Origin: Tepidiforma flava
GTDB taxonomy: Bacteria; Chloroflexota; Dehalococcoidia; Tepidiformales; Tepidiformaceae
Direction: 5' to 3'
DNA: 64,000 bases
Assembly: GCF_027594505.1 (NCBI RefSeq)
Contig: NZ_CP115149.1
Span: forward strand, 62,001-126,000
The notes beneath the pieces were generated by a model. It was given only the letters and a program-made list of their open reading frames with translations, searched no databases and was not told the origin of the DNA. The position numbers were made by a program, and so were the translations under genes. Positions 1 through 64,000 of this stretch are shown here, in pieces (position 1 is the stretch's first letter; each line of letters begins with the position of its first letter).

Positions 1-245
1 ATGAGGGCGTCGCACTGTTCGCGGACGCGAACGTCGGTCGGGACGATGAGGGGGTCGCGGCCGCTGGCGGCGCGGATGTCGGCGGCGGCTTCTTCGAGCT
101 GGGCGCGGGTGCGGCTGGCGATGCAGATGTCGGCGCCGGCTTCGGCGAGGGCGATCGCCATCGCCTTGCCGAGGCCGCGGCCGCCGCCGGTCACGATGAC
201 GACCCGGCGCGGGGGCCCATCGAGCCGGAGACGTTCGAGGACCAT
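1..245 (-). CDS. SDR-family oxidoreductase, N-terminal part
   Basis: N-terminal 81 residues of a short-chain dehydrogenase/reductase; the rest lies beyond the left edge of the window. The Rossmann nucleotide-binding motif is clear: VTGGGRGLGKAMA at about residues 18-30 (TGxxxGxG), followed by the acidic/basic cofactor-selecting strand ICIASRTR, which favours NADP through its Arg residues, and the PTDVR segment equivalent to the conserved Asp loop. ATG at 245 is preceded by a GGAGG ribosome site (minus strand) about 5 nt away. The catalytic Ser-Tyr-Lys part is not in view, so substrate cannot be inferred. Confidence 0.85.
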   Translation of the reverse strand, partial: MVLERLRLDGPPRRVVIVTGGGRGLGKAMAIALAEAGADICIASRTRAQLEEAAADIRAASGRDPLIVPTDVRVREQCDAL

Positions 246-305
246 GGGAACCTCCGGGGGTGGTGTGGTGCGGGCCATGATACGGGGAGCGCGGTTGGGG
301 GCCGC

Positions 306-1129
306 TCAGCCGGCGATGCGGTAGGCCCCGATCGCGAGCGTGATGATGGCGACGGCGTAGCGGTAGAGCACGAACACGAGGAGGGAGCGGGTCCGCACCC
401 AGCGGAGGAGGAAGTGGATGGCGGCGAAGCCGACGACGGCCGAGGTGACGAAGCCGACGACCATCTGGCGGGCCTCGGCGCCGGAGAGGGCAGCGAGGTC
501 GGCCGACTTGAGCAGGAGCGCGCCGACGAACGCCGGCGTGCCGAGGAGGAACGCGAAGCGCACGGCGTCTTCGCGGCGGAGACCGCGGGCGAGCGCGACG
601 GTGACGGTGGCGCCGGAGCGGGAGACGCCGGGGATGAGGGCGAACGCCTGGCCGACGCCGATGTACAGCGCGTCGCGGATGCCGACGGAGGCCATCGGAC
701 GGCGCTTGGGGGCGAGACTGTCGGCCGCGAGCATCACGGTGCCCATGAGGGCGAGCATGATGGCGACCAGCCAGGGCTGCCGGACGTGAGATTCGATCCA
801 GCTGTCGAACAGGAGGCCGGCGACCGCGGCGGGAACGGAGCCGACAGCGAGGAGCCAGAGGAGGCGGGTGTCGGTGCGCCAGGCGGCTACGCGCGCGCCG
901 TGGCGGACGAGGTCCGCCAGGCCGGTCCGGAACATCACGTACCAGTCGCGCCAGAAGTAGGCGAGGAGTGCGAGGAGCGTGCCGCCGTGGAGGCCGACAT
1001 CGAAGGCGAGGCCCTGGTCCTCCCAGCCGAAGAGGGCGGGAACGAGGATGAGGTGGCCCGAGCTGGAGATCGGCAGGAACTCAGCGACGCCCTGCACGAT
1101 CCCAGGATGACGGCGCGAACGAGGTCCAC
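306..1129 (-). CDS. uppP: Undecaprenyl-diphosphatase UppP (frameshifted)
   Basis: Integral membrane phosphatase that recycles undecaprenyl diphosphate to the monophosphate for peptidoglycan synthesis (BacA/UppP family). The signature EFLPISSSGHL is at about residues 18-28 and PGVSRSGAT at about 170; both carry the family's catalytic residues. Several hydrophobic helices follow. After adding one base the length is 274 residues, the family norm. The frame slips in the first codons: a GGG run (plus positions 1101-1103) must be GGGG for VDLVRAVILG to run into IVQGVAEFLP. Start chosen is GTG at 1129, since no better start lies upstream in that frame. It is downstream of the monooxygenase-like gene on the same strand. 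Confidence 0.9.
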
Positions 1130-1185
1130 GGGGAACGTTCGCCGTGCCGCGCCTAAGGGGCAACGGCGGCGGGGAAAGCCGCGGT

Positions 1186-1486
1186 TCAGTCGACGCCGGC
1201 GATTTTCGTATAGCGTTCGATGACGGGGCGGCCGGCGAGGAGGCCGGCGAGTTTCGCGCCGAGCGCGCATGTGGTCGGTCTTGCCGTGGGCTTCGAAGGC
1301 GGCGGCGTCGCGGTAGTTCTCGTAGAAGAGGAAGGTCGCCGGGTCGCTGTCGGCGACGTGGAGCGAATAGGCGGGGACGGCGCCGGCTTCGTTGGCTTTG
1401 ACGGCGGCGACCATTTCGGTGAGGGCGGCGCGGAGCTCGGCTTCCTTGCCGGGCTGCGCCTGGAGCTTGGCGACGATGGTGATCAC
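1186..1486 (-). CDS. Antibiotic biosynthesis monooxygenase (ABM/YgiN)-like protein
   Basis: Small ferredoxin-like-fold protein of the ABM superfamily, about 100 residues. It opens with ITIVAKLQAQPGKEAELR, typical of the family's first strand and helix, and keeps SDPATFLFYENYRDAAAFEAH in the middle and the C-terminal VIERYTKIAG strand. Such proteins are quinol monooxygenases or heme/unknown-ligand binders; the substrate cannot be told here. GTG start at 1486 follows an excellent GGAGGTCC ribosome site. The frame breaks near 1267 in a CGCG stretch; two missing bases restore the C-terminus ending in AGVD. Confidence 0.8.
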
Positions 1487-1578
1487 GGGGCAGGACCTCC
1501 GGGGATTTGCCGGGGCATTCTACGGCTGCGTAACGGGTTGCGTGACAAAACCCAGGTCGGAGCCCAGAATGCGGGGCG

Positions 1579-2242
1579 ATGTGGCTCCAGACGATGCCGG
1601 CGGACCAGGCGGAGCTGCTCCGGGATGAGGCGCAGCGCCACCCGGCAGCAGCGGAGGGGTCAGCTACCCCGAGTGGTACTTCAAGCGGTGGCATTTCCTG
1701 CCGGAGGGGTACCTTTCGGAGCGGAGCGCCAGGCTGTACGACCGGGTGATTCGGCCCGTCTACTGGGCCGGGAGCGAGGGCGGGCCGCGCGGCTCATTGC
1801 GCGGTGGCTGGAGCGGACGGGGGCCCGCCGGGTGCTCGAACTGGCGCCCGGGCCGGGGCGGCTGCTGGCGCGGCTGAGCGAGCGCCTGCCCGCCGTGGAG
1901 TTCCGGGCGGTGGAGCTCTCGCCGTATTTCGTCGCCGGGACACGCGCGCCGGGGAAACGCGGTCGTGGTGCACGGCGACGCGCGGCGGCTGGAGCAGGTG
2001 GCCGGCGTGTTCGATGCCGTGATCGAAGCGCATTATGTCGGGCATCTGCCGGCAGACGAGCGGGGCCCGGCGTTCGCAGCAGCAGTCCAGGCCGTGCGCC
2101 CGGGGGCAGCATCGTGACGGTCGAGCACCGCTGGCACCGGTGGCCGGTGCCGCCGGGTGTCCGGGCTGCGGCCGTGCGGCGAGCGGGATTTTCGCGGCTG
2201 ACGTTTTACCGGCGCGATGCCGGGCAGGAGGAACAGCGATGA
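1579..2242 (+). CDS. SAM-dependent class I methyltransferase (several frameshifts)
   Basis: Methyltransferase with a SAM-binding motif I VLELAPGPGRLLARL near the middle of the first half, the acidic end of strand 2 as VEFRAVELS, and a motif II/III region VVVHGDARRLEQ then FDAVIEAHYVGHL and AVRPGGSIV. These blocks lie in different frames, with slips near 1652, 1767, 1950 and 2103, mostly missing G in G-runs. Repaired length is about 222 residues. The N-terminal YPEWYFKRWHFLPEGYLS segment is typical of a subgroup of small class I methyltransferases. The substrate is not recognisable. Its stop overlaps the ATG of the following DinB gene. Confidence 0.75.
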
Positions 2243-2743
2243 CGATGCCGGCTTCGGAACGGGAGCGGATTCGGCAGTACCTGGTCGAGCAGGCGGCAAG
2301 CAAGGGGACCGAGGAGCTGATCGAACGGGTCGAGGAGGGGATGCGCGAGCTGCGGGCGGCAGCGCTGGCGATCCCTCCCGAGCGGTACGGCGACCGCCCC
2401 CGGGCGATGAGTGGTGCCCGGCGGATTGCCTCGGCCACGTGGTGGAGTGGAACCTGCGGGTGGCGCGGGCGGTGCTGCACGCGGCGCTCACGGGGAGCTG
2501 CCGGCTGACGGCCCGGTCGAGCTGCCGGGCGACCGGGACGGAATGCTGGCGGCGCACGACGAGGGCATCGCGTCGCTGTACGAGCATGTGCGGGCGGCGG
2601 ACCCCGGCGGGTTTCTCGAGCTTCGCTGGGAGCACCCGTTCTTCGGGCCGCTGAACTGGCGGGAATGGTTCCTGTTCCTGCGCCTGCACGCGAAAGACCA
2701 CGCGCGGCAGCTGGCGGCCATGCGGGAGGCGCTCGGTGCGTGA
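2239..2743 (+). CDS. DinB-family four-helix-bundle protein (frameshifted)
   Basis: About 168 residues after repair. The N-terminus has helix 1 (EELIERVEEGMRELRAAAL), followed by the DinB-type segment DEWCPADCLGHVVEWN. A C-terminal LFLRLHAKDHARQLAAMREAL carries the late His residues that bind metal in DinB/YfiT proteins. These are putative metal-dependent hydrolases or thiol transferases. Frames slip near 2400 (run of C) and near 2490. ATG 2239 overlaps the preceding stop (ATGA), which argues for translational coupling. A second DinB-like gene lies at 44849-45382. Confidence 0.7.
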
Positions 2744-3492
2744 GCCGCGGCCGCTGCGGGTGGTGCATACGTCCGACGTGCACCTCGGGGCGTACGCGGG
2801 GAACGATAGCCCGGGCTGGGTCGAGCGGCGCCGCCGGATGGAGGCAGCGTTCTGCCGCGTCATCGACCTTGCGAACCGGGAAGGCGCCGACGCGCTGATT
2901 CTCGCGGGGACATCTTCGACAACGACCGGGTGCCGGCGGAGACGGTGGAGTGGGCCGCGGCGCAGATTGCGCGGTTCGAAGGCCAGGCGTTCCTCATCCC
3001 GGGGAACCACGACCCGATGGACCCGGGGAGCATCTACTGGCGGAACGACATGGAGGCAATCGCGCGGCGGCTGACGATCGTGCGGCAGCACCGGGGCGAG
3101 CTGATCGAGCCGGAGGGGCTGGATCTGGTGCTCTGGGGCCGGGCGTACCTGGACAGCGACTGGCATTTTCGGCCGCTGGAAGGGCTGCCGGGCCGGGTGG
3201 ACGGCCGCTGGCACATTGCGCTGGCGCACGGGCACTTCGTGCCGGAGGGCGGCGAATCGCACCGGTCGCTGCCGATTCACGAGCGGGAGATCGCGGCGGC
3301 GCGCGGGGAGTGGGACTACATCGCCCTGGGGCACTGGGAGCCGCACGCGGACGTGAGCCGGGGCGGCGTGACGGCGGTCTATTCGGGCGCGCCGATGCCG
3401 CTGAGCGATGCGAACAGGCGAGCGGGGCTCTGCGCCGTGGTGGATTTCGGCCCTGGGGCGTGCGCTGGCGGACGGAGCGGGTGGACGGGTAG
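2736..3492 (+). CDS. Metallophosphoesterase, SbcD/Mre11-like (frameshifted)
   Basis: Calcineurin-like phosphoesterase of the DNA-repair exonuclease type. The dinuclear-metal motifs are in order: HTSDVHLG (motif I), GDIFDNDRVP (motif II, split by a missing G at about 2912), IPGNHDPMDP (GNHD motif), ALAHGHFVP and ALGHWEPH. About 252 residues after repair, so shorter than SbcD and without its capping domain; it is the core nuclease only. No SbcC ATPase is nearby. GTG 2736 overlaps the end of the DinB gene. A second slip near 3455 restores the C-terminus GGVRWRTERVDG. Confidence 0.8.
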
Positions 3493-3639
3493 GGTGCGGG
3501 GGAGCGGGGAACAGCGGCGGGCAATCCAGCCAGCGCGCGCGATTGAGGCCGGGCTCCGGGACTCGATGTTGTATTTGCGACGCCGTTGCCGTCTCATTTG
3601 CCGCTGCAGGAGTGTGGGCGGTAACTGAGACTTAGGCTC

Positions 3640-4727
3640 ATGTCGATTTCAGCCACTGACGTCACGGCGGTGCCGCAGGCTGCGGCGCGGGCGGTTGCGC
3701 TTCGGCTTCGGATAGCCGTCACCCTCACCGTCCTGGCGCTCATCCTCGCGGCGGCGGTCGTCATCGCAACGTCGCTCGGGCCGGTGCAGGTCGCGCCGTT
3801 ACGGGTCTGGGGCGTCATCGCGCGTGAGCTGGGCCTGCCGCTGGACCTCGCGGTGAGCGAGCGCGACGAGGCAGTGGTGATGCAGCTGAGGCTGCCGCGG
3901 GTGCTGCTGGCAGCGATTTGCGGCGCCGGTCTCGGCGTTGCCGGGGCGGCCCTGCAGGCGGTATTTCGGAACCCGCTGGCTGAGCCGGGCGTCACCGGCG
4001 TCTCGTCCGGGGCTTCGCTCGGGGCGGTGGCGGTGCTGTTCTGGAACCTCGATGCGTGGCATCCGCTGGTGCTGCCTCTCGGTGCATTTCTCGCCGCCGG
4101 GATAACGGTCGCCGCGGTGTACGGGATTGCTGCGGGCACGGGCCGTGCGTCCCTGGCGACCATCGTGCTGGTCGGGCTGGCGGTCAACGCATTCCTCGGC
4201 GGCGTGGTCAGCGCGTTCGTGGCGAACGCGCGGAACGAGTCAGAAATCCGGAGCATCATCTTCTGGCTGCAGGGCGGACTGGAGGCGCGGACCTGGGAGC
4301 ATGTTCGCCTCGCTGTCGGCCCGATCGCGGTCGGGGTGGTCGGACTTGCGGCGCTTGGGCGCGACCTCAACCTGCTGCTGCTCGGCGATGACCTGGCGGG
4401 GGCGGCGGGGGTGGCCGTGCGGCCGGTGCGCTGGGCGGTGCTCGGGCTGGCAGCGCTCGCTACGGGCGCGGCGGTGGCCGTCACGGGGGTGATTTCGTTC
4501 GTCGGGCTGGTGATTCCCCACGCCCTGCGGCTGGTGGTCGGTTCGGACCATCGTCTGCTGCTGCCGGCCAGCGCCCTGGCCGGGGAGCGTTCCTGGTCGT
4601 TTGCGACACCGTCGCGCGGATGCTGTTCCAGCCGGTGACGCTGCAGGTGGGCGTCGTCACGTCGCTCGTCGGCGGGCCGCTCTTCCTCGCGCTGGTGCTC
4701 CGCAGCCGGAAGGAGTTCGCCCTGTGA
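3640..4727 (+). CDS. FecCD/BtuC-family ABC transporter permease (frameshifted)
   Basis: Membrane subunit of a metal-chelate/corrinoid importer, 362 residues after adding one G in the run at about 4580. About nine or ten hydrophobic helices are visible. Family hallmarks: LRLPRVLLAAICGAGLGVAG, LQAVFRNPLAEPGVTGVSSG (the PLAxPxxxGxxxGA motif), and GVISFVGLVIPHALRL, which contacts the ATPase. The next two genes supply ATPase and binding protein, and chelatase genes follow, so cobalamin, a precursor or cobalt chelate is the likely cargo; heme or siderophore cannot be excluded. ATG 3640 lacks a close ribosome site. An imperfect palindrome TGAGACTTAGGCTCA (3626-3640) abuts it and may be regulatory. 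Confidence 0.88.
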
Positions 4728-5892
4728 GGCGGCTGCTCGAGGCATCCGACATTCACGTGCGGTACGGCTCTGCGGAAGTGCTCCGGGGTGTTTCGTTCGA
4801 GGCGGACGCCGGGGAGGTCGTGGGACTCGTGGGCCCGAACGGCGCCGGGAAATCGACGCTCCTGCGCGTCGCGGCCGGGCTGCAGCGCGCGGCGGCAGGA
4901 AGCGTGCAGCTGGACGGGCGGGGCCTCGACAGCATGACGCGGCGAGACCGCGCGCGGACGCTGGGCTTCGTCCCGCAGGACACGCGCATCGATTTTCCGC
5001 TGTCGGTCGAACAGGTGGTGCTGCTGGGCCGGCACCCGCACGGCCGGCGCCTGTCGGTCGATTCGGCGCGCGATTTCGCGGCTGCGGAGTCGGCGATGGC
5101 GCGCGTCGGGATCCTGGGGTACCGGGACCGGCGGTATTCGACGCTCTCGGGGGCGAGCGGCAGCTCGTGATGCTGGCGCGCGCGCTGGCCGGGGAGCCGC
5201 GGCTCCTGCTGCTGGACGAACCGGTCTCTGCGCTCGATTTGCGGCATCAGCTGCTGGCGCTGCAGGTGGTTCGGGAGTTCGCAGCGGGCGGCGGCGGGTG
5301 CGTGGTGATTCTCCACGACCTGAACCTGGCTGCACGGTACTGCGACCGGATCTTGCTGCTGGAGCAGGGCCAGCTGCGGGCCTCAGGCGCGCCACCGGAG
5401 GTGCTGCGGCCGCTGCCGCTACGGTCGGCCTACCGGGTCGGCGTCGCAGTGCGGAGCGACGACGTCCTGGCATGTCCTTCGGTGGTCGCCGTCGCGCCGC
5501 GCGAAGGCGGGCCTGCGGCCATTTCGGGCAGCGGACCTGAGCTGGTCGGAGCACTCGCCGCCCTGTTCCGGCGGGGGTGCGTCCACGCGCGGGTCATCGT
5601 CCCTCCGGGTTCACCGGAGGCCGCGGCGGCCGAGGCGCTCGGCTTCGAGACGGTAGCCCCCGGCGAGATAGCGGCTGGACCCGGGACGAAGGCGAAGGCC
5701 TGGGCTTTCGGTCCGCCGCCGCCCGGTTTGACGAGGCTGCTCGAGGTGGAGCGGGTCGAGGTCGAGCGGCTCGACCACCTCATCGAGCGGCTGCACGGGG
5801 CAATGGATGGAGCCGGCGCTGCCACGCGGGCAGAGCCCGGTGCTGGTGACGAATCCCCGGCCCTGGCCGGTTCGACATCAACGGGAGGTTGA
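4724..5892 (+). CDS. ABC transporter ATPase, BtuD/FecE type, with C-terminal extension
   Basis: ATP-hydrolysing subunit of the importer, 389 residues after repair. Walker A GPNGAGKST at about residue 40, Q-loop FVPQDTRIDF, signature LSGGERQLV (split by one missing G at about 5152-5156), Walker B LLLLDEPVSALD, and switch VILHDLNLAAR. Usual family length is about 260; here about 130 further residues follow, including GGPAAISGSGPELVGALAALF and VIVPPGSPEAAAAEALGFE, a possible small alpha/beta domain as seen in some archaeal BtuD proteins. GTG start overlaps the permease stop (GTGA), so they are translationally coupled. Confidence 0.88.
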
Positions 5893-5894
5893 AG

Positions 5895-6912
5895 ATGTTT
5901 CGTCTTTCGAAGAGCGCCCTTGCGGCGTGCATGATCCTCGCTGCCTCGCTCGGGCTTGCCGCGTGCGGCGGGAGCGGCGACGACAGTTCCCTGCCGGGCG
6001 AGAGTTCACCGACGGCGGCAGCTCCATCGCCGGGAGCCTCGCCGTCTCCGACAACGGCGGCCGCTTTCCCGGTGACGATTCGGCACGAGGGGCGGAGCGT
6101 GACGATCGCGGCCGAGCCGCGCCGAATCGTCGCGCTTTCGAACGATGTCGCGGACATCGCCCTGCGGCTCGCGGGGCCGGAACGGGTGGTCGCGGTGCCG
6201 GCATCGAATGCGACGCCGTCGCTGGCTGCATCAGCCTCACTGGTGGGTGCCGTGGCGACGAAGCTGCCGCCGGGAACGAACCCCGAACCGGAGCAGATCG
6301 TCGCGCTGCGCCCCGATCTCGTCCTCATCACCACCCGGCACGGCGGCGAGCAGGACGCCGCGAAGCTGCTGGAGCAGGTCGGCGTGCCGATGCTGATGTT
6401 CGCTCACTGGGGTTCGCCCGGGGAGATTGCGGAGAACGTGCGCGTGCTCGGCCAGGCGCTCGGAGTGCCGGAGAAGGCGGAGCAGCTGGTGCGCGAGATG
6501 GAGGAGGGCATGGCGCGGGTCGAAAAGGCGCTGGCGAAGGCTTCGGGCCGACCGCGGGTGCTGGCCATGTCGGACCAGGCTCAGCGGCCGTTCGTCATCG
6601 GGAAGTCTGGCGGCGGGATCACGGCGCCGCTCATCGAGATGGCGGGCGGCGATGTGGTCGCGGACCAGGAGGCCCCGCGCAGGCAGAACGCATCTTGGCG
6701 CTGAATCCGGACGTGATCGTCATCATCGACGTCTGGGGAAGGGGCTGGAGCACTACCGGGCGCTGCTGGATTCGCCGGCGGTCCAGGCGCTGCCGGCGGT
6801 CAAGGAGAACCGCATCGTCGTCGTGCCGGCATGGCAGGCGTTTCTGCCGACTGACCGGGTCTTCCTCGGGCTGGAAGTGATTGCGAAAGCGCTGCACCCG
6901 GAGGCGTTTTGA
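5895..6912 (+). CDS. Periplasmic-binding lipoprotein of the importer, BtuF/FepB type
   Basis: Substrate-binding lipoprotein, 339 residues after repair. Signal peptide with lipobox LAAC at residues 21-24, then a low-complexity Ser/Pro/Ala linker. The type III binding-protein fold shows as RRIVALSNDVADIALRL, EQIVALRPDLVLITTR, PRVLAMSDQ and LALNPDVIVIIDVWG. Slips at about 6682 and 6733 (missing bases in C and G runs). ATG 5895 is preceded by GGAGG at the right spacing; an upstream TTG at 5889 is less likely. The lipobox suits a protein exposed outside a monoderm-like membrane. Confidence 0.88.
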
Positions 6913-6913
6913 G

Positions 6914-9900
6914 ATGCGGGGCCGCGTGCGGGTCGTGTGCATCGGTTTCGATGCGCACCGCGCCTACCCGATTCGCCTCGGCGCGGCGCGGGCGCAGGAG
7001 CGTTTCGGCGTCGAAGTCGACGTGGAGGTCCTGGACCGGGAGGAGGCAGGCACCCTCGACCCCGAAAGCGCCGCGCAGCTCGCGCGAACGGCTGATGCGG
7101 TATTCGTTGCGGCGCTGACGGAAGAACGGTTTCTGCCGGCGGCCAGGGCGCTGGCGGGTTCGGCGCCCCGTTTCTACCCGAGCGCGCCGAACCTGTTCGA
7201 GATATCGGCGATGGCTCGCGTGCCCGGCCTGGCGCTGGACGACCCGGGCGCGGCCGGTGCGCTGGCCGCAGCAGCGGCCGCCTGCGCCGCGGCGGGCAAA
7301 CCGGTGCCGCCCGTGCCGGGCCTGGTCGCGACGGTGCTCCCGCAGGCGGCGCACCTGGTCCCGGAGGATCAGCCTGAGCTCCGGCGGCTGGGTCGGGTGC
7401 TGCAGGCGCTGCTGAATCTCTCGCCAGAGAACGCGGCCCTGGCGTTCGCGGCAGTTGCGCATGAGGCGGAGCCGGGGCAGATCCCGGACCCGGGTTGGCC
7501 GGAAATCTACCCGGCCTGCGGCTTCTGGCACCCGGACGCCGGGGTGTTCGCCCGGTGGGCGGAGTTCGAAGCAGCGCTGGAGCGGCGGTGGCGCGGCCGG
7601 GAGCGGGTCGGCCGGGCGCTCGTCGTGGTGTTCTCGACGCAGGTGACCGGGGGCAACGACGCGCACCTGCGGAGCCTGATCGCCGCACTCGAACGGCGGG
7701 GCATCGAGGCGGTGCCGTGGTTCGGCGCACTCGACGCTGCGGGGGAGGTCGGCGAGGTGCTCAAGGTGCCGGCCATCGACCTCGTCATCAATGCATCCGG
7801 CTTCACGCTGACGGGCACCCACGGCCAGCCAAACATCGCGGGCGACGTCGAGCTGCTGCGCCGGTGGGACGTCCCGCACCTGAATGCAGTGCCGCTGCTG
7901 TTCCAATCGCTGGAGCAATGGGAACGGGAGCCGGTGGGTCTGCTGCCGATGGCGGTGGCGATGCAGGTGGCAGTGCCCGAGCTCGAGGCCGCGCTGGCGC
8001 CACGGGTCTTCGCGGGGCGCGCTGCGGACGACGACCGGATGGCGGCGACCGCTCAGGCGGACCGGGTCGCCGCACACGCCGCGCGGCTCATCCAGCTGCG
8101 CACCAGGCCGAACCGCGAGAAACGCGTCGCCATCGTGCTCTTTGCGTGCCGCCGGACGCCGGTGCCGTCGGGACAGCGGCCTACCTCGATGTGTTCACTT
8201 CGCTCCATGCGCTCCTCGCGCGGCTGCGGGAGGAGGGCTACACGGTCGACGTGCCGGCCGATGCCGGCGAGCTGCTGAACCTGCTGGTCGATGACAGCGC
8301 GGGGGCGCGCGGACCGGCACGCGCATCGCGGCGCGGTACCCGGCCCGGCGGTATGTCGAGACCGCGCCGGGTCTCGAACGGGTGACGCGGTGCTGGGGCG
8401 AAGCCCCGGGGACATCGATACGGATGGACGGGATTTTCTCATCCGCGGGGCGGTTCTCGGGAACGTGGCGGTCGTCATCCAGCCGGACAATGGCGGTTAC
8501 AGCGACCCGATCGGGCTTCTCTACCGGGACGATGCGAGCCCGAGTCACAGCTTCACTGCCTGTTACGACTGGATCCGCAACGGGTTCGGAGCGGACGTCG
8601 TGCTGCATTTCGGCACCCACGGGGCGCTGGAGTTCATGCCGGGCAAACAGGCGGGACTGCTGCCGACGGATTTTCCTGACGCGCTCATCGGCGACCTGCC
8701 GCACGTCTACTACTACTGCATGAACAACCCGGCGGAGGCGGCGATCGCGCGGCGCCGTTCGGCCTCTGAGATCGTTTCGTACCTGAGCCCGCCGGTCGAG
8801 GCATCGGGGCTGTACGGCGCGCTCGAGGCAGCCCGGGCTGCGGCCGCGGCGCTCCGCGACGATCCCGGCAACCCGGCGCGGGCCGCCGAGCTGCGGGAGG
8901 CCGCCGCAGCCGCGGGTCTCGATGCGGTCGCGGACCCCTCCGACTGCGAGGCAGAGCCGCTGGCCTACCTCGAACGGGTGACGCGCGCGTTAGACGACCT
9001 GGAGCGGACGCTCATTCCGCTGGGGCTTCATGTGCTTGGGCGGGGATCGATCCCGATGAGGCGCGCGGCATCCTGGCCGCGGCATGCGAGTATCCGCTGC
9101 CGGGCCAGGCTGGACTCTCGCTGGTGGATGAACTGACTGCCGTCCTCGGCTCCGAGGAGGAGGCCCGGAAGGCGGCCCGGGGCTTTGCAGACGCCGTCGC
9201 CGCCGGCGCGGGGAAACCGGCGGGGCCACCGTTCACGGCGCTTCCCGAAGGCACGCTGGAGCGGTGGCACCGCGGGCTGACGGAGCGGCTCCGGCTGCTC
9301 GACGCAGCCGCGGAGCTGGACGGCCTCGTGGCGGCGTTGGCGGGCAGATACATCCCGCCGTCGCCGGGCGGTGACCCGGTGCGCGAGCCTGACGCGCTGC
9401 CTACAGGCCGCGGGCTCGTCGCGCTCGACCCGTACCGCGTGCCCACGGCCGCAGCGGCGCGTGCCGGTGAGCGTCTCGCGGAGCAGCTCCTGGAGGCTGC
9501 GGCGGCTGCGGACGGCCGGCTTCCCGAGACGGTCGGCGTCGTGGTCTGGGGTTTGGAGACCATCAAAGCCCGCGGCGAGGCGATCGCCCAGGTGCTCTGG
9601 CTGATCGGCGCGCGGCCGGAGCCTGATGCGTTCGGGCGCATGACGCGGTTCCGCATCGTCCCCATCGAGGAGCTGGGACGGCCGAGAGTCGACGTCGTGC
9701 TGACGGTGTCAGGTATTTTCCGGGACCTGTTCCTGCCTGCGACGGAACTCCTGGACCGGGCTTTCCGCGCGGTTGCTGCCTTGGAGGAGCCGCCGGAGCA
9801 GAACTACGTGCGGAAACACGCGCTCGAGCTCGCGAAGGCACTGGACATCGACCCGGGCGAAGCCGCGGCGCGCGTCTTCTCGCAGTGCGCGGGAAGGTAC

Positions 9901-10594
9901 GGAACCGGCGTCAATGACCTCGTGCTCTCGTCGGAATGGGAAGGGAACGACGACCTTGCGAATGCGTTCCAGCACACGATGGCGTTTGCCTACGGTGAGC
10001 GGAGGACATCGGTGTCGGCGCCGGCCGTCTTCCATGGCCTGCTGCGGACGGTCGAGGCGACCTTCCAGAACATCGACTCGACGGAGGTCTCGCTTTCTGA
10101 CGTGGACCACTATTTCGAGTACCTGGGCGGGCTGTCCAATGCGGTGGGGGCGGCGCGGGGAGCGGAGCCGGCGGCGTACATCGCGGATACCTTCCGGCCC
10201 GGGGACGAGTCCGAAGCCTTGCGGAAGCGCTGTGGATGGAAACGCGAAGCCGGCTGCTGAACCCGAAGTGGCGGGACGCGATGCTCGAGCACGGGTACAA
10301 CGGCGTGGCCCAGGTTGCGATGCGGCTGGACAACACGTACGGCTGGGCGGCGACCACGTCAGCGGTGGACGGGAGGCTGCTGGAGGATGTCGCGCGGGAG
10401 TACTTGCTGAATGATGCGCTCCGGGAACGAATGGCGGCGGAGAACCCGCTGGCCGTGAAGCGGATGGCAGATCGGCTGGTGGAGGCCGCCGAGCGCGGCC
10501 TGTGGGATGCGCCTTCCGGGCTGGTGGAATCCCTGCGGGACGTTGCGGGGCGGCTCGACGACGCGGTCGAGGGGCAGTGCTGCATGCGGGCTGA
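6914..10594 (+). CDS. cobN: CobN/BchH-type cobaltochelatase large subunit (several frameshifts)
   Basis: Large tetrapyrrole-binding subunit of an ATP-dependent chelatase, about 1,228 residues when joined, close to the 1,200-1,400 usual for CobN. Family blocks in order: [73 protein letters not shown] (the HGxxEFxPGK motif), [20 protein letters not shown] and [15 protein letters not shown]. Slips lie near 8150, 8300-8390, 9045 and 10240. The proposed end is TGA 10592-10594, reached if GGGG at 10571 is GGGGG; this removes an apparent CobN-ChlI fusion and leaves an 11-nt overlap with the next gene. Position after an importer supports cobalt insertion into a corrin precursor. Confidence 0.85.
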
Positions 10595-11536
10595 CGCTGG
10601 GTCGGGAGAAGCGGCCGTCTTTCCGTTCTCCGCCATTCTCGGGCAGGAGGAGATGAAGCTGGGCCTCCTGCTCAACGCGATCGACCCGGGAATCGGCGGG
10701 ATGCTCGCGCTGGGCGACCGGGGCACCGCGAAGTCAACGACGGTCCGGGCGCTGGGGCAGATGCTGCGCCTCGCCGGGCTCGAGATGCCGGTGGTCACGC
10801 TGCCGCTGGGTGCCAGCGACGACCGGGTGCTCGGCTCGCTGGATCTCGAGGCTGCCCTCGTCCACGGGGAAAAGCGGTTCGCGCCCGGATTGCTGGCAGA
10901 AGCGCACAGCGGGTTCCTGTACATCGACGAGGTCAATCTGCTGGACGACTACCTCGTGGACCTGCTGCTGGATGTGGCTGCGTCGGGGGTGAACCACGTG
11001 GAGCGCGACGGCCTGAGCGTGACGCACGCGGCGCACTTCGTGCTGGTGGGGTCGGGCAACCCGGAGGAGGGTGAGCTTCGGCCGCAACTCGAGGACCGCT
11101 TTGGGCTGGCGGTCCACGTGCGAACCATTCGCGACGCCGACACCCGGCGGGAGATCGTGCGGCGGCGGCTGGCGTTCGGCGACGACCCGGCGGGGTTTTG
11201 CGCGGCATGGCACGCGCAGGATGCGGCACTGGCAGCGCGTGTCTGCGCGGCGAGGGACCGGCTGCCGGGGTCGAACTCGGGCCGGAGGTCATCGACCGGA
11301 TCGTCAGCCTGGTCATCGAGGCGGGAACGACCGGCCACCGGGGAGAGATCGTCGTCGCGCGGGCAGCCCGCGCCCACGCTGCGCTTGCCGGCCGGACATC
11401 GGTCGGCCCTGGCGACATCGGGGCAGTCGCGGTGATGGCGCTGCGCCACCGGTGCGCGCGGGCCCCGTTCGACGACGAGGAGGCCATCGCGGCGCGGATT
11501 GCGGCGGCCGTTGAGCGCGCGGGGTGCACGGGGTGA
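10584..11536 (+). CDS. ChlI/BchI-type AAA+ chelatase subunit (frameshifted)
   Basis: AAA+ motor of a metal chelatase, 317 residues after repair. Walker A is GDRGTAKST, the ChlI-specific form; Walker B is [32 protein letters not shown] carries sensor and arginine-finger residues typical of BchI. One slip at about 11266 joins DRLPG to [13 protein letters not shown]. In Mg-chelatase this subunit pairs with BchD and BchH; here it sits between cobN and a BchD-like gene, so it most likely drives cobalt insertion in place of CobS. ATG 10584 is inside the end of cobN. Confidence 0.88.
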
Positions 11537-12950
11537 CCCCGGCAGTCGAAGACGCGGCGGCGCCATTTGCGGCGTTCCTGCTCGACCCGCGCATCGGCAT
11601 CCTGCTGACCGGCGACCGCTCGCAGGCCGAGGAGGCCAGCCGGGCGCTCGCCCGGCAGCTGCAGCCGGATGCGGTGCGCCGTTTCGGCCCGGCGGATGAC
11701 CTGTGGCCGGGTCCGCCGGACGATGCTGTCGTCCTGCTGTCGCCCCTGGTGTTCGATGACCCGGCCCGGGTGGCACGAAGCCGGCGGGCATGGGGCATCG
11801 CTGCCGTGGCCCCCTCGCCCGGACACGCGCCGAGCGCGATTGCTGAGCGGTGCGCGCTCGCGGTGGCGTTCGACCCGACCCCGGGCCCGGCTGCGCTGGA
11901 GTCGTCTGCGCCATGGGAGCGGGCCGCAGCGGCAGCGGCCGCGGCGGCCGCCCGCGCCGCGCCGGCGGCAGCGCCGGACCTCGAAGCGCGAACCGCGGTG
12001 GAGGCTTCTCTACGGTTCGGGCTGGAGAGCCACGAGCTGGAGTACCGGGCAGCCCCGGCAGCGCGGGCAGCGATACGGCTTGGGCTCGAACCGATGCCCT
12101 TCCTCGAACGCTGGGTCTTCGCTCCCCGCGCGAGGCAGGCGTCGCCCGCGCCGCCGCCTCCGGCCGAGGCCGAGTCCGCCGGGGAGGATCCCGGCCGGCC
12201 CTCGAACGATGGTGCGGCGGACGGAGCGACCTCGGTGGAACCGCCGGGGGCGTGGCCCGGCGACCCGCCGGTCACGGCGGCGCTCCGCGGCCGGGTCCGG
12301 CGGCCGCTCCCCGGTCGGCGCGGACCGCGAGGACCGCATCCAGCGCGCGGCGCGCCGGGCCGGACGTTTCCTGGCGGTACGGCGAGCGTGCTGACGTGCC
12401 GGCGACGGTCGCCTACGCGCTGCCGCGGGCAGCGCTGCGGGGTGGCGGCCCGGGAACGTCCTTCGCCTGATGCCCGGCGACCTTCGCGCGCGGCGGCGCC
12501 ATTCGAAGACCGGCAGTCTCCTGATCATCGTCGTGGATGCATCCGGGAGCATGGCGCAGGGTGCGATTCGCCAGGCGAAAGGGCTGGTGCTCCGGGTGCT
12601 CGACCGGGCGTATGTGGACCGGACTTCGGTCGCTATCGTCGCGGCGCGGGGACGGGAGGCCTATCTCGCCCTTGCGCCGACACGCGCCATCGCGCGGGCG
12701 AGAGGGCATTGCGGGAACTCCCGAGCGGAGGGGGACGCCGCTTGCCTCGGCCTACGCGGCGGCGCTGCGGCTGGCGCGCCGGTACGAGCCAGCCGCAGCG
12801 CGCGCGCTCGTCTTGAGCGACGGCCGGGCGAACGTCCCGCTGACGCCCGGCGGGGACCCGCAAGACGAGGCGTCGCGGATGCTCGCGGTGCTTTCGCAGG
12901 CTGCCCAGGTCGAGGTCGTCGACAGCCGGGCGCTGTCGCGGAAGAGATGA
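11533..12950 (+). CDS. ChlD/BchD-type chelatase subunit with C-terminal VWA domain
   Basis: Third chelatase subunit, about 473 residues. The N-terminal half is a degenerate AAA domain (no Walker A seen: ILLTGDRSQAEEA). It leads into an Ala/Pro/Glu-rich linker with a run of alanines and a PPPP stretch at about 12150, then DLRARRRHSKTGSLLIIVVD and a von Willebrand A domain with MIDAS motif DASGSMAQGAI and later VLSDGRANVP. Slips near 12320, 12395, 12440 and 12700. The GTG start overlaps the chlI stop (GTGA); GTG 11524 is an alternative. The VWA domain binds the CobN partner in the known complexes. Confidence 0.82.
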
Positions 12951-12969
12951 GATTCTGTATCATTTTACC

Positions 12970-13467
12970 ATGGGCGGAAGGACTGCCGAACCCGCGGTTC
13001 GAACGATTCCGAAGGGCCGGCCGGTCGGGGTTTCGCCCGGGCGGGTGCTGGTGGTGCTTTCCGGGGTCGTGCGCGTCGAAGCGGTGCACGATGACGGGAC
13101 GGCGTCGATCGTCGGCTTTGCCGGGCCCGGAGAGGCGGTCGTCTGCCACCGGGACGGGGTGTTTCACCCGGATTATGTCGCACAGACGGGCGTGACGGCG
13201 GCGGTCCATGAGCTGGACCAGGAGAACCCGGTCGAAACCGCGCTGGCGCGGCGGCTGGCCGAGATGGAGACATGGCTGGCGATGCTGTCGGAACGGGGCG
13301 TCGCGGGGAGGCTGCGGGCGTTTCGGCGGCTGCTCGCCCACGGCAGCGCCGAACGGCGGGCGGCGCTCCGCAGCCTTACCCAGGAGGAGCTCGGCGCCGT
13401 GACGCTGAGCTCCCGGGCGAGCGTGGCGCGGGCGCTCCGCGGCGAGCGAGCCCGGGAGCGGAGCTGA
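12970..13467 (+). CDS. Crp/Fnr-like transcription regulator (short)
   Basis: 165 residues, intact. An N-terminal cyclic-nucleotide-binding-like beta roll (GRVLVVLSGVVRVEAVHDDG, then IVGFAGPGEAVVC, the GExxG-type turn) is followed by a dimer helix and a C-terminal helix-turn-helix LTQEELGAVTLSSRASVARAL of Crp type. It is shorter than the usual 210-230 and lacks the winged beta hairpin; the effector-site Arg is not evident. It follows the chelatase operon by 19 nt on the same strand. TATCAT at 12958-12963 ends 6 nt before ATG, so it may have its own leaderless promoter. It is a candidate local regulator; no ligand can be named. Confidence 0.72.
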   Translation: MGGRTAEPAVRTIPKGRPVGVSPGRVLVVLSGVVRVEAVHDDGTASIVGFAGPGEAVVCHRDGVFHPDYVAQTGVTAAVHELDQENPVETALARRLAEMETWLAMLSERGVAGRLRAFRRLLAHGSAERRAALRSLTQEELGAVTLSSRASVARALRGERARERS

Positions 13468-13695
13468 GGGACGCCTGCGGGGCAGCGGGCGCGGGGAGCT
13501 GCACGTCTGCCCGCGGTCGGGCGGCGACGCGGTGATGATGGTTTCAGGCGAACCGGGGGTCGTCAGCGTCATGCATGCGGGCGCCCTTCACGGGAGCACG
13601 GAACTCACGGCAGTCGGCCCCCGCGCTGCGCATTCCAGGCGGCCGGGGAATTCCGGTATGGCGGCCTGAGTTCGAACCGTGTAGGTTATGTCCCC

Positions 13696-14268
13696 GTGGG
13701 AACGCACGAGGCGAATGCAAGCAGGTCGCCGGCGGGACAGGGCACGCTATGGCCGTCGCCTGCTCGCGATGTCAACACGCCGGAGTGCGTCCACGGAGTC
13801 ACGGGCTACGGGCTTCCGAAACGGCCGCGCCTGCTGTCGGCGAGCAAGCGGACGGACATCCCGGCCTTCTACCTGGAATGGCTGATCCGGGCTGTCGACC
13901 GCGGCTGGGTCGACGTGCCGAATCCGATGCTGAGCGGGAAGTTTCGGAAGCTGGCAGCGGCCGTGGCCGGCGACAGCCGCGCCCTGCCGGAGCCGACGCC
14001 CGCGGGGCGCATCGCGCTGGACGACCTGATTGCCAGCCCTGGCGCCCTGTCGAACGGTGAGGTCGCTGCGGGTCTCGCTCGGACCCTGACGCACGTTTCT
14101 CTGGCCCCTGAACAGGTCGTCGGTATCGTCTGGTGGTCGAAGAACTACGGGCCGTATCTGCGCCGCGCCGACAGATTCGCGCACTACCGACGACAATTCT
14201 TCCAGTTCACCATCAACCCGCGCTCTCCGGACCTGGCCTGGCTCGAGCCGTCGAAGCTGCCGCGTTAG
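13696..14268 (+). CDS. DUF1848-family protein, C-terminally truncated
   Basis: 190 residues. The family pattern is clear: LLSASKRTDIPAFYLEWLIR, VDVPNPML, then VVGIVWWSKNYGPYLRRAD and RRQFFQFTINPRSPDLAWLEP. DUF1848 proteins are normally about 280-320 residues with a cysteine cluster near the end; here the frame stops 31 nt before tRNA-Met and the cysteine-bearing part is missing. No later frame continues the family before the tRNA. GTG 13696 chosen, with TAGGTT ending 8 nt upstream; ATG 13688 is in another frame. Function of the family is unknown. Confidence 0.7.
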   Translation: MGTHEANASRSPAGQGTLWPSPARDVNTPECVHGVTGYGLPKRPRLLSASKRTDIPAFYLEWLIRAVDRGWVDVPNPMLSGKFRKLAAAVAGDSRALPEPTPAGRIALDDLIASPGALSNGEVAAGLARTLTHVSLAPEQVVGIVWWSKNYGPYLRRADRFAHYRRQFFQFTINPRSPDLAWLEPSKLPR

Positions 14269-14299
14269 GGCGGGCCGTGGTAGATTGACGGTGAGACGG

Positions 14300-14374
14300 G
14301 GCAGGGTAGCTCAGCCGGTCAGAGCGCACGACTCATAATCGTGAGGTCGGGAGTTCGAGCCTCCCCTGCTACCA
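14300..14374 (+). tRNA. tRNA-Met (CAT anticodon), two bases short
   Basis: D arm GCTC...GAGC, anticodon stem ACGA/TCGT with loop CTCATAA, T arm GGGAG-TTCGAGC-CTCCC and encoded CCA. The acceptor pairs GGCAGGG with CCCTGCT only if the C run at 14363-14366 is CCCCCC instead of CCCC, because the T stem and the acceptor strand otherwise share bases. This fits the run-shortening errors seen in the protein genes. CAT anticodon tRNAs can also be Ile-2; the TAGCTCAG start and overall sequence resemble elongator Met. TAGATT at 14281 is a possible -10. Confidence 0.85.
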
Positions 14375-14586
14375 GCACCTGGACCCCGCGGCGCTGGCGG
14401 CGCGGTCCGCGGCCCTGGCCTCCCGGCGGCAGGTCAGCGGACGCGAACTGCCAGTCTCCCGGCGCAGACCCCCGACGGCGTCCGGCAGTCTCGAGACTCA
14501 GGCGACACGTGCGCGGGTCGCAGCGGCGGCTGCCCCGCTGGCGATGCGGCCAGTTTCCCGTTCGCTCGGCATGGCGCAGCGTCATT

Positions 14587-14617
14587 AGTTGACCGAGTTG
14601 GTCAACTTTGTTAGCGT
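14587..14617 (+). promoter_or_regulatory. Promoter with perfect 8-bp inverted-repeat operator before the sulfur module
   Basis: AGTTGACC (14587-14594), 5-nt spacer, GGTCAACT (14600-14607) form a perfect inverted repeat. The left arm contains a -35 TTGACC (14589); 17 nt downstream is TAGCGT (14612-14617), and the ATG at 14625 is 7 nt after that. A dimeric repressor bound here would cover -35 and spacer. The predicted transcription start falls at the ATG, so the mRNA would be leaderless. The cognate regulator is not identified. Confidence 0.75.
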
Positions 14618-14624
14618 AGCGGCC

Positions 14625-15862
14625 ATGGCTGTCGCTCAACCTGCTGCCCCCGCTCCCCCGCTGCGAGAACGCGTTCCGCTCAAGCCGCTGGCGCTCGGCG
14701 CCGCCATCGTCGCGGTGTGGCTCCTGCTCGACCAGCGCGGATTCGCCATCGGGGCGTTCTGGCTCATCGGCGTAGCGTTCGGGGTCATCCTCCAGCGGAG
14801 CCGGCTGTGCTTCGCGGGGGCGTTCCGCGACCTCATCCTGCTGGGCGATGGGCGGCTCTTCCGCGCGATTCTCCTCGGGCTGGCGGTGGCGGCGGTGGGC
14901 TTCGTGCTGCTCGAGGCGCGGCTGGCGCCGAACCCGGGCTTCGGCATCGCGCCGGCCGGTCCGCACATCCAGCCCGTCGGCATCGCGACAGTGGTCGGCG
15001 GCGTGCTGTTCGGCGTCGGGATGGTCCTGGCCGGCGGCTGCGTCTCGGGGTCGCTGTGGCGGATGGGCGAGGGGTACGTGGCCTCGTGGGTCGCCATGGC
15101 AGGGATCGTGGCCGGCACCATCGTCGCGAACCGCCAGTGGGCATGGTGGTACGACAACGACATCCGCGAGCGGACGGCGGTGTGGCTGCCGGCTGAGCTG
15201 GGCGGCTACCCGGCGGCCCTGGCGCTGACGCTTGCGGGCCTCGCAGCGCTCTACGTCGCGGTGCTGTGGTGGGAATCGCGGACGCCGAAGATGCCGGAGT
15301 TCCCGGCGCCGCCGCCTGAGCCGGCCTTCGGCTGGCGCGACCAGCTGCGGCAAGGCTGGGAGAAGGTCTGGGGCGGGCACGGCTGGAGCTATGCGACGGG
15401 CGCTATCGCGCTCGCGGTCGTCTCGGTGTTCGCGCTCGGGCTGCAGGTGCCGCTGGGTGTGACGGGCGGGATTTCGCTATGGGCCGACAACGTCCTCGGC
15501 TGGTTCAACGCGAGCTCGCTGCCGCTGAAGGGCAGCGAGCTGCTTGCCGGCTGCACGCCCGGGGGCGCGGAGAAGTGGTTCACGGTGCGGACGGCGACGA
15601 TGCTGGGGCTCGTGGCCGGGGCGTTCACGGCGTCGATGCTTTCCGGCGAATTCCGGATTCGGCGGCCGCGGCAGTGGAGCCGGTACGTGCAGGCTGGCGC
15701 CGGCGGGCTGCTGATGGGGTACGCCTCGGTGATCGCCATCGGCTGCACCATCGGGGCGTTCTTTTCGTCGATCCCTCGCTGGCGCTGGCGGGGTGGGTCT
15801 ATGGCATTGCGCTCTTCGGCGGGGCCTGGATCGGCGTGGCGCTGATCCGGCGGCTGCCGTAA
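14625..15862 (+). CDS. YeeE/YedE-family thiosulfate transporter
   Basis: Polytopic membrane protein, 412 residues after repair, of the YeeE/TsuA family that imports thiosulfate or related sulfur compounds. Conserved cysteines sit in the expected hydrophobic signatures: QRSRLCFAGAFRDL, GGCVSGSLWRMGEG, LLAGCTPGG and ASVIAIGCTIGAFFSS. About nine helices. A missing C at about 15772 shifts the last 30 residues; the true end is WIGVALIRRLP. ATG 14625 has no Shine-Dalgarno but sits 7 nt after the -10 box. TusA and rhodanese genes follow, as is common for this family. Confidence 0.88.
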
Positions 15863-15883
15863 TCGATGAGCAAGGAGGGAACG

Positions 15884-16167
15884 ATGGAACTCGACGTCCG
15901 CGGTGAGATGTGCCCCTACCCGGCGATGAAGGCGCGGGAGGCGCTCGGGAAGCTGCCGGCGGGCGAATGTCTCGAGGTGCTGACCGACCACGCGCCGGCG
16001 CTTTCGACGGTGCCGTGGGAGGGGCGAAGCTGAACTACCGCTCGACCATCGAGCCGGCCGGGCGCGGGACGTGGCGGATTCGCCTCGAACCTGCGGAGGG
16101 CAAGCTCGACCAGAAGCAGGCGCTGGCGGAGATCTCGCGCCGCGCCGCGGAACTTTCGAAAGGCTGA
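15884..16167 (+). CDS. TusA-family sulfur carrier (frameshifted)
   Basis: 94 residues after repair. The N-terminal MELDVRGEMCPYPAMKAREAL carries the CPxP sulfur-carrier cysteine at residue 10. The C-terminal half matches the beta-alpha-beta fold and has an extra segment after GAKLNYRSTIEP. One missing G at about 16020 breaks the frame. The start at 15884 follows AAGGAGG. TusA-like proteins fused to or next to YeeE accept sulfane sulfur from the imported thiosulfate and pass it on. Confidence 0.85.
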
Positions 16168-16182
16168 TCTGGAGGTTCGACG

Positions 16183-17144
16183 ATGGAACGACTGTTGCGA
16201 CTTCGGCTGCCGTGGCTGGGGCTCGCGCTGGCGGTGCTGCTGGCGCTCCCCTGGCGGCGGCCTGCGGCGGCGATGATGACGACCCGGGCACGGCGCCGGC
16301 AGACGGCAGCACCGCGGAGCCGGCTGGCTACGCGGAGCCGAATCTGCTCGCCGAGACGGACTGGCTGGCGGGGCAGCTCGGAAATCCCTCGCTCGTGGTC
16401 GTGGATATCCGAAAGAAAGAGGCGTACGACGCCGGCCACATCCCGGGAGCGGTCTGGTACGACCAGGCGGCGCTGAAGGACCCGGACGAGAAGCTGTATG
16501 TCATCCGTGAGAGCCTGTTCGCGGAGAAGGTCGGCGCGCTCGGCATCGACAATGCGAAGGAGGTCGTCATTTACGACGACGGCACGGGGCTGTGGGCGAC
16601 GCGGCTCTGGTGGGTGCTCGACTACTACGGGCACGACAAGGCCCGGGTGCTGAACGGGGGCTGGGCGAAGTGGGAGAAGGAGGGCAAGGCGGTCTCGAAG
16701 GAAGCGCCGACGCCCGCGAAGGCGACGTTCGCGGCGAAGCCGAACCCTGACGTGATCTGCGCGCTGGATTACGTCAAAGAGAAGGCGACGAACCCGAACC
16801 CCAACGTGGTCATCCTCGACGTGCGCTCGCAGGCGGAGTACACGGGCGCGGATGTGCGCGCGGCGCGGGGCGGTCACGTGCCAACTTCGGTGAACCTCGA
16901 CTGGCAGGCCTCGCTCACGGACGGCGACCCGAAGGTGTGGAAGCCGGCGGACCAGCTGCGGGCGCAGTTCGCGAAGGCGGGCATCACGAAGGACACGGAA
17001 GTGATCACGTACTGCCAGACGGGCGTGCGCGCGGCACATTCGCTCTTCACGCTCCGGCTGGTGGGGCTCGGGAAGGGGAACAAGGTGTACGACGGTTCCT
17101 GGGCCGAGTGGGGGAACTCGAAGGATACGCCGGTCCAGCAGTAG
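16183..17144 (+). CDS. Rhodanese (thiosulfate sulfurtransferase) lipoprotein, two-domain
   Basis: 320 residues after repair. N-terminal signal peptide with lipobox LAAAC followed by an acidic GGDDDD linker, so anchored outside the membrane. The first rhodanese domain (inactive type) contains LVVVDIRKKEAYDAGHIPGA; the second carries the active-site loop TYCQTGVRA with the catalytic Cys near residue 280. A slip at about 16255 separates signal from lipobox. RBS GGAGG before ATG 16183. It would transfer sulfane sulfur from thiosulfate outside the cell and probably feeds the transporter/TusA pair. Confidence 0.88.
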
Positions 17145-17177
17145 CGAGGCCCCAAGGGCCGGCACGCTCAGCATTCA

Positions 17178-17204
17178 CCGGGGAGGCGCGTTGCGCCTCC
17201 CCGG
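17178..17204 (+). terminator. GC-rich hairpin after the sulfur operon
   Basis: Perfect 12-bp stem CCGGGGAGGCGC / GCGCCTCCCCGG with a 3-nt loop, 34 nt after the rhodanese stop. There is no clear T tract, so it may be a terminator or an mRNA 3'-end stabiliser. Confidence 0.6.
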
Positions 17205-17259
17205 TTCGTCGGCGCCGGGCGTTCCGGGCGCATGATGCGCACTTGACGAGCGGCCTACG

Positions 17260-17615
17260 ATGTATGACGTGCGAAGATTCTGGCTCGCCCTGTTCGCCGC
17301 GTGGGCCTGCCTGGCTGGCTGCGGAGAGGGGAGGGAGAGCCCGGGGTTCGCCCGGCGGGGTTCATCGGCAATGACTACCGGACTTCGACGCCGGCGCCGC
17401 GTCCATTCCAGGCAACGCCCACGCGAATACCCCGGGTGCCCATCGCCGAGCCGCCTCGCGCCAACTGCGACCCTTCCTACCCGGACGTGTGCATCCCGCC
17501 GTACCCGCCCGACCTCGATTGCGGGGACATGCCGTTCCGGCGGTTCCGCGTCGTCGGGGCGGACCCGCACGGGTTCGACCGGGACCGCGACGGGATCGGG
17601 TGCGAGAGCGGCTAG
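17260..17615 (+). CDS. Small secreted lipoprotein with Excalibur-like Ca-binding-type C-terminus
   Basis: 118 residues after repair of a slip at about 17340. Signal peptide WLALFAAWACLAGC with lipobox LAGC, a Pro/Thr-rich spacer, then CDPSYPDVCIPPYPPDLDCG and GFDRDRDGIGCE, the Excalibur-like cysteine and DxDxDGxxCE pattern found at the ends of secreted proteins and thermonucleases. Function is not known beyond surface location and likely calcium binding. Its stop codon overlaps the stop of the converging DUF192 gene by 4 nt. Confidence 0.7.
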
Positions 17616-17964
17616 GCAGGTTCGAGCCGGAGGAACTCTCCTCGGCGAGGTCTGCGGCGGCGCCGGCAGGGAGTTCGATGACGGCCCGGGCGCCGCGGGC
17701 CGCGGCGACGCCGGTCCACGGCCGCACGTAGCGCGCGACCCGGACGACGCGGCCCTCGCCATCGATGAAGACGGCATCGATGGCGAAGCGCATGAACAGC
17801 ATGTGAATCGAGGAGCAGGGCTCGATGAGGAGGCCCTCGCCGGGCTCGAGCGGCCGGCGAAGCATCAGGCCGCGGAACCGGCTCCAGAACGAGTCAGCGA
17901 CGGTGACCCGGTCGGCGACCGGCTCGCCGGTGCGGGCGTTGACGACGCGAACGGTGCGGGCCAT
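17612..17964 (-). CDS. DUF192-family protein (frameshifted)
   Basis: 117 residues after one added base at about 17637. It keeps the DUF192 signatures: VADSFWSRFRGLMLRRPLEPG, LLIEPCSSIHMLFMRFAIDA and VFIDGEGRVVRV, then ARAVIELPAGAA. Family members are often secreted, but no signal peptide is visible here. Function is unknown, although a link to sodium/salt adaptation has been suggested for haloarchaeal relatives. ATG 17964 chosen; the upstream MPVRSR extension is unlikely. The gene lies 31 nt after the phoD stop on the same strand. Confidence 0.75.
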
Positions 17965-17995
17965 GCGGGAGCGTACCGGCACCCTGCGCCGGCGG

Positions 17996-19678
17996 CTACC
18001 GCTGCGCGACGGTGAACACCCGCTCGTGGCGGAGGAGTTCGGCGCCGCGCCAGTCGCGGCCGCTGAACGTGACGCGGATCTCGGGCCCGAGGTCGTCGAT
18101 GGTGAGGAGGCCGAACTGGCCGCCGCCGGGGCGGGCGCCTTCGCTGTAGGGGCCGCCCTTCACCGAGCCGCGGCGGTCGAGCGCGGCGGCGTGGTAGACC
18201 GGGAAGCCGGGGCCGAGCCCATCCGACGCGAAGCGGTTGTTCGAACCGTCATCGGCGGCGAGCATGTGGGCGTCGCCGCTGAGCATCACGAGGTTGTCGA
18301 TGCGGTGCTCGACGAGGAAGTCGGCGATGCGGCGGCGTTCGTCGGCGTACGCCGCCCAGCTGTCGCCGCTGGATTCGCTGGAAATCCACGGGACACTGTT
18401 GACCCAGACGATGAGCGCCGCCTCATCGCGGCCGCGGAGCAGCTCTTCGAAGAGCCACGCCAGCTGGGGCGCGCCGAGCATGGACTTCCCGGGGACGTTC
18501 GGCGAGCGCGAGGGGTCGCGCTCGGAGCGGCTGTCGGTGACGATGATGCGAACGCGGCCAATGGTGACCGCCTGGGCGATGGGGCCATCGAGCGGGAGCG
18601 GGTAGTGGGGAACGATTTCGCGGTAGACCGCACGCGCGGCGGCGCGGGAGCGGGTCGTGCGGTCGCTGTCGTTGCCGCCGTAGTCGTGGTCGTCCCACGT
18701 ATAGAGGACGGGCACTTCGAGCCAGAGCGCCTGCTGGGCGGGCGCGCGCAGGGAGTGCGCGTAGGCGGCGCGGATGGCCTCCGGGGCGTCGTCGTCGATG
18801 TCTTCGTAGTGGAAATCGCCGGTGTGGATGAAGAGGAGCGGCGCCGTTTCGCGGATGCGGTCGAACACCTGGCCGTTCGAGCCGGTGCTCGCGCAGGAGC
18901 CGAAGGCGAGGGTGAACGAGGCCCGCCCGTCCGGGAGGGTGGTCAGCGCGCCGCTGCGGTAGCGGTCTTCGCGGCCAGCGACGGCGACGGCCCAGCGGTA
19001 GCGCGTGGCGGGCTGGAGTCCGGCGGCATCGAAACGGGCGGCCCCGGCGGGGCTGAGGGCCGCCGCCGGGAAGCGGCCGACTTCCGCGCCGCCGGGTTCT
19101 CGGCGGACGACGAGGGCGAGGTCGGCAGCAGCGGCGGGATGCGACAGCTGCGCGGTGACGGCGAAGGAATTCGGGGTGACCGCGCCGGCCCATGCCCATG
19201 CGACGAGGTCGACCGGGGCGGCGCGGAGGGGCGAGGCGGGGTGGGTGGGGCCGAGGTAGGCGTCGTGGACGCGGGCGCCGGCGAACGTCGCAGCGGCGGC
19301 GACTGCTGCGAGCGCAGCGAAGGACGCCAGCGCGGCGCGGGGCCGGCGGCGGCTCGCCAGCGCGGCGAACGCCATGCCGGCCCCGGCGAGCAGCACGGCG
19401 CCCGCGTACCCGGGAGGTTCGACCCTGCCGAGGCTCGCGATGACGGCGACCGACCAGGCGGCAGCGAGCAGGAGCAGGGCGGCGCCGAGGGAGGAGCGAA
19501 GGCCGGCGACGCAGCCGCCGAGCGCGACGAGCGCAGCCCAGGTGAGCGCTGAGGCATCCCACGGGCGCTCGAGCAGCGCGAATTCGCCGGCGCGCTGCCA
19601 GCCGGCGGCGGCGACGAGAGACGCGCCGCCCGCGGCAAACGCGGCCGCGCCGCCGCGTGCGAAGGCGGTGCCGGTCAT
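17996..19678 (-). CDS. PhoD-like metallophosphoesterase with N-terminal membrane domain
   Basis: 560 residues, intact. The N-terminal ~150 residues are hydrophobic Ala/Leu segments (about four helices), not the usual Tat signal. A PhoD N-domain (Fn3-like, SFAVTAQLSHP...TRYRWAVAV) follows. The catalytic domain has FGSCAST, FIHTGDFHYEDID, YTWDDHDYGGNDSD, VTDSRSERD and MLSGDAHMLAADD, all the metal-binding motifs of alkaline phosphatase D/phospholipase D. It would hydrolyse phosphate di- or monoesters outside the membrane. The membrane anchor in place of a cleavable signal is unusual. Confidence 0.85.
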   Translation of the reverse strand: MTGTAFARGGAAAFAAGGASLVAAAGWQRAGEFALLERPWDASALTWAALVALGGCVAGLRSSLGAALLLLAAAWSVAVIASLGRVEPPGYAGAVLLAGAGMAFAALASRRRPRAALASFAALAAVAAAATFAGARVHDAYLGPTHPASPLRAAPVDLVAWAWAGAVTPNSFAVTAQLSHPAAAADLALVVRREPGGAEVGRFPAAALSPAGAARFDAAGLQPATRYRWAVAVAGREDRYRSGALTTLPDGRASFTLAFGSCASTGSNGQVFDRIRETAPLLFIHTGDFHYEDIDDDAPEAIRAAYAHSLRAPAQQALWLEVPVLYTWDDHDYGGNDSDRTTRSRAAARAVYREIVPHYPLPLDGPIAQAVTIGRVRIIVTDSRSERDPSRSPNVPGKSMLGAPQLAWLFEELLRGRDEAALIVWVNSVPWISSESSGDSWAAYADERRRIADFLVEHRIDNLVMLSGDAHMLAADDGSNNRFASDGLGPGFPVYHAAALDRRGSVKGGPYSEGARPGGGQFGLLTIDDLGPEIRVTFSGRDWRGAELLRHERVFTVAQR

Positions 19679-19723
19679 GGCCGGATTCTCGCACGGGCGG
19701 GGCGGCAGCGCGGGCGGGACCGA

Positions 19724-20811
19724 TCAGGCCGTGGTCTTCGGGCGGTCGGGGACGGCTGAGAGGTCTTCGAGGCCGCGCGGCACCCGCGGGACCTGGACCT
19801 TGCGAACCTGCTCGATGATGTACTTCGCGCGCTCGCGCTGCTCAGGGGTGGAGGCGGGCAGCGGGAGGCTGATGCGCGAGGCGTACTCCCGGTGGTTCGC
19901 CACGAATTCGGGCAGTTTGTCGTAGGTGGAGGTCTGCGCGAAGACGCGGAGGACGTCCTCCGGGATGACGCGCTGCATCTCGTCCCACTTGCCCTGGAGC
20001 GAGAGCTCGTGGAGCTGCATGCCGAGGCTCTTGAGGCCGTGGACTTCGAAGACTTCGTGGTAGGAGCGGGTGGAGCCGTAGAAGGAGATGGGCTGGCGGA
20101 GACGCTCGAGGCCCTGCTCGATTTCGGACTCGGTTTCGCCGAAGACGGTGAAGCCGCCGCCGGCGATTTCGATGTCCTGCCAGGTGCGGCCGGAGCGCTT
20201 CAGGCCGATGGCGACGTTGGGGAGGACGACCTCGCGCATGTACTTGTCGGTCATGAAGCCGTGGGGCATGACCACGTCGGCGACTTCGCCGGCGACGCGC
20301 GCCATGGCGTCGCCGACGCAGGCGAGGCCGACTTTCGGGCGCGGGTAGGGATCGGCCCCGGATTGAAGTTCGGGGTCATGAGGGTGAAGTGGTAGAACTT
20401 GCCGATGAACTCGGGCTTCTTGCCGTCCTGGAAGGAGTCCCAGACGGCATGGAGCATCTTGATGTACTCCTTCATGCGCGTGGCGGGGGCGCCCGGCCAG
20501 TCGACGCTGAAGCGATGCTGGTTGTGGCCCTTCACCTGGGAGCCAAGGCCGAGGACGAAGCGGCCCTTGCTCATGTGCTGGATATCCCAGGCTTCCATGG
20601 CGAGGACGGTGGGACTGCGCGGGAAGGCGATGGTGACGCTCGTCTGGACTTCGAGCTTTTCGGTGCTGTAGGCAGCGAGCGTGGCGGCGAGGATGGAATC
20701 GTGCTGCGTTTCGGGCGTGCTGGCGAAGTCGTACCCGAGCTCTTCGGCGCGGCGCGCCTGCTCGGGGACGGCGGTAAGCCAGGTGCCGCCGAAACCTGAA
20801 CCGACCTTCAT
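19724..20811 (-). CDS. LLM-class flavin/F420-dependent oxidoreductase 1 (frameshifted)
   Basis: 362 residues after one repair at about 20350. Bacterial-luciferase-like TIM barrel: MKVGSGFGGTWLTAVPEQAR at the start, YDFASTPETQHDSILAATLA, KLEVQTSVTIAFPRSPTVLA and GRFVLGLGSQVKGHNQHRF. It resembles the TIGR03617-type F420-dependent subgroup. ATG 20811 follows AAGGAACG. It is divergent from the acyl-CoA dehydrogenase at 20977 and shares a 165-bp intergenic region with it. Substrate is unknown; such enzymes in this lineage act on lipid- or terpenoid-like substrates. Confidence 0.85.
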
Positions 20812-20976
20812 GGGGACGTTCCTTTCTCGGGGCAGGGAGTTCGTGTGCGGGCGAAGTCTACGCGGAGCCGGACCGCCCTGCACAGGAACGGTGAACCGCG
20901 CGACCTTTCCCTTTACGTCAGGGTTGCGGTTCGTTACAGTTCCGCAAAGCCCCTAACGACTTGGCAGGAGAAGGCG

Positions 20977-22145
20977 ATGGATTTCCGGGATACGCCTGAA
21001 CAGGCCGCATGGCGGGCCGAGGTGCGCGAGTTCCTCGAGAAGGAGCGGCCGCGTGTGGACCCCGACATGAACCCGATGGAGCTGGCGCGGGAGCGGGGCG
21101 GCGTGCTCCGTGAGTGGCGGGACAAGCTGGCGAAGAAGGGCTGGATCGCCCCGGCGTGGCCGAAGGAGTACGGCGGCGCGGGCCTCGGCGTGATGGAGCA
21201 GTTCATCATGAACGAGGAATTCGCCGAGGCGCGGGCGCCGCAGGTCGGCGGCATGGGCGTCTCGATGATCGGACCGACGCTCATCATCCACGGCAACGAT
21301 GACCAGAAGCGGGAGCACCTGGGGCGATCCTCCGGGGCGAAGTGCAGTGGTGCCGGGGTACAGCGAGCCGGGCTCCGGTTCGGACCTCGCGAGCCTGCAG
21401 ACCCGGGCCGTCCGGGACGGCGACGACTTCGTCATCAACGGGCAGAAGATCTGGACCTCCGGCGCGCACAACGCGGACTGGATGTTCATGCTGGCGCGGA
21501 CGGACCCGGATGCGCCGAAGCACCGGGGCATCACGTACTTCCTCGTCGATATGAACAGCCCGGGCATCACGGTGCGGCCGCTGATCAACATGGCGGGCGG
21601 GCACCAGTTCAACGAAGTGTTCTTCGAGGACGTGCGGGTGCCGGCCCGGAACGTGGTCGGGGAGATCAACCGGGGCTGGTACATCGGGACGACGACCCCG
21701 GATTTCGAGCGCTCGTCGATCGGGAACGCGGTGGGCCAGCGGCAGACTTTGGAGTACTACCTGCGGTACTGGAAGGAGCACCGGGGAAGCCGGAGACGGC
21801 GAGCGCGAGCGCGGCGTTCGCGTCGGAGTTCGCGGACCGGTGGATCGAGGCCGCGACGGCGAAGATGCTCAGCTACCGGGTGATCAGCATCCAGGCTGCG
21901 GGCCGGGTTCCGAACCACGAAGCCTCGATTGCGAAGCTGTTCAACACGGAGCTGAGCCAGCGTATCGCGCGGACGGCGATGAAGGCGCTCGGCACGTCGG
22001 CGCTGCTCACGGGCCGGGAGGCGCCGATGAAGGGCGCGCGCCGGGCAGCTACCTGCAGACGGTCGCCTCGACGATTGCCGGCGGGACGAGCGAAATCCAG
22101 CGGAACATCATCGCCACGCGGGGGCTGGGGCTGCCGCGCGGCTGA
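20977..22145 (+). CDS. Acyl-CoA dehydrogenase 1 (four frameshifts)
   Basis: 390 residues after four single-base repairs (near 21318, 21345, 21783, 22033). N-domain MDFRDTPEQAAWRAEVREFL; FAD/substrate motif GYSEPGSGSDLASLQTRAV; FVINGQKIWTSGAHNADW; C-terminal MKALGTSALLTG and VASTIAGGTSEIQRNIIATR with the family end motif. Flavoenzyme that puts a double bond into an acyl-CoA. The helical domain lacks an obvious Glu at the short-chain position, so chain length cannot be assigned. RBS CAGGAGAAGG before ATG 20977. Tandem hairpins follow the stop. Confidence 0.88.
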
Positions 22146-22148
22146 TCG

Positions 22149-22194
22149 GAGGAGGTTCCTCCTCAGGGCCGGCCCGGCGCTCGCGCCGGGCCGG
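22149..22194 (+). terminator. Tandem hairpins after acyl-CoA dehydrogenase
   Basis: GAGGAGG-TT-CCTCCTC (22149-22164) followed by CCGGCCCGGCGC-TC-GCGCCGGGCCGG (22169-22194), both perfect. They begin 4 nt after the stop. No T tract follows. Confidence 0.6.
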
Positions 22195-22236
22195 TTCGCG
22201 TTGGGGAAAGGCCGCGGCGCACGGGCTCGCCGCTCC

Positions 22237-22264
22237 TTGTCCGCCGTGGAGGACGGCCTAGACT
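22237..22264 (+). promoter_or_regulatory. Promoter of the copper module
   Basis: TTGTCC (22237-22242), 16-nt spacer, TAGACT (22259-22264); the copC ATG at 22272 lies 7 nt after the -10 box. The same spacing recurs at other starts in the window and implies a leaderless mRNA. Confidence 0.6.
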
Positions 22265-22271
22265 GGGCATC

Positions 22272-22840
22272 ATGAAGCTGGCGGCGGCGATCGCGGCGGG
22301 ACTGCTTGCCCTTGCGGCGGCGTCAGCGGCCTTCGCCCACGCCGAGCCGAGCCGGGCGACGCCGGGCGACGGCGCGGTGCTGAACGAGCCGCCCACGGAA
22401 ATCGTCCTCGTGATGACGCAGGACATGGCCCGGCAGGCGGGCGCCAACGACATCAAGGTGTTCGATGCCGCGGGGAACGAGGTGACGCGGGAGGCGGCCG
22501 TCATCGACCCGAACGACCGGCGGCGGCTTTCGGTCGCGCTGCCGGCGGACCTCGCCCCGGGCGAGTACGTCGTGCGGTGGACGACGCTGAGCGCCGACGA
22601 CGGCGACACGGCCAGCGGCGAGCTGCGGTTCCGCTACGACCCGGCGGCGGCGCCGAGCCCGGGCCGCGAGGTGCTGCAGGAAAGCCTGCTCGGGGGAACC
22701 CGACGCCGGGGCCGGCCGCGGCGGCGCTGCCGCGGGGCGAGTCGAGCGGAACGGGGTGGGTGCTCGCGGCGGCCGTCGGGGCGGTGATGCTCGTCGTCGG
22801 GGTCGGGGCGGGCGTGGTCTTCAGCAGGCGAGGGGAATGA
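22272..22840 (+). CDS. CopC-domain copper-binding protein, membrane-anchored
   Basis: 189 residues after repair at about 22693. Signal peptide ending AAASAAFAHAEP, where the mature N-terminal His would bind Cu(II); the CopC beta sandwich shows as HAEPSRATPGDGAVLNEPP, IVLVMTQDM and GEYVVRWTTLSADDGDTASG. A Pro/Ala linker and a C-terminal helix GWVLAAAVGAVMLVVGVGAG anchor it, as in YcnJ/YobA-type proteins. Its stop overlaps the next start (ATGA), so it is coupled to the CopC-CopD fusion. Confidence 0.85.
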
Positions 22841-25006
22841 GGCGGGCGCTGCTGGCGGCGCTGGCCGCCTTCACCGTGCTGGCGCTCGCGCTGCCGGTTC
22901 ACGATGGGCAGGCGCACGCGGCGCTGGTCGCCTCGGAGCCGGCGGCGAACGCCTTCCTCCGGCAGGCGCCCGCGGAAGTGATCCTCGACTTCACGGAGCC
23001 GATCGACCCGCGGGCGAGCGGCATCCGGCTGCTCGACGGCGCGGGCCGCGAGATTGCGATTGGCGCGCCGGTCGTGACGCAGGGACGGATGCGCGCACGG
23101 CTGCCGGCGCTCGACCCCGGCATCTACAACGTGATCTGGACGAATGTGTCGCTGGTCGACGGCCACGCGCTGACCGGCTCGTACCCGTTTACGGTGCTCA
23201 ACCCGGACGGGACGGTGCCCGATGCGATGAACACCGTCGGCGCGGTCGGTTCCGGGGCTGACCGGTTGGGGCGGCCGGACGGGACGGCGACGCGGCTGCT
23301 GGCGCTGCTCGGGCTGATGCTGACCGCGGGGGCGGGGCTGGTGACGCTGCTGTGGCCGGAGGCGCCGGCCGCGACCCGGCGGCGGCTCGGGCAGGCTGCG
23401 GTGCTCGGGGCGGCAGCGGGCCTCGTCGCGGCGGGACTCAGCCTCGCGCTGCTGATCGAAACGTATTCCGGCGCCGGCGCCGCGGCAGCGGTCTTCGAGA
23501 CGCGGTTCGGGCGGTACTGGCTGGCGCGGGCGCTGCTGGCGGCGGCCGCCGCGGCGGCGGCGGCGCTCTACGGGCGGCGGCCGCGGGCGGCGGCGGGGCG
23601 CTCGTCGCCCTTGCGGCAGGGCAGCTCGTCACGTTCACGGCGACGAGCCATGCGGCGGCCGTGCCGGGGAGCGCGTGGGCGATGGCAATCGACGTCACCC
23701 ACGCCGCGGCGGCGGTGGGATGGCTGGGCGCGGTCGCGGGCGCGGTCGTTGCGGCCCGGTTCGGCCGGCGGCGGGACGCGTGGCGGCCGCTGATGCGGCG
23801 GTTCGCGCGGCTGGCGTCGGTCTTCGTCTTCGTGCTGCTGGCGACCGGGCTGCTCGGCGCGCTCATCCACGTCGATTCGGTGCAGAAGCTGACCGAGACG
23901 CGGTACGGGCTGGTGCTGCTGGCGAAGCTGGGGCTGGCGGCGCCGCTGCTGGCGGTGGCGCTGTACAACGCGCGGTGGGGAAAGGCGCGGCTGGCGGGCG
24001 AGCGGCCGGGCGAACCGCGGCGGTTCATGTTCAGCGCGGCGGCAGAGGTGGGGCTGGGCGTACTCGTCGTCACGGCGGCGGCGCTGATGAGCCAGACGAC
24101 GACGAGCCGTTCGATCGTCATCGCGCCGGAGCGGCGGCCGTTCGAGATGGCCGCGCCCGCGAACGACCTGCGCGTCACGCTGCGGATCGACCCGAACCAG
24201 ACGGGCCTCAACACCTACCGCGTCGCGCTGGCGGACGGCGCCGGCGCACCCGCGGAGGCGCAGCGGGTGCGGCTGGTGTTCCGGTACCAGGAGGACCAGT
24301 CGCTCGGTCCGTCGACGCTGGTGCTGGCGCCGGCGGGACCGGGCGAATTCAGCGGACAGGGGCCGTACATGCCGCTCGAGGGGCGCTGGCGGGTGGAGGT
24401 GGAGGTCCGGCGGGCGGATGCCGACGACGCGCGGACGTTCTTCGATGTGCGGCCCGCGGGGGCATTCGCCGCGGCTGTGATGCAGCGGGGCGGGCCGTGG
24501 TCGCTGCCGACGGCCGGGCTGTCGTGGAACCAGTTCGGCGGGCTGGTGCTGCTGCTGGCGGGGCTCGGGTTCGCGCTCAGCCGCGGGACGGCGCGGGAGC
24601 TGAACCGGCGGCTCGGGTGGGCGGCGAGCACCGGCACGATGGCCGGGTTCGGACTCGGGGTGCTGCTGCTGTTCGGGGTGCACGCGCACGAGCCGCCGGC
24701 GGGGCTGCCGACGAACCCGGTGTTCCCGGATGCGGATTCGATCGCGCGGGGCGGGCGCTCTACGAGGCGAACTGCATCGCCTGTCACGGGCGGACGGGCG
24801 TGCCGCCGCCGGGGCTCGACCTGAACCCGTATCCGCTGGACCTCACAGTGCACGTGCCGCAGCACCCGGACGGGCAGCTGTTCCGGTTCATCGCGGACGG
24901 CATCCCGGGGACGGCGATGCCGGCGTGGAAGGAGCAGGGGCTGACCGACGAGGAGATCTGGCACCTCGTGAACTACCTGCGCACGCTGGCGCCGGCGACG
25001 CAGTAG
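22837..25006 (+). CDS. CopC-CopD-cytochrome c fusion protein
   Basis: 723 residues after repairs near 23590 and 24752. Order: signal peptide; CopC domain (HAALVASEPAANAFLRQAP, then NVIWTNVSLVDGHALTGSYP); CopD membrane domain with about eight helices, including TATSHAAAVPG and LIHVDSVQKLTETRYG; an extracytoplasmic domain (DLRVTLRIDPNQTGLNTYRV...) resembling FixH/YtkA-like modules; one more helix; and a C-terminal cytochrome c with NCIACHGRTG (CxxCH) and a distal Met in GTAMPAWK. It probably moves copper across the membrane and handles electrons. The cytochrome c joined to CopD is unusual. Both joins are across frame slips, so the single chain is inferred. Confidence 0.8.
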
Positions 25007-25030
25007 CGGGCGGCCGGGACGCGGCTCCGG

Positions 25031-25069
25031 TATGATCCGGGCCTGCCGGGAGACAGCACCGGCAGGAGG
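25031..25069 (+). promoter_or_regulatory. -10 box and 5' hairpin overlapping the ribosome site
   Basis: TATGAT at 25031-25036 is followed by CCTGCCGG (25042-25049) and its complement CCGGCAGG (25059-25066). The Shine-Dalgarno AGGAGG (25064-25069) shares three bases with the stem, so the hairpin could limit translation of the next gene. Confidence 0.45.
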
Positions 25070-25077
25070 TTCGAACG

Positions 25078-26040
25078 ATGGTCACCATCATCGGCAACGT
25101 GAAGCCCGAGGACGACTACACCCACCCGCTCGGGCCGGAGGAAAACTTCAACGAATCGGTCTACTTCAACTTCTTCGACCGGGAGCAGCAGATGGGCGGC
25201 TTCCTGCGCATCGGCAACCGGGCGAACGAGGGGTACGCCGAGGTCACGGTCATCGTTTACCAGCCCGATGGTTCGGCGCTGTTCAACTACAAACGGCCCC
25301 AGATTTCGAGCAACGACGGCTGGAACGCCGGCGGCCTGAAGGTCGAGGTGCTGGAGCCGGGCGAACGGCTGCGCACCACCTACGAAGGGTCGGTCGTCTA
25401 CCTGAAGGACCCGCGCGAGATGCGGGAGCCGAGCGTGGCGTTCAAAGAGAACCCGCACAGGCGGATCAGGCTCGACCTCGTGCACGAAGGGGTCGGGCCG
25501 ATCTACGGGCACGTTGCGGAGCCGGGCGGCGCCGGCTCGCAGAACGAGTTCGCGCGGGCGCACTATGAGCAGCACATGCGCGTGACCGGCACGCTGCAGG
25601 TGGAAGACGGCCCGGTGCTGCACATCAGCGGGCACGGGCTGCGCGACCATTCGTGGGGGCCGCGGTACTGGCAATCGACGCCGAGCTACCGGTGGATCAC
25701 GGGGAATTTCGGGGACGACCTCGGGATGGTGCTCTCCATCGTGGGCGACCGCATCGGCGGGGTGTTCCACAAGGGGAAGGACACCATCGTGCAGGTCAAG
25801 CACATCGAGCTCGAGACCGAGTACGAGGGCGACACGAACTACCACAAGGCGCTGAAAGCGACGGTGACGCTCGCCAACGGCGAAGTGCACCGGGTCGAGG
25901 GGACGGTGCGGGGGTTCATCCCGCTGCGGAACCGGCGCGCGGGGATGTTCAGCCACATCGGGGAGGGGATGACCGAGTACCTCCTCGACGGGGAGCGCAA
26001 GGGCTACGGCCTGAGCGAGTACCTCGACCAGGTCGAGTAG
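25078..26040 (+). CDS. Conserved hypothetical, AttH/CrtC-like beta protein
   Basis: 320 residues, intact. Not firmly recognised. Two beta-rich halves are visible; the central ISGHGLRDHSWGPRYWQ resembles the DHSWGxR signature of AttH/hydroxyneurosporene-dehydratase-like (lipocalin-fold) proteins and of DUF7064/7065 families seen in actinobacteria. A run of FNFFDREQQMGGFLRIGNR near residue 30 also fits those. No signal peptide. It precedes a phosphotransferase/DUF6285 pair with a 4-nt gap, so it likely shares their pathway. A lipid- or terpenoid-modifying role is a guess. Confidence 0.55.
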   Translation: MVTIIGNVKPEDDYTHPLGPEENFNESVYFNFFDREQQMGGFLRIGNRANEGYAEVTVIVYQPDGSALFNYKRPQISSNDGWNAGGLKVEVLEPGERLRTTYEGSVVYLKDPREMREPSVAFKENPHRRIRLDLVHEGVGPIYGHVAEPGGAGSQNEFARAHYEQHMRVTGTLQVEDGPVLHISGHGLRDHSWGPRYWQSTPSYRWITGNFGDDLGMVLSIVGDRIGGVFHKGKDTIVQVKHIELETEYEGDTNYHKALKATVTLANGEVHRVEGTVRGFIPLRNRRAGMFSHIGEGMTEYLLDGERKGYGLSEYLDQVE

Positions 26041-26044
26041 GGCC

Positions 26045-27054
26045 GTGCAGAAGGACGAAGTCCAGCAGGGGCTGGAGCGGTTCATCGCGGCGCGAACCGG
26101 GGGCCGGTCACGGTTTCGAACCTGGCCCGGCTCTCCGGCGGCGCGTCGCGGGAGACGTGGTCGTTCGACGCGGAGACGCCCGCGGGGCGCATCGAGGGGA
26201 TCCTGCGGGCGGACCCGGTGCCGGGGGCCCCGACGATCCCGGGGCGGGAGCTGGAATACCACCTGATCAAGGCGGCGTGGGATGCCGGCGTGACGGTGCC
26301 GGAGCCGCTCTGGGACGGGGACGACACGTTCCCGGTGGCGTTCTTCGTGATGCGACGGGTGCCGGGCGAGACGCTCGGGGCGCGGCTCATCCGCGGGGAG
26401 CAGTACGCGAAGGCGCGCGAGGTGGTGCCGGCGCAGCTCGCGCGCTGACCTCGCGCGCATCCACAGCATCCGCGAGGCGGACCACCCGGAGCTGGCCCGG
26501 CTCGAGCATCCGCCGGCGGGGAAGACCTCGGCCGAGGCGCAGCTCGACTATTACGAGAACAACTACCGGACGGCGGAGCTGGACCCGCACCCGGTGTTCG
26601 AGCTGGCGATTCGCTGGCTGCGGCAGCATCTGCCGCCCCGGGCGAGGAAGTGCTGGTGCACGGCGACTTCCGGCTGGGGAACTTCATCTTCGATGAGACG
26701 GGCGTGCGCGGCATCCTCGACTGGGAGCTGGCGCACTGGGGCGACCCGATGGAGGACCTCGGCTGGCTGGCGGTGAAGTCGTGGCGGTTCGGCGGGAAGC
26801 AGCCGATGGCCGGGGTCGGCACGCGGGAGGCGTTCATCGAGGCGTACGAAGCGGCCGGCGGGCGGCCGGTGAACCGGCAGCACTTCCTCTGGTACGAGAT
26901 GTTCGGGAACCTGAAGTGGGGCGTCATTACGATGACGCAGGCAGCCACGTACCTGACCGGCCGGAACCGGAGCGTCGAGCTGGCAGCTATCGGCCGGCGG
27001 ACGGCGGAGACGGAGATCGTGCTGCTGGAGCTGCTGGAAGGGAGGTGGGACTGA
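26045..27054 (+). CDS. Phosphotransferase-family (APH/ACAD11-like) kinase
   Basis: About 337 residues after repairs near 26095, 26440 and 26635. Aminoglycoside-phosphotransferase-like kinase fold: VSNLARLSGGASRETWSFD (nucleotide loop), catalytic loop VLVHGDFRLGNFIFD (HGDxxxxN) and metal-binding ILDWELAHWGDPMEDLGW. Bacterial members near acyl-CoA enzymes resemble the kinase domain of ACAD10/11, which phosphorylates 4-hydroxyacyl-CoAs; resistance to antibiotics is less likely. GTG 26045. It overlaps the DUF6285 gene by one base. Confidence 0.82.
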
Positions 27055-27457
27055 TGCAGGACCGGCCGACGTTTGATGAGCTGCTGGAGGCGGTGGCGGG
27101 CTACCTGCGGGACGACGTGATGCCGAACACGCAGGGCCGGCTGAGCTTCCACGCGCGGGTCTCGATGAACGTCGTCGAGATGCTCCGGCGGGAGCTGGCG
27201 ACGATGGAGGAGCACCTCGCGCGGGAGTGGGACGGCCTGGACCGGCTGCTGGGGGTCGAGCCGATGCCGCCCGGCTGGCGCAGGTGCGGGAGGCGCTGCT
27301 CCGGCGGAACGGCGACCTGTGCGAGCGCATCCGGAGGGGCGACGCTGACGAAGGGCCGTGGCGGCTGGCCGTGCTCAGCCACCTCCGGACGGTCACGCTG
27401 GACAAGCTGGAGGTTTCGAACCCGGGGCTCGCGGCGGAGTACCGCGACCGGGCCTGA
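27054..27457 (+). CDS. DUF6285-family small protein
   Basis: 134 residues after repair at about 27280. N-terminus MQDRPTFDELLEAVAGYL and FHARVSMNVVEMLRREL match the helical DUF6285 family, which is usually found directly after phosphotransferase-family kinases. All-helical and without a signal peptide. Probably a partner of that kinase; its biochemical role is unknown. RBS GGGAGGTGG before ATG 27054. Ends 13 nt before the convergent LLM gene. Confidence 0.7.
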
Positions 27458-27470
27458 CGGCGCAGGAGCC

Positions 27471-28628
27471 TCAGGCGGGCATCGGCGTACCGGCGGCGGC
27501 GCGCTGGGCAGCTTCGCGGGCGGCGGCCTCGGCGGCCTTCTTGGCCTCGGCGCGTTCTTTCCGGGTGAACTCCGGCATGACTTCGCGCGCGAAGAGGCGG
27601 AGGCTGTTGAGCACCTGCTCCTGCGGGATGGTCTCGCCGGTGTTGATGAGGAAGACCATCCGGTCGACGCCGACCTCTTCCCACCACTTGAGGGCTTCGA
27701 TGCAGGCCTTCGGGTCGCCGATAGGGGTGCCTTCGCGGACGGGGCCGACGACATCGCCGGGGCGGTTGCGGAGCGGGGCGGCGCTGGCGTGGGCGTGGTA
27801 GGCCGGCGACGGGTAGATGCCGCCGACGCCGACGAGGTGAGCCGCGCGGAGGCCGAACTGCAGGGCGGCCATGCCGCCGACGGCTTTCGCGCGGGCGTCG
27901 TCTTCGTCGCAGTACATGAAGGCGACGCCGTTGACCTGTTCGTTGACGGTTTCGCCGACGGGTTCGCAGGTGCGGATGGCGCGGCGGTAGTCCTTCACCA
28001 TCTGCTGGTAATCGAGCGGAGCGCCGAGCGTGACCCCGAGCATCCCCATGCCGCGCTCGCCCGCCTGGACGGCGGTTTCAGGCGACTGGACCGCGACCCA
28101 GAGCGGCGGGTGGGGCTTCTGGAGGGGTTTGGGGATGACGTTCCGCTGGGGCATTTTGAAATGCCGGCCGTTCCAGGAGAAGTTGTCCGTCGTCCACATC
28201 TTGACGACGGCGCGGGTGCACTCGTCCCACATCTCCTTGGTGAGGTCAGGTTCGCAGCCGAAGGCGGCGAGTTCGGTCCAGGTGGCGGAGCGGCCGGTGC
28301 CGAATTCGAGGCGGCCGTCGCTGAGGATATCGAGGGTGGCGGCGCGCTCGGCCACGCGCGCGGGGTGGTTGATGGGCGGGAGCATGAGGGCGATGCCGTG
28401 GCCGAAGCGGATGCGCTTCGTCTTCGCGGCGCAGTACGAGAGGAAGACCTCCGGCGCGGAGGAGTGGGAGTACTCCTCGAGGAAGTGGTGTTCGACCTCC
28501 CAGACCTGGTCGAAGCCCAGCTCATCGGCAAGGACGACCTGTTCGACGGCCTGGTGAAGGACGCGGTGCTCGGAGCGGTCGTCCCAGGGCTTGAGGACGG
28601 AGTGTTCGTAGAAGATGCCGAATTTCAC
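27471..28628 (-). CDS. LLM-class flavin-dependent oxidoreductase 2
   Basis: 385 residues, intact. Luciferase-like monooxygenase fold: MKFGIFYEHSVLKPW, LGFDQVWEVEHHFLEEYSH, GRLEFGTGRSATWTEL and PHPPLWVAVQSPETAVQAGE. FMN or F420 could serve as cofactor. It is a close paralogue of the enzyme at 30349-31457, sharing the EEYSH and FGTGRSATWTEL blocks. The C-terminal 30 residues are a Lys/Ala/Glu-rich helical tail not shared by all family members. Divergent from the DegV gene; the gap holds the palindrome ATGCTAGCAT (28670-28679). Confidence 0.88.
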   Translation of the reverse strand: MKFGIFYEHSVLKPWDDRSEHRVLHQAVEQVVLADELGFDQVWEVEHHFLEEYSHSSAPEVFLSYCAAKTKRIRFGHGIALMLPPINHPARVAERAATLDILSDGRLEFGTGRSATWTELAAFGCEPDLTKEMWDECTRAVVKMWTTDNFSWNGRHFKMPQRNVIPKPLQKPHPPLWVAVQSPETAVQAGERGMGMLGVTLGAPLDYQQMVKDYRRAIRTCEPVGETVNEQVNGVAFMYCDEDDARAKAVGGMAALQFGLRAAHLVGVGGIYPSPAYHAHASAAPLRNRPGDVVGPVREGTPIGDPKACIEALKWWEEVGVDRMVFLINTGETIPQEQVLNSLRLFAREVMPEFTRKERAEAKKAAEAAAREAAQRAAAGTPMPA

Positions 28629-28705
28629 TGGTGCACCACCCGGAGGTCGTAAGCCGAAGGCTAACGATTATGCTAGCATCCTGCCAGCCCGCGTTGGGGG
28701 TGCCT

Positions 28706-29568
28706 GTGACGAAGGTTCAGCTGGTGACAGATTCGACGACCTGCCTCGGGGCCGAAGCGGCGGCGGAGCTCGGCGTACTCGCGGCGGCAGGGAGCTTTGC
28801 CTTCGAGGACGAGCGGATGGCGGATGATGAGCGGGCGTGGCGGGCAGCCTACGAACGCATCCGCGCGGGGAGCGGCTGCCGCGGACGTTCGCACCGCCGG
28901 AGTCGGCGTACCTCGCCCACTTCCGGCCGGCGGCGGAGGCCGGGCGGGAGGTGCTCTGCCTCGTGACGCCGTTCGACGTGAGCCCGAGCTTCACGACGGC
29001 CTCGGCGGCGATGCTGACGGTGCAGGACGACCTGCCGGGCGCGCGGATCAAGATTTCGAACCCGGGCGTGGGCCACGCAGGGCTCGGGGCGCTGCTGACG
29101 ACGGTGGCCGGGCTGGCACAGGGCGGCGCCGGGCTGGACGACCTGCTGGCGGCGCTGGAAGAACTCGAGCCCCGGGCGGACGCGCTGGTCGTGCCGGCAG
29201 CGACGCGGTGGCTGGAGGAGTGCGGGCGGCTGGCGCTGGTCGAGGAGAAGCTCGGGGAGCTGGAGGAGGACCTGCCGGTGCTGCGCATCGGGACGCGGGT
29301 GACCGGCGTCGCGCGGGCGGCGACGCACGAAGCGGCGCTGGAGGACGCGGTGCGGCGGGTGGGCCAGCGGGCCGGCGGCGCGCCGCTGAACGTCGTGGTG
29401 GCGCACGCAGCGGCGCCGGGGCTGGCGGAAGAGGCGGCCGACCGGGTGCGGCGGCAGTACGACGTGGAGCGGCTCATCGTGACAGAACTCTCGATGGCGA
29501 TTGGCGCGGTCGTCGGGCCGGGCGCGGTCGCCATCGGCGCGGCGCCCGCGGGCGCAGGAGGGAACTGA
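28706..29568 (+). CDS. DegV-family fatty-acid-binding protein (frameshifted)
   Basis: 287 residues after repair at about 28870. DegV/FakB-type: the N-terminal VTDSTTCLG is the phosphate/fatty-acid-binding serine motif, then FAPPESAYLAHFRPA, LVTPFDVSPSFTTASAAM, and late LIVTELSMAIGAVVGPGAVAIG, the typical GPGxxG end. Family members bind a fatty acid for phosphorylation by FakA; no FakA is in the window. GTG 28706 begins VTKVQLVTD; ATG 28670 would add a stretch without homology. It starts an operon with the ADC-like and LLM genes. Confidence 0.8.
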
Positions 29569-29569
29569 G

Positions 29570-30257
29570 ATGCCAGACCGGGGGACACTGGCGATCGACG
29601 GGCTGGCGCCGGCGGAGTTCGACGCCGGGCCGCTGGAGCTGCGGGGCCGCTGGCTGCAGCTGACCTTCGAGGTCGACCGGGATGCCGCGCTGCGGTGGAT
29701 GCCGGCCGACGTGACCCGCCCCATCCCGTGCTACGCGCGGCTGCTGGTCGCCGAGGGGAGACGGCGGCCGGCCCGCTGCGGTTTGCGGCGCTGGGCGTCG
29801 GCGGGCGGTTCCGGATGATGCCGCGGAACGTGCTCGTCGCGGCGGTCGCCGAAGGCGCGGGGCGGCTCCCGGCGCTGGCAGGCCCGGCCGAGCCGGGCGA
29901 CATTCGCATCGAGCGGGAGGGCGACGACGTGACCGTGCGCATCGCCGGGCCGGCGGGGCCGCTGGCCGAGGCGCGGCTGCCGGCGCCGTACGCCATCGAC
30001 CCGGCGATGCTGCGGTGGGACGGCTGGGTGGTGTACGCGCCGGAGGGCGGCAGGACGGTGCTGGCAGAAGCGCCGGTGAGCGTCGAGGCGGCCTCGGCGC
30101 GGCTTTCGAAGGGCGCGGCGATGACGCCGTCGGCCGGGGTCGACCGGGGAGCCCGTGGCGGCAGCTGCGGACGCTGCTGCCAATCTCGGCGTGCATCGTC
30201 GAGGGAACGCTGCGGGTGGGGCCGGCAGCGGTCCCGGCGCCGATGCTGCTCGGCTGA
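29570..30257 (+). CDS. Acetoacetate-decarboxylase-like protein 1
   Basis: 229 residues after repairs near 29757 and 30152. The ADC-like fold is suggested by LELRGRWLQLTFEVDRDAALRW, VTRPIPCYARLLVAE, GPLRFAALGVGGRFRMMPRN and the C-terminal PISACIVEGTLRVGP. The catalytic Lys of true acetoacetate decarboxylases is not evident, so activity is doubtful; many relatives act in lyase, hydratase or aldolase chemistry. ATG 29570 follows AGGAGGGAACTG. Family assignment is moderate. Confidence 0.5.
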
Positions 30258-30348
30258 GCGTGCGCAACCGCGGCGGGCAGGGCAGCCGCCGCTGTGCTAG
30301 ATTCCGCCAACCGGGCGGGCAGACAGCAAGGAGAAGGGAGCCTGCACG

Positions 30349-31457
30349 ATGAAATTCGGCATCTTCTACGAAATTTCGGTGCCGCGGCCGTGGGGGCCGA
30401 CGACCGAATACGAGGTGTACCAGAACTGCCTCGAACAGGTGAAGCTGGCCGATGAGCTCGGCTTCGACCAGGTGTGGGCGGTGGAGCACCACTTCCTCGA
30501 GGAGTACTCCCACTGCTCGGCGCCGGAGGTGTTCCTCACCGCGTGCGCGATGGTGACGAAGAACATCCGCATCGGGCGCGGCATCGTCGTCTGCGTCCCG
30601 GAGTTCAACAACCCGATCAAGGCGGCCGAGGTCGCGGCGACGATGGACATCGTCTCCGGCGGGCGGCTGGAGTTCGGGACCGGGCGGTCGGCGACGTGGA
30701 CCGAGCTGGGGGGATGTCGGCCGACCCGGATGAGACGAAGAAGACGTGGGACGAATGGGTGCGGATCATCCCGAAGATGTGGACGGAGGAGCGGTTCGGC
30801 TACCAGGGCGCGCTTCAGCATGCCGCAGCGGGCGGTGCTGCCGAAGCCGCTGCAGAAGCCGCACCCGCCGATGTGGGTGGCGGTGACGAGCCCGGGGACG
30901 GAGCTGGACGCCGCGGACCGGGGGATGGGAAGCCCGGGGTTGACGTTCGGGGGTTTCGCGGAGCAGGAGCAGAAGATTGCGGAGTACCGGCGGCGCATCA
31001 AGTACTGCAACCCGGTGGGCTCGTTCGTGAACGAGCAAGTGAACACGGTGAACTTCCTCTTTGCCACGAGGACAACGAGTACGGGGCGAAGACGGGCCAG
31101 CGGCTGGCGGGGACGTTCAACTACCTCGCGGAGCAGCTGCTGGCGGCGCGGCAGGCCTACCCGACGCGGTCGTATCCGAACCTCGGGCTGCTGCCGGCGC
31201 TGCGGCGGGAGGCGACGAGCGCGCCGGAGGGGCAGATCCCGGAAGGACTGTGCATCGGCAACCCGGACCGGATCATCGAGGTCATCAAGAAGTGGGAGTC
31301 GGTCGGTGTGGACCGGATCAACTTCCTGCTGAATGCGATCGAAACGGTGCCGCAGGAGGAGGTGCTGGCGAGCCTGCGGCTGTTCGCGAAGGAAGTGATG
31401 CCGAAGTTCGCGGAGAAGCCGGGGGCGAAGGCCCCGGCGGCGGTGGGAGGGAACTGA
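30349..31457 (+). CDS. LLM-class flavin-dependent oxidoreductase 3 (frameshifted)
   Basis: About 370 residues after at least three repairs (near 30708, 30812, 31065). Same subfamily as the gene at 27471: MKFGIFYEISVPRPWG, LGFDQVWAVEHHFLEEYSH, FGTGRSATWTEL, KPLQKPHPPMWVAVTSPGTE and VGVDRINFLLNAIETVPQEE. It lies between two acetoacetate-decarboxylase-like genes and its stop overlaps the second (TGATG). RBS GGAGAAGGGAG. The paralogue pair in neighbouring operons suggests two related oxidation steps. Confidence 0.85.
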
Positions 31458-32206
31458 TGCCGCTCGTGGGAACCCGGCCGACGACGGATTTCGAGCATGG
31501 GCCGCTGCTGCGCCCGGGCGGCGAGCCGTGGGTGCTGCCGCGCGTGCAGATCCTGCAGGTGATGTACGAGCTGGAGCAGGGAGCGATGACGAGCCTCCTG
31601 CCGCCCGCGCTCCACCCGACCATCCCGCCGACGCTCGTCGTGACGGCGTGGCGGGTGCCGGAGAGCCCGGCGGGCCCGTTCACGCTGGCGGAGGCGAAGG
31701 TCGGCTGCCGCTCCGGCGCGCGGCCGCGGGCGCTCTCGGTGCGGGCGTACTGCGATTCGGCGGCCGCGCGGGAGGCGCTGGCGGCGCGCTGGGGCTACCC
31801 GGCGAGCGAGGCGGACATCGACTTCGCGCGGCGGTACGACCGGTGCTGGGTGACGGTCCGGGCCGGCGGCCGCACAGTCCTCGATGCGCATCTCGTCGAC
31901 CCGGAAGCGATCAGCGGGGCCGACATCCAGTACCTCGCGACGCTGAACACGGCGCGGGTGGAGCGGGAGGGCACGGCGGCGGCGCGGCTCATCCAGGTCG
32001 ACCCGGAGTACCAGTTCCACAGCGCGGACCGCGGGATGCCGGAGCTGCTCGCGTTCGACGGCGAGGCGTGGGGCCTGCCGGGGGCCGACCCGTACTGGCC
32101 GGTGAGCGCTTCGTACGCCGTGGCGGACGTGGCGATGCCGGAGCTGCGGTACCTCGTCGACCCGGCGAAACCGCCGCTGGCGGCGGTCGAACGGCTCCAC
32201 GCCTGA
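31457..32206 (+). CDS. Acetoacetate-decarboxylase-like protein 2
   Basis: 249 residues, intact. N-terminal VLPRVQILQVMYELEQGAM, LLPPALHPTIPPTLVVTAWR and GPFTLAEAKVGCRSGARPR match the ADC-like superfamily layout (substrate-shaping PP...P strand, then an acidic AEAxVG segment where the catalytic Glu lies). The active-site Lys is not obvious. Coupled to the upstream LLM gene. Likely converts the product of that oxidoreductase; the substrate is unknown. Confidence 0.55.
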   Translation: MPLVGTRPTTDFEHGPLLRPGGEPWVLPRVQILQVMYELEQGAMTSLLPPALHPTIPPTLVVTAWRVPESPAGPFTLAEAKVGCRSGARPRALSVRAYCDSAAAREALAARWGYPASEADIDFARRYDRCWVTVRAGGRTVLDAHLVDPEAISGADIQYLATLNTARVEREGTAAARLIQVDPEYQFHSADRGMPELLAFDGEAWGLPGADPYWPVSASYAVADVAMPELRYLVDPAKPPLAAVERLHA

Positions 32207-32219
32207 CGGGCGGCAGCGC

Positions 32220-34293
32220 TCAGGCGAAGGCGGGGGCCGGGCCGAGCTGGCGTTCGAGGTCGGCCGGGGATTCGGTGGGCGCCATGCAAGCCATGTTCTC
32301 GCAAACGTAGGCGAGAGCGCGGCCCGCCGGCTCGCGGCCTTCGAACAGGGGCAGGCCCTCGGCGTCGGCCGTCGGCGCGACGACGGTGAAGGGGAGGTAG
32401 CGCGCGGCGAGGACGCCTTCGAACGGCGCGCGGGCGGAGGGATCGCCGACGATGACGATTTCGCGGTGCGGCGCGAGCGCGAACTCCATCGCGTGGAGGA
32501 TGGTGCCGAAGCCGGTCACCGCGCGGAGCAGGTGGTCGGCGACGGCGGCCACGACGTCCTCCACGACGCGCTCCCACTCGGCGGGGCCGTAGTAGCGGCC
32601 GAGCCAGAGGCCGAGGAGGGCGGCGGCGCCGTTGCCGGACGGGGTGGCGGCATCGGAAAAGCTGCGCTGGCGGACGATGAGCTGCTCGGCGTCGCTGGCG
32701 GTATCGAAGAAGGTGCCGGTTTGGGGGTCGCGGAAGCGTGCGAGGGCGGCCTCCCAGAGGTCGCGGGCCCAATCGAGCCACGCGAGGTCACCGGTCGTCT
32801 TGTAGAGTTCGACAAGGCCGAGGCCGAGATACGTGTAGTCCTCGAGCATGCCCGGGACGCGGGCTTCGCCGGCCTTCCAGGTGTGGTAAAGGACACCGTC
32901 GCGCCAGAGGTTGGCGCGGAGGAATTCCGCCAGGCGGGTCGCGGCCATGGCGTAGGCCGGCTCTTCGAGCACGCGGGCAGCTTCGGCGAAGGCAGCGAGG
33001 GCGAGCCCGTTCCAGTCCGTGAGCACCTTGTCGTCGAGACCGGGCGGGACGCGCTCCTGGCGGGCGTAGAAGAGCCGCTCCCGGATCTCCTCGATGCGGT
33101 CGAGGATCTCGTCCTGGGAGAGCCCAAAGCGGCGCTCGAGGTCTTCGATATCGGGGCGGGCGGTGAGGACGCTGCGGCCGGTGAGTTCAGGGTGGTGCGG
33201 GTCGCGGAAGTTGCCTTCCGGCGTCACGCCGTACCAGGCCATGGCGAGGGGCGCGTCGGGTCCGAGCACCTGTTCGAGTTCGGGGACGGTCCAGAGGTAG
33301 TACTTGCCTTCGATGCCTTCGCTGTCGGCGTCGAGAGCGGCGTAGAAGCCGCCGGCCGGGTCCTGCATCTCGCGGAGGAGGAATTCGAGGGTTTCGTGGA
33401 CGACGCGGGCGAAGCCGCCGTCGCCCGTGAGCTGGTAGCCGTGGAGGTAGACGCGGGCGAGCTGAGCGTTGTCGTAGAGCATCTTTTCGAAGTGGGGGAC
33501 GACCCACGCTTCATCGACGCTGTAGCGGGCGAAGCCGCCGCCGACCTGGTCGTACATGCCGCCGGTGGCCATGCCGCGGAGGGTGTGGAGCGCCATGGCG
33601 GCGGCCGCCTGGCCGGTTTCGGTGCCGGGGTTGGCGGCGAAGTGCGCGAGGAGGAATTCGAGGTTCGCGGGCGAGGGGAACTTCGGCGCCATGCCGAAGC
33701 CGCCCCAGGCGGTATCGAAGACCTCGGCGAATTGCTCGACTGCGCGGGCGAGCGTCGCGGGCGCGATGCCGTCGCCGGGGCCGGCTGCGCGGGCGGCAGC
33801 GGCGCGGAGGTGCTCGGTGAGCCCGCGGGCGGAGTCGAGGATGCGCTCGCGGTCGGTCTGCCATTTCTCGGCGAGGAACTGGAGGACGCGGGGAACCCGG
33901 GGCGGCCGTGGGCGTCTTCGGGCGGGAAGTAGGTGCCGGCATAGAACGGCTCGCCCTCCGGGGTGAGGAAGACGGTCATCGGCCAGCCGCCCTGGCCGGA
34001 GATCGCCTGCACGGCGGCCATGTAGACAGCGTCGACATCGGGGCGCTCTTCGCGGTCGACTTTGACGTTGACGAAGTAGCGGTTCATGAGGTCGGCGATG
34101 GCCGGGTTTTCGAAGGATTCGTGGGCCATCACGTGGCACCAGTGGCAGGAGCTGTAGCCGACGGAGAGGAGGATCGGCTTTGCTCGGCGCGGGCCCGTTC
34201 GAACGCCTCGCTGCCCCACGGGTACCAATCGACGGGGTTGTCGGCGTGCTGACGGAGGTAGGGGCTGGTTTCGTTCGCAAGGCGGTTCGGCAT
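32220..34293 (-). CDS. YyaL/SSP411-type thioredoxin-domain protein (frameshifted)
   Basis: 691 residues after repairs near 33895 and 34185. N-terminal DUF255 thioredoxin-like domain: [35 protein letters not shown] with the CHWC active site, [16 protein letters not shown] and [12 protein letters not shown]. The rest is an (alpha/alpha)6 barrel like N-acylglucosamine epimerases: [36 protein letters not shown] and [18 protein letters not shown]. Broadly conserved; cellular role unresolved. ATG 34293 lies 7 nt after TACCGT (34306-34301), a leaderless arrangement. Convergent with the ADC-like gene upstream in coordinates. Confidence 0.9.
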
Positions 34294-34356
34294 GGGTTCC
34301 ACGGTACAGGATTCGCGTGTGCGCTGCTGTCGACAGCCGGGGCAGGCAGGCGCAGA

Positions 34357-35834
34357 ATGCCGCGCATGGCAGCTGACCTGGTCTTTCGGAACGCGCTGGT
34401 CATCGATGGGACGGGGGCGCCGGGCTTCCTGGCGGACGTGGCGGTCGAGGGGGACCGCATCGCCGCAGTGGGCGAGGCGCCCGCCGGGCGGCGGGAGGTG
34501 GACGCGCGGGGGCTGGTGCTCTGCCCCGGTTTCGTGGACACGCATTCGCACGACGACGGCGCGTTCCTGCGGCACCCGGATATGGCGTTCAAGCTGGCGC
34601 AGGGCGTGACGACGGACGTGAGCGGGAACTGCGGCTTCAGCACGGTGCCGAACGAGCCCGGGCGCGAGTACATGCCGGGGGACATCTCGGGGCCGGGCGC
34701 GGGGTGGACGGACCTCGCGAGCTACTTCGCGGCGTGCATGGCAAAGCGGCCGGCGATCAACAACCTGATGCTGGTCGGGCACAACCGGGTCCGGGCGCAC
34801 GTGATGGGGTTGGAGCGGCGGGCGCCGACGCCGGACGAGCTGGCGGCGATGCGGGGGCACGTCGCGCGGGCGATGGAGCAGGGCGCCGCAGGGCTCTCGA
34901 CGGGGCTGATCTACGAGCCGGGGCGGTACGCGCGGACCGAGGAGGTCATCGCGCTGGCCCGGGAGGCCGCGCCGTACGGCGGACTGTACGCGACGCACAT
35001 GCGGAACGAGGCGGACCGGCTGCTGGAGGCGGTGGACGAGGCGATCACCGTCGCGCGGGAGGCGGGCACGGGGCTCCACATTTCGCACCACAAGGCGGCG
35101 GGGCGGCGGAACTGGGGCCGGGTGGGCGAATCGCTGGCGAAGGCCGACGCGGCCCATGCCGCGGGGACGAGCGTGACGCTCGACGTCTACCCGTACACGG
35201 CGGGCAGCGGGCCGATGTGGCAGTACGTGAACCTCGAAGCGATCGACCGGGAGTGGGCGGAGAACGTGATGATCGCGAGCTGCCCGGACCGGCGGGAGTT
35301 CGAGGGGCGGATGGTCCCCGACATCGCGGCGAGCGAGGGGTGGTCGGTCGAGGAGGCGGTGCGGCAGATCCTCACGGCGCCGCGTGGCAAGGAGGTCATC
35401 TGCATCCAGTTCATCATCGATGAAGCGGATATCGAGACGAACCTGCGCCACCCGCGGATGTTCATCGGCTCGGACGGCATCCCGGTGCTGAAGGGAACCC
35501 GCACCCGCGGCTGTTCGGGACGATGCCGCGGGTGCTGGCGCGGTACGTGCGGGAGCGGGGCGTGCTGACGCTCGAAGAGGCCATCAGGAAGATGACCTCG
35601 GCGCCGTGCGAACGGTTCGGGCTGGCAAAGCGGGGGCAGGTGCGGGAGGGGTGGTTCGCTGACCTGGTCCTGTTCGACCCGGCGACCGTCGAGGACCTCG
35701 CGACCTACGAGCAGCCGAAGCAGGAGCCGCGCGGCATCCGGATGGTGGTGGTGAACGGGCAGGTGGCATACGACGACGGCCGGCACACCGGCGCCGGGAG
35801 CGGGCGGATGCTGCGGTATCGGCAGGAGGCGTGA
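34357..35834 (+). CDS. N-acyl-D-amino-acid deacylase (amidohydrolase, frameshifted)
   Basis: 492 residues after repair at about 35502. Amidohydrolase superfamily D-aminoacylase: [19 protein letters not shown], metal motif [11 protein letters not shown] (HxH), [13 protein letters not shown] with the metal-binding Cys of D-aminoacylases, [22 protein letters not shown] and SDGIPVLKG (late Asp), and the C-terminal [13 protein letters not shown]. Cleaves N-acyl groups from D-amino acids using zinc. ATG 34357 or 34366 (MAADLV) could start it. Confidence 0.88.
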
Positions 35835-35905
35835 GGCCGCCGGGCCGGTAAGGGCCGGGAGCCGTATAGTCGCGGGCACGACGTTCAGCCCAGGAGGGGA
35901 TTCGC

Positions 35906-36811
35906 ATGCAGAAGCCGGCAGTGGCGCTCGCGGCGGCGGTCGGCCGCAGGAAATGGACCGCAGAGACGGCGAAGCAGCTCGAGGCGGCGGGGTTCGCGGG
36001 GATTTACTGCGCGAGCTTCGGGGACGGGATGGGGCTCTGCCTCTCGATTGCGCACGCGACATCGACGATCAAGTTCGGGACGTCGATCATCCCGATTTAT
36101 TACCGGGTTCCGTTCGACCTCGCACAGTCGGCGGCGTACATCCACGAAATCAGCGATGGGCGGTTCTACCTCGGCATCGGGGTAAGCCACGCGCCGGCGA
36201 ACGCGCGCATCGGGGCGAAGCCCGGCAAGCCGCTGAGCGACATGCGGCAGTACGTGGAGGCGATGCGGGCGGCTTCGCAGCAGGTCGGCCCGCTGCCGCC
36301 GATCGTGCTCGCGACGCTGCGGAAGAAGATGGTGGAGCTGGCCGTGGAGATTGCCGAGGGCGCAGTCTGGGCGAACGCAGCGCGCAGCCACATGCCGGAG
36401 TCGCTCTCGCACATTCCCGCGGAGAAGCGGGAAGGCGACTTCTTCATCGGCGACATGATCCCGATGTGCATCGACGACGAGGACCCGGCGGCGGCGGCGA
36501 ACGTGATGAAGCGCGTGCTGACCGGGTACGTGATGCTGCCGAACTACCGGAACTACTGGAAGGAAGCCGGATACGTCGAGGAGATGAAGGCGATCGAAGC
36601 GGCGCTGCGCGCTGGCGACCGGGAGGCGCTGCCGGGGCTCATGTCGGAGCGCTGGCTTTCGGATTGCACCCTGTACGGCACCCGGAAGCAGGTGCTGGAG
36701 GGGCTGGAGCAGTGGTTCGCGGCCGGGGTGAAGACGCCGATCGTGGTGCCGTCTTCGACGAAGGGCGGGCAGGTGAAGGCGTTCGAGGAGCTGTTCGCTG
36801 CCTTCGCGTGA
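35906..36811 (+). CDS. LLM-class F420-dependent oxidoreductase 4
   Basis: 301 residues, intact. Luciferase-like fold: MQKPAVALAAAVGRRKWTAE, AAGFAGIYCASFGDG, IKFGTSIIPIYYRVPFDLAQ and GRFYLGIGVSHAPANARIG. The ILARHPxxxA-like and GVSHxPxN blocks are typical of F420-dependent members. RBS AGGAGGGG 10 nt upstream; TATAGT at 35865-35870 is a good -10. Closest in style to actinobacterial F420 enzymes; the substrate is unknown. Confidence 0.85.
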   Translation: MQKPAVALAAAVGRRKWTAETAKQLEAAGFAGIYCASFGDGMGLCLSIAHATSTIKFGTSIIPIYYRVPFDLAQSAAYIHEISDGRFYLGIGVSHAPANARIGAKPGKPLSDMRQYVEAMRAASQQVGPLPPIVLATLRKKMVELAVEIAEGAVWANAARSHMPESLSHIPAEKREGDFFIGDMIPMCIDDEDPAAAANVMKRVLTGYVMLPNYRNYWKEAGYVEEMKAIEAALRAGDREALPGLMSERWLSDCTLYGTRKQVLEGLEQWFAAGVKTPIVVPSSTKGGQVKAFEELFAAFA

Positions 36812-36844
36812 CGCCGGCGGGCGCGCCTCCCTACAATGGGTGGC

Positions 36845-37611
36845 GTGTTCGAGCGCGAACTGGAGGCGGCGAAGGAGGCAGCGCTGGCGGCGGGAGGGGT
36901 CATCGAGCGCTTTCGGCGGGAAGGCGTCCGGTACGGCCGGAAGGCCGGCCGGGAGCTCGTCTCGGAGGCGGACCTCGCGGCGGCGGCGCTGCTCGAACGG
37001 CGGCTGCTGGGGGCGTTCCCCGATGACGGCTGGCTGAGCGAAGAGCACCGCGACTCGCCCGCGCGGCTCCGGGCGGCGCGGACGTGGGTCGTCGACCCGA
37101 TCGACGGGACGCGGGAGTACCTCGAAGGCGTGCCGGAGTTTGCGGTCTCCATCGCGCTGGTGGCGGACGGCGAGCCGGTGCTCGGGGTGGTGCACAACCC
37201 GGCGACGGGCGAGCTGTTCGCGGCGGCCTGCTGCGGGGCGGAGGAGCGCCCGGCGACCGAGCCGACGGGCCAGCCGTTCGAGGCGCTGGTCGGGCGCGGC
37301 GAGCATGCGTGGGACGACCTGCCGCCGCTGCCGGAAGGCACGCTGGTGCGGCCGATGGGGAGCGTCGCGTACCGGCTGGCGCGGCTGGCGCAGGGCGACG
37401 GCAACGCAACACTGACGGGCTTCGGCCGGGCGGAGTGGGACGTCGCGGCGGGCGTGGCGCTCTGCCGGGCGGCCGGGCTCCGGGTGACCGGGGTGCTGGG
37501 CGACCCGCTCCGGTTCAACCAGCCGCGGCCGGTGGTGCGCGGGCTGCTGGCGGCGGAACCGGGGCTGCACGAACGGCTGACACGCTTCTTCATGCAGTTC
37601 GCGCGGGGTAG
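36845..37611 (+). CDS. Inositol monophosphatase-family phosphatase (end frameshifted)
   Basis: 255 residues. Lithium-sensitive phosphatase motifs: SEADLAAAALLE, WLSEEHRDS (Glu metal ligand), VVDPIDGTREYLEG (DPIDGT) and C-terminal GRAEWDVAAGVALCRAAGL (WDxAAG). It could be inositol monophosphatase, 3'-phosphoadenosine-5'-phosphate phosphatase (CysQ) or histidinol phosphatase. The stop is TAG 37609 if GGGG at 37606 is GGGGG; without this the frame runs into the next gene. GTG 36845 chosen because TACAAT (36832-36837) ends 7 nt upstream; ATG 36836 lies inside the -10. Confidence 0.82.
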
Positions 37612-37629
37612 CCCGCAGGGAGGCAGGCC

Positions 37630-38579
37630 ATGGGCATCGGCATCGGGTTCGGCGTCGCGGGGTTCCCGTTTTCGTCGGCGGACGCGTTCGGGCGGTGGAT
37701 CGACCTGCTGGAGGAGCGCGGCGCGGATTCCGTCTGGTTCAGCGAGCGGCTGGTTTCGAGCACGCCGACGCTGGAGCCAATGGCGGCCATCGGGATGGCG
37801 CTGGGAAGGACGCGGCGGCTGAAGGCGGGGATGAATGCCGTGGTGGTTCCGTTCCGCGACCCGCTGGTGCTGGCGAAGGAGTGCGCCACGCTCGATTACC
37901 TGAGCGGCGGGCGGCTGCTGCCGGTGTTCGGGGTCGGCGACGAGCGAGCACCGGAATGGCGGGCGACCGGCCGCGACCCGCGGGGCCGCGGAGCAGCAGC
38001 GGACGAGGCGCTGGAGATCATGGCGCGGTTGTGGACGGGCGAGCGGCTCACGTTCGAAGGCCGGCACTTCCGTTACCGGGAGGCGGTCATCTCGCCGCTG
38101 CCGGTGCAGCAGCCGCTGCCACTCTGGATTGGCGGGAGTTCAGAGGCCGCCATCCGGCGGACGGCGCGGCTGGGGACGGGCTGGCTGGCGGGCCTGCAGA
38201 CGCCGGCGCAGGTGGCGCCCGTCGTGGCGGCGGTCAAACGGGCCGCGGCAGAGGCGGGGCGAACGATCGATGAAGACCACTACGGGGCCGGCTTCTCTTA
38301 CCGGTTCGGGAGCATCGATGAGCCGGCGGTGCAGCGGCAGCTGGCCGGCCTGGCGCGCCTGCCGGGCGTCGGCGACCCCGCCGCGCTCGTCGCGGTGGGC
38401 GGCGCGGAGGAGATCGCGCAGCGCTTCCGCGAGTTCATCGCAGCCGGGGTGTCGAAGTTCGTGGTGCGGCCCATCGCTGAGAACGACGACGACCTGGCGG
38501 CGCAGACCGCGCGGCTGCTCGATGAGGTGGTGCCGCTGTTCGCGCCGCCGAAGGTCAGCGGGGAGCGGCGCGAGCCTGA
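37630..38579 (+). CDS. LLM-class F420-dependent oxidoreductase 5 (end frameshifted)
   Basis: 316 residues once GGGG at 38560-38563 is GGGGG, ending KVSGGAARA. Luciferase-like fold: MGIGIGFGVAGFPFSS, ERGADSVWFSERLVSSTP, LSGGRLLPVFGVGDERAPEW and LPLWIGGSSEAAIRRTAR, the TIGR03619/03854-like subgroup. Without the fix the frame stays open for 960 nt more through antisense tilS. The same added base gives tilS its stop, so the two genes converge with a 25-nt overlap. RBS GGGAGG before ATG 37630. Confidence 0.85.
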
Positions 38580-39920
38580 CCCAGAGGTCGGGCGGCTCGC
38601 CGGCATCGCGGACGAAGACCCCGGAGGCGGTGAAAATGGCCGCCGGGCCGCCGGCATCGGTGATGGCGACCGCGCCGGGGCGCTCCCAGGCCGGCACCTT
38701 CTGGTCGATGAGCAGGTCCGAGACCTTCCGCGTGACGCCGCGCCAGGCGATGCGGTCGCCGGGCTGGAGGTGGCGGGCGCGGAGAGCGCCGCGGAGACTC
38801 GCGGCGGCGAGTCCCGCGACAGGGGACTGCGGTGCCGGTTCCGCGGGGGAGGTGAGGACGTCGACGCGCCACGGCCCGAAGCGCCGGCTGCCGGGGACGT
38901 CCGGGAGCACCGGCGGCAGGGGCTCGACGGGTTCGAGGCGCGGGCCGATGCGGACGCGGCCCGCCGAGACGTCGACGGCGGTGTCGCCGAACGCGACCGA
39001 GCCGGAACCGCGGCGGAGCACCTGCCGGAGGTTCTCGAGCCGGGTGCGGTTGACGGCCGGTTCGAGGTGGAAGAACGCGGCCTCGCGCTCGACGACGAGC
39101 CAGAGCGACTCGGCGGGGAGGCCGGCGAGCGCGGCGGCCTCGTAGACGGCGCCGACGGGGCCGCGGTCGACCGCGCGGGCTTCGAACGAGCGGCGTTCGA
39201 GGAGACCGAAGGCGTCACGCGCACTCTCGGCGAGGCCGAGGAGCGCGTCATCGATGGAGGGATTGAAGGCGGAGAGCGCCGGCAGCAGTTCGCTCCGGAT
39301 GCGGTTGCGCGTGTGGACCGGGTCGCGGTTGGATTCGTCGGCGCGCGGCTGGAGGCCGAGGTCGCGGCAGACGGCGAGGGTGTCGGCGCGCCGGAGGCTG
39401 AGCAGCGGGCGGAGGAGGGCGCCCGGCCGCGCCGGGCACCTGTCCTGCCGGGAGCATGCCACGGAGGCCGCGGACGCCCGTGCCGCGGAGGAGATGGAGC
39501 AGGACGGTTTCGGCCTGGTCGTCGCCCGTGTGGCCGGTGACGACGGCGTCGCACTGCTCTTTTCGGCGGCGAAGGCGAGGAACTGGTAGCGCATGAGGCG
39601 GGCGGTCTCCTCGATGCCGCGGCGCTGGCGGGCGGCGACTTCGCGGACCGGGCCTTCGCCCGTGACGGCTTCGAGGCCGAGGGCGGCGGCATGTTCGCGG
39701 ACGAACTGGAGGTCCTCGGCGGAGCCTGGCCGGAGCTGGTGGTCGAAGTGGGCGACCTTCAGGTCGAGGCCGAACCGCTCGCGGAGGCGGAGCAGGAGGT
39801 GGAGGAGGGCGAGGGAATCGGGGCCGCCGGAGACGGCGACGAGGAGGCGGGTGCGGCCGCGGAAGAGACGCTCCTCGGCGGCGAAGCGCTCGACACGCCG
39901 GAGGGCCTGCCTGAGGGCAC
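38555..39920 (-). CDS. tilS: tRNA(Ile)-lysidine synthase TilS (frameshifted)
   Basis: About 455 residues after repair, the family norm. It adds lysine to C34 of the CAU-anticodon tRNA-Ile. The PP-loop RTRLLVAVSGGPDSLALLHL holds SGGPDS; LKVAHFDHQLRPGSAEDLQF, RYQFLAFAAEK and GHTGDDQAET follow, then RNRIRSELLPALSAFNP and C-terminal DRIAWRGVTRKVSDLLIDQKVP. Slips near 39560 and 39430. The end LAPLPR-stop needs the extra base in the C run at 38560. Start is uncertain: GTG 39920 is used, which needs one more C in CCC; no other start is in frame. Confidence 0.85.
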
Positions 39921-39994
39921 GAGAGGCGCGGGCGGGCGGTTCGGACGGCCCAGGAGCGCCGGGGAAGGGCGCCCAGCCAGGGCCGGGAGACTGT

Positions 39995-40333
39995 TCAGCG
40001 GGGAAGAGCCGCTGCCACCAGGTGCCTGAGGGCTGCGCTTCTTCGGCGGCCGGGGGCTGATGACGACAAACGGGATTTCCCTTCGCGGATGTAGCCGTAG
40101 CGGCGGCGGGCCTCCTGTTCGACGTAGGCATCGGAGGCGACGTAGGCGCGGACGGCTTCGAGGTAGGCCTTCTGTTCTTCGAGGGCGCGGAGCTGCTCTT
40201 CGGCGCGGGCGCGGGATTCGCTCAGCTGGCTGGAGCGGTACATGCCGAGGACGGCGGTGTAGACGAAGTAGCCGCCGATGAGGAGGCTGACGACGATGAC
40301 GAGGCGGGAACGGCTCAGCAGCGGCGGCGCCAT
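39995..40333 (-). CDS. FtsB/DivIC-type septum formation initiator (frameshifted)
   Basis: 113 residues after three single-base repairs that together restore the original frame. One N-terminal transmembrane helix VIVVSLLIGGYFVYTAVLG, a coiled coil SQLSESRARAEEQLRALEEQK, then RRRYGYIREGEIPFVVISP and the end TWWQRLFPR-stop. Family members form the FtsQBL division complex. It lies immediately upstream of tilS in the operon, a conserved pairing in many bacteria. The stop at 39995 is the same in broken and repaired frames. Confidence 0.78.
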   Translation of the reverse strand: MAPPLLSRSRLVIVVSLLIGGYFVYTAVLGMYRSSQLSESRARAEEQLRALEEQKAYLEAVRAYVASDAYVEQEARRRYGYIREGKSRLSSSAPGRRRSAALRHLVAAALPR

Positions 40334-40336
40334 GAC

Positions 40337-40984
40337 TCAGGTGGAGACGCTACGCGCGGGGGCGGCAAGGTTCAAGGGTTCTTCGAGATGGCAGACGTCG
40401 TTGAGAGCCTGGATGGCGGCGCGGCCGTGCTGGATGGAGATGGTGGTGACGGACGCGAGGTCCAGCCGGAAGTTGCGGAAGCTGGCGACCGGGATGCCGA
40501 GGAGCTGGCAGACCAGGACCCGGAGTGTGAAGTTGTGGGAGGCGATGACGGCGACGCGGTCGGGGCCGGCGAGCAGTTCGGCGGCGAGCGGTTCGAGGCG
40601 GCGCGCGAGGTCGGCGAGAGATTCGCCGCCGGGCATCGGGACGGCGGCGGGGTCGTCGCCGGTCCAGGCCCGGTAGAAGTCGGGGAAGCGTTCGCGAATC
40701 TCGGCGTAGGTGAGGCCTTCGGTCTCTCCGACATCGAGCTCGGTCAGCTCGGGCCGGACGTCGACCGCGAGGGCGTGGTGGTCGGCGATGGCGCGGGCGA
40801 TGGCGAGGGCGCGCTGCAGCGGGGAGGAGAGGACGGCGTCGATGGGCACGCGGGCAAAGCGGGCAGCGAGGAGCTCGGCCTGGAGACGGCCGCGGGGCGA
40901 GAGGGGCACGTCGGCGCGGCCGAGCCCGCGCTCTTCGGCGTTATGGTTAGTTTCACCGTGGCGAACGAGGTAGAGCAGGCTCAC
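40337..40984 (-). CDS. Histidine phosphatase (phosphoglycerate-mutase-like)
   Basis: 215 residues, intact. Branch-1 histidine phosphatase: N-terminal LLYLVRHGETNHN with the RHG catalytic motif at residues 8-10, VLSSPLQRALAIARAIAD, ELTELDVGETEGLTYAEI and the second His in VAVIASHNFTLRVLVC. Resembles CobC/GpmB-type broad phosphatases; the CobC role (alpha-ribazole phosphatase) is possible in a B12-using organism but not shown. GTG 40984 overlaps the GNAT stop (GTGA). Confidence 0.85.
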   Translation of the reverse strand: MSLLYLVRHGETNHNAEERGLGRADVPLSPRGRLQAELLAARFARVPIDAVLSSPLQRALAIARAIADHHALAVDVRPELTELDVGETEGLTYAEIRERFPDFYRAWTGDDPAAVPMPGGESLADLARRLEPLAAELLAGPDRVAVIASHNFTLRVLVCQLLGIPVASFRNFRLDLASVTTISIQHGRAAIQALNDVCHLEEPLNLAAPARSVST

Positions 40985-41504
40985 GGGAGGGCCTCCTCCC
41001 GGGCTCGAGGGGCGCCCAGAGGCGGGCGATGAAGGGGCGGAAGCCGAGCGCCGCCCAGAAGCGGGCGGCCTCTTCGTCGGCGGCGAGGACGGGCATTTCG
41101 AAGTGGCGGACGCCATCGATGGCGGCGGCCCAGCGGGCGATCGCGCCGACGAGCGCGCGGGCGATGCCGCGGCGCCGGTACATGGGCTCGACCCAGAGGT
41201 AGCCGATGGTGGCGTGGCGTTCGGGGAGCCGGTCGGGGCCGGCCGACTCGATGGCGCCAGAGATGAAGCCGGCGATGTCGCCGCCGCACTCCGCGACGAA
41301 GACGCTGGCGGTGCCGCGTTCGACCTGGCTGCGCAGGGCCGCTTCGAACTGCTCCGGTGCAACGGGGGCGAGGACGATGCGCGGGTCGACGCGGGCGTTG
41401 TGTTCGCGGGCGCGGAGCCAGAGCGGGTAGAGCGTGCCGGCATCGGCCGCGACGGCAGGGCGGACCTGGAATGCCGTCAGAGGTACTGGCCGTGGCGTCG
41501 CCAT
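40981..41504 (-). CDS. GNAT-family N-acetyltransferase (end frameshifted)
   Basis: 174 residues after one added G near 41008, giving the end LEPGEEALP. GNAT fold: FQVRPAVAADAGTLYPLWLR, SVFVAECGGDIAGFISGAIE (beta 4), IGYLWVEPMYRRRGIARALV with the acetyl-CoA motif RRRGIA, and FWAALGFRPF. Substrate unknown. The start at 41504 lies inside the end of the TIGR03936 gene (28-nt overlap), so the genes are tightly coupled. Confidence 0.82.
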
Positions 41505-42169
41505 AGTTCCCTCGCTGGCGAGCGGTCGTCGAGGACGATGCCGGTTCGCACGAAGCTCTGCGGCTCGAAGCCGGGAACGAGCGCGGCCAGTATAGCTTCC
41601 GGGCGGGCGGTGATGTGCTGGTCGGTGCGGAGGCGCATGGCGAGTTCGGTGCCGCCGTCGATGGGGCGGGCGGTCAGCCAGGCGGTGGCAGCGCGGAGGT
41701 CGTAGGTGCGTTCGCGTTCGCCGCGCTCTTCGCGCCATTCGAGCGCGGGGAGGGCGAGGAACTCATCGACCCGGGCGCGCGCGACGGCGGGGTCGAGCCC
41801 CGGAATGGCGGCGCGGTAATCGGACCAGAGCATGGCGGCCTGGGGCTGGGGCGCGCCGAGGGGGACCTCGCGCGCGCCGACGAGGGCGAGGTCGCCGGTG
41901 GCCTGTGCGGCGAGCCGGGCCTGGAATTCGGCGGGGTCGATGCGGGATTCGAGGATGACGTCCATCACTTCCTGCTCCGCCGTGAAGCCGAGGGGGAGCG
42001 GGGAGGCGAAGAAGAGCTTCGGGTGGGGAGTGAAGCCCTGCGAATAAGCGAGCGGCAGGCCGGCGCGGCGGATGGCGCGCTCCCAGAAACGGAGCACATC
42101 GAGGTGGGAGATGTAGCGGACGCGCTCGCCTTTGCGGAACCAGGTGCGGATGCGCTGCTGGCTGCTCAC
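41477..42169 (-). CDS. TIGR03936/DUF2344 radical-SAM-linked protein
   Basis: 230 residues, intact. TIGR03936 family: RIRTWFRKGERVRYISHLDV, RRAGLPLAYSQGFTPHPKLF and FASPLPLGFTAEQEVMDVIL are the diagnostic blocks. These proteins normally neighbour or are fused to a B12-binding-domain radical SAM enzyme and have been proposed to bind tRNA. No radical SAM gene is in this window. It sits between meaB and the GNAT gene in the methylmalonyl-CoA operon. Confidence 0.85.
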   Translation of the reverse strand: MSSQQRIRTWFRKGERVRYISHLDVLRFWERAIRRAGLPLAYSQGFTPHPKLFFASPLPLGFTAEQEVMDVILESRIDPAEFQARLAAQATGDLALVGAREVPLGAPQPQAAMLWSDYRAAIPGLDPAVARARVDEFLALPALEWREERGERERTYDLRAATAWLTARPIDGGTELAMRLRTDQHITARPEAILAALVPGFEPQSFVRTGIVLDDRSPARELWRRHGQYL

Positions 42170-42195
42170 GCTGCCGATGGTAGCACGGCGCGGGG

Positions 42196-43136
42196 TCAGG
42201 ACCGGGGAGGACGCGGGCGGCGAGCTCTTCGGCGGCCGTATGGGGGTCGAGTTCGCGGCTGGCGATGCGCTCGGTCAGGGTTTCGATGACGGCCGAGGGC
42301 GCCGCCTTGCGAATTTCTTCGAGGATAAGCTGCTGGGTGATGGCCAAGAGCTGGTGGCGGGCATCCTCGGCGCGGTGCGCGGCGAGCTGGCCGGTGGACT
42401 CGAGGTAGGCGCGGTGGTCGTCGATGGCATCGACGAGCGGGCCGAGGCCTTCACCCCGGGTCGCGATGGTCTTGAGAATCGGCGGGCGGCGCTGGTCGGC
42501 CGGCGAGAGCGCGAGGAGGGCCTGCAGCTGGCTGACGAGGACGTCGGCGCCGGGGTGGTCGGCTTTGTTGACGACGAGGATATCGGCGATTTCGATGATG
42601 CCGGCCTTGAGCGCCTGGATGTCATCGCCGGTGCCGGGGTTGTTGACGAGGACGGTGGTCATGGCGGTGCCGGCGATTTCGACTTCGTCCTGGCCGGCGC
42701 CGATGGTCTCGATGATGACGTAGTCGAAGCCGAAGGCGTCGACGACGGCGACGACGTCGGCGATGGCAGGTGCGAGGCCGCCGAGCGCGCCGCGGCCGGC
42801 CATGGAGCGCATGTAGACGCCGGGATCCATGGTGACGTCCTGCATGCGGATGCGGTCGCCGAGGAGGGCGCCGTGGGTGAAGGGGCTGGAGGGATCGACG
42901 GCGATGATGGCGACGGTCTTGCCGCGGCGGCGAAGTTCGGCTGCGAGCGCGCCGGTGAGAGTGCTCTTTCCGGAGCCGGCGCCGCCGGTGATGCCGACGA
43001 TGTGGGCGCGGCCGGAGTGCGGGAAGAGGGCGCGGACGTAATCGCGGCCTTCGAGGGTGCCGTTTTCGACGCGGGTGATGACGCGGGCGAGCGCGCGGCG
43101 GTCGCCCGCGAGGAAGCGCTGGACGAGCTCGTCCAC
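42196..43136 (-). CDS. meaB: Methylmalonyl-CoA mutase-associated GTPase MeaB (end frameshifted)
   Basis: 313 residues after one added C near 42208, ending RVLPRS. G3E-family GTPase that protects and reloads the B12 cofactor of methylmalonyl-CoA mutase. Walker A GGAGSGKSTL, VAIIAVDPSSPFTHGALLGD, IETIGAGQDEVEIA (switch) and ILVVNKADHPGAD (NKxD). Without the fix the frame runs on into the TIGR03936 gene. It directly follows the B12-binding subunit gene with a 1-nt gap, as expected for its partner. Confidence 0.9.
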
Positions 43137-43137
43137 G

Positions 43138-43546
43138 TTACTTCTTCACGTTGTCGTAGACGAACTTGACGATGTCCTGGGTGTTCGTCCCGGGGCGGAA
43201 GATGGCTTTGAAGCCGAGCTTCTGGAGGGCTTCCGTGTCTTCTTCGGGAATGATGCCGCCGCAGAAGAGGAGGACGTCGTCGAGGCCGCGCTTTTTCAGT
43301 TCTTCGACGACGCGGGGAAGAGTTCGAGGTGGGCGCCGGAGAGGATGGAGAGGCCGACGACGTCGACGTCTTCCTGGAGTGCCGCCTCGGCGATCATCTC
43401 GGGGTCTGGCGGATGCCGGTGTAGATGACCTCACAGCCGCCGTCGCGGAGGGCGCGGGCGACGACCTTCGCGCCGCGGTCATGGCCATCGAGGCCGGGTT
43501 TCGCGATGAGCACCCTGATTTTGCCGGTTGCGGTTGCTGTCGACAT
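43138..43546 (-). CDS. Methylmalonyl-CoA mutase small (B12-binding) subunit (frameshifted)
   Basis: 136 residues after two repairs near 43319 and 43409. B12-binding domain with [20 protein letters not shown] containing the DxHxxG cobalt-ligating His, then [14 protein letters not shown] (SxL) and [19 protein letters not shown] with the GG loop, and [14 protein letters not shown]. Stand-alone small subunits pair with a separate large chain (45382-47035), the split arrangement known from archaea and Chloroflexi. ATG 43546 follows GAGGGGAG. Confidence 0.88.
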
Positions 43547-43592
43547 GGCTCCCCTCGGTGGTGGTGGTGCAGGTGAGCGTTATGGTAGCGAG

Positions 43593-43988
43593 CTAGCGCG
43601 CAGTGCGCTGGATGAGCTGGAGGTTGACGCCGTGGGAGGACTTCGGCGAGACGAAGGCGATGCCGTTGTTCGGGTCGCCGACGCGGTAGCCGAGGCCGCG
43701 GAGGTGTTCGACGGCCGCGGCGACGTCGTCGACTTCGATGGAGAGGAGGTACTGGCCTTCGCCGCGCTCTTTGGCGAACTGGGCGACGGGGCCCTGGTCG
43801 GTGAGGGGCTGGATAAATTCGAGGGCGCTGTCGCCGATGGGCATGAAGGCGTTCTTGATGCCGAGGGCGGGGATTTCGCCGCCGCGGGAGGGGTCGACCT
43901 GGAGGTCGAAGTGGCGGGCGTAGGTGGCGGTGGCCTGGTCGAGGTCTTTGACGACGATGCCGACGTGGTCGATGCGCAGGGCTTTCAT
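43593..43988 (-). CDS. VOC/glyoxalase-family protein a
   Basis: 131 residues, intact. Vicinal-oxygen-chelate fold of methylmalonyl-CoA-epimerase type: IDHVGIVVKDLDQATATYAR (His metal ligand), ALEFIQPLTDQGPVAQFAKE, YLLSIEVDDVAAAVEHLRG and SSHGVNLQLIQRT with the late metal ligand region. The expected Glu near the end (E.L or Q) is replaced by Gln, so activity may differ. One of three VOC genes in a row; its start overlaps the next VOC stop. Confidence 0.78.
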   Translation of the reverse strand: MKALRIDHVGIVVKDLDQATATYARHFDLQVDPSRGGEIPALGIKNAFMPIGDSALEFIQPLTDQGPVAQFAKERGEGQYLLSIEVDDVAAAVEHLRGLGYRVGDPNNGIAFVSPKSSHGVNLQLIQRTAR

Positions 43989-44407
43989 GCGGATGCTCCG
44001 GTTGCGGGTGGGATGGCGTCGTACTGGATGAGGGCGAATGGCACGCCGTGGGTGCCGGTTTTGACGGTGGCGATGAGGGCGCCGGGCTGGACGGCGGGTT
44101 TGGGTTCGCCGACCTCGCAGCCGAAGGCGCGGAGGCGCTCGACGGCGGCGCGGATATCGCGGACGGCGAGGACGAGCCCCCAGAGGCGCGCTCTGACTTC
44201 TTCGCCGGGCTTCGGTTCGGGCGGGCCGGCGAACTCGAGGACGACTTCCTGGAGTTTTGCGAAGGCGAGCTGCGCGCCGGTGCCCGGCCGGGTCATGGTG
44301 CGCTTGATTTCGAGGCCAAGGTTGCGGCGGAACGTCTCGGCGACCGCCCCGGAATCGTTCGAGGCGATGACGATGTGGTCGATGTGGGTGGCGCCGATGC
44401 CGTCCAT
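43985..44407 (-). CDS. VOC/glyoxalase-family protein b
   Basis: 140 residues, intact. VOC fold with HIDHIVIASNDSGAVAETFR, LQEVVLEFAGPPEPKPGEE, LWGLVLAVRDIRAAVERLRA and GVPFALIQYD. It keeps the first His but the internal ligand positions differ from the true epimerase at 44417, so it may be a binding protein or act on another CoA ester. Overlaps VOC a by 4 nt. Confidence 0.75.
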   Translation of the reverse strand: MDGIGATHIDHIVIASNDSGAVAETFRRNLGLEIKRTMTRPGTGAQLAFAKLQEVVLEFAGPPEPKPGEEVRARLWGLVLAVRDIRAAVERLRAFGCEVGEPKPAVQPGALIATVKTGTHGVPFALIQYDAIPPATGASA

Positions 44408-44416
44408 GGGGGTGGC

Positions 44417-44833
44417 CTAGTGCCCGTGCTGGCCTTCGATGGGTGTGGCGAATTCGACCAGGACGCCGTGGTTGGAGCGGGGGTGGAGGAAGCAGATCAT
44501 GCCGGCGAGTCCGACGCGGGGCGCCTGGTCGATGAGTTCGATGCCTTTCTGGCGGGCTGCTTCGAGCTCTTTCGCGACGTCATCGGATTCGAAGCAGATG
44601 TGGTGCATGCCTTCGCCGCGGCTGGCGAGGAAGCGGGCAACGCCGGTGTCGTCGCGGGTGGGTTCGAGGAGTTCGATTTCGGAGTTGCCGATCTGGAGGA
44701 GGACGCCGCGGACGCCCTGGTCTTCGATGACTTTATCGGCGGTGACGGGCAGGCCGAGGGCGTCGCGGTAGAACTTGAGGGCTTCATCGGCGGAGTGCAC
44801 GACGATGCCGACGTGGTGAATCTTAGTGAGCAT
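44417..44833 (-). CDS. mce: Methylmalonyl-CoA epimerase
   Basis: 138 residues, intact. Full epimerase pattern: IHHVGIVVHSADEALKFYRD, IGNSEIELLEPTRDDTGVAR, GEGMHHICFESDDVAKELE (HHI metal ligand) and PRSNHGVLVEFATP with the final Glu ligand. Interconverts the (R) and (S) forms of methylmalonyl-CoA ahead of the mutase. It is adjacent to the mutase genes in the operon, which strengthens the call. Confidence 0.88.
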   Translation of the reverse strand: MLTKIHHVGIVVHSADEALKFYRDALGLPVTADKVIEDQGVRGVLLQIGNSEIELLEPTRDDTGVARFLASRGEGMHHICFESDDVAKELEAARQKGIELIDQAPRVGLAGMICFLHPRSNHGVLVEFATPIEGQHGH

Positions 44834-44848
44834 GGCGGCTGGTACCCC

Positions 44849-45382
44849 TCAGGACGTGGCTTCTTCGATGATGGACTGGGCGCCGGTGCGGCGGGCGCCT
44901 TCCATGCCGGCAAGGCGGGCGGCGATGGCGTGCCAGTGTTCGCGATCGTGGTCGATGACGGCCGTGACGAGCCGGCGGTAGCGGGAGCCCTCATCGGCGA
45001 GGTCGTCGTCGCTGATGTGCGCGAGTTCGTCGAGGAGCCGCTGGCGGCCGGTGCGGAGCTGTTCGAGGACGCTGAAGAAGTCGAGGCTGCGTTTGCGCTC
45101 GACGTGCTCGCGGTTCCAGGCGTCGAGGCGGGAGCGGTTGAAGTCGTAGAGTTCTGGCCGGCGGCCTTCGCGGAGTTCGCGGATGGCGGTGACGACCTCA
45201 GCTTCCCAGCTGGCGACGTGGCCGACGATATCTTTGACGGACCATTCGCCGATGAACGGGCGCTCGATATCGCGGATGCGGCACGTCTCGACGTTCCGGA
45301 TGAGCTGGTTCCGCTCGAGTTCGAGCTCGGCGAGGAGGCGGCGCCGCTCGTCGGCGCGGGTCCGGACGTCGTCGTCGCTCAT
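44849..45382 (-). CDS. DinB/DfsB-family protein
   Basis: 177 residues, intact. Four-helix DinB-like bundle: [39 protein letters not shown] with the HVxxWE metal-binding motif, and [19 protein letters not shown] with the late DHDxxH. These are putative metal-dependent thiol transferases or hydrolases. ATG overlaps the mutase stop by one base (TGATG), an odd but tight coupling inside the propionate operon. No established role in that pathway. Confidence 0.75.
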
Positions 45383-47035
45383 CAGATGAACACCGGTTCG
45401 CGCTGCTCGCCCCAGACCTTGCGGAGGCGGTGGGAGATTTCGCCGAGGGTGACGCGGTTTTCGACGGCCTCGACCATGAGGGGGACGAGGTTTTCGGTGC
45501 CGCGGGCGGCTTCTTCGATGCGGCTGAGCATGTGCTCAACGGCGGCGTTGTCGCGGGTGGCGCGGAGATTGCGGAGCTTTTCGACCTGCCGCTGGCCGAT
45601 GGCGGGGTCGACGCGGAGGATTTCGGGCTGCTCTTCTTCGGCGACGATGAACTCGTTGACGCCGACGATGATGCGCTCTTTGTTTTCGACCTGCATCTGG
45701 TAGCGGTAGGCGGCTTCCTGGATCTCCTTCTGCTGGAAGCCCTGTTCGATGGCCGCGAGGGCGCCGCCCATGCTGTCGATGGCGGCGATGTACTCGCGGG
45801 CCTCGGCTTCGAGGCGGTTGGTGAGGTCTTCGACGAAGTAGGAACCGCCGAGCGGGTCGACAACATCGGCGACGCCGCTTTCGTAGGCGAGGATCTGCTG
45901 TGTTCGGAGCGCGATCTGGACGGCCTTCTCGGTGGGGAGGGCGAGGGCTTCGTCCATGGAATTGGTGTGGAGGGACTGGGTGCCGCCGAGGACGGCCGCG
46001 AGGGCCTGGACGGTGGTGCGGACGATGTTGTTCTCGGGCTGCTGCGCGGTGAGGGTGGCGCCGCCGGTCTGCGTGTGGAAGCGGAGCATCTGGGAGCGCG
46101 GGTTCTTCGCCTCGAAGCGGTCGCGCATGATGTGGGCCCAGAGGCGGCGGGCGGCGCGGAACTTGGCGACTTCCTCGAGGAAGTTGTTGTGGCAGGCGAA
46201 GAAGAAGCTGAGGCGGCCGGCGAAGTCATCGACATCGAGGCCGGCGCCGATGGCGGCTTCGACGTAGGCGATGCCGTTGGCGAGGGTGAAAGCGATCTCC
46301 TGGGCGGCGGTGCAGCCGGCCTCGCGCATGTGGTAGCCGGAGATGGAGATGGTGTTCCACTGCGGCACGTGGTCTTTGCAGTAGGCAAAGATGTCGGTGA
46401 TGAGCCGCATGGAAGGCTTCGGCGGGTAGATATAGGTGCCGCGGGCGATGTATTCCTTGAGGATGTCGTTCTGGACGGTTCCGCCGAGCTTGTCGGGGAG
46501 ACGCCCTGCTGCTTGCCGACGGCGACGTAGAGGGCGAGGAGGATGGCGGCGGTCGCGTTGATGGTCATCGAGGTGGTGACCTTATCGAGGGGGATGCCGT
46601 CGAAGAGGGTCAGCATGTCCTCGATGGAGTCGATGGCGACGCCGACTTTGCCGACTTCACCGGCGGCCATCGGGTCGTCGGAGTCGTAGCCGATCTGGGT
46701 GGGAAGGTCGAAGGCGACGGAAAGGCCGGTCTGGCCCTGGGCGAGGAGGTAGCGGTAGCGCTGGTTGGATTCCTCGGCGGTGCCGAAGCCGGCGTACTGG
46801 CGCATGGTCCAGAAGCGGCCGCGGTACATGGTGGGCTGGATGCCGCGGGTGAAGGGGAATTCGCCGGGGAACCCGAGCTGCGTGACGGGGTCCCAGCCTT
46901 CGAGGTCGTCCTGTGTGTAGATGGGCTCGATGGGCATCCGCCCGGTGGTTTCGAAGGAGGGCTGGCGCTCGGGGCGCGCTGGATGGCCTTGGCGTAGGGG
47001 CCCTGCAGCCACTCGCGCTTGGTGGTTATCGGCAT
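45382..47035 (-). CDS. Methylmalonyl-CoA mutase large (catalytic) subunit (frameshifted)
   Basis: 551 residues after repairs near 46498 and 46985. Catalytic TIM barrel of the mutase without its B12 domain: [114 protein letters not shown] and [20 protein letters not shown]. Rearranges (R)-methylmalonyl-CoA to succinyl-CoA together with the 43138-43546 subunit and MeaB. First gene of a 12-gene minus-strand operon that ends with tilS. Confidence 0.92.
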
Positions 47036-47142
47036 GCTCTGGCGACTCCGGGGACGCTTGGGCGGGTTCTCACGAACGCCGGTGCAGTCTCCGAAGTATA
47101 GGAGCGGGAAAGCGGGGGCGGCAAACGCGCGCTGCGGCCCGG

Positions 47143-47325
47143 TCAGGGGTCGCGGGTATCGCGCGCTTTCTCCCGGAGCCGCTTGAGGCGCTCCTCTTCG
47201 AAATCGACGATGGGCCGCACGATGGCGAGGCGGCGGCGCCGCTCGTGGAGGTCATCGTCGTAGGTATGGATGCGCTGTGCCTGTCCCATATCGGCATGTT
47301 CGGCAGCGGGTCCGCCCATCTGCAA
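47143..47325 (-). CDS. Possible small charged protein (60 residues)
   Basis: Low-confidence small gene on the minus strand between the divergent mutase operon and the response-regulator gene. The translation ends in a strongly charged helix (RRRLAIVRPIVDFEEERLKR) and contains no hydrophobic segment. ATG 47325 has no clear ribosome site. It could be chance; the 47036-47486 stretch otherwise holds only the regulatory repeats listed next. Confidence 0.25.
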   Translation of the reverse strand: MQMGGPAAEHADMGQAQRIHTYDDDLHERRRRLAIVRPIVDFEEERLKRLREKARDTRDP

Positions 47326-47385
47326 TGCGGGATTGGCCTGATTTGCGGCCGAAAGGTGCGCGGGCCGCGGCGTCGGGGATTCCAG

Positions 47386-47430
47386 TTGACAGAATGAGGG
47401 TATTTACCTCTTGACAAAGGTGCTTATAAT
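47386..47430 (+). promoter_or_regulatory. Direct repeats and -10 box upstream of the response-regulator gene
   Basis: TTGACA occurs at 47386-47391 and again at 47411-47416 (25 nt apart), around the near-palindrome GGTATTTACC. TATAAT at 47425-47430 is a consensus -10, but neither TTGACA is at a normal -35 distance. OmpR/PhoB-type regulators bind direct repeats, so autoregulation is possible. The stretch is notably AT-rich for this genome. Confidence 0.5.
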
Positions 47431-47486
47431 CTCGGCCACCATGCCGGCGTGCGCGCCGGTGAAGGTTTGGGAAACGGCAGGTAAAC

Positions 47487-48240
47487 GTGGACGAGGCCAG
47501 CGCGTACCGCTTCCTCAGCTGCCTCCTGGTCGCACCGGCGGGCATGGAGACGCGGGGATTCGTGCGCGCGCTGCACGGCGGGGGCTGGCGGTGCTGGAGC
47601 GGGAGCCCGGGGAGACGGCGCTCCGGATGGCGGAATCGGGAGAGTTCGACATCGTCTGCCGGGCGGTGGACGGCGACGGCGTGGGCGGGCTGGTCGATAT
47701 CGCGCGGCTGGCGGGCTGGGGGCGGCCGGTCGTGGCGGTGTTCGAAGCAGCGGCGCCGGAGCTGGTGGCGGAGGCGTTCGCGGCCGGGGCGGACGCGTGC
47801 CTCGAGCTGGGAGCGGACCCGCGAGTGGTGGTGGCGCAGGTGCGGGCCGTGCTGCGGCGGGCGGGCGCGTATGATGCGGGTGCGCCGGGCAGCAGCGGCG
47901 TCCTTCAGGTCGGCGACCTGGTGGTCGATGTTGATCGGTGCGAGGTGCAGCGCGGGGGATGGTGGTACCGCTGACCGCGGCGGAGTTCCGCATCGTGGAG
48001 TACATGGCCCGCAACAGCGGGCGGGTACTCAAGCCCCACGAGATTCTGAACGCCGTCTCGGACGATTACCGCTATCTCCCGCGGGAAGCACAGGACGTGT
48101 TCAAGGTCTACGTCCGCCGGATTCGGCGGAAGCTCGAGCCGAACGAAGAGGCGCCGCAATACCTGGTGACGGTGCGGGGCTTCGGGTACCGGCTCGAGGG
48201 CGGGCGGGAGCGAGTGGCGCTCCCGGCGCGGCAGGCCTGA
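47487..48240 (+). CDS. OmpR-type winged-helix regulator with degenerate receiver domain
   Basis: 251 residues after repairs near 47580 and 47956. The C-terminal winged helix is typical: VVPLTAAEFRIVEYMARNSG, RVLKPHEILNAV and VFKVYVRRIRRKLEPN, with VTVRGFGYRL as the wing. The N-terminal receiver-like domain lacks the acidic pair at its start (LLVAPAGM), the phospho-acceptor Asp (FDIVCRAVDGDG) and the conserved Lys (ACLELGAD instead of LxKP), so it cannot be phosphorylated in the normal way. It may be constitutive or sense another signal. No histidine kinase is adjacent. GTG 47487. Confidence 0.82.
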
Positions 48241-48285
48241 GGCGCGGCCGCGGCTCCCGGGCGCTCGCCTCCCGGGAAGGTTGAC

Positions 48286-48827
48286 GTGGGAGAGCACGAC
48301 AGCGAGCCTGAGGATGTGATCCTCGAGCGCCTGCAGGAGGCCGCATCGGGTGATGCCACCGTGCGCCAGCTCCGGCGGCGGTACGACCTGCTCCGGCAGG
48401 ACTACGAGCGGCTGCTGGACCGGCTGGGAGAGCTCGAGGAGCGGCTGGCGGAGGCGACCCGGGCGCCGGCGGCCCCGGCGACGCCGGTGGGCGCGGCGCT
48501 GGCGGAGGCGCTGGCAGCGCCGCTGATGCAGCTCCGGCAGGAGTACCTCGCGGCAGCGGCCGGTATCGCGCAGGTCGTATCGGGGCTCGAGGGGCTCGCC
48601 GGCGGACTGAAGGGCCAGCACGGCTCGGCGAGGGCGGCGGAGGAACCGGCGCGCGGCGAACCCGCCCCGCGCGGCAGCAGCAGCGCGTGCAGGTGGACGT
48701 GCGCGGGAGCGGATTCGGCGAATTGCTCGATTTCCGGGAGCGGCTGATGCACCTGCCGGGGGTCGCGCGGGTCTCGATCAACGCAATTGATAACGAGCGG
48801 GCCACGCTCATCGTCGAGCTGGCGTAG
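48286..48827 (+). CDS. Hypothetical coiled-coil protein with small C-terminal alpha/beta domain
   Basis: 180 residues after one repair near 48680. Not recognised. The N-terminal third is a charged coiled coil (LRRRYDLLRQDYERLLDRLG, LEERLAEATR), the middle an Ala-rich helix, then a Pro/Ala/Glu linker, and a C-terminal domain QRVQVDVRGSGFGELLDFRE...LPGVARVSI...ATLIVEL resembling small ferredoxin-like or ACT-like folds. No signal or membrane segment. It follows the degenerate regulator by 45 nt on the same strand and may share its operon; partner or adaptor function is a guess. Confidence 0.5.
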
Positions 48828-48886
48828 CGCGGCAGCGGCCAGGCGCTAGACTTGCCCCGGCTCTGCTGAGCCGGACGGAGGCGCGC

Positions 48887-49240
48887 GTGGACATCGAACG
48901 GTACAACGCGGATTGGCTGCGGGCGTGGACGGAGAAGGACGTGCCGCGGCTGCTGGAGTTCTACCACCCGGAGACGGAGTACCGGGATGCGCAGGTGCCG
49001 GGCGGCATCAAAGGCCACGCGGCGCTGCAGGCGTACCTTGAGGGGCTGTTCGCGGCGACGCCGCCGATGACCTACACGCCGGACGAGGTGTGGCCCATTC
49101 CCGGCGGCTACTGCGGCCGCTGGTACTGCACGATTTCGCTGCCGGACGGGTCGACGCGGCGGCTGCGCGGGTTCGACCTCGTGCTGCTGGAGGGCGACCG
49201 CATCACCTTCAATGAGGTCTACACCCACAACCTGCCGTAG
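48887..49240 (+). CDS. SnoaL/NTF2-like protein
   Basis: 117 residues, intact. NTF2-like cone fold: RYNADWLRAWTEKDVPRLLE, FYHPETEYRDAQVPGGIKGH, AYLEGLFAATPPMTYTPDEV and RITFNEVYTHNLP match small polyketide-cyclase/SnoaL-like proteins. Could be an isomerase, hydrolase or binding protein. GTG 48887 follows GGAGG. TAGACT at 48847-48852 is a likely -10. Convergent with the epoxide hydrolase gene, 6 nt between stops. Confidence 0.75.
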   Translation: MDIERYNADWLRAWTEKDVPRLLEFYHPETEYRDAQVPGGIKGHAALQAYLEGLFAATPPMTYTPDEVWPIPGGYCGRWYCTISLPDGSTRRLRGFDLVLLEGDRITFNEVYTHNLP

Positions 49241-49246
49241 GCGGCG

Positions 49247-50382
49247 TCAGCGCGCCCGGAGCCCGCGGAAGAACGTGATGATGTCGCCTGCGAGGAGGCC
49301 GGGCTGCTCGAGCGCCGCGAAGTGCCCGCCGCGGGGCATTTCGGTCCAGCGGACGATGTTGAAGCGCTGCTCGGCCCAGCGGCGCGGGACGCGCCAGGGT
49401 TCGCGCGGGAAGACGGCGACGCCGGTCGGGACTTCGACTTTCGGATAGACGAAGCCGGCGGGGTCGCGGCGCGCTTCGTAATAGATGCGGGCGGCGCTGG
49501 CGATGCTGTTGGGCGCCCAGTAGAACATGAGGTTGGTGAGGAGGACGTCCTTCGAGAACGTCTTCTCGATGTCGTCGCCGACGTCGCCCCAGGTGTGGAA
49601 CTTTTCGATGACCCAGGCGGCGAGGCCGGCGGGCGAATCGGACTGCGCGAGCGTGAGCGAGTCCGGCTTGGTTCCCTGGGTGAGGGAGTAGCCGGTTTCG
49701 TTCGCCTGGAAGGCATCGCGCTCGGCGATGCGCTGGCGGTCTTCGTCGGTGGGGTCGGGCGGAGGCTGGACGAAGAGGAAGTTGAGGTGGGCGCCGATGA
49801 CGTGGCCGGGGTAGGCGGAGGCCATCTTGGCGGAGATGATGCCGCCCCAGTCGCCGCCCTGGACGCCGTACCGCTGGTAGCCGAGTTCCTGCGTCATGAG
49901 GGTGTGGAAGGCGGCTGCGATGCGGCTGATGCCCCAGCCGCGCTCGCGGGGCTTGCCGCCGAAGCCGAAGCCGGGGAGCGCCGGGATGACGAGGTCGAAG
50001 GCGTCGGCGTCGGTGTGGCCGTGGGCAGCCGGGTTCACGAGGCGGTCGATGATGAAGTAGAACTCGAAGATGGAGCCGGGCCAGCCGTGGATGAGGAGGA
50101 GGGGAGTGCGCCGGGCTTGCCGCTTTTGATGTGCCAGAAGTGGATATCGACGCCGTCGACCTCCGCGAGGAAGCCGGGGTAGCGGTTGAGGTGGCCTTCG
50201 TGGAGGCGCCAGTCGTAGCCGTTTGCCCAGTAGTCGCAGAGCTGGCGGATGTAGCTGAGGTTTGCGCCGTAATCCCAGCCGGCGTCGGCGAACTGGTCGG
50301 GCCAGCGGGTGCGGGCGAGGCGCTCGCGCAGGTCGATCAGAACCTCGTCGGGAACGTGGATCGTGAAGGGGCGGATGCTCAT
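49247..50382 (-). CDS. Epoxide hydrolase (EHN-type alpha/beta hydrolase, frameshifted)
   Basis: 378 residues after repair at about 50106. N-terminal EHN lid MSIRPFTIHVPDEVLIDLRE, RLARTRWPDQFADAGWDYGA, then the oxyanion motif LIHGWPGSIFEFY, the nucleophile elbow YGVQGGDWGGIISAKMA (Asp) and the catalytic His in MPRGGHFAALEQP. Microsomal-epoxide-hydrolase-like enzymes of this size open epoxides of terpenoids, juvenile-hormone-like or lipid substrates. Signal peptide absent. ATG 50382. Confidence 0.85.
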
Positions 50383-50459
50383 GGCGGGGAATGATAGCGC
50401 CGGTCGGGCGAGGACGCCTTGACCGGGCGGCGGGAGTGAACCTAGCATGAAGCGACGGC

Positions 50460-50534
50460 GCTGAGGTAGCTCAGTTGGTAGAGCACGGCACTGAAAATGC
50501 CGGTGTCCTCGGTTCGATCCCGAGCCTCAGCACC
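50460..50534 (+). tRNA. tRNA-Phe (GAA anticodon)
   Basis: Acceptor GCTGAGG/CCTCAGC, D arm GCTC...GAGC, anticodon stem GGCA/TGCC with loop CTGAAAA, T arm CTCGG-TTCGATC-CCGAG and encoded CCA. All stems pair. TAGCAT at 50443-50448 may be its -10. Confidence 0.95.
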
Positions 50535-50550
50535 AGGCATGCGAGCACCG

Positions 50551-50574
50551 CTGGCCCGGCCTTTCGGCCGGGCC
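50551..50574. terminator. Bidirectional hairpin between tRNA-Phe and the 83-residue gene
   Basis: Perfect 10-bp stem TGGCCCGGCC / GGCCGGGCCA with a TTTC loop, then GTTTT on the plus side. It sits 17 nt after tRNA-Phe and 22 nt after the stop of the convergent small gene, so it can serve both. Confidence 0.7.
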
Positions 50575-50595
50575 ACCGTCGTTTTCCGGGGCACG

Positions 50596-50847
50596 TCAGG
50601 CGGCGGCTGGCGCCTCTGCCGGGAAGTGGACGAAGCGGCCATCGAAGACGGCAAAGCGGCCGCGGAGGTCGGCTTTGAAGGCGCGGACGATGTCCTGGGC
50701 GTCTTCGAGGATGAGGTGGAAGGAGTGCCGGGTATCGAGGCGGACTTCCACGGCGTAGCCCTGGTGGTGGATGGCCTCGATGCGGCCGGAGATAGGGGCC
50801 GCGAGCGTCTTGCGGTTGGTGACGGGGAAGGAGCGGGTTTCGCGCAT
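50596..50847 (-). CDS. Unknown 83-residue protein under tandem SAM aptamers
   Basis: 83 residues, intact. I do not recognise it. Sequence: a polar N-terminus with APISGRIEAIHHQGYAVEVR, then RHSFHLILEDAQDIVRAFKA and RGRFAVFDGRFVHFPAE, which suggests an all-beta or alpha+beta single domain with alternating hydrophobic strands. There is no signal peptide, cysteine or metal motif. ATG 50847 has a strong GGAGGTG ribosome site 6-7 nt upstream, which overlaps the 3' strand of the aptamer P1 helix. Genes under SAM riboswitches usually serve methionine or SAM supply or transport; that this one does is inference from regulation alone. Confidence 0.75.
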   Translation of the reverse strand: MRETRSFPVTNRKTLAAPISGRIEAIHHQGYAVEVRLDTRHSFHLILEDAQDIVRAFKADLRGRFAVFDGRFVHFPAEAPAAA

Positions 50848-50856
50848 GGTGCACCT

Positions 50857-50947
50857 CCAATCGTTCCCTGGCTGTGGCACCTTCCGGGGTTTCCCCGGGG
50901 TTGCCGGGCGGTCGTCGGGCCAGGTCCCTCGCGCCACTCGTGATTGG
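50857..50947 (-). promoter_or_regulatory. SAM-I (S-box) riboswitch
   Basis: 91-nt aptamer read on the minus strand. P1 pairs CCAATC (50947-50942) with GATTGG (50862-50857). Core blocks match the S-box consensus: ATCACGAGTGG, GAGGGACCTGGCCCGACGA (kink-turn region), GCCCGGCAACC, P3 hairpin CCGGGG-AAA-CCCCGG and AAGGTGCCA. The P2 loop CCTGGC is perfectly complementary to GCCAGG (50872-50867), the expected pseudoknot. P4 is very short. The P1 3' strand is fused to the ribosome site (GATTGGAGGTG), so SAM binding should shut translation of the 83-residue gene. Confidence 0.85.
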
Positions 50948-51028
50948 GGATGGGGTTGCGGCGGATGCCGCCGGGTGTTGCGCCGGGGGCGCGAATCGGG
51001 CGGTGCGGCTCTCCTTTCCGGGGCAGCG

Positions 51029-51052
51029 AAAAGCCCCTCACGGGGAGGGGCT
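51029..51052 (-). terminator. Terminator-like hairpin between the two aptamers
   Basis: On the minus strand AGCCCCTC-CCCGT-GAGGGGCT followed by TTTT. It lies between the upstream SAM-IV-like aptamer and the downstream S-box. Just upstream of it, two further hairpins, 51071-51091 (7 bp) and 51089-51109 (9 bp), overlap by 3 nt and so compete, which suits an attenuator. Confidence 0.55.
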
Positions 51053-51134
51053 GGCGTTCGGATTGCCGGTGCCCCTCCGGGTTCGAGGGGCGGGTATGCG
51101 ATACCCGCCGTTGGTTGCCCCGTCATGCGGGGCC

Positions 51135-51200
51135 GCGTCATGGTGGCACCTTGGCGGCGTTACCAGGTTGCCGGGCAGCTCGCGCTGCCGCTCGGGACGC
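51135..51200 (-). promoter_or_regulatory. SAM-I/IV-like riboswitch aptamer
   Basis: 66 nt on the minus strand. P1 GCGTC (51200-51196) with GACGC (51139-51135); P2 GGCAGC-GCGA-GCTGCC; then CGGCAACC, P3 closed by ACCTGG and CCAAGGT, and GGTGCC. The order GAGCG-P2-CGGCAACC-P3-GGTGCC-ATGAC follows the SAM-IV/SAM-I-IV pattern, without the kink-turn and P2 pseudoknot of S-boxes. It is shorter than listed SAM-IV examples, so it could be a minimal or degenerate member. The predicted transcription start is about 3 nt before P1. Confidence 0.65.
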
Positions 51201-51209
51201 TTCGGGGAA

Positions 51210-51237
51210 AGGATAAGGAGGTCGGGCGGGCTGTCAA
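51210..51237 (-). promoter_or_regulatory. Promoter of the tandem-aptamer leader
   Basis: Minus strand: TTGACA (51237-51232), 16-nt spacer, TATCCT (51215-51210). It is the best-matching -35 in the region and places the RNA start near 51203, just ahead of the first aptamer. Confidence 0.75.
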
Positions 51238-51250
51238 GCGATCGCGGGCG

Positions 51251-51899
51251 TCACGTGAGCTCCGCCACGATGTGGAGGAGCTCGCGGGCTGCGAAGTCGA
51301 AGAATTGAGCCAGCTCCGAGTACGCTTTCTTGGCGTCCTGGCAGAAAAACGCTGTAAAGCCGCCCTCAGCGATACGTACGCCCGGGGATCCGGATAATGA
51401 ACTTCATAGACTTCCAGTTCCGACCTGGCGTAGACGGCGGACGCAATATCCTGCGTGACAACTTTCGTCCATGGATATTCAAGGTCGAATCCAGAGTCGA
51501 AGATCTCCCTCATATCCTGTATACTAACTGCCGCCTCGATCGGGACTATAACCGAATTATACCATGAGTAAATGACAAGCTTCGTCGTCTCTTCGTCGAT
51601 CACCTGGAAAAACCCAGGTCTCGAACCGTGTCCGAACACTCCTGGACAGCATATTTTAGCGCCGAAGCGCAAATCACCTCATCCCAGTAGAATTCCTCAA
51701 TCCAGTGCCCACAATTCGACCAGATATCGAAACATATCGGACACACCTGAACGCAAACGTCGCAAAGGAGCGTGTACCTGTTGCGCTCTTTATCGAAGTA
51801 CGGCCGCGACTTTTCTGCGCCACCAGGACAGTTGATGTGCAGCCGTGACCAATTTTCGACGGCGTGGTCGATGATATCTTCTTCGCGAATCAACACCAT
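51251..51899 (-). CDS. Low-GC cysteine-rich hypothetical protein (frameshifted)
   Basis: 216 residues after repairs near 51615 and 51385. Not recognised. N-terminal third has INCPGG and CDVCVQVCPICFD then SNCGHW, five to six Cys and a His that could form a zinc or iron-sulfur site. The rest is soluble with acidic and aromatic residues (FQVIDEETTKLVIYSWYNS). It ends FDFAARELLHIVAELT. Base composition is near 50% GC against about 70% around it, and codon use is quite different, so it was probably acquired. It lies between tRNA-Phe and tRNA-Asn. No integrase or repeat borders are seen. Confidence 0.6.
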
Positions 51900-52118
51900 G
51901 AGACCATCACCTGAATCGATGAGCGCTCGTTCAGCCGCTCAATTCTCAGCGTTTTCCGCACTCTGGGACGACCATTGGCGTGCAGGCAGTATACCGGCAG
52001 AGTTCGCGCGGGTCACGGCTCGGCGTGGGAACGCGGAGGCTGGCGAGCATGCGAGGGGTGAACCCGGCGAGCGCTGATCTCGCGAGGAGCAACGAAGGCG
52101 ACGATAGCGGACAAGCAC

Positions 52119-52146
52119 AACGGCGCGCCGACCCGGGCGCGCCGTT
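52119..52146. terminator. Strong hairpin downstream of tRNA-Asn
   Basis: Perfect 11-bp stem AACGGCGCGCC / GGCGCGCCGTT with a GACCCG loop, 22 nt from the tRNA-Asn 3' end (minus strand). Likely its terminator. The rest of 51900-52118 contains no gene I can support. Confidence 0.65.
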
Positions 52147-52167
52147 TCGTTGCCTGCCGTCAGAAAG

Positions 52168-52242
52168 TGGCTCCCCGGCGAGGATTCGAACCTCGAACCT
52201 AGCGGTTAACAGCCGCGCGCTCTACCGTTGAGCTACCGGGGA
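52168..52242 (-). tRNA. tRNA-Asn (GTT anticodon)
   Basis: Read on the minus strand: acceptor TCCCCGG/CCGGGGA with discriminator G and encoded CCA, D arm GCTC...GAGC, anticodon loop CTGTTAA, T arm CGAGG-TTCGAAT-CCTCG. All stems pair. Confidence 0.95.
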
Positions 52243-52520
52243 ACACGTTGAGTTTCGGACGGCGGGCCGGGACGCGCAACCGGAAGGCGCCGGCGTTGCC
52301 GCCGCGGGAGCCCTGATTCGGGGCCGGATTTCGATCACATCTCCATCTGCGCGGCCCGGGAGAACGGGAGACGGCCGCCGGCGGGGAGTCACGTGCGCCC
52401 CCAGGTGGATCCCCCGCCGGTGGCCGCGAGTCGAGCATGGCACGGGCGGCGGGGGCGTTCACCGGGAATTGGGCAAGTCGGCCGTAAAATGCCGGAAAAC
52501 TCGCGAAGGCGGTACGCCCC

Positions 52521-53593
52521 GTGCCCGTTCCCGTCGTTGGACTCATCGGCTGCGGCCATATCGGCCGGTTCCACTCGCGCAACCTGCGCGGCGCCATCCG
52601 GGCCGGCGCGGCCGAGGCGCGCTACGTGGCGGTATGCGACCGGGACCGGGCGCGAGCGGAGGCGTTCGGGGCAATCGTCGGCGCGGAGCTGGTGACGGAC
52701 GACGCGGCGGAACTGTTCGAGTTCCCGGGGCTGACCGCGGTGTACATCTGCACGGAGACGGCGGAGCACCCGGCGCTCGTCCGGGAGGCAGCCCGGCGGG
52801 GGCTGGACGTGTTCTGCGAGAAGCCGCTCGCGCGGACGCTGACCGAGGTGGAGGAGATGGTGGGGGCTGTGGAGGCTGCGGGCGTCATCAACCAGGTCGG
52901 GCTGGTGCTGCGGTATTCGCCGGTCTTGACAGTGCTGGCCGACCTGATGCGCGACCCGGGGCTCGGGCCGCTGCTCACGGCGCACCTGCGGGATGACCAG
53001 TTCTTCCCCATCCGGGGCCACTACCGGAGCACGTGGCGGGGAGTTTCGAGCGGGCCGGGGGCGGGACGCTCATCGAGCATTCGATCCACGACGTGGACGT
53101 GTTCCGGTGGCTGTTCGGGGAGGTGACGGCGGTGCGGTGCCACACGCGGGAGGCGACGCCGGGGCACCCGGGCATCGAGGACGTGGCGCTCGTCACGTTC
53201 CAGCACGAAGGCGGACACCAGACGACGCTGACATCGGTGTGGCACGGGCTGGATGACCGGCCGTCGACGCGGTACCTCGAGGTGTTCTTCGAGGGCGGGT
53301 ATTTCGCGACCGAGCACGACTTCATCGGACCGATTCGCGTGCAAGGCCGCAGCGGGCCGGTGCGGGAGATGAGCGCGGAGGAGGTGTTCGAGCGGTACGT
53401 GGAGCTGGCCGGGCTGGATGAGGAGACGGCCGACCTTGCCCGCGCGGGGATGATGGAAGACGTGGCGTTCCTGCGGTGCGCGGCGGAGCGACAGCCCGCT
53501 TTTCCCGACTTCCGGACGGCGCTGGCGGCCCACCGGGTAGTCGACGCCTGCTACCGGAGCGCCCGGGACGGTGCTGAGGTGCAGCTGGCATAG
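52521..53593 (+). CDS. Gfo/Idh/MocA-family oxidoreductase (frameshifted)
   Basis: 357 residues after repair near 53040. NAD(P)-binding N-terminus VVGLIGCGHIGRFHSRNL (GxGxxG), ARYVAVCDRDRARAEAFG, and the signature VFCEKPLARTLTEVEEMV (EKP). The C-terminal domain has GGTLIEHSIHDVDVFRWLFG, the usual catalytic-His segment of the family. Acts on a sugar, inositol or related polyol; unassigned. GTG 52521. An inverted repeat CATAGACG...CGTCTATG (53589-53625) overlaps its stop. Confidence 0.85.
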
Positions 53594-53625
53594 ACGACAT
53601 CGCTGTCGTATACGCGCCGTCTATG
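53589..53625. repeat. Nested inverted repeats at the Gfo/Idh end, before ccr
   Basis: CATAGACG (53589-53596) pairs with CGTCTATG (53618-53625); inside it ACGAC (53594-53598) pairs with GTCGT (53605-53609), an alternative structure. Could be a weak terminator or an operator for ccr, whose likely -10 TAGCAT is at 53667. Confidence 0.4.
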
Positions 53626-53747
53626 GCTGGAAGCGAATGTCCGTTTACCGGTCGATAGCGATCGGCTAGCATTGGGGCCATTCGGCCCGTTCACCGGTGC
53701 CAGACCCGCGAAGGGACGGGCCGGGAGGCCCGCCCGAGGAGCAAGGA

Positions 53748-55010
53748 ATGACGACGGAGACGCTAAAAGACCTCTACGAAATCGGAGAGATGCCGCCGCT
53801 CGGCCATGTGCCGAAAAAGATGTATGCGCAGGTGATCCGGCAATCGCGCTTCGGCCAGCCGACGCAGGCGTTCCAGGTCGAGGTGATCGACGTGCCGGAG
53901 CCGGGGCCGGACGACGTGCTGGTGTTCGTGATGGCGGCCGGCGTGAACTACAACAACGTCTGGGCCGGCCTCGGCGTGCCGGTGGACGTCATCGCGGCGC
54001 GGCAGAAGGAAGGCCAGCCGTGGGACCACCACATCGGCGGGTCGGATGCCTCGGGCATCGTGTGGGCCGTCGGTTCGAACGTGAAGAACTGGAAGGTGGG
54101 CGACGAGGTCGTCATCCACTGCGGGACGTGGGACGTGCACGCGCCGGAGATCGCGGCGGGGCTCGACCCGATGTATCACCCGAGCTACCGGATCTGGGGC
54201 TACGAGACGACGTGGGGATCGTTCGCGCAGTTCACGCGCGTCCAGGCGCACCAGTGCATGCCGAAGGCGCCGCACCTGACGTGGGAGGAAGCGGCGGCGC
54301 CGACGCTCGTGGGCGCGACCGCGTACCGGATGCTGTTCGGGTGGCCGCCGCACACGGTGAAAGAAGGCGACGTGGTGCTGGTGTGGGGCGGCGCCGGCGG
54401 GCTCGGGTCGATGGCGATCCAGCTGGCGGCGCAGGTCGGCGCGAAGCCGATCGCGGTGGTTTCGAGCGAATCGAAGTTCGATTTCTGCATGCGGCTGGGC
54501 GCCGTCGGCTGCATCAACCGGAAGAACTTCGACCACTGGGGCCGGCTGCCGGACTGGCAGGACAACGAGGCGATGGCGCGGTTCACGGCCGGCGCGCGCG
54601 CCTTCGGCAAGGCGATCTGGGACATCCTGGGCGAGCGGAAGAACCCGCGGATCGTCTTCGAACACCCGGGCCAGGACACGGTGCCGACCTCGATCTTCGT
54701 GTGCGACACGGGCGGCATGGTGGTCATCTGCGCGGGCACGACGGGCTACAACGCGGACGTCGACCTGCGCTACCTGTGGATGCGGCAGAAGCGGCTCCAG
54801 GGCTCGCACTTCGCGAACGACGAACAGGCCTATGCGTTCAACGACCTCGTGGTGGCGGGCAAGATCGACCCGTGCCTTTCGAAGGTGTTCAAGTTCGAGG
54901 ACACGGGGCTGTGCCACCAGCTGATGTACGAGAACCGGCACCCGGACGGGAACATGGCGATCCTGGTGGGCGCGCCGCGCGAAGGGCTGAAGACGCTCAA
55001 GGGGGCGTGA
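53748..55010 (+). CDS. ccr: Crotonyl-CoA carboxylase/reductase
   Basis: 420 residues, intact. Medium-chain dehydrogenase/reductase of the Ccr type: [100 protein letters not shown] and [20 protein letters not shown] (NADPH motif). Reductively carboxylates crotonyl-CoA to ethylmalonyl-CoA. The CO2-binding Asn, Phe, Glu and His pattern is consistent ([21 protein letters not shown]). Supplies the ethylmalonyl-CoA route, which with the mutase operon feeds succinyl-CoA. RBS GAGGAGCAAGG. Confidence 0.92.
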
Positions 55011-55055
55011 CGCGCGGGCCCCTTGGCGGGCCTTTGGCGACGTGCCTGATGCGGG

Positions 55056-55078
55056 CGCCCGGCGACCAACGCCGGGCG
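55056..55078. terminator. Hairpin between ccr and the MFS gene
   Basis: CGCCCGGCG (55056-55064) with CGCCGGGCG (55070-55078), loop ACCAA, then TGTTTCTG; between the convergent stops at 55010 and 55102. Confidence 0.6.
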
Positions 55079-55101
55079 TCCGCTGTTTCTGTAGTGCAGA
55101 C

Positions 55102-56489
55102 TCAGTTGCCGAGGGCGGGCCCGGGGGCCGGGCGAGCCGGCTCGGCCGGGGAGCCGGCGGGCGAGCGGCCAAAGATGTGGCGGGGCTGGAGAAGCGCCAT
55201 GGCGACCAGGAAGGCGGCGACGAACAGGCCCTGGCCGGTGAACATGGCGCGGGCGCCGATGGCGTCGGCGAGCTGGCCGAGGGGCCAGTGCCATCAGCGG
55301 CATCGCGCTGAAGCTGAGCATGTTGATGCTCATGACCCGTCCGTAGAACTCCGGGCGGGCGGCTTCCATGGTGAGGGTGCTGTTGATGGTCTGGTAGGCA
55401 GTGAGGGCGAGGCCGAGGACGAGGGTCGCGGCGAGGGCGCCGCCGAAGCCGAAGACCTGCGAACCTGCCGCGAGGGCGACGAGGCCGGCGCCGCCGACGA
55501 TGCCGGAGGCCCACTGGAGGAGCGCCTTCCGGTCGAATTCGGTGAGTGAGGCGATGGCAAGGGAGGCGAGGAGGGCGCCCGCGCCGGAAACGGATTGCAG
55601 GAGGCCGTACTCGCGCTCGCCTTTGCCGAGGTCTTCCTGCACGAAGCCGGCGAGGAGCATGACGTAAGGCATCACGAAAAACGCGACGGTGAACATCATC
55701 AGGTTGAGCGTGCGGAGGCGGGAATCGGAAAGGACGTAGCGGAGGCCGTCGCCGATTTCGCGCCACATGCCCTGGCGGGCGGCGCCGGGGTGCGGGACGG
55801 CGCTGCCGAGCCCGGTGGGGATGCCGAGGAGGGCGAGACAGGCGACGCCGTAGAGCGCGGCCTGGGTGAAGTAAACGGATTCGAGGTTCCAGTGCGGCGG
55901 CCATCGCGCCGGCGACAGCGGGGCCGAAGAGGCGGGTGGCGTTCATGGCGGCGTTAGACATCGCCATGGCGGCCATGAGGTTCTGGGGGCCGACGAGGTA
56001 GACCATGAGCGGCATGCGGGCGGGCATGCCGAGGGCCATCGCCGTGCCGCCTCCCAGCCCGAGGAGGAAGAGCCAGCCGATGGTGATGGTGCCCGTCACG
56101 AGCATGAGCGCGCTGATGAGCGCGAGGGCGCCAGTCGCGACCTGCGAGGCGAGGGTAAGGTTGCGCTTTCGAAGCGGTCGGCGAGGGAGCCGCCGACGAG
56201 CGAGAAGAGGAGCATCGGCAGGCCGAAGGAGAGCGATATGAGCCCCACGGCGCCGAAGGAGCCGGTCAGCTCCCACGCGAGGAGTGCGCGGGCGACCATC
56301 TGCATCTGCATGCCGGTGAAGGAGAAGAGGGAGGAGGTCCAGAGCAGCCGGTAGTGCCGGTTATCGAAGACGACGAGGGCAGCGCGGAGGGAGGGGCCGC
56401 GGGAGCGGCCGGGCAGCGCTGGCGCGGGGCGGAATTCAGCCACCGGGGCGGCTCCCGGGGAACCCGAGGGCGGTTCGGCTTTCGTTCAT
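55102..56489 (-). CDS. MFS transporter, EntS-like (several frameshifts)
   Basis: About 463 residues after repairs (near 56455, 56170, 55890, 55283 and others). Twelve-helix major facilitator: RHYRLLWTSSLFSFTGMQMQ, GLPMLLFSLVGGSLADRFE (loop motif A GGxLADR), TIGWLFLLGLGGGTAMALG and MFTVAFFVMPYVMLLAGF. Layout matches the enterobactin-exporter/DUF894 MFS subfamily. The start is ATG 56489, because TAGAAT (56502-56497) ends 7 nt upstream; the GTG at 56443 is a weaker choice. Substrate unknown. Confidence 0.8.
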
Positions 56490-56593
56490 TCGCGCAATTC
56501 TAACGGGTTCGCGGCGGGGAGTGGGCGCGCGCATCGTCCCTAGCCGGCGGGTGGGGGATACTTCGCACACACGAACTCAAACAGGACTGTTGC

Positions 56594-57765
56594 ATGGCCA
56601 GGGACTACGCAGCTGACATCGCGGACCCGATTGCGCGCGAGATCGTGACGAACGTCGGGGTGTGGGTCGACCGGGAAGTGAAGCCGGTGGCGAGCCACTA
56701 CGAACATGCGGACGAGTTCCCGGAGCCGCTGGTGAAGGGGATGTCGGAGATGGGGCTCTTCGGCATCAAGATCCCGGAGAAGTACGGCGGGCTGGACCTG
56801 ACGTTCGAGTGCTACGCGGGCGTCTGCATGGAGCTGGCGCGGGGCTGGATGAGCCTCGCGGGCATCATCAACACGCACGTCCTCGTGGGGTACGCAATCA
56901 GCGAGTACGGGACTGAGGAACAGAAGCAGAAGTACCTGCCGCGGCTGGTGGAGCCGGAGATCCGGTGCGCGCTGAGCATCACGGAGCCGGACGCGGGCTC
57001 CGATGCGCAGGCGATCAAGACGACGGCGCGGCGGGACGGCGACGACTACATCATCAACGGCCAGAAGATGTGGGTGACGAACGGCCAGCGTGCGGGCGTC
57101 TACCTCGTGCTGACGAAGACGGACCCGGAGGCGCAGCCGCGGCACCGGGGCATCACGGCGTTCCTCGTCGACGCGGGGACGCCGGGGTTCACGCCGGGCC
57201 GGAAGCTGGAGAAGCTGGGCTACAAGGGCGTCGAGACGACGGAGCTGACGTTCGACGACGCGCGGGTGCCGGCCTCGCAGGTGCTCGGCGGGAAGGAAGG
57301 CCGGGCTTCCAGCACGTGATGAGCGCGCTGGAGGTGGGGCGCATCAACGTGGCGGCCCGCGGCGTCGGGGTGGCGCAGGCGGCGTTCGACGACGCGATCC
57401 GGTACGCGCAGAAGCGGGAGGCGTTCGGGAAGCCGATTTTCGAGCACCAGGCCCAGCAGCTGCGGCTGGCGGAGATGATTACGAAGATCCGGGCCGCGCG
57501 GCTGCTGACGCTGGACGCGGCGCGGAAGAAGGACTCGGGCGTGCGGAGCGACCTCGACGCCGGCATGGCAAAGCTGTTCGCGACGGAGATTGCGCAGGAG
57601 TGCGTGCTCGATGCGATGCGCATCCACGGCGGGCTCGGCTACAGCAAGGAGCTGCCGCTGGAGCGGTACTACCGCGACGCGCCGCTGATGGTCATCGCGG
57701 AAGGGACGAGCGACATCCAGAAGATCGTCATCGCCCGGAACATCGTGAAGGATTACCCCGTCTAG
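56594..57765 (+). CDS. Acyl-CoA dehydrogenase 2 (frameshifted)
   Basis: 390 residues after one repair near 57300. ACAD motifs: GLFGIKIPEKYGGLDLTFEC, SITEPDAGSDAQAIKTTARR, YIINGQKMWVTNGQRAGVYL, FDDARVPASQVLGGKEG, GRINVAARGVGVAQAAFDDA, AMRIHGGLGYSKELPLERYY and IAEGTSDIQKIVIARNIVKD. The C-terminal Glu of GTSDIQ marks the catalytic end common to short/branched-chain and ethylmalonyl-route dehydrogenases; methylsuccinyl-CoA dehydrogenase is possible because ccr lies close and a MaoC hydratase follows. ATG 56594. Confidence 0.88.
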
Positions 57766-57817
57766 CGGTGGCGGGCGCGGCGACGGCGAACAATTCGGAC
57801 CACGGAGGGAGAGCAGC

Positions 57818-58297
57818 ATGACCGTGTACGACGGCAGGGACAAGTTCGGGCGGTATTACGAGGATTTCGAAGTCGGCGACGTCTATAAGCACTGGCCCGG
57901 GAAGACGATCACCGAGGCGATGGACCACCTCTTCTGCGACATCACGATGAACCACCATCCGCTGCACAGCGACCGGTGGTACGCGGAGGAGGAGACGCAC
58001 TTCAAGCAGAACGTGGTCGTCGGGAACCTCGTCTACTCGCTGGTGCTGGGGATGAGCGTGCCGGACGTCTCGGGGAAAGCGATTGCGAACCTCGAAATCG
58101 AGAGCCTGAAGCACCTGAAGCCGACGTTCCACGGGGACACGATCCGGGCCGAGACGACGGTGCTCGAGAAGAAGGAAACCTCCGACGGGACGCGCGGGAT
58201 CGTGACGGTCGAGACGCGCGGCTTCAACCAGCGCGGCGAAGAGGTGTGCTACTTCCGGCGGAAGGTGATGGTGCCGAAGCGGCCGGCGGCGGGGTAG
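57818..58297 (+). CDS. MaoC-family hydratase, mesaconyl-CoA-hydratase-like
   Basis: 159 residues, intact. Hot-dog fold: KFGRYYEDFEVGDVYKHWPG, ITEAMDHLFCDITMNHHPLH (Asp/His active pair DxxxxxxxH), VVGNLVYSLVLGMSVPDVSG and GIVTVETRGFNQRGEEVCYF. Single-domain MaoC proteins hydrate enoyl-CoAs; next to an acyl-CoA dehydrogenase and ccr it suits mesaconyl-CoA hydration in the ethylmalonyl-CoA pathway. The specific activity is inferred from neighbours. RBS GGAGGGAG. Confidence 0.82.
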   Translation: MTVYDGRDKFGRYYEDFEVGDVYKHWPGKTITEAMDHLFCDITMNHHPLHSDRWYAEEETHFKQNVVVGNLVYSLVLGMSVPDVSGKAIANLEIESLKHLKPTFHGDTIRAETTVLEKKETSDGTRGIVTVETRGFNQRGEEVCYFRRKVMVPKRPAAG

Positions 58298-58298
58298 G

Positions 58299-58869
58299 AT
58301 GGCGGGCGCGATGCCCGAGGACGCGCGGTCGAAGAAGCTGCCGTTTGCGCTGCAGCCCGGGAGACGGTGCTGGCGTTCGTGCGGCGGCACTGGCTCTATT
58401 TCAGCCTGAAGATGGCGTGGATCGTCATCGCAGGCGCCGGCGGGGCTGGCATCGCCATTGCGGCGGTGGCGATGACGTACGGGTTCGGCGGGCTGCCCGG
58501 GCTGCTGAGCGGGCTCGCCATCGCGGCGGGGGCGGCGTACTGGGCGGTTCGCGGCTACTTCACGTGGTACCGGTACCAGAACGATATCTGGGTGGTCACG
58601 AATCAGCGGCTCGTGGATTCGCTGAAGCGGCACTGGTTCCACCACCAGATGGCATCGACCGACCTGGTGGACGTCGAGGACCTGCGGGTGGAGCGGCACG
58701 GCGTGCTGCAGACGCTGTTCGACTTCGGCGATGTGCAGTGCCAGACGGCGGGCGTGGTGCAGAACTTCGTGCTCCGGGGATTCCGCAGCCGGCCCGGCTG
58801 CTGGCGGTGGTGGACGGCGCGCGGGATGCGGCGCGGCGGGCGCTCGGCCCGGTCGATACCACCCGGTAA
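58299..58869 (+). CDS. PH-domain (bPH2) membrane protein
   Basis: 190 residues after repairs near 58363 and 58782. Two adjacent transmembrane helices MAWIVIAGAGGAGIAIAAVA and GLLSGLAIAAGAAYWAVRG precede a bacterial PH-like domain: RYQNDIWVVTNQRLVDSLKR, ASTDLVDVEDLRVERHGVLQ and TLFDFGDVQCQTAG. YdbS/YdbT-like; role unknown. ATG 58299 or 58311 (MPEDARSKK) may start it. Confidence 0.75.
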
Positions 58870-58925
58870 CGCGCGGTTTGCCCCGGGGTGATGACAGCCG
58901 CGGCGCGGGCGGGTAGCCTCTCCGC

Positions 58926-59893
58926 ATGGCGACGCGTCGGCGGGTGATCGCGGCGCTCGGGCTCGGGCTGGCTGCGCCGGGCGCCATCCTCGGCGGGGCG
59001 GTCCGGGCTGCCGGGGCGCCGGGCGGGCTGGCGCAGGCGCAGGCCGGGCTGCCGCACCGGGTGGTGCTGCCGGGCGTCGGGACGGACGGGCCGCGGCCGG
59101 CGGTTCGGCTGTCATTCCGGACGCCGTTCCAGGGCGGGGCAATTTACCCGGAAGTCGAGCATGCGGTGACGGCGGCGGCCCGGGTCTTTGGCCGGGTGTC
59201 GCCGCTGAGCCCGGGGCCGCGGGGCGTCGAGGGGTTCGTCGGTTTCGGTGTAGCCGACCCGCCGGGCCCGGCCGTGCTGGAGGTGACCGCGACGGACGCC
59301 GTCGGGGGACGTTCCGGTTCACGGAGCCGATTACCGTTCGGGCGACGCAGTGGACGTGGGACGACATCTGGCTGCCGCCGCCGGACCCGAACGCGCCGCC
59401 GCCCGAAGGGCCGCCGCTCGAGCCCGAGCAGCCGCGGCTCGATGCCCTGTACGCAACGGTGACGCCGCGGCAGTGGGCGCTGCCGTTCATCATCCCGATC
59501 GAGCTGGGCGGCGAGGTGTGGGTGAGCGGGTATTTCGGCGAGCAGCGGTCGTTCAACGGCGGGCCGCGGACGGGGCACCACGGCGGGACGGATATCGCAG
59601 CGCCCGCCGGCACCCCGGTGCGGAGCACGAACCACGGAACGGTGGTGATGTCCGAACTGACGCTGGTGCGCGGGAACCTGGTGGTGGTGGACCACGGCGG
59701 CGGCGTGCTTTCCTGTTATGGGCATCTCTCGGAGCGGAGCGTGGAAGTCGGCCATGCGGTGCGGCGCGGCGACGTGGTCGGGCGGGTCGGGTCGACCGGG
59801 CTTTCGAGCGGGCCGCACCTCCACTGGGAGCTTTCGGTGGCGGGGGTGCTGGTCGACGGGCTGCGGTGGCTGGACGGGACGCAGGGGTTTTAG
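58926..59893 (+). CDS. M23-family metallopeptidase (frameshifted)
   Basis: 322 residues after repair near 59310. N-terminal signal-like segment RRRVIAALGLGLAAPGAILG, a beta-rich spacer, a proline-rich linker, then the LytM zinc peptidase domain: GPRTGHHGGTDIAAPAGTPV (first His and Asp ligands), VVVDHGGGVLSCYGHLS and GLSSGPHLHWELSVAG (HxH). Cleaves peptidoglycan cross-links or regulates cell-wall hydrolysis. ATG 58926 follows TAGCCT (58914-58919) by 6 nt, a leaderless layout. Confidence 0.85.
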
Positions 59894-60065
59894 GGGCCGT
59901 TCGGGCGCTGAACAGGGGACCTATCAGTCACTTTTCACGCTGGCGCTTGCGCGAGCATCGGCGCCGGTGGCACGCTGGTGGCACGGGGAACGCAGGCGCG
60001 GGACCGCCTGCACGAAGCAGAGCTCGAGGCTGGCCATGCCGCCAGGAAAGGCTACGTAGCAGGGC

Positions 60066-60994
60066 ATGATCGTCGCGCAGCGCCTCGCCATCCTCGCCGC
60101 GATTCTCACCGTCGTTCTCATCGGGGTCGGGGCATTCGTCCGGGCGACCGGTTCCGGGCTCGGATGCCCCGACTGGCCGCTGTGCCACGGGCAGGCGATC
60201 CCGCCGGGGCACCAGGAGGCGTGGATCGAGTTCTCGCACCGGTTCGTCGCGTCCATCGTCGGCGTGCTGGTCATCGCCGTGGCGGTGCTGGCATGGAAGT
60301 ACTACCGCCACGTGCCCCTCATCACGTGGCTGGCGACGGCGACGGTGCCGCTCGTCGGGTTCCGAGGGCTGCTGGGCGCGATTACGGTCGTGCGCGAGCT
60401 GCCGCCGGAGATCGTGGCGACACACCTCGTGACGGCGATGATCGTGCTGTCCTGCGTCATCGTCGTGGCGGTAGGCATGTACATGGAGGACGAGCGGCAC
60501 CGGGCCTTTTTCGAACGGACGCGAGGGATCGGGCGGGTGCCCGGCGCGTGGGCCCGGCAGGGCTGGGCTGGCTCGCGGTCACCTTCTGGGTCGGCGGGTA
60601 TATGGCGGAGAGCGGCGCGGCGACCGCCTGTTCGGGCTGGCCGCTGTGCAACGGCGGCGTGCTGCCGGCGGCCGACGACCAGGAGATTACGCATATGCTC
60701 CACCGGTACCTCGCGGGCGGGTTCGTGTTCCTCGTGGTGCCGGCGCTGATCACCGCCTGGCGGCGGCGCGGCGAGCTGCCGTGGGCGAAGCCGTATGCGC
60801 TGGCGCTGGGGGTGCTGTACGCGGCGCAGGTGCTGGTCGGCGCGCTGAACGTCTGGTACACGTTCCCGGACCCGCTGACGGTGGCGCACACGGCGATCGC
60901 CGGGTGCATCTGGGGCGTGCTGAGCGCCGGGGCGGCGCTGGCCTTCTACGAGCCGTACCGCGCCGCGGCGGGGCGCGCCCATGCCGCGAGCTGA
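60066..60994 (+). CDS. ctaA: Heme A synthase CtaA/COX15 (frameshifted)
   Basis: 309 residues after one repair near 60560. Eight-helix heme A synthase: GAFVRATGSGLGCPDWPLCH with paired Cys, EFSHRFVASIVGVLV, ATHLVTAMIVLSCVIV, ATACSGWPLCNGGVLP (second Cys pair), EITHMLHRYLAGGFVF and VAHTAIAGCIWGV. The His in EFSHR, THL, HMLHR and AHTA are the expected heme ligands. Oxidises the heme O methyl group to make heme A for the oxidase genes that follow. Confidence 0.9.
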
Positions 60995-61003
60995 GGCGCC
61001 CGC

Positions 61004-61899
61004 ATGACCGCAGAGATGGCCTTCACGGCCCGGAGTTCGCTGGCGGCGACGGTTCGCAATTACATCATCCTGACCAAGCCGCGGGTGATTTCGCTGCTGC
61101 TGGTGACGACGGTGCCGGCGATGGTGGTGGCGGCCGGCGGCTGGCCGGGGACGTGGCTGGTGCTCGCGACGCTCATCGGGGGACGGCCTCGGCGGCCGGC
61201 GCGAACGTCATCAACTGCTGGTACGACCGCGACATCGACGCCATCATGCGGCGGACCCGGGAGCGGCCGACGGTGACAGGGGCCGTGCCGCCGGGACACG
61301 CGCTGGCGTTCGGCATCGCGCTGGGGGCCGGCGCCTTCGTATTCTTATGGGCGACGACGACGCTGGCCGCTGCGGTGCTCGCGCTGGCCGCGCTCTTGTT
61401 TTATGTCTTCATCTACACGATGTGGCTGAAGCGGCGGACGCCGCAGAACATCGTGATCGGCGGCGCGGCGGGAGCGTTCCCGCCGGTGGTGGGCTGGGCG
61501 GCGGTGACGGGCGAGGCGCCGCTGGCGGCGTGGGTGATGTTCGCCATCGTGTTCTTCTGGACGCCGCCGCATTTTTGGGCGCTCTCGCTGCGCCTCGAGG
61601 GCGATTACGCGCGGGCCGGCGTGCCGATGCTGCCCGTCACGGACGGGCCGGCGTACACGCGCGCGCAAATCCTGCGGTACACGCTGATGCTCATCCCGGT
61701 GACGCTGCTGCTGGGCCCGGCCGCGGACATGGGCCTGGTCTACTACGCGGCTGCGACGGGGCTCGGCGCGGCCTTCGCGTGGATGGCGTGGCGGCTCTGG
61801 CGGGAGCCGGGTTCGATGCCCCCGATGCGGGTGTACAAGTTCTCGCTGCTGTACCTGGGACTGCTGTTCGTTGCGATGGGCGTGGACGCTGCGCTGTAG
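61004..61899 (+). CDS. ctaB: Protoheme IX farnesyltransferase CtaB/CyoE (frameshifted)
   Basis: 298 residues after one repair near 61183. UbiA-superfamily prenyltransferase: [40 protein letters not shown] (NxxxDxxxD), [40 protein letters not shown] and [13 protein letters not shown]. Makes heme O from protoheme. 9 nt after ctaA. Its product feeds ctaA and the oxidase. Confidence 0.9.
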
Positions 61900-61990
61900 C
61901 CGGCGCGGGGCTCGAACGGCGTTCGGGGGCTTATGACAGCCAGCCGACAAGGGCCGATGGGACAAGGTTCAGGGGCCGGGTTTCCGTTCC

Positions 61991-62019
61991 TTGACAGGGT
62001 AGAGGGGCGGGTCTATAAC
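61991..62019 (+). promoter_or_regulatory. Promoter of the cytochrome oxidase genes
   Basis: TTGACA (61991-61996), 17-nt spacer, TATAAC (62014-62019); about 90 nt ahead of coxB. A near-consensus sigma-70-type promoter in the 209-nt gap after ctaB. Confidence 0.75.
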
Positions 62020-62108
62020 TCGATTGCGACGCCGTTCACAACCGAAACCCTGGCGCGAAGTGTGCCTGCGAGCCGGGGATGCGACGGGTCGGGAGGGGAG
62101 CCAGGAGT

Positions 62109-62909
62109 ATGCCGTCTACGGGGAAACTGCGAGTCATCCGCCGGGTCAACCTGCTGATTTCCGCGGCACTCCTGGCCATCGCAAGCATCTCGCCCGCATT
62201 CGCCGGCTGGGGCATGCCGGAGCCGATCACCGACCAGGCGAAGCGCATCCAGGACCTCTGGGTGTTCACCCTCATCATCGCCGTCGCGGTCTTCTTCGCG
62301 GTCGAGGGCGCGCTGCTCTACGCCATCATCCGGTACCGGAAGAAGAGCGACGCACTGCCGAAGCAGACCCATGGGAGCACCGCGCTCGAAATCGTCTGGA
62401 CGACGATCCCGGTGCTCATCGTCATCACCCTGTTCTCGTACTCCTTCATCGTGCTGCGGGATGTCGAGAAGAAGGCGCCGAGCGACGCGCTGAGCATCGA
62501 GGTCGACGGGTTCCAGTTCTCGTGGCAGTTCACGTACGACCTGGCGCGCCTCGGTCAGGGGCAGGCGCCGGCGCAGGAAGGCACGTTCTCCATCATCGGC
62601 ACGGCGGCGAACGAGCCGACCTTCGTCATCCCGGTGGGCGAGCCGGTGGAATTCCGGCTGAAGTCGAACGACGTCATCCACTCGTTCTACCTGCCGAATT
62701 TCCACTACAAGCTGGACGTCGTGCCTGGCCGCGACAACCGGTTCGTGATTACGGCGAACCAGACGGGCGAGTTCACCGGCCAGTGCGCTGAGCTGTGCGG
62801 CATCAACCACGCGCTGATGCGGTTCCACGTGCGGGTGGTCGAGCGGGCGGAGTTCGACACATGGGTGGCAGAGCAGGTGGCGAACAAGGCCACCGTGCGG
62901 CAGCCGTGA
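62109..62909 (+). CDS. coxB: Cytochrome c oxidase subunit II
   Basis: 266 residues, intact. Signal/first helix NLLISAALLAIASISPAFA, two membrane helices, then the CuA cupredoxin: IEVDGFQFSWQFTYDLARLG, NDVIHSFYLPNFHYKLDVVP and TGQCAELCGINHALMRFHVR. The CuA ligands His, Cys, Glu, Cys, His and Met are present (CAELCGINHxxM). Accepts electrons from cytochrome c. RBS CAGGAG before ATG 62109. Confidence 0.93.
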   Translation: MPSTGKLRVIRRVNLLISAALLAIASISPAFAGWGMPEPITDQAKRIQDLWVFTLIIAVAVFFAVEGALLYAIIRYRKKSDALPKQTHGSTALEIVWTTIPVLIVITLFSYSFIVLRDVEKKAPSDALSIEVDGFQFSWQFTYDLARLGQGQAPAQEGTFSIIGTAANEPTFVIPVGEPVEFRLKSNDVIHSFYLPNFHYKLDVVPGRDNRFVITANQTGEFTGQCAELCGINHALMRFHVRVVERAEFDTWVAEQVANKATVRQP

Positions 62910-62997
62910 GCGGAGCGGCGGCACCACGATGGGCTCAACGCCGGACGGCAGCCCGGCGGGTCAGCAACGCTGAGGCCAAGGAGGCCCGGGAGGAAGC

Positions 62998-64000
62998 ATG
63001 ACGAGCATCGCAATCCCACGACCGGCATACGCCGAACGGCCCTGGATCCTCGACTGGTTGACGACCGTCGACCACAAGAAACTGGGGATCCTCTACCTCT
63101 ACACGACCATGTTCTTCTTCGCGGTGGGCGGCATCCTGGCGCTGCTGGTCCGGGCGCAGCTGGCCGTGGCGGACAACACGTTCGTGAACAACGACGCGTA
63201 CAACCAGCTCTTCACGATGCACGCGTCGGCGATGCTGTTCCTCTTCATCATCCCGGTTTGGGCGGGCTTCGGGAACTACATCGTGCCGCTGCAGATCGGC
63301 GCCGCCGACATGGCGTTCCCGCGGATCAATGCGCTGTCGTTCTGGCTCATCCCGCCCGCGGGGCTGCTGATGTTCTCGGGCTTCCTCTTTGGGGGCGCGT
63401 CTGACGTTGGCTGGACGGCGTACAGCCCGCTCGCGCGGAGCTCGGGCGTCGGGCTGGACCTGTGGATCATCGCCGTCATCATCCTCGGCGTTTCCTCGAC
63501 GATCGGCGCGGCCAACTTCATGGTGACGATGTTCCGGATGCGGGCGCCGGGCATGACGATGTTCCGCATGCCGATCTTCTGCTGGACGATGCTGGTGACG
63601 GCGGTGCTGCAGCTGCTCGCGACGCCGGTGCTTGCCTCCGGCCTTGCGATGCTCTACATCGACCGGAACTTCGGCGGCTCGTTCTTCGACCCGAACGGCG
63701 GCGGCAACGCCATCCTGTGGCAGAACATCTTCTGGTTCTATTCGCACCCCGCGGTCTACATCATGATCCTGCCCGGCATGGGCATCATCTCGGAGATCCT
63801 GCCCGTATTCGCCCGGAAGCCGCTGTTCGGCTACAAGGCGTTCGTCTTCGCGACGATGGGCATCGGCGGCCTCGGCTTCAGCGTGTGGGCCCACCACATG
63901 TTCACGACGGGCGCGGTGCTGAAGCCGTGGTTCGGCTTCATGACCTTCATGATCGGCGTGCCGACGGGCGTGAAGATGTTCAACTGGCTCGGGACGCTCT
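62998..64000 (+). CDS. coxA: Cytochrome c oxidase subunit I, N-terminal part
   Basis: 334 residues visible, no break, running off the right edge. Heme-copper oxidase: TVDHKKLGILYLYTTMFFF, NQLFTMHASAMLFLFIIPV (low-spin heme His), DLWIIAVIILGVSSTIGAAN, WQNIFWFYSHPAVYIMILP (CuB His and the cross-linked Tyr four residues on) and WAHHMFTTGAVLK (two CuB His). This is the type A oxidase layout. RBS GGAGGAAG before ATG 62998. Confidence 0.93.
   Translation, partial: MTSIAIPRPAYAERPWILDWLTTVDHKKLGILYLYTTMFFFAVGGILALLVRAQLAVADNTFVNNDAYNQLFTMHASAMLFLFIIPVWAGFGNYIVPLQIGAADMAFPRINALSFWLIPPAGLLMFSGFLFGGASDVGWTAYSPLARSSGVGLDLWIIAVIILGVSSTIGAANFMVTMFRMRAPGMTMFRMPIFCWTMLVTAVLQLLATPVLASGLAMLYIDRNFGGSFFDPNGGGNAILWQNIFWFYSHPAVYIMILPGMGIISEILPVFARKPLFGYKAFVFATMGIGGLGFSVWAHHMFTTGAVLKPWFGFMTFMIGVPTGVKMFNWLGTL

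Follow-up and report, generated by a model that had tools for sequence, protein, structure and literature searches.

The gene for an 83-residue protein of Tepidiforma is preceded by a leader with a tandem of SAM aptamers that belong to different classes, and we consider it likely that they form a two-level OFF switch for the same ligand, SAM, acting first by termination and then by occlusion of the ribosome site. The window, that is, the whole 64-kb stretch of DNA analyzed here, was searched with the Rfam models (cmscan, gathering thresholds), and five matches were obtained, three of which were tRNAs and two SAM aptamers on the minus strand. Aptamer 1 belongs to SAM-I/IV (RF01725; 51205-51101, 54.3 bits against a cut-off of 41.1, E = 3.8e-6), while aptamer 2 is a SAM-I aptamer, or S-box (RF00162; 50949-50855, 59.0 bits against a cut-off of 44.4, E = 4.3e-11). 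A chance match was rejected, as both scores lie above the gathering threshold. Two aptamers of differing class on one strand had been proposed in a preliminary description of this DNA, made from its letters alone; the Infernal search suggested there as a check thus bore out the tandem and the class difference, and the coordinates given proved correct.

Along the minus strand, the locus comprises a promoter-like site, the SAM-I/IV aptamer, hairpins A, B and C with a TTTT run, a 79-nt spacer, the S-box, a Shine-Dalgarno sequence and the 83-aa gene (50847-50596), whose predicted length was likewise right. Both aptamers, their order, the promoter-like site, the hairpins and the overlap with the Shine-Dalgarno sequence are observed features, and the tandem is found in four other genomes. 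The promoter-like site, sigma-70-type TTGACA-N16-TATCCT (51237-51210, minus strand), lies just upstream of aptamer 1, where a promoter had been noticed; it scores 10 of 12 in a consensus scan that found on average 0.0 such sites in 50 shuffles, and a TTGACA box was seen by eye at the matching place in two other Tepidiforma genomes (G002 and G005). A separate promoter for the S-box was considered and rejected, since the scan, which covers the sigma-70 consensus and no other promoter type, found none between the aptamers. Further upstream, tRNA-Asn and the promoter are separated in the window by additional DNA (51300-52170) that is absent in G002; it includes a 99-aa cysteine-containing ORF (51600-51899, minus strand) for which Pfam gave only ferredoxin-like lines far below the cut-off.

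Aptamer 1 is closed by P1 (51200-51196/51139-51135, minus strand), and its P2 is a plain hairpin, GGCAGC-GCGA-GCTGCC. SAM-I/IV aptamers are described as having a P2 without an internal loop (PMC2864571) and as having no PK-1 (PMC6890682), and aptamer 1 shows both features in addition to its score and to a PK-2 between the P3 loop and the 3' flank (CGCCG/CGGCG, 51159-51155 with 51110-51106, minus strand). Of the 30 SAM-I/IV matches listed for the family, five belong to tandems and 24 precede metK, while one (L006), a hybrid with a higher score as SAM-I, was excluded from all leader counts. All 24 other loci with the core precede metK, as judged from EGHPDK being encoded within 420 nt, and sequence comparison identifies aptamer 1 as a paralogue of these metK leaders. 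PK-2 reads GCCT/AGGC in 25 of the 29 leaders and GCCG/CGGC in 4, the latter all being Tepidiforma tandems; this two-sided change relative to the metK copies probably represents one compensatory event. Position 10 of J1/2 is C in aptamer 1 of G000 (the genome of the window), G002 and G001 vs A in 24/24 metK leaders (22 by script, 2 by eye). The aptamer, PK-2 and hairpin A are thus common to the Tepidiformaceae metK leaders and the tandem leader, whereas the former carry a single aptamer and the latter the altered PK-2 pair in four of five copies. The hairpins that follow are also like those of the metK leaders, 14 of which (n = 24, by eye) carry both B and C, while seven, including L064 and L065, show a simple form, in which hairpin A is opposed by a single hairpin carrying a T-run, and three are ambiguous.

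Hairpin A (GGCGGGTAT/ATACCCGCC; 51109-51089, minus strand) is the proposed antiterminator. It overlaps the 3' strand of PK-2, and since both use one and the same GGCG, they are mutually exclusive. A stem of 6-12 bp is present in 28/29 SAM-I/IV leaders, L053 being the sole exception. Positions 5-9 of this stem show two-sided changes; one leader is mismatched at position 7, 7/27 at position 8 and 11/23 at position 9. Hairpin B (GCCCCTC/GAGGGGC; 51091-51071) has 3 nt in common with hairpin A, and hairpin C (AGCCCCTC/GAGGGGCT followed by TTTT; 51052-51029, both minus strand) is terminator-like. Given the shared GGCG and the 3-nt overlap with the next stem, we infer that SAM would favor PK-2, PK-2 would preclude hairpin A, and the terminator would form. 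The terminator-like hairpin noted in the preliminary description is indeed present in the sequence, and by eye a similar hairpin occupies the same place in the four other tandem loci, being weakest in G001; a simple terminator scanner, the rule of which is five T where the run here is four, did not list it, and hairpin C therefore stands on the by-eye comparison.

Constrained folding was performed for 14 leaders (five tandem, nine metK), with and without PK-2 locked. In the tandem loci in which the local C hairpin can be seen, locking PK-2 lowered its probability from 0.72 to 0.07 in G002 and from 0.89 to 0.55 in G027 (a genome of another genus), and changed it from 0.13 to <0.05 in G000 and from 0.14 to 0.12 in G005, because the 3' arm of C then pairs with the 5' arm of B. 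With PK-2 locked, pairing of the terminator 3' arm, now with that partner, is usually more extensive. The long B-C stem formed in this way likewise reaches the T-run and may be the real terminator. As a whole, the folding gave a mixed picture without clean support for the terminator relay, and it lowers our confidence in the two-level OFF reading.

Aptamer 2 carries P1 (50947-50942/50862-50857), a P2 split into P2a and P2b with a kink-turn sequence, P3 and PK-1 (CCTGG/CCAGG, 50924-50920 with 50871-50867, all minus strand). The S-box pseudoknot recognized in the preliminary description is therefore present, but the aptamer is not the full S-box described there, as P4 is absent: 4 nt separate CCAGG from P1 in the window, and 3-4 nt in 5/5 tandem copies. 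By comparison, a P4-like hairpin was found in 32/32 other S-boxes of the family (26 by script, six by eye); these 32 come from 40 other listed SAM-I matches, eight without a locus having been left out. The same S-boxes all have A at J1/2 position 10, where aptamer 2 has C in 4/5 tandem copies and G in G001. The P1 3' strand ends in GATTGG and shares its GG with the Shine-Dalgarno sequence GGAGG (50858-50854, minus strand), the first two bases of which lie within P1; the ATG follows 6 nt after it. The aptamer thus does merge with the ribosome site, as had been noticed. Covariation, the other check suggested, gave no support: no pair covaries among the five aptamer 2 orthologues, which are too alike in sequence, although 95% of PK-1 cells are paired across them. 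P1 and PK-1 consequently rest on the Rfam model. In G001, pairs of P2b and P3 are broken, as is the gene behind them.

The lack of P4 raised the question of SAM-IV, which is defined by having no P4 but P5 and PK-2 (PMC6890682). This assignment was rejected by eye: P4 is absent in both, but aptamer 2 has a short P3 loop without a 3' partner, the ATG follows directly, and there is no room for P5 and PK-2. Judged from its sequence, aptamer 2 is a minimal member of the SAM-I clan that lacks P4, P5 and PK-2. S-boxes lacking P4 also occur elsewhere in the class (L088, L089, L092); by eye they seem to have P5 and PK-2 and to be SAM-IV-like, and the one in L088 (1500-3097, G217) is an S-box-like leader located about 0.5 kb upstream of an ORF that by eye resembles a DNA methyltransferase. 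SAM-I/SAM-IV-like leaders were seen by eye in other families at L089, L090, L092 and L097, in the last three cases before metK; all four have a GATAGC motif downstream, a possible pairing partner of the P1 5' strand.

The 83-aa gene was found in 5/61 genomes (its own included) and, with a four-row profile, in 5/393 genomes of the class. The carriers are G000, G001, G002 and G005, all Tepidiforma, and G027, and in 5/5 of them an S-box match lies directly upstream of the gene and a SAM-I/IV match further upstream, the S-box of G001 (29 bits) being below the cut-off and its small gene frameshifted. No further SAM-I/IV aptamer followed by a separate SAM-I aptamer was seen among the 30 SAM-I/IV and 45 SAM-I matches listed for 38 family genomes. 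In the class as a whole (393 genomes), SAM-I/IV occurs in 32 genomes (37 matches) and SAM-I in 153; only the best SAM-I matches were compared there, so the statement on pairs applies to the family.

A counterpart of the protein with 93% identity is encoded in a Tepidiforma sp. The dN/dS ratio of the small gene is 0.16 between G000 and G002, based on 17 differences (11 synonymous and 6 other changes), and 0.65 between G000 and G005. The protein belongs to no NCBIfam or PADLOC family; Pfam returned one line (E = 0.28) and PHROG one line without an assigned function (E = 0.0032). Its best structural model, built from two sequences, reached a pLDDT of 69.9 and a pTM of 0.55, three of the five models being below 45, and a Foldseek search with this low-confidence model gave a best E of 0.25 with several OB-fold chains in the top rows, which is a hint of an OB-like fold. 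No relatives of the gene were found in viral contigs or phage records, and a plasmid match of the G027 small protein (32%, E = 0.6) was disregarded.

In two relatives, the 83-aa gene opens a longer row of genes. In G005, the whole row lies between tRNA-Asn and tRNA-Phe and consists of the leader, the small gene, a MoxR AAA protein (491 aa, PF07728, 4.9e-11), a VWA/DUF2201 protein (473 aa, PF13203, 1.2e-5) and a MetK-like protein of 378 aa. The latter keeps GHPDK and GGGALSGKD and matches TIGR01034 with 147.3 bits (E = 5.6e-43) vs the 309.4 required; it is therefore a divergent homologue below the NCBIfam cut-off. In G027, the order is SAM-I/IV, a 118-aa ORF, S-box, small gene, MoxR, VWA and MetK-like, the latter gene having been found by tblastn; identities with G005 are 59, 50 and 64% for MoxR, VWA and MetK-like, respectively. 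Both rows are presumed to be operons from their spacing, and in both the SAM-synthetase-like gene stands last. Genes for a phage portal protein and a prohead protease, the latter apparently truncated, lie upstream of the G027 row. Between the same tRNAs, G000 and G002 have the switches followed by the small gene alone, and a tblastn search (E up to 0.01) of the window and of the stretches fetched from G001 and G002 found no piece of a MoxR, VWA or MetK-like gene. The interval flanked by these tRNA genes measures 219 bp in G003 and 210 bp in G004 and does not contain the tandem. As the probable history of the locus, we propose that the leader belonged to a row of the small, MoxR, VWA/DUF2201 and MetK-like genes, which is still complete in G005 and G027, was reduced to the small gene in G000 and G002, and is missing at this position in G003 and G004.

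The viral contig IMGVR_UViG_3300033064_006711 encodes a MoxR and VWA pair 45% identical to that of G005, downstream of a SAM-I/IV aptamer (74.3 bits). In this contig (L131:366-4316), the aptamer is followed by two small ORFs, MoxR and VWA, the VWA frame ending early compared with G005. Each of the three MoxR-VWA pairs of this kind that were found sits downstream of a SAM riboswitch. Since the riboswitch locus itself had led to two of them, the viral pair alone counts as independent evidence. Searches of phage and plasmid records for VWA and MoxR gave nothing, and no MetK-like gene was found in viral contigs; in phage and plasmid records the best MetK-like matches listed were about 27-33% identical, many of the annotated ones being MetK or SAM synthetase. 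A VWA profile run on 265 genomes gave 0 matches, which proves little, as the expected positives G005 and G027 gave none either, being outside the sample drawn or missed. At two other loci, L075:4008-4143 (G000:C1:2049007-2049142) and L077:2581-2692 (G018:C1:284580-284691), SAM aptamers that by eye have P4, PK-1 and a PK-2-like pairing of the P3 loop with the 3' side precede another MoxR AAA and DUF2201/VWA protein near CRISPR-like repeats; they score as SAM-I (55.4 and 57.3 bits, respectively), the G000 copy also matching SAM-I/IV weakly (35.1 bits, below the cut-off).

In the two-level OFF reading, RNA polymerase would transcribe the SAM-I/IV aptamer first. At high SAM, its P3 loop would pair with CGGCG to form PK-2, thereby taking bases from hairpin A; the terminator 5' arm would then be left free, and transcription would stop near 51029. 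At low SAM, hairpin A would form and invade the terminator 5' arm, so that transcription would continue. On messages that escape, the P4-less S-box would bind SAM, close P1 and bury the start of the Shine-Dalgarno sequence, turning off translation of the 83-aa gene, which would hence be made only at low SAM and with a response steeper and tighter than that of one switch. We infer here the ligand, the direction of the response and both expression platforms of the tandem. SAM is taken as the natural ligand because a SAM-synthetase-like gene is present in both full rows. The suggestion that termination precedes a translation block on one message had already been made in the preliminary description; the architecture of the five loci, the metK-like hairpins and the position of the S-box in G027 speak for it, while the mixed folding of the terminator relay speaks against. 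In G027, the S-box match begins 13 nt after the stop codon of the 118-aa ORF, so this aptamer most likely acts on translation inside a polycistronic message.

The same ORF, which has its own Shine-Dalgarno sequence, could also mean that the two switches arose for two cistrons; the first cistron would have been lost in the window, and the tandem would be a by-product rather than a design for a steeper response. This is a real possibility, although not the one we favor. It is supported by a Shine-Dalgarno-like AAAGGAG that was found by eye after the terminator in all four Tepidiforma loci (51017-51011 in the window) with no start codon close behind, perhaps that of the lost cistron. On the other hand, the MoxR, VWA and MetK-like frames of G005 are open, yet its aptamers are still adjacent; G027 may instead have gained its ORF, and in both scenarios the 83-aa gene would be under the serial control of the two switches. 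It is unlikely that the window locus is a decaying fossil, in which leader and gene are chance survivors of a row whose other members have disappeared, but several observations fit this idea: no trace of the downstream genes in the window and in the G001 and G002 stretches, the frameshifted gene and broken S-box of G001, the short tRNA intervals of G003 and G004 and the dN/dS of 0.65 vs G005. Against it, G000 and G002 each have an intact frame, Shine-Dalgarno sequence and pair of aptamers, and the lower ratio between these two genomes, though based on few differences, also speaks against decay. That one or both aptamers sense a ligand other than SAM, be it a SAM-related compound or the result of an altered specificity, appears quite improbable. 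The residues that we take to contact SAM directly (G11, C44, A45, A46, C47, U57, G58, A87 and U88) are kept, C10 faces G64 in a by-eye alignment so that a pair is still possible, and the SAM-synthetase-like gene in the full row also speaks for SAM. The unusual base at J1/2 position 10 of aptamer 2, accompanied by C in aptamer 1 of three loci, is what favors such a change, and SAM-I variants that bind spermidine do exist (PMC10853860).

In addition to the two-level OFF reading, we tentatively consider, as a rather doubtful extension, that the switches are part of a mobile SAM-guarded module made of an OB-like small protein, a MoxR AAA protein, a VWA/DUF2201 protein and a divergent SAM synthetase. 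Such a module would be silent under two serial SAM sensors, the second being the minimal aptamer without P4, P5 or PK-2, and be released only when SAM collapses, either to remake SAM or as an alarm for SAM depletion; a phage SAM lyase or heavy methylation may, for example, cause such a collapse. This idea is prompted by the following observations: (i) the tRNA-gene flanks in Tepidiforma, (ii) the phage genes in G027 and (iii) the MoxR-VWA pair of the viral contig.

Bi-mechanism tandems are a known kind of riboswitch. The tables of a 2022 survey (PMC9481103) give 164 double SAM-I tandems and, as mixed pairs for the same ligand, SAM-II/SAM-V (149), SAM-II/SAM-I/IV (7) and SAM-I/IV/SAM-II (2), whereas a pair of SAM-I/IV and SAM-I is not in the tables examined. 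The claim that mixed-class SAM tandems are known mainly as SAM-II/SAM-V thus needs to be amended, since SAM-II with SAM-I/IV has been published in both orders (PMC9481103). The bi-mechanism tandem described there resembles the present one in that a single leader combines SAM aptamers from two classes and, as far as the proposed mechanism goes, in placing a terminator before ribosome-site control; here, by contrast, SAM-I/IV is followed by a P4-less SAM-I aptamer, both of Rfam clan CL00012, the phylum is another one (Tepidiforma belongs to Chloroflexota), and the leading gene is uncharacterized. The pairs of SAM-II and SAM-I/IV have the SAM-I/IV half in common with our tandem, but their other half is SAM-II, not SAM-I; the SAM-II/SAM-I/IV tandem might, according to the survey, be only pseudo-cooperative (PMC9481103). 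The adjacent MoxR and VWA genes of G005 and G027, absent from the window, recall the MoxR-vWA ternary conflict systems, which combine MoxR and vWA with VMAP, iSTAND or FtsH as a third component (PMC7159879). Instead of these, the rows described here contain the small protein and the MetK-like protein, and no VMAP, iSTAND or FtsH component was recognized among the proteins scanned. A text search count in that paper (PMC7159879) gave no mention of riboswitches. Our literature search for a SAM-I/IV and SAM-I tandem, a Tepidiforma riboswitch or a MetK/MoxR/VWA row, which covered neither bioRxiv nor most subscription papers, found no published description of the tandem or of the gene row downstream of it.

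The tandem would add a new pair of classes to the short list of two-level riboswitches for the same ligand. Since both halves belong to one Rfam clan, the effects of P4, PK-1 and PK-2 on one binding core could be compared within a single RNA. Furthermore, the locus ties SAM riboswitches to a row of MoxR, VWA and MetK-like genes on apparently mobile DNA, and this row would be expected to be on when SAM is low.
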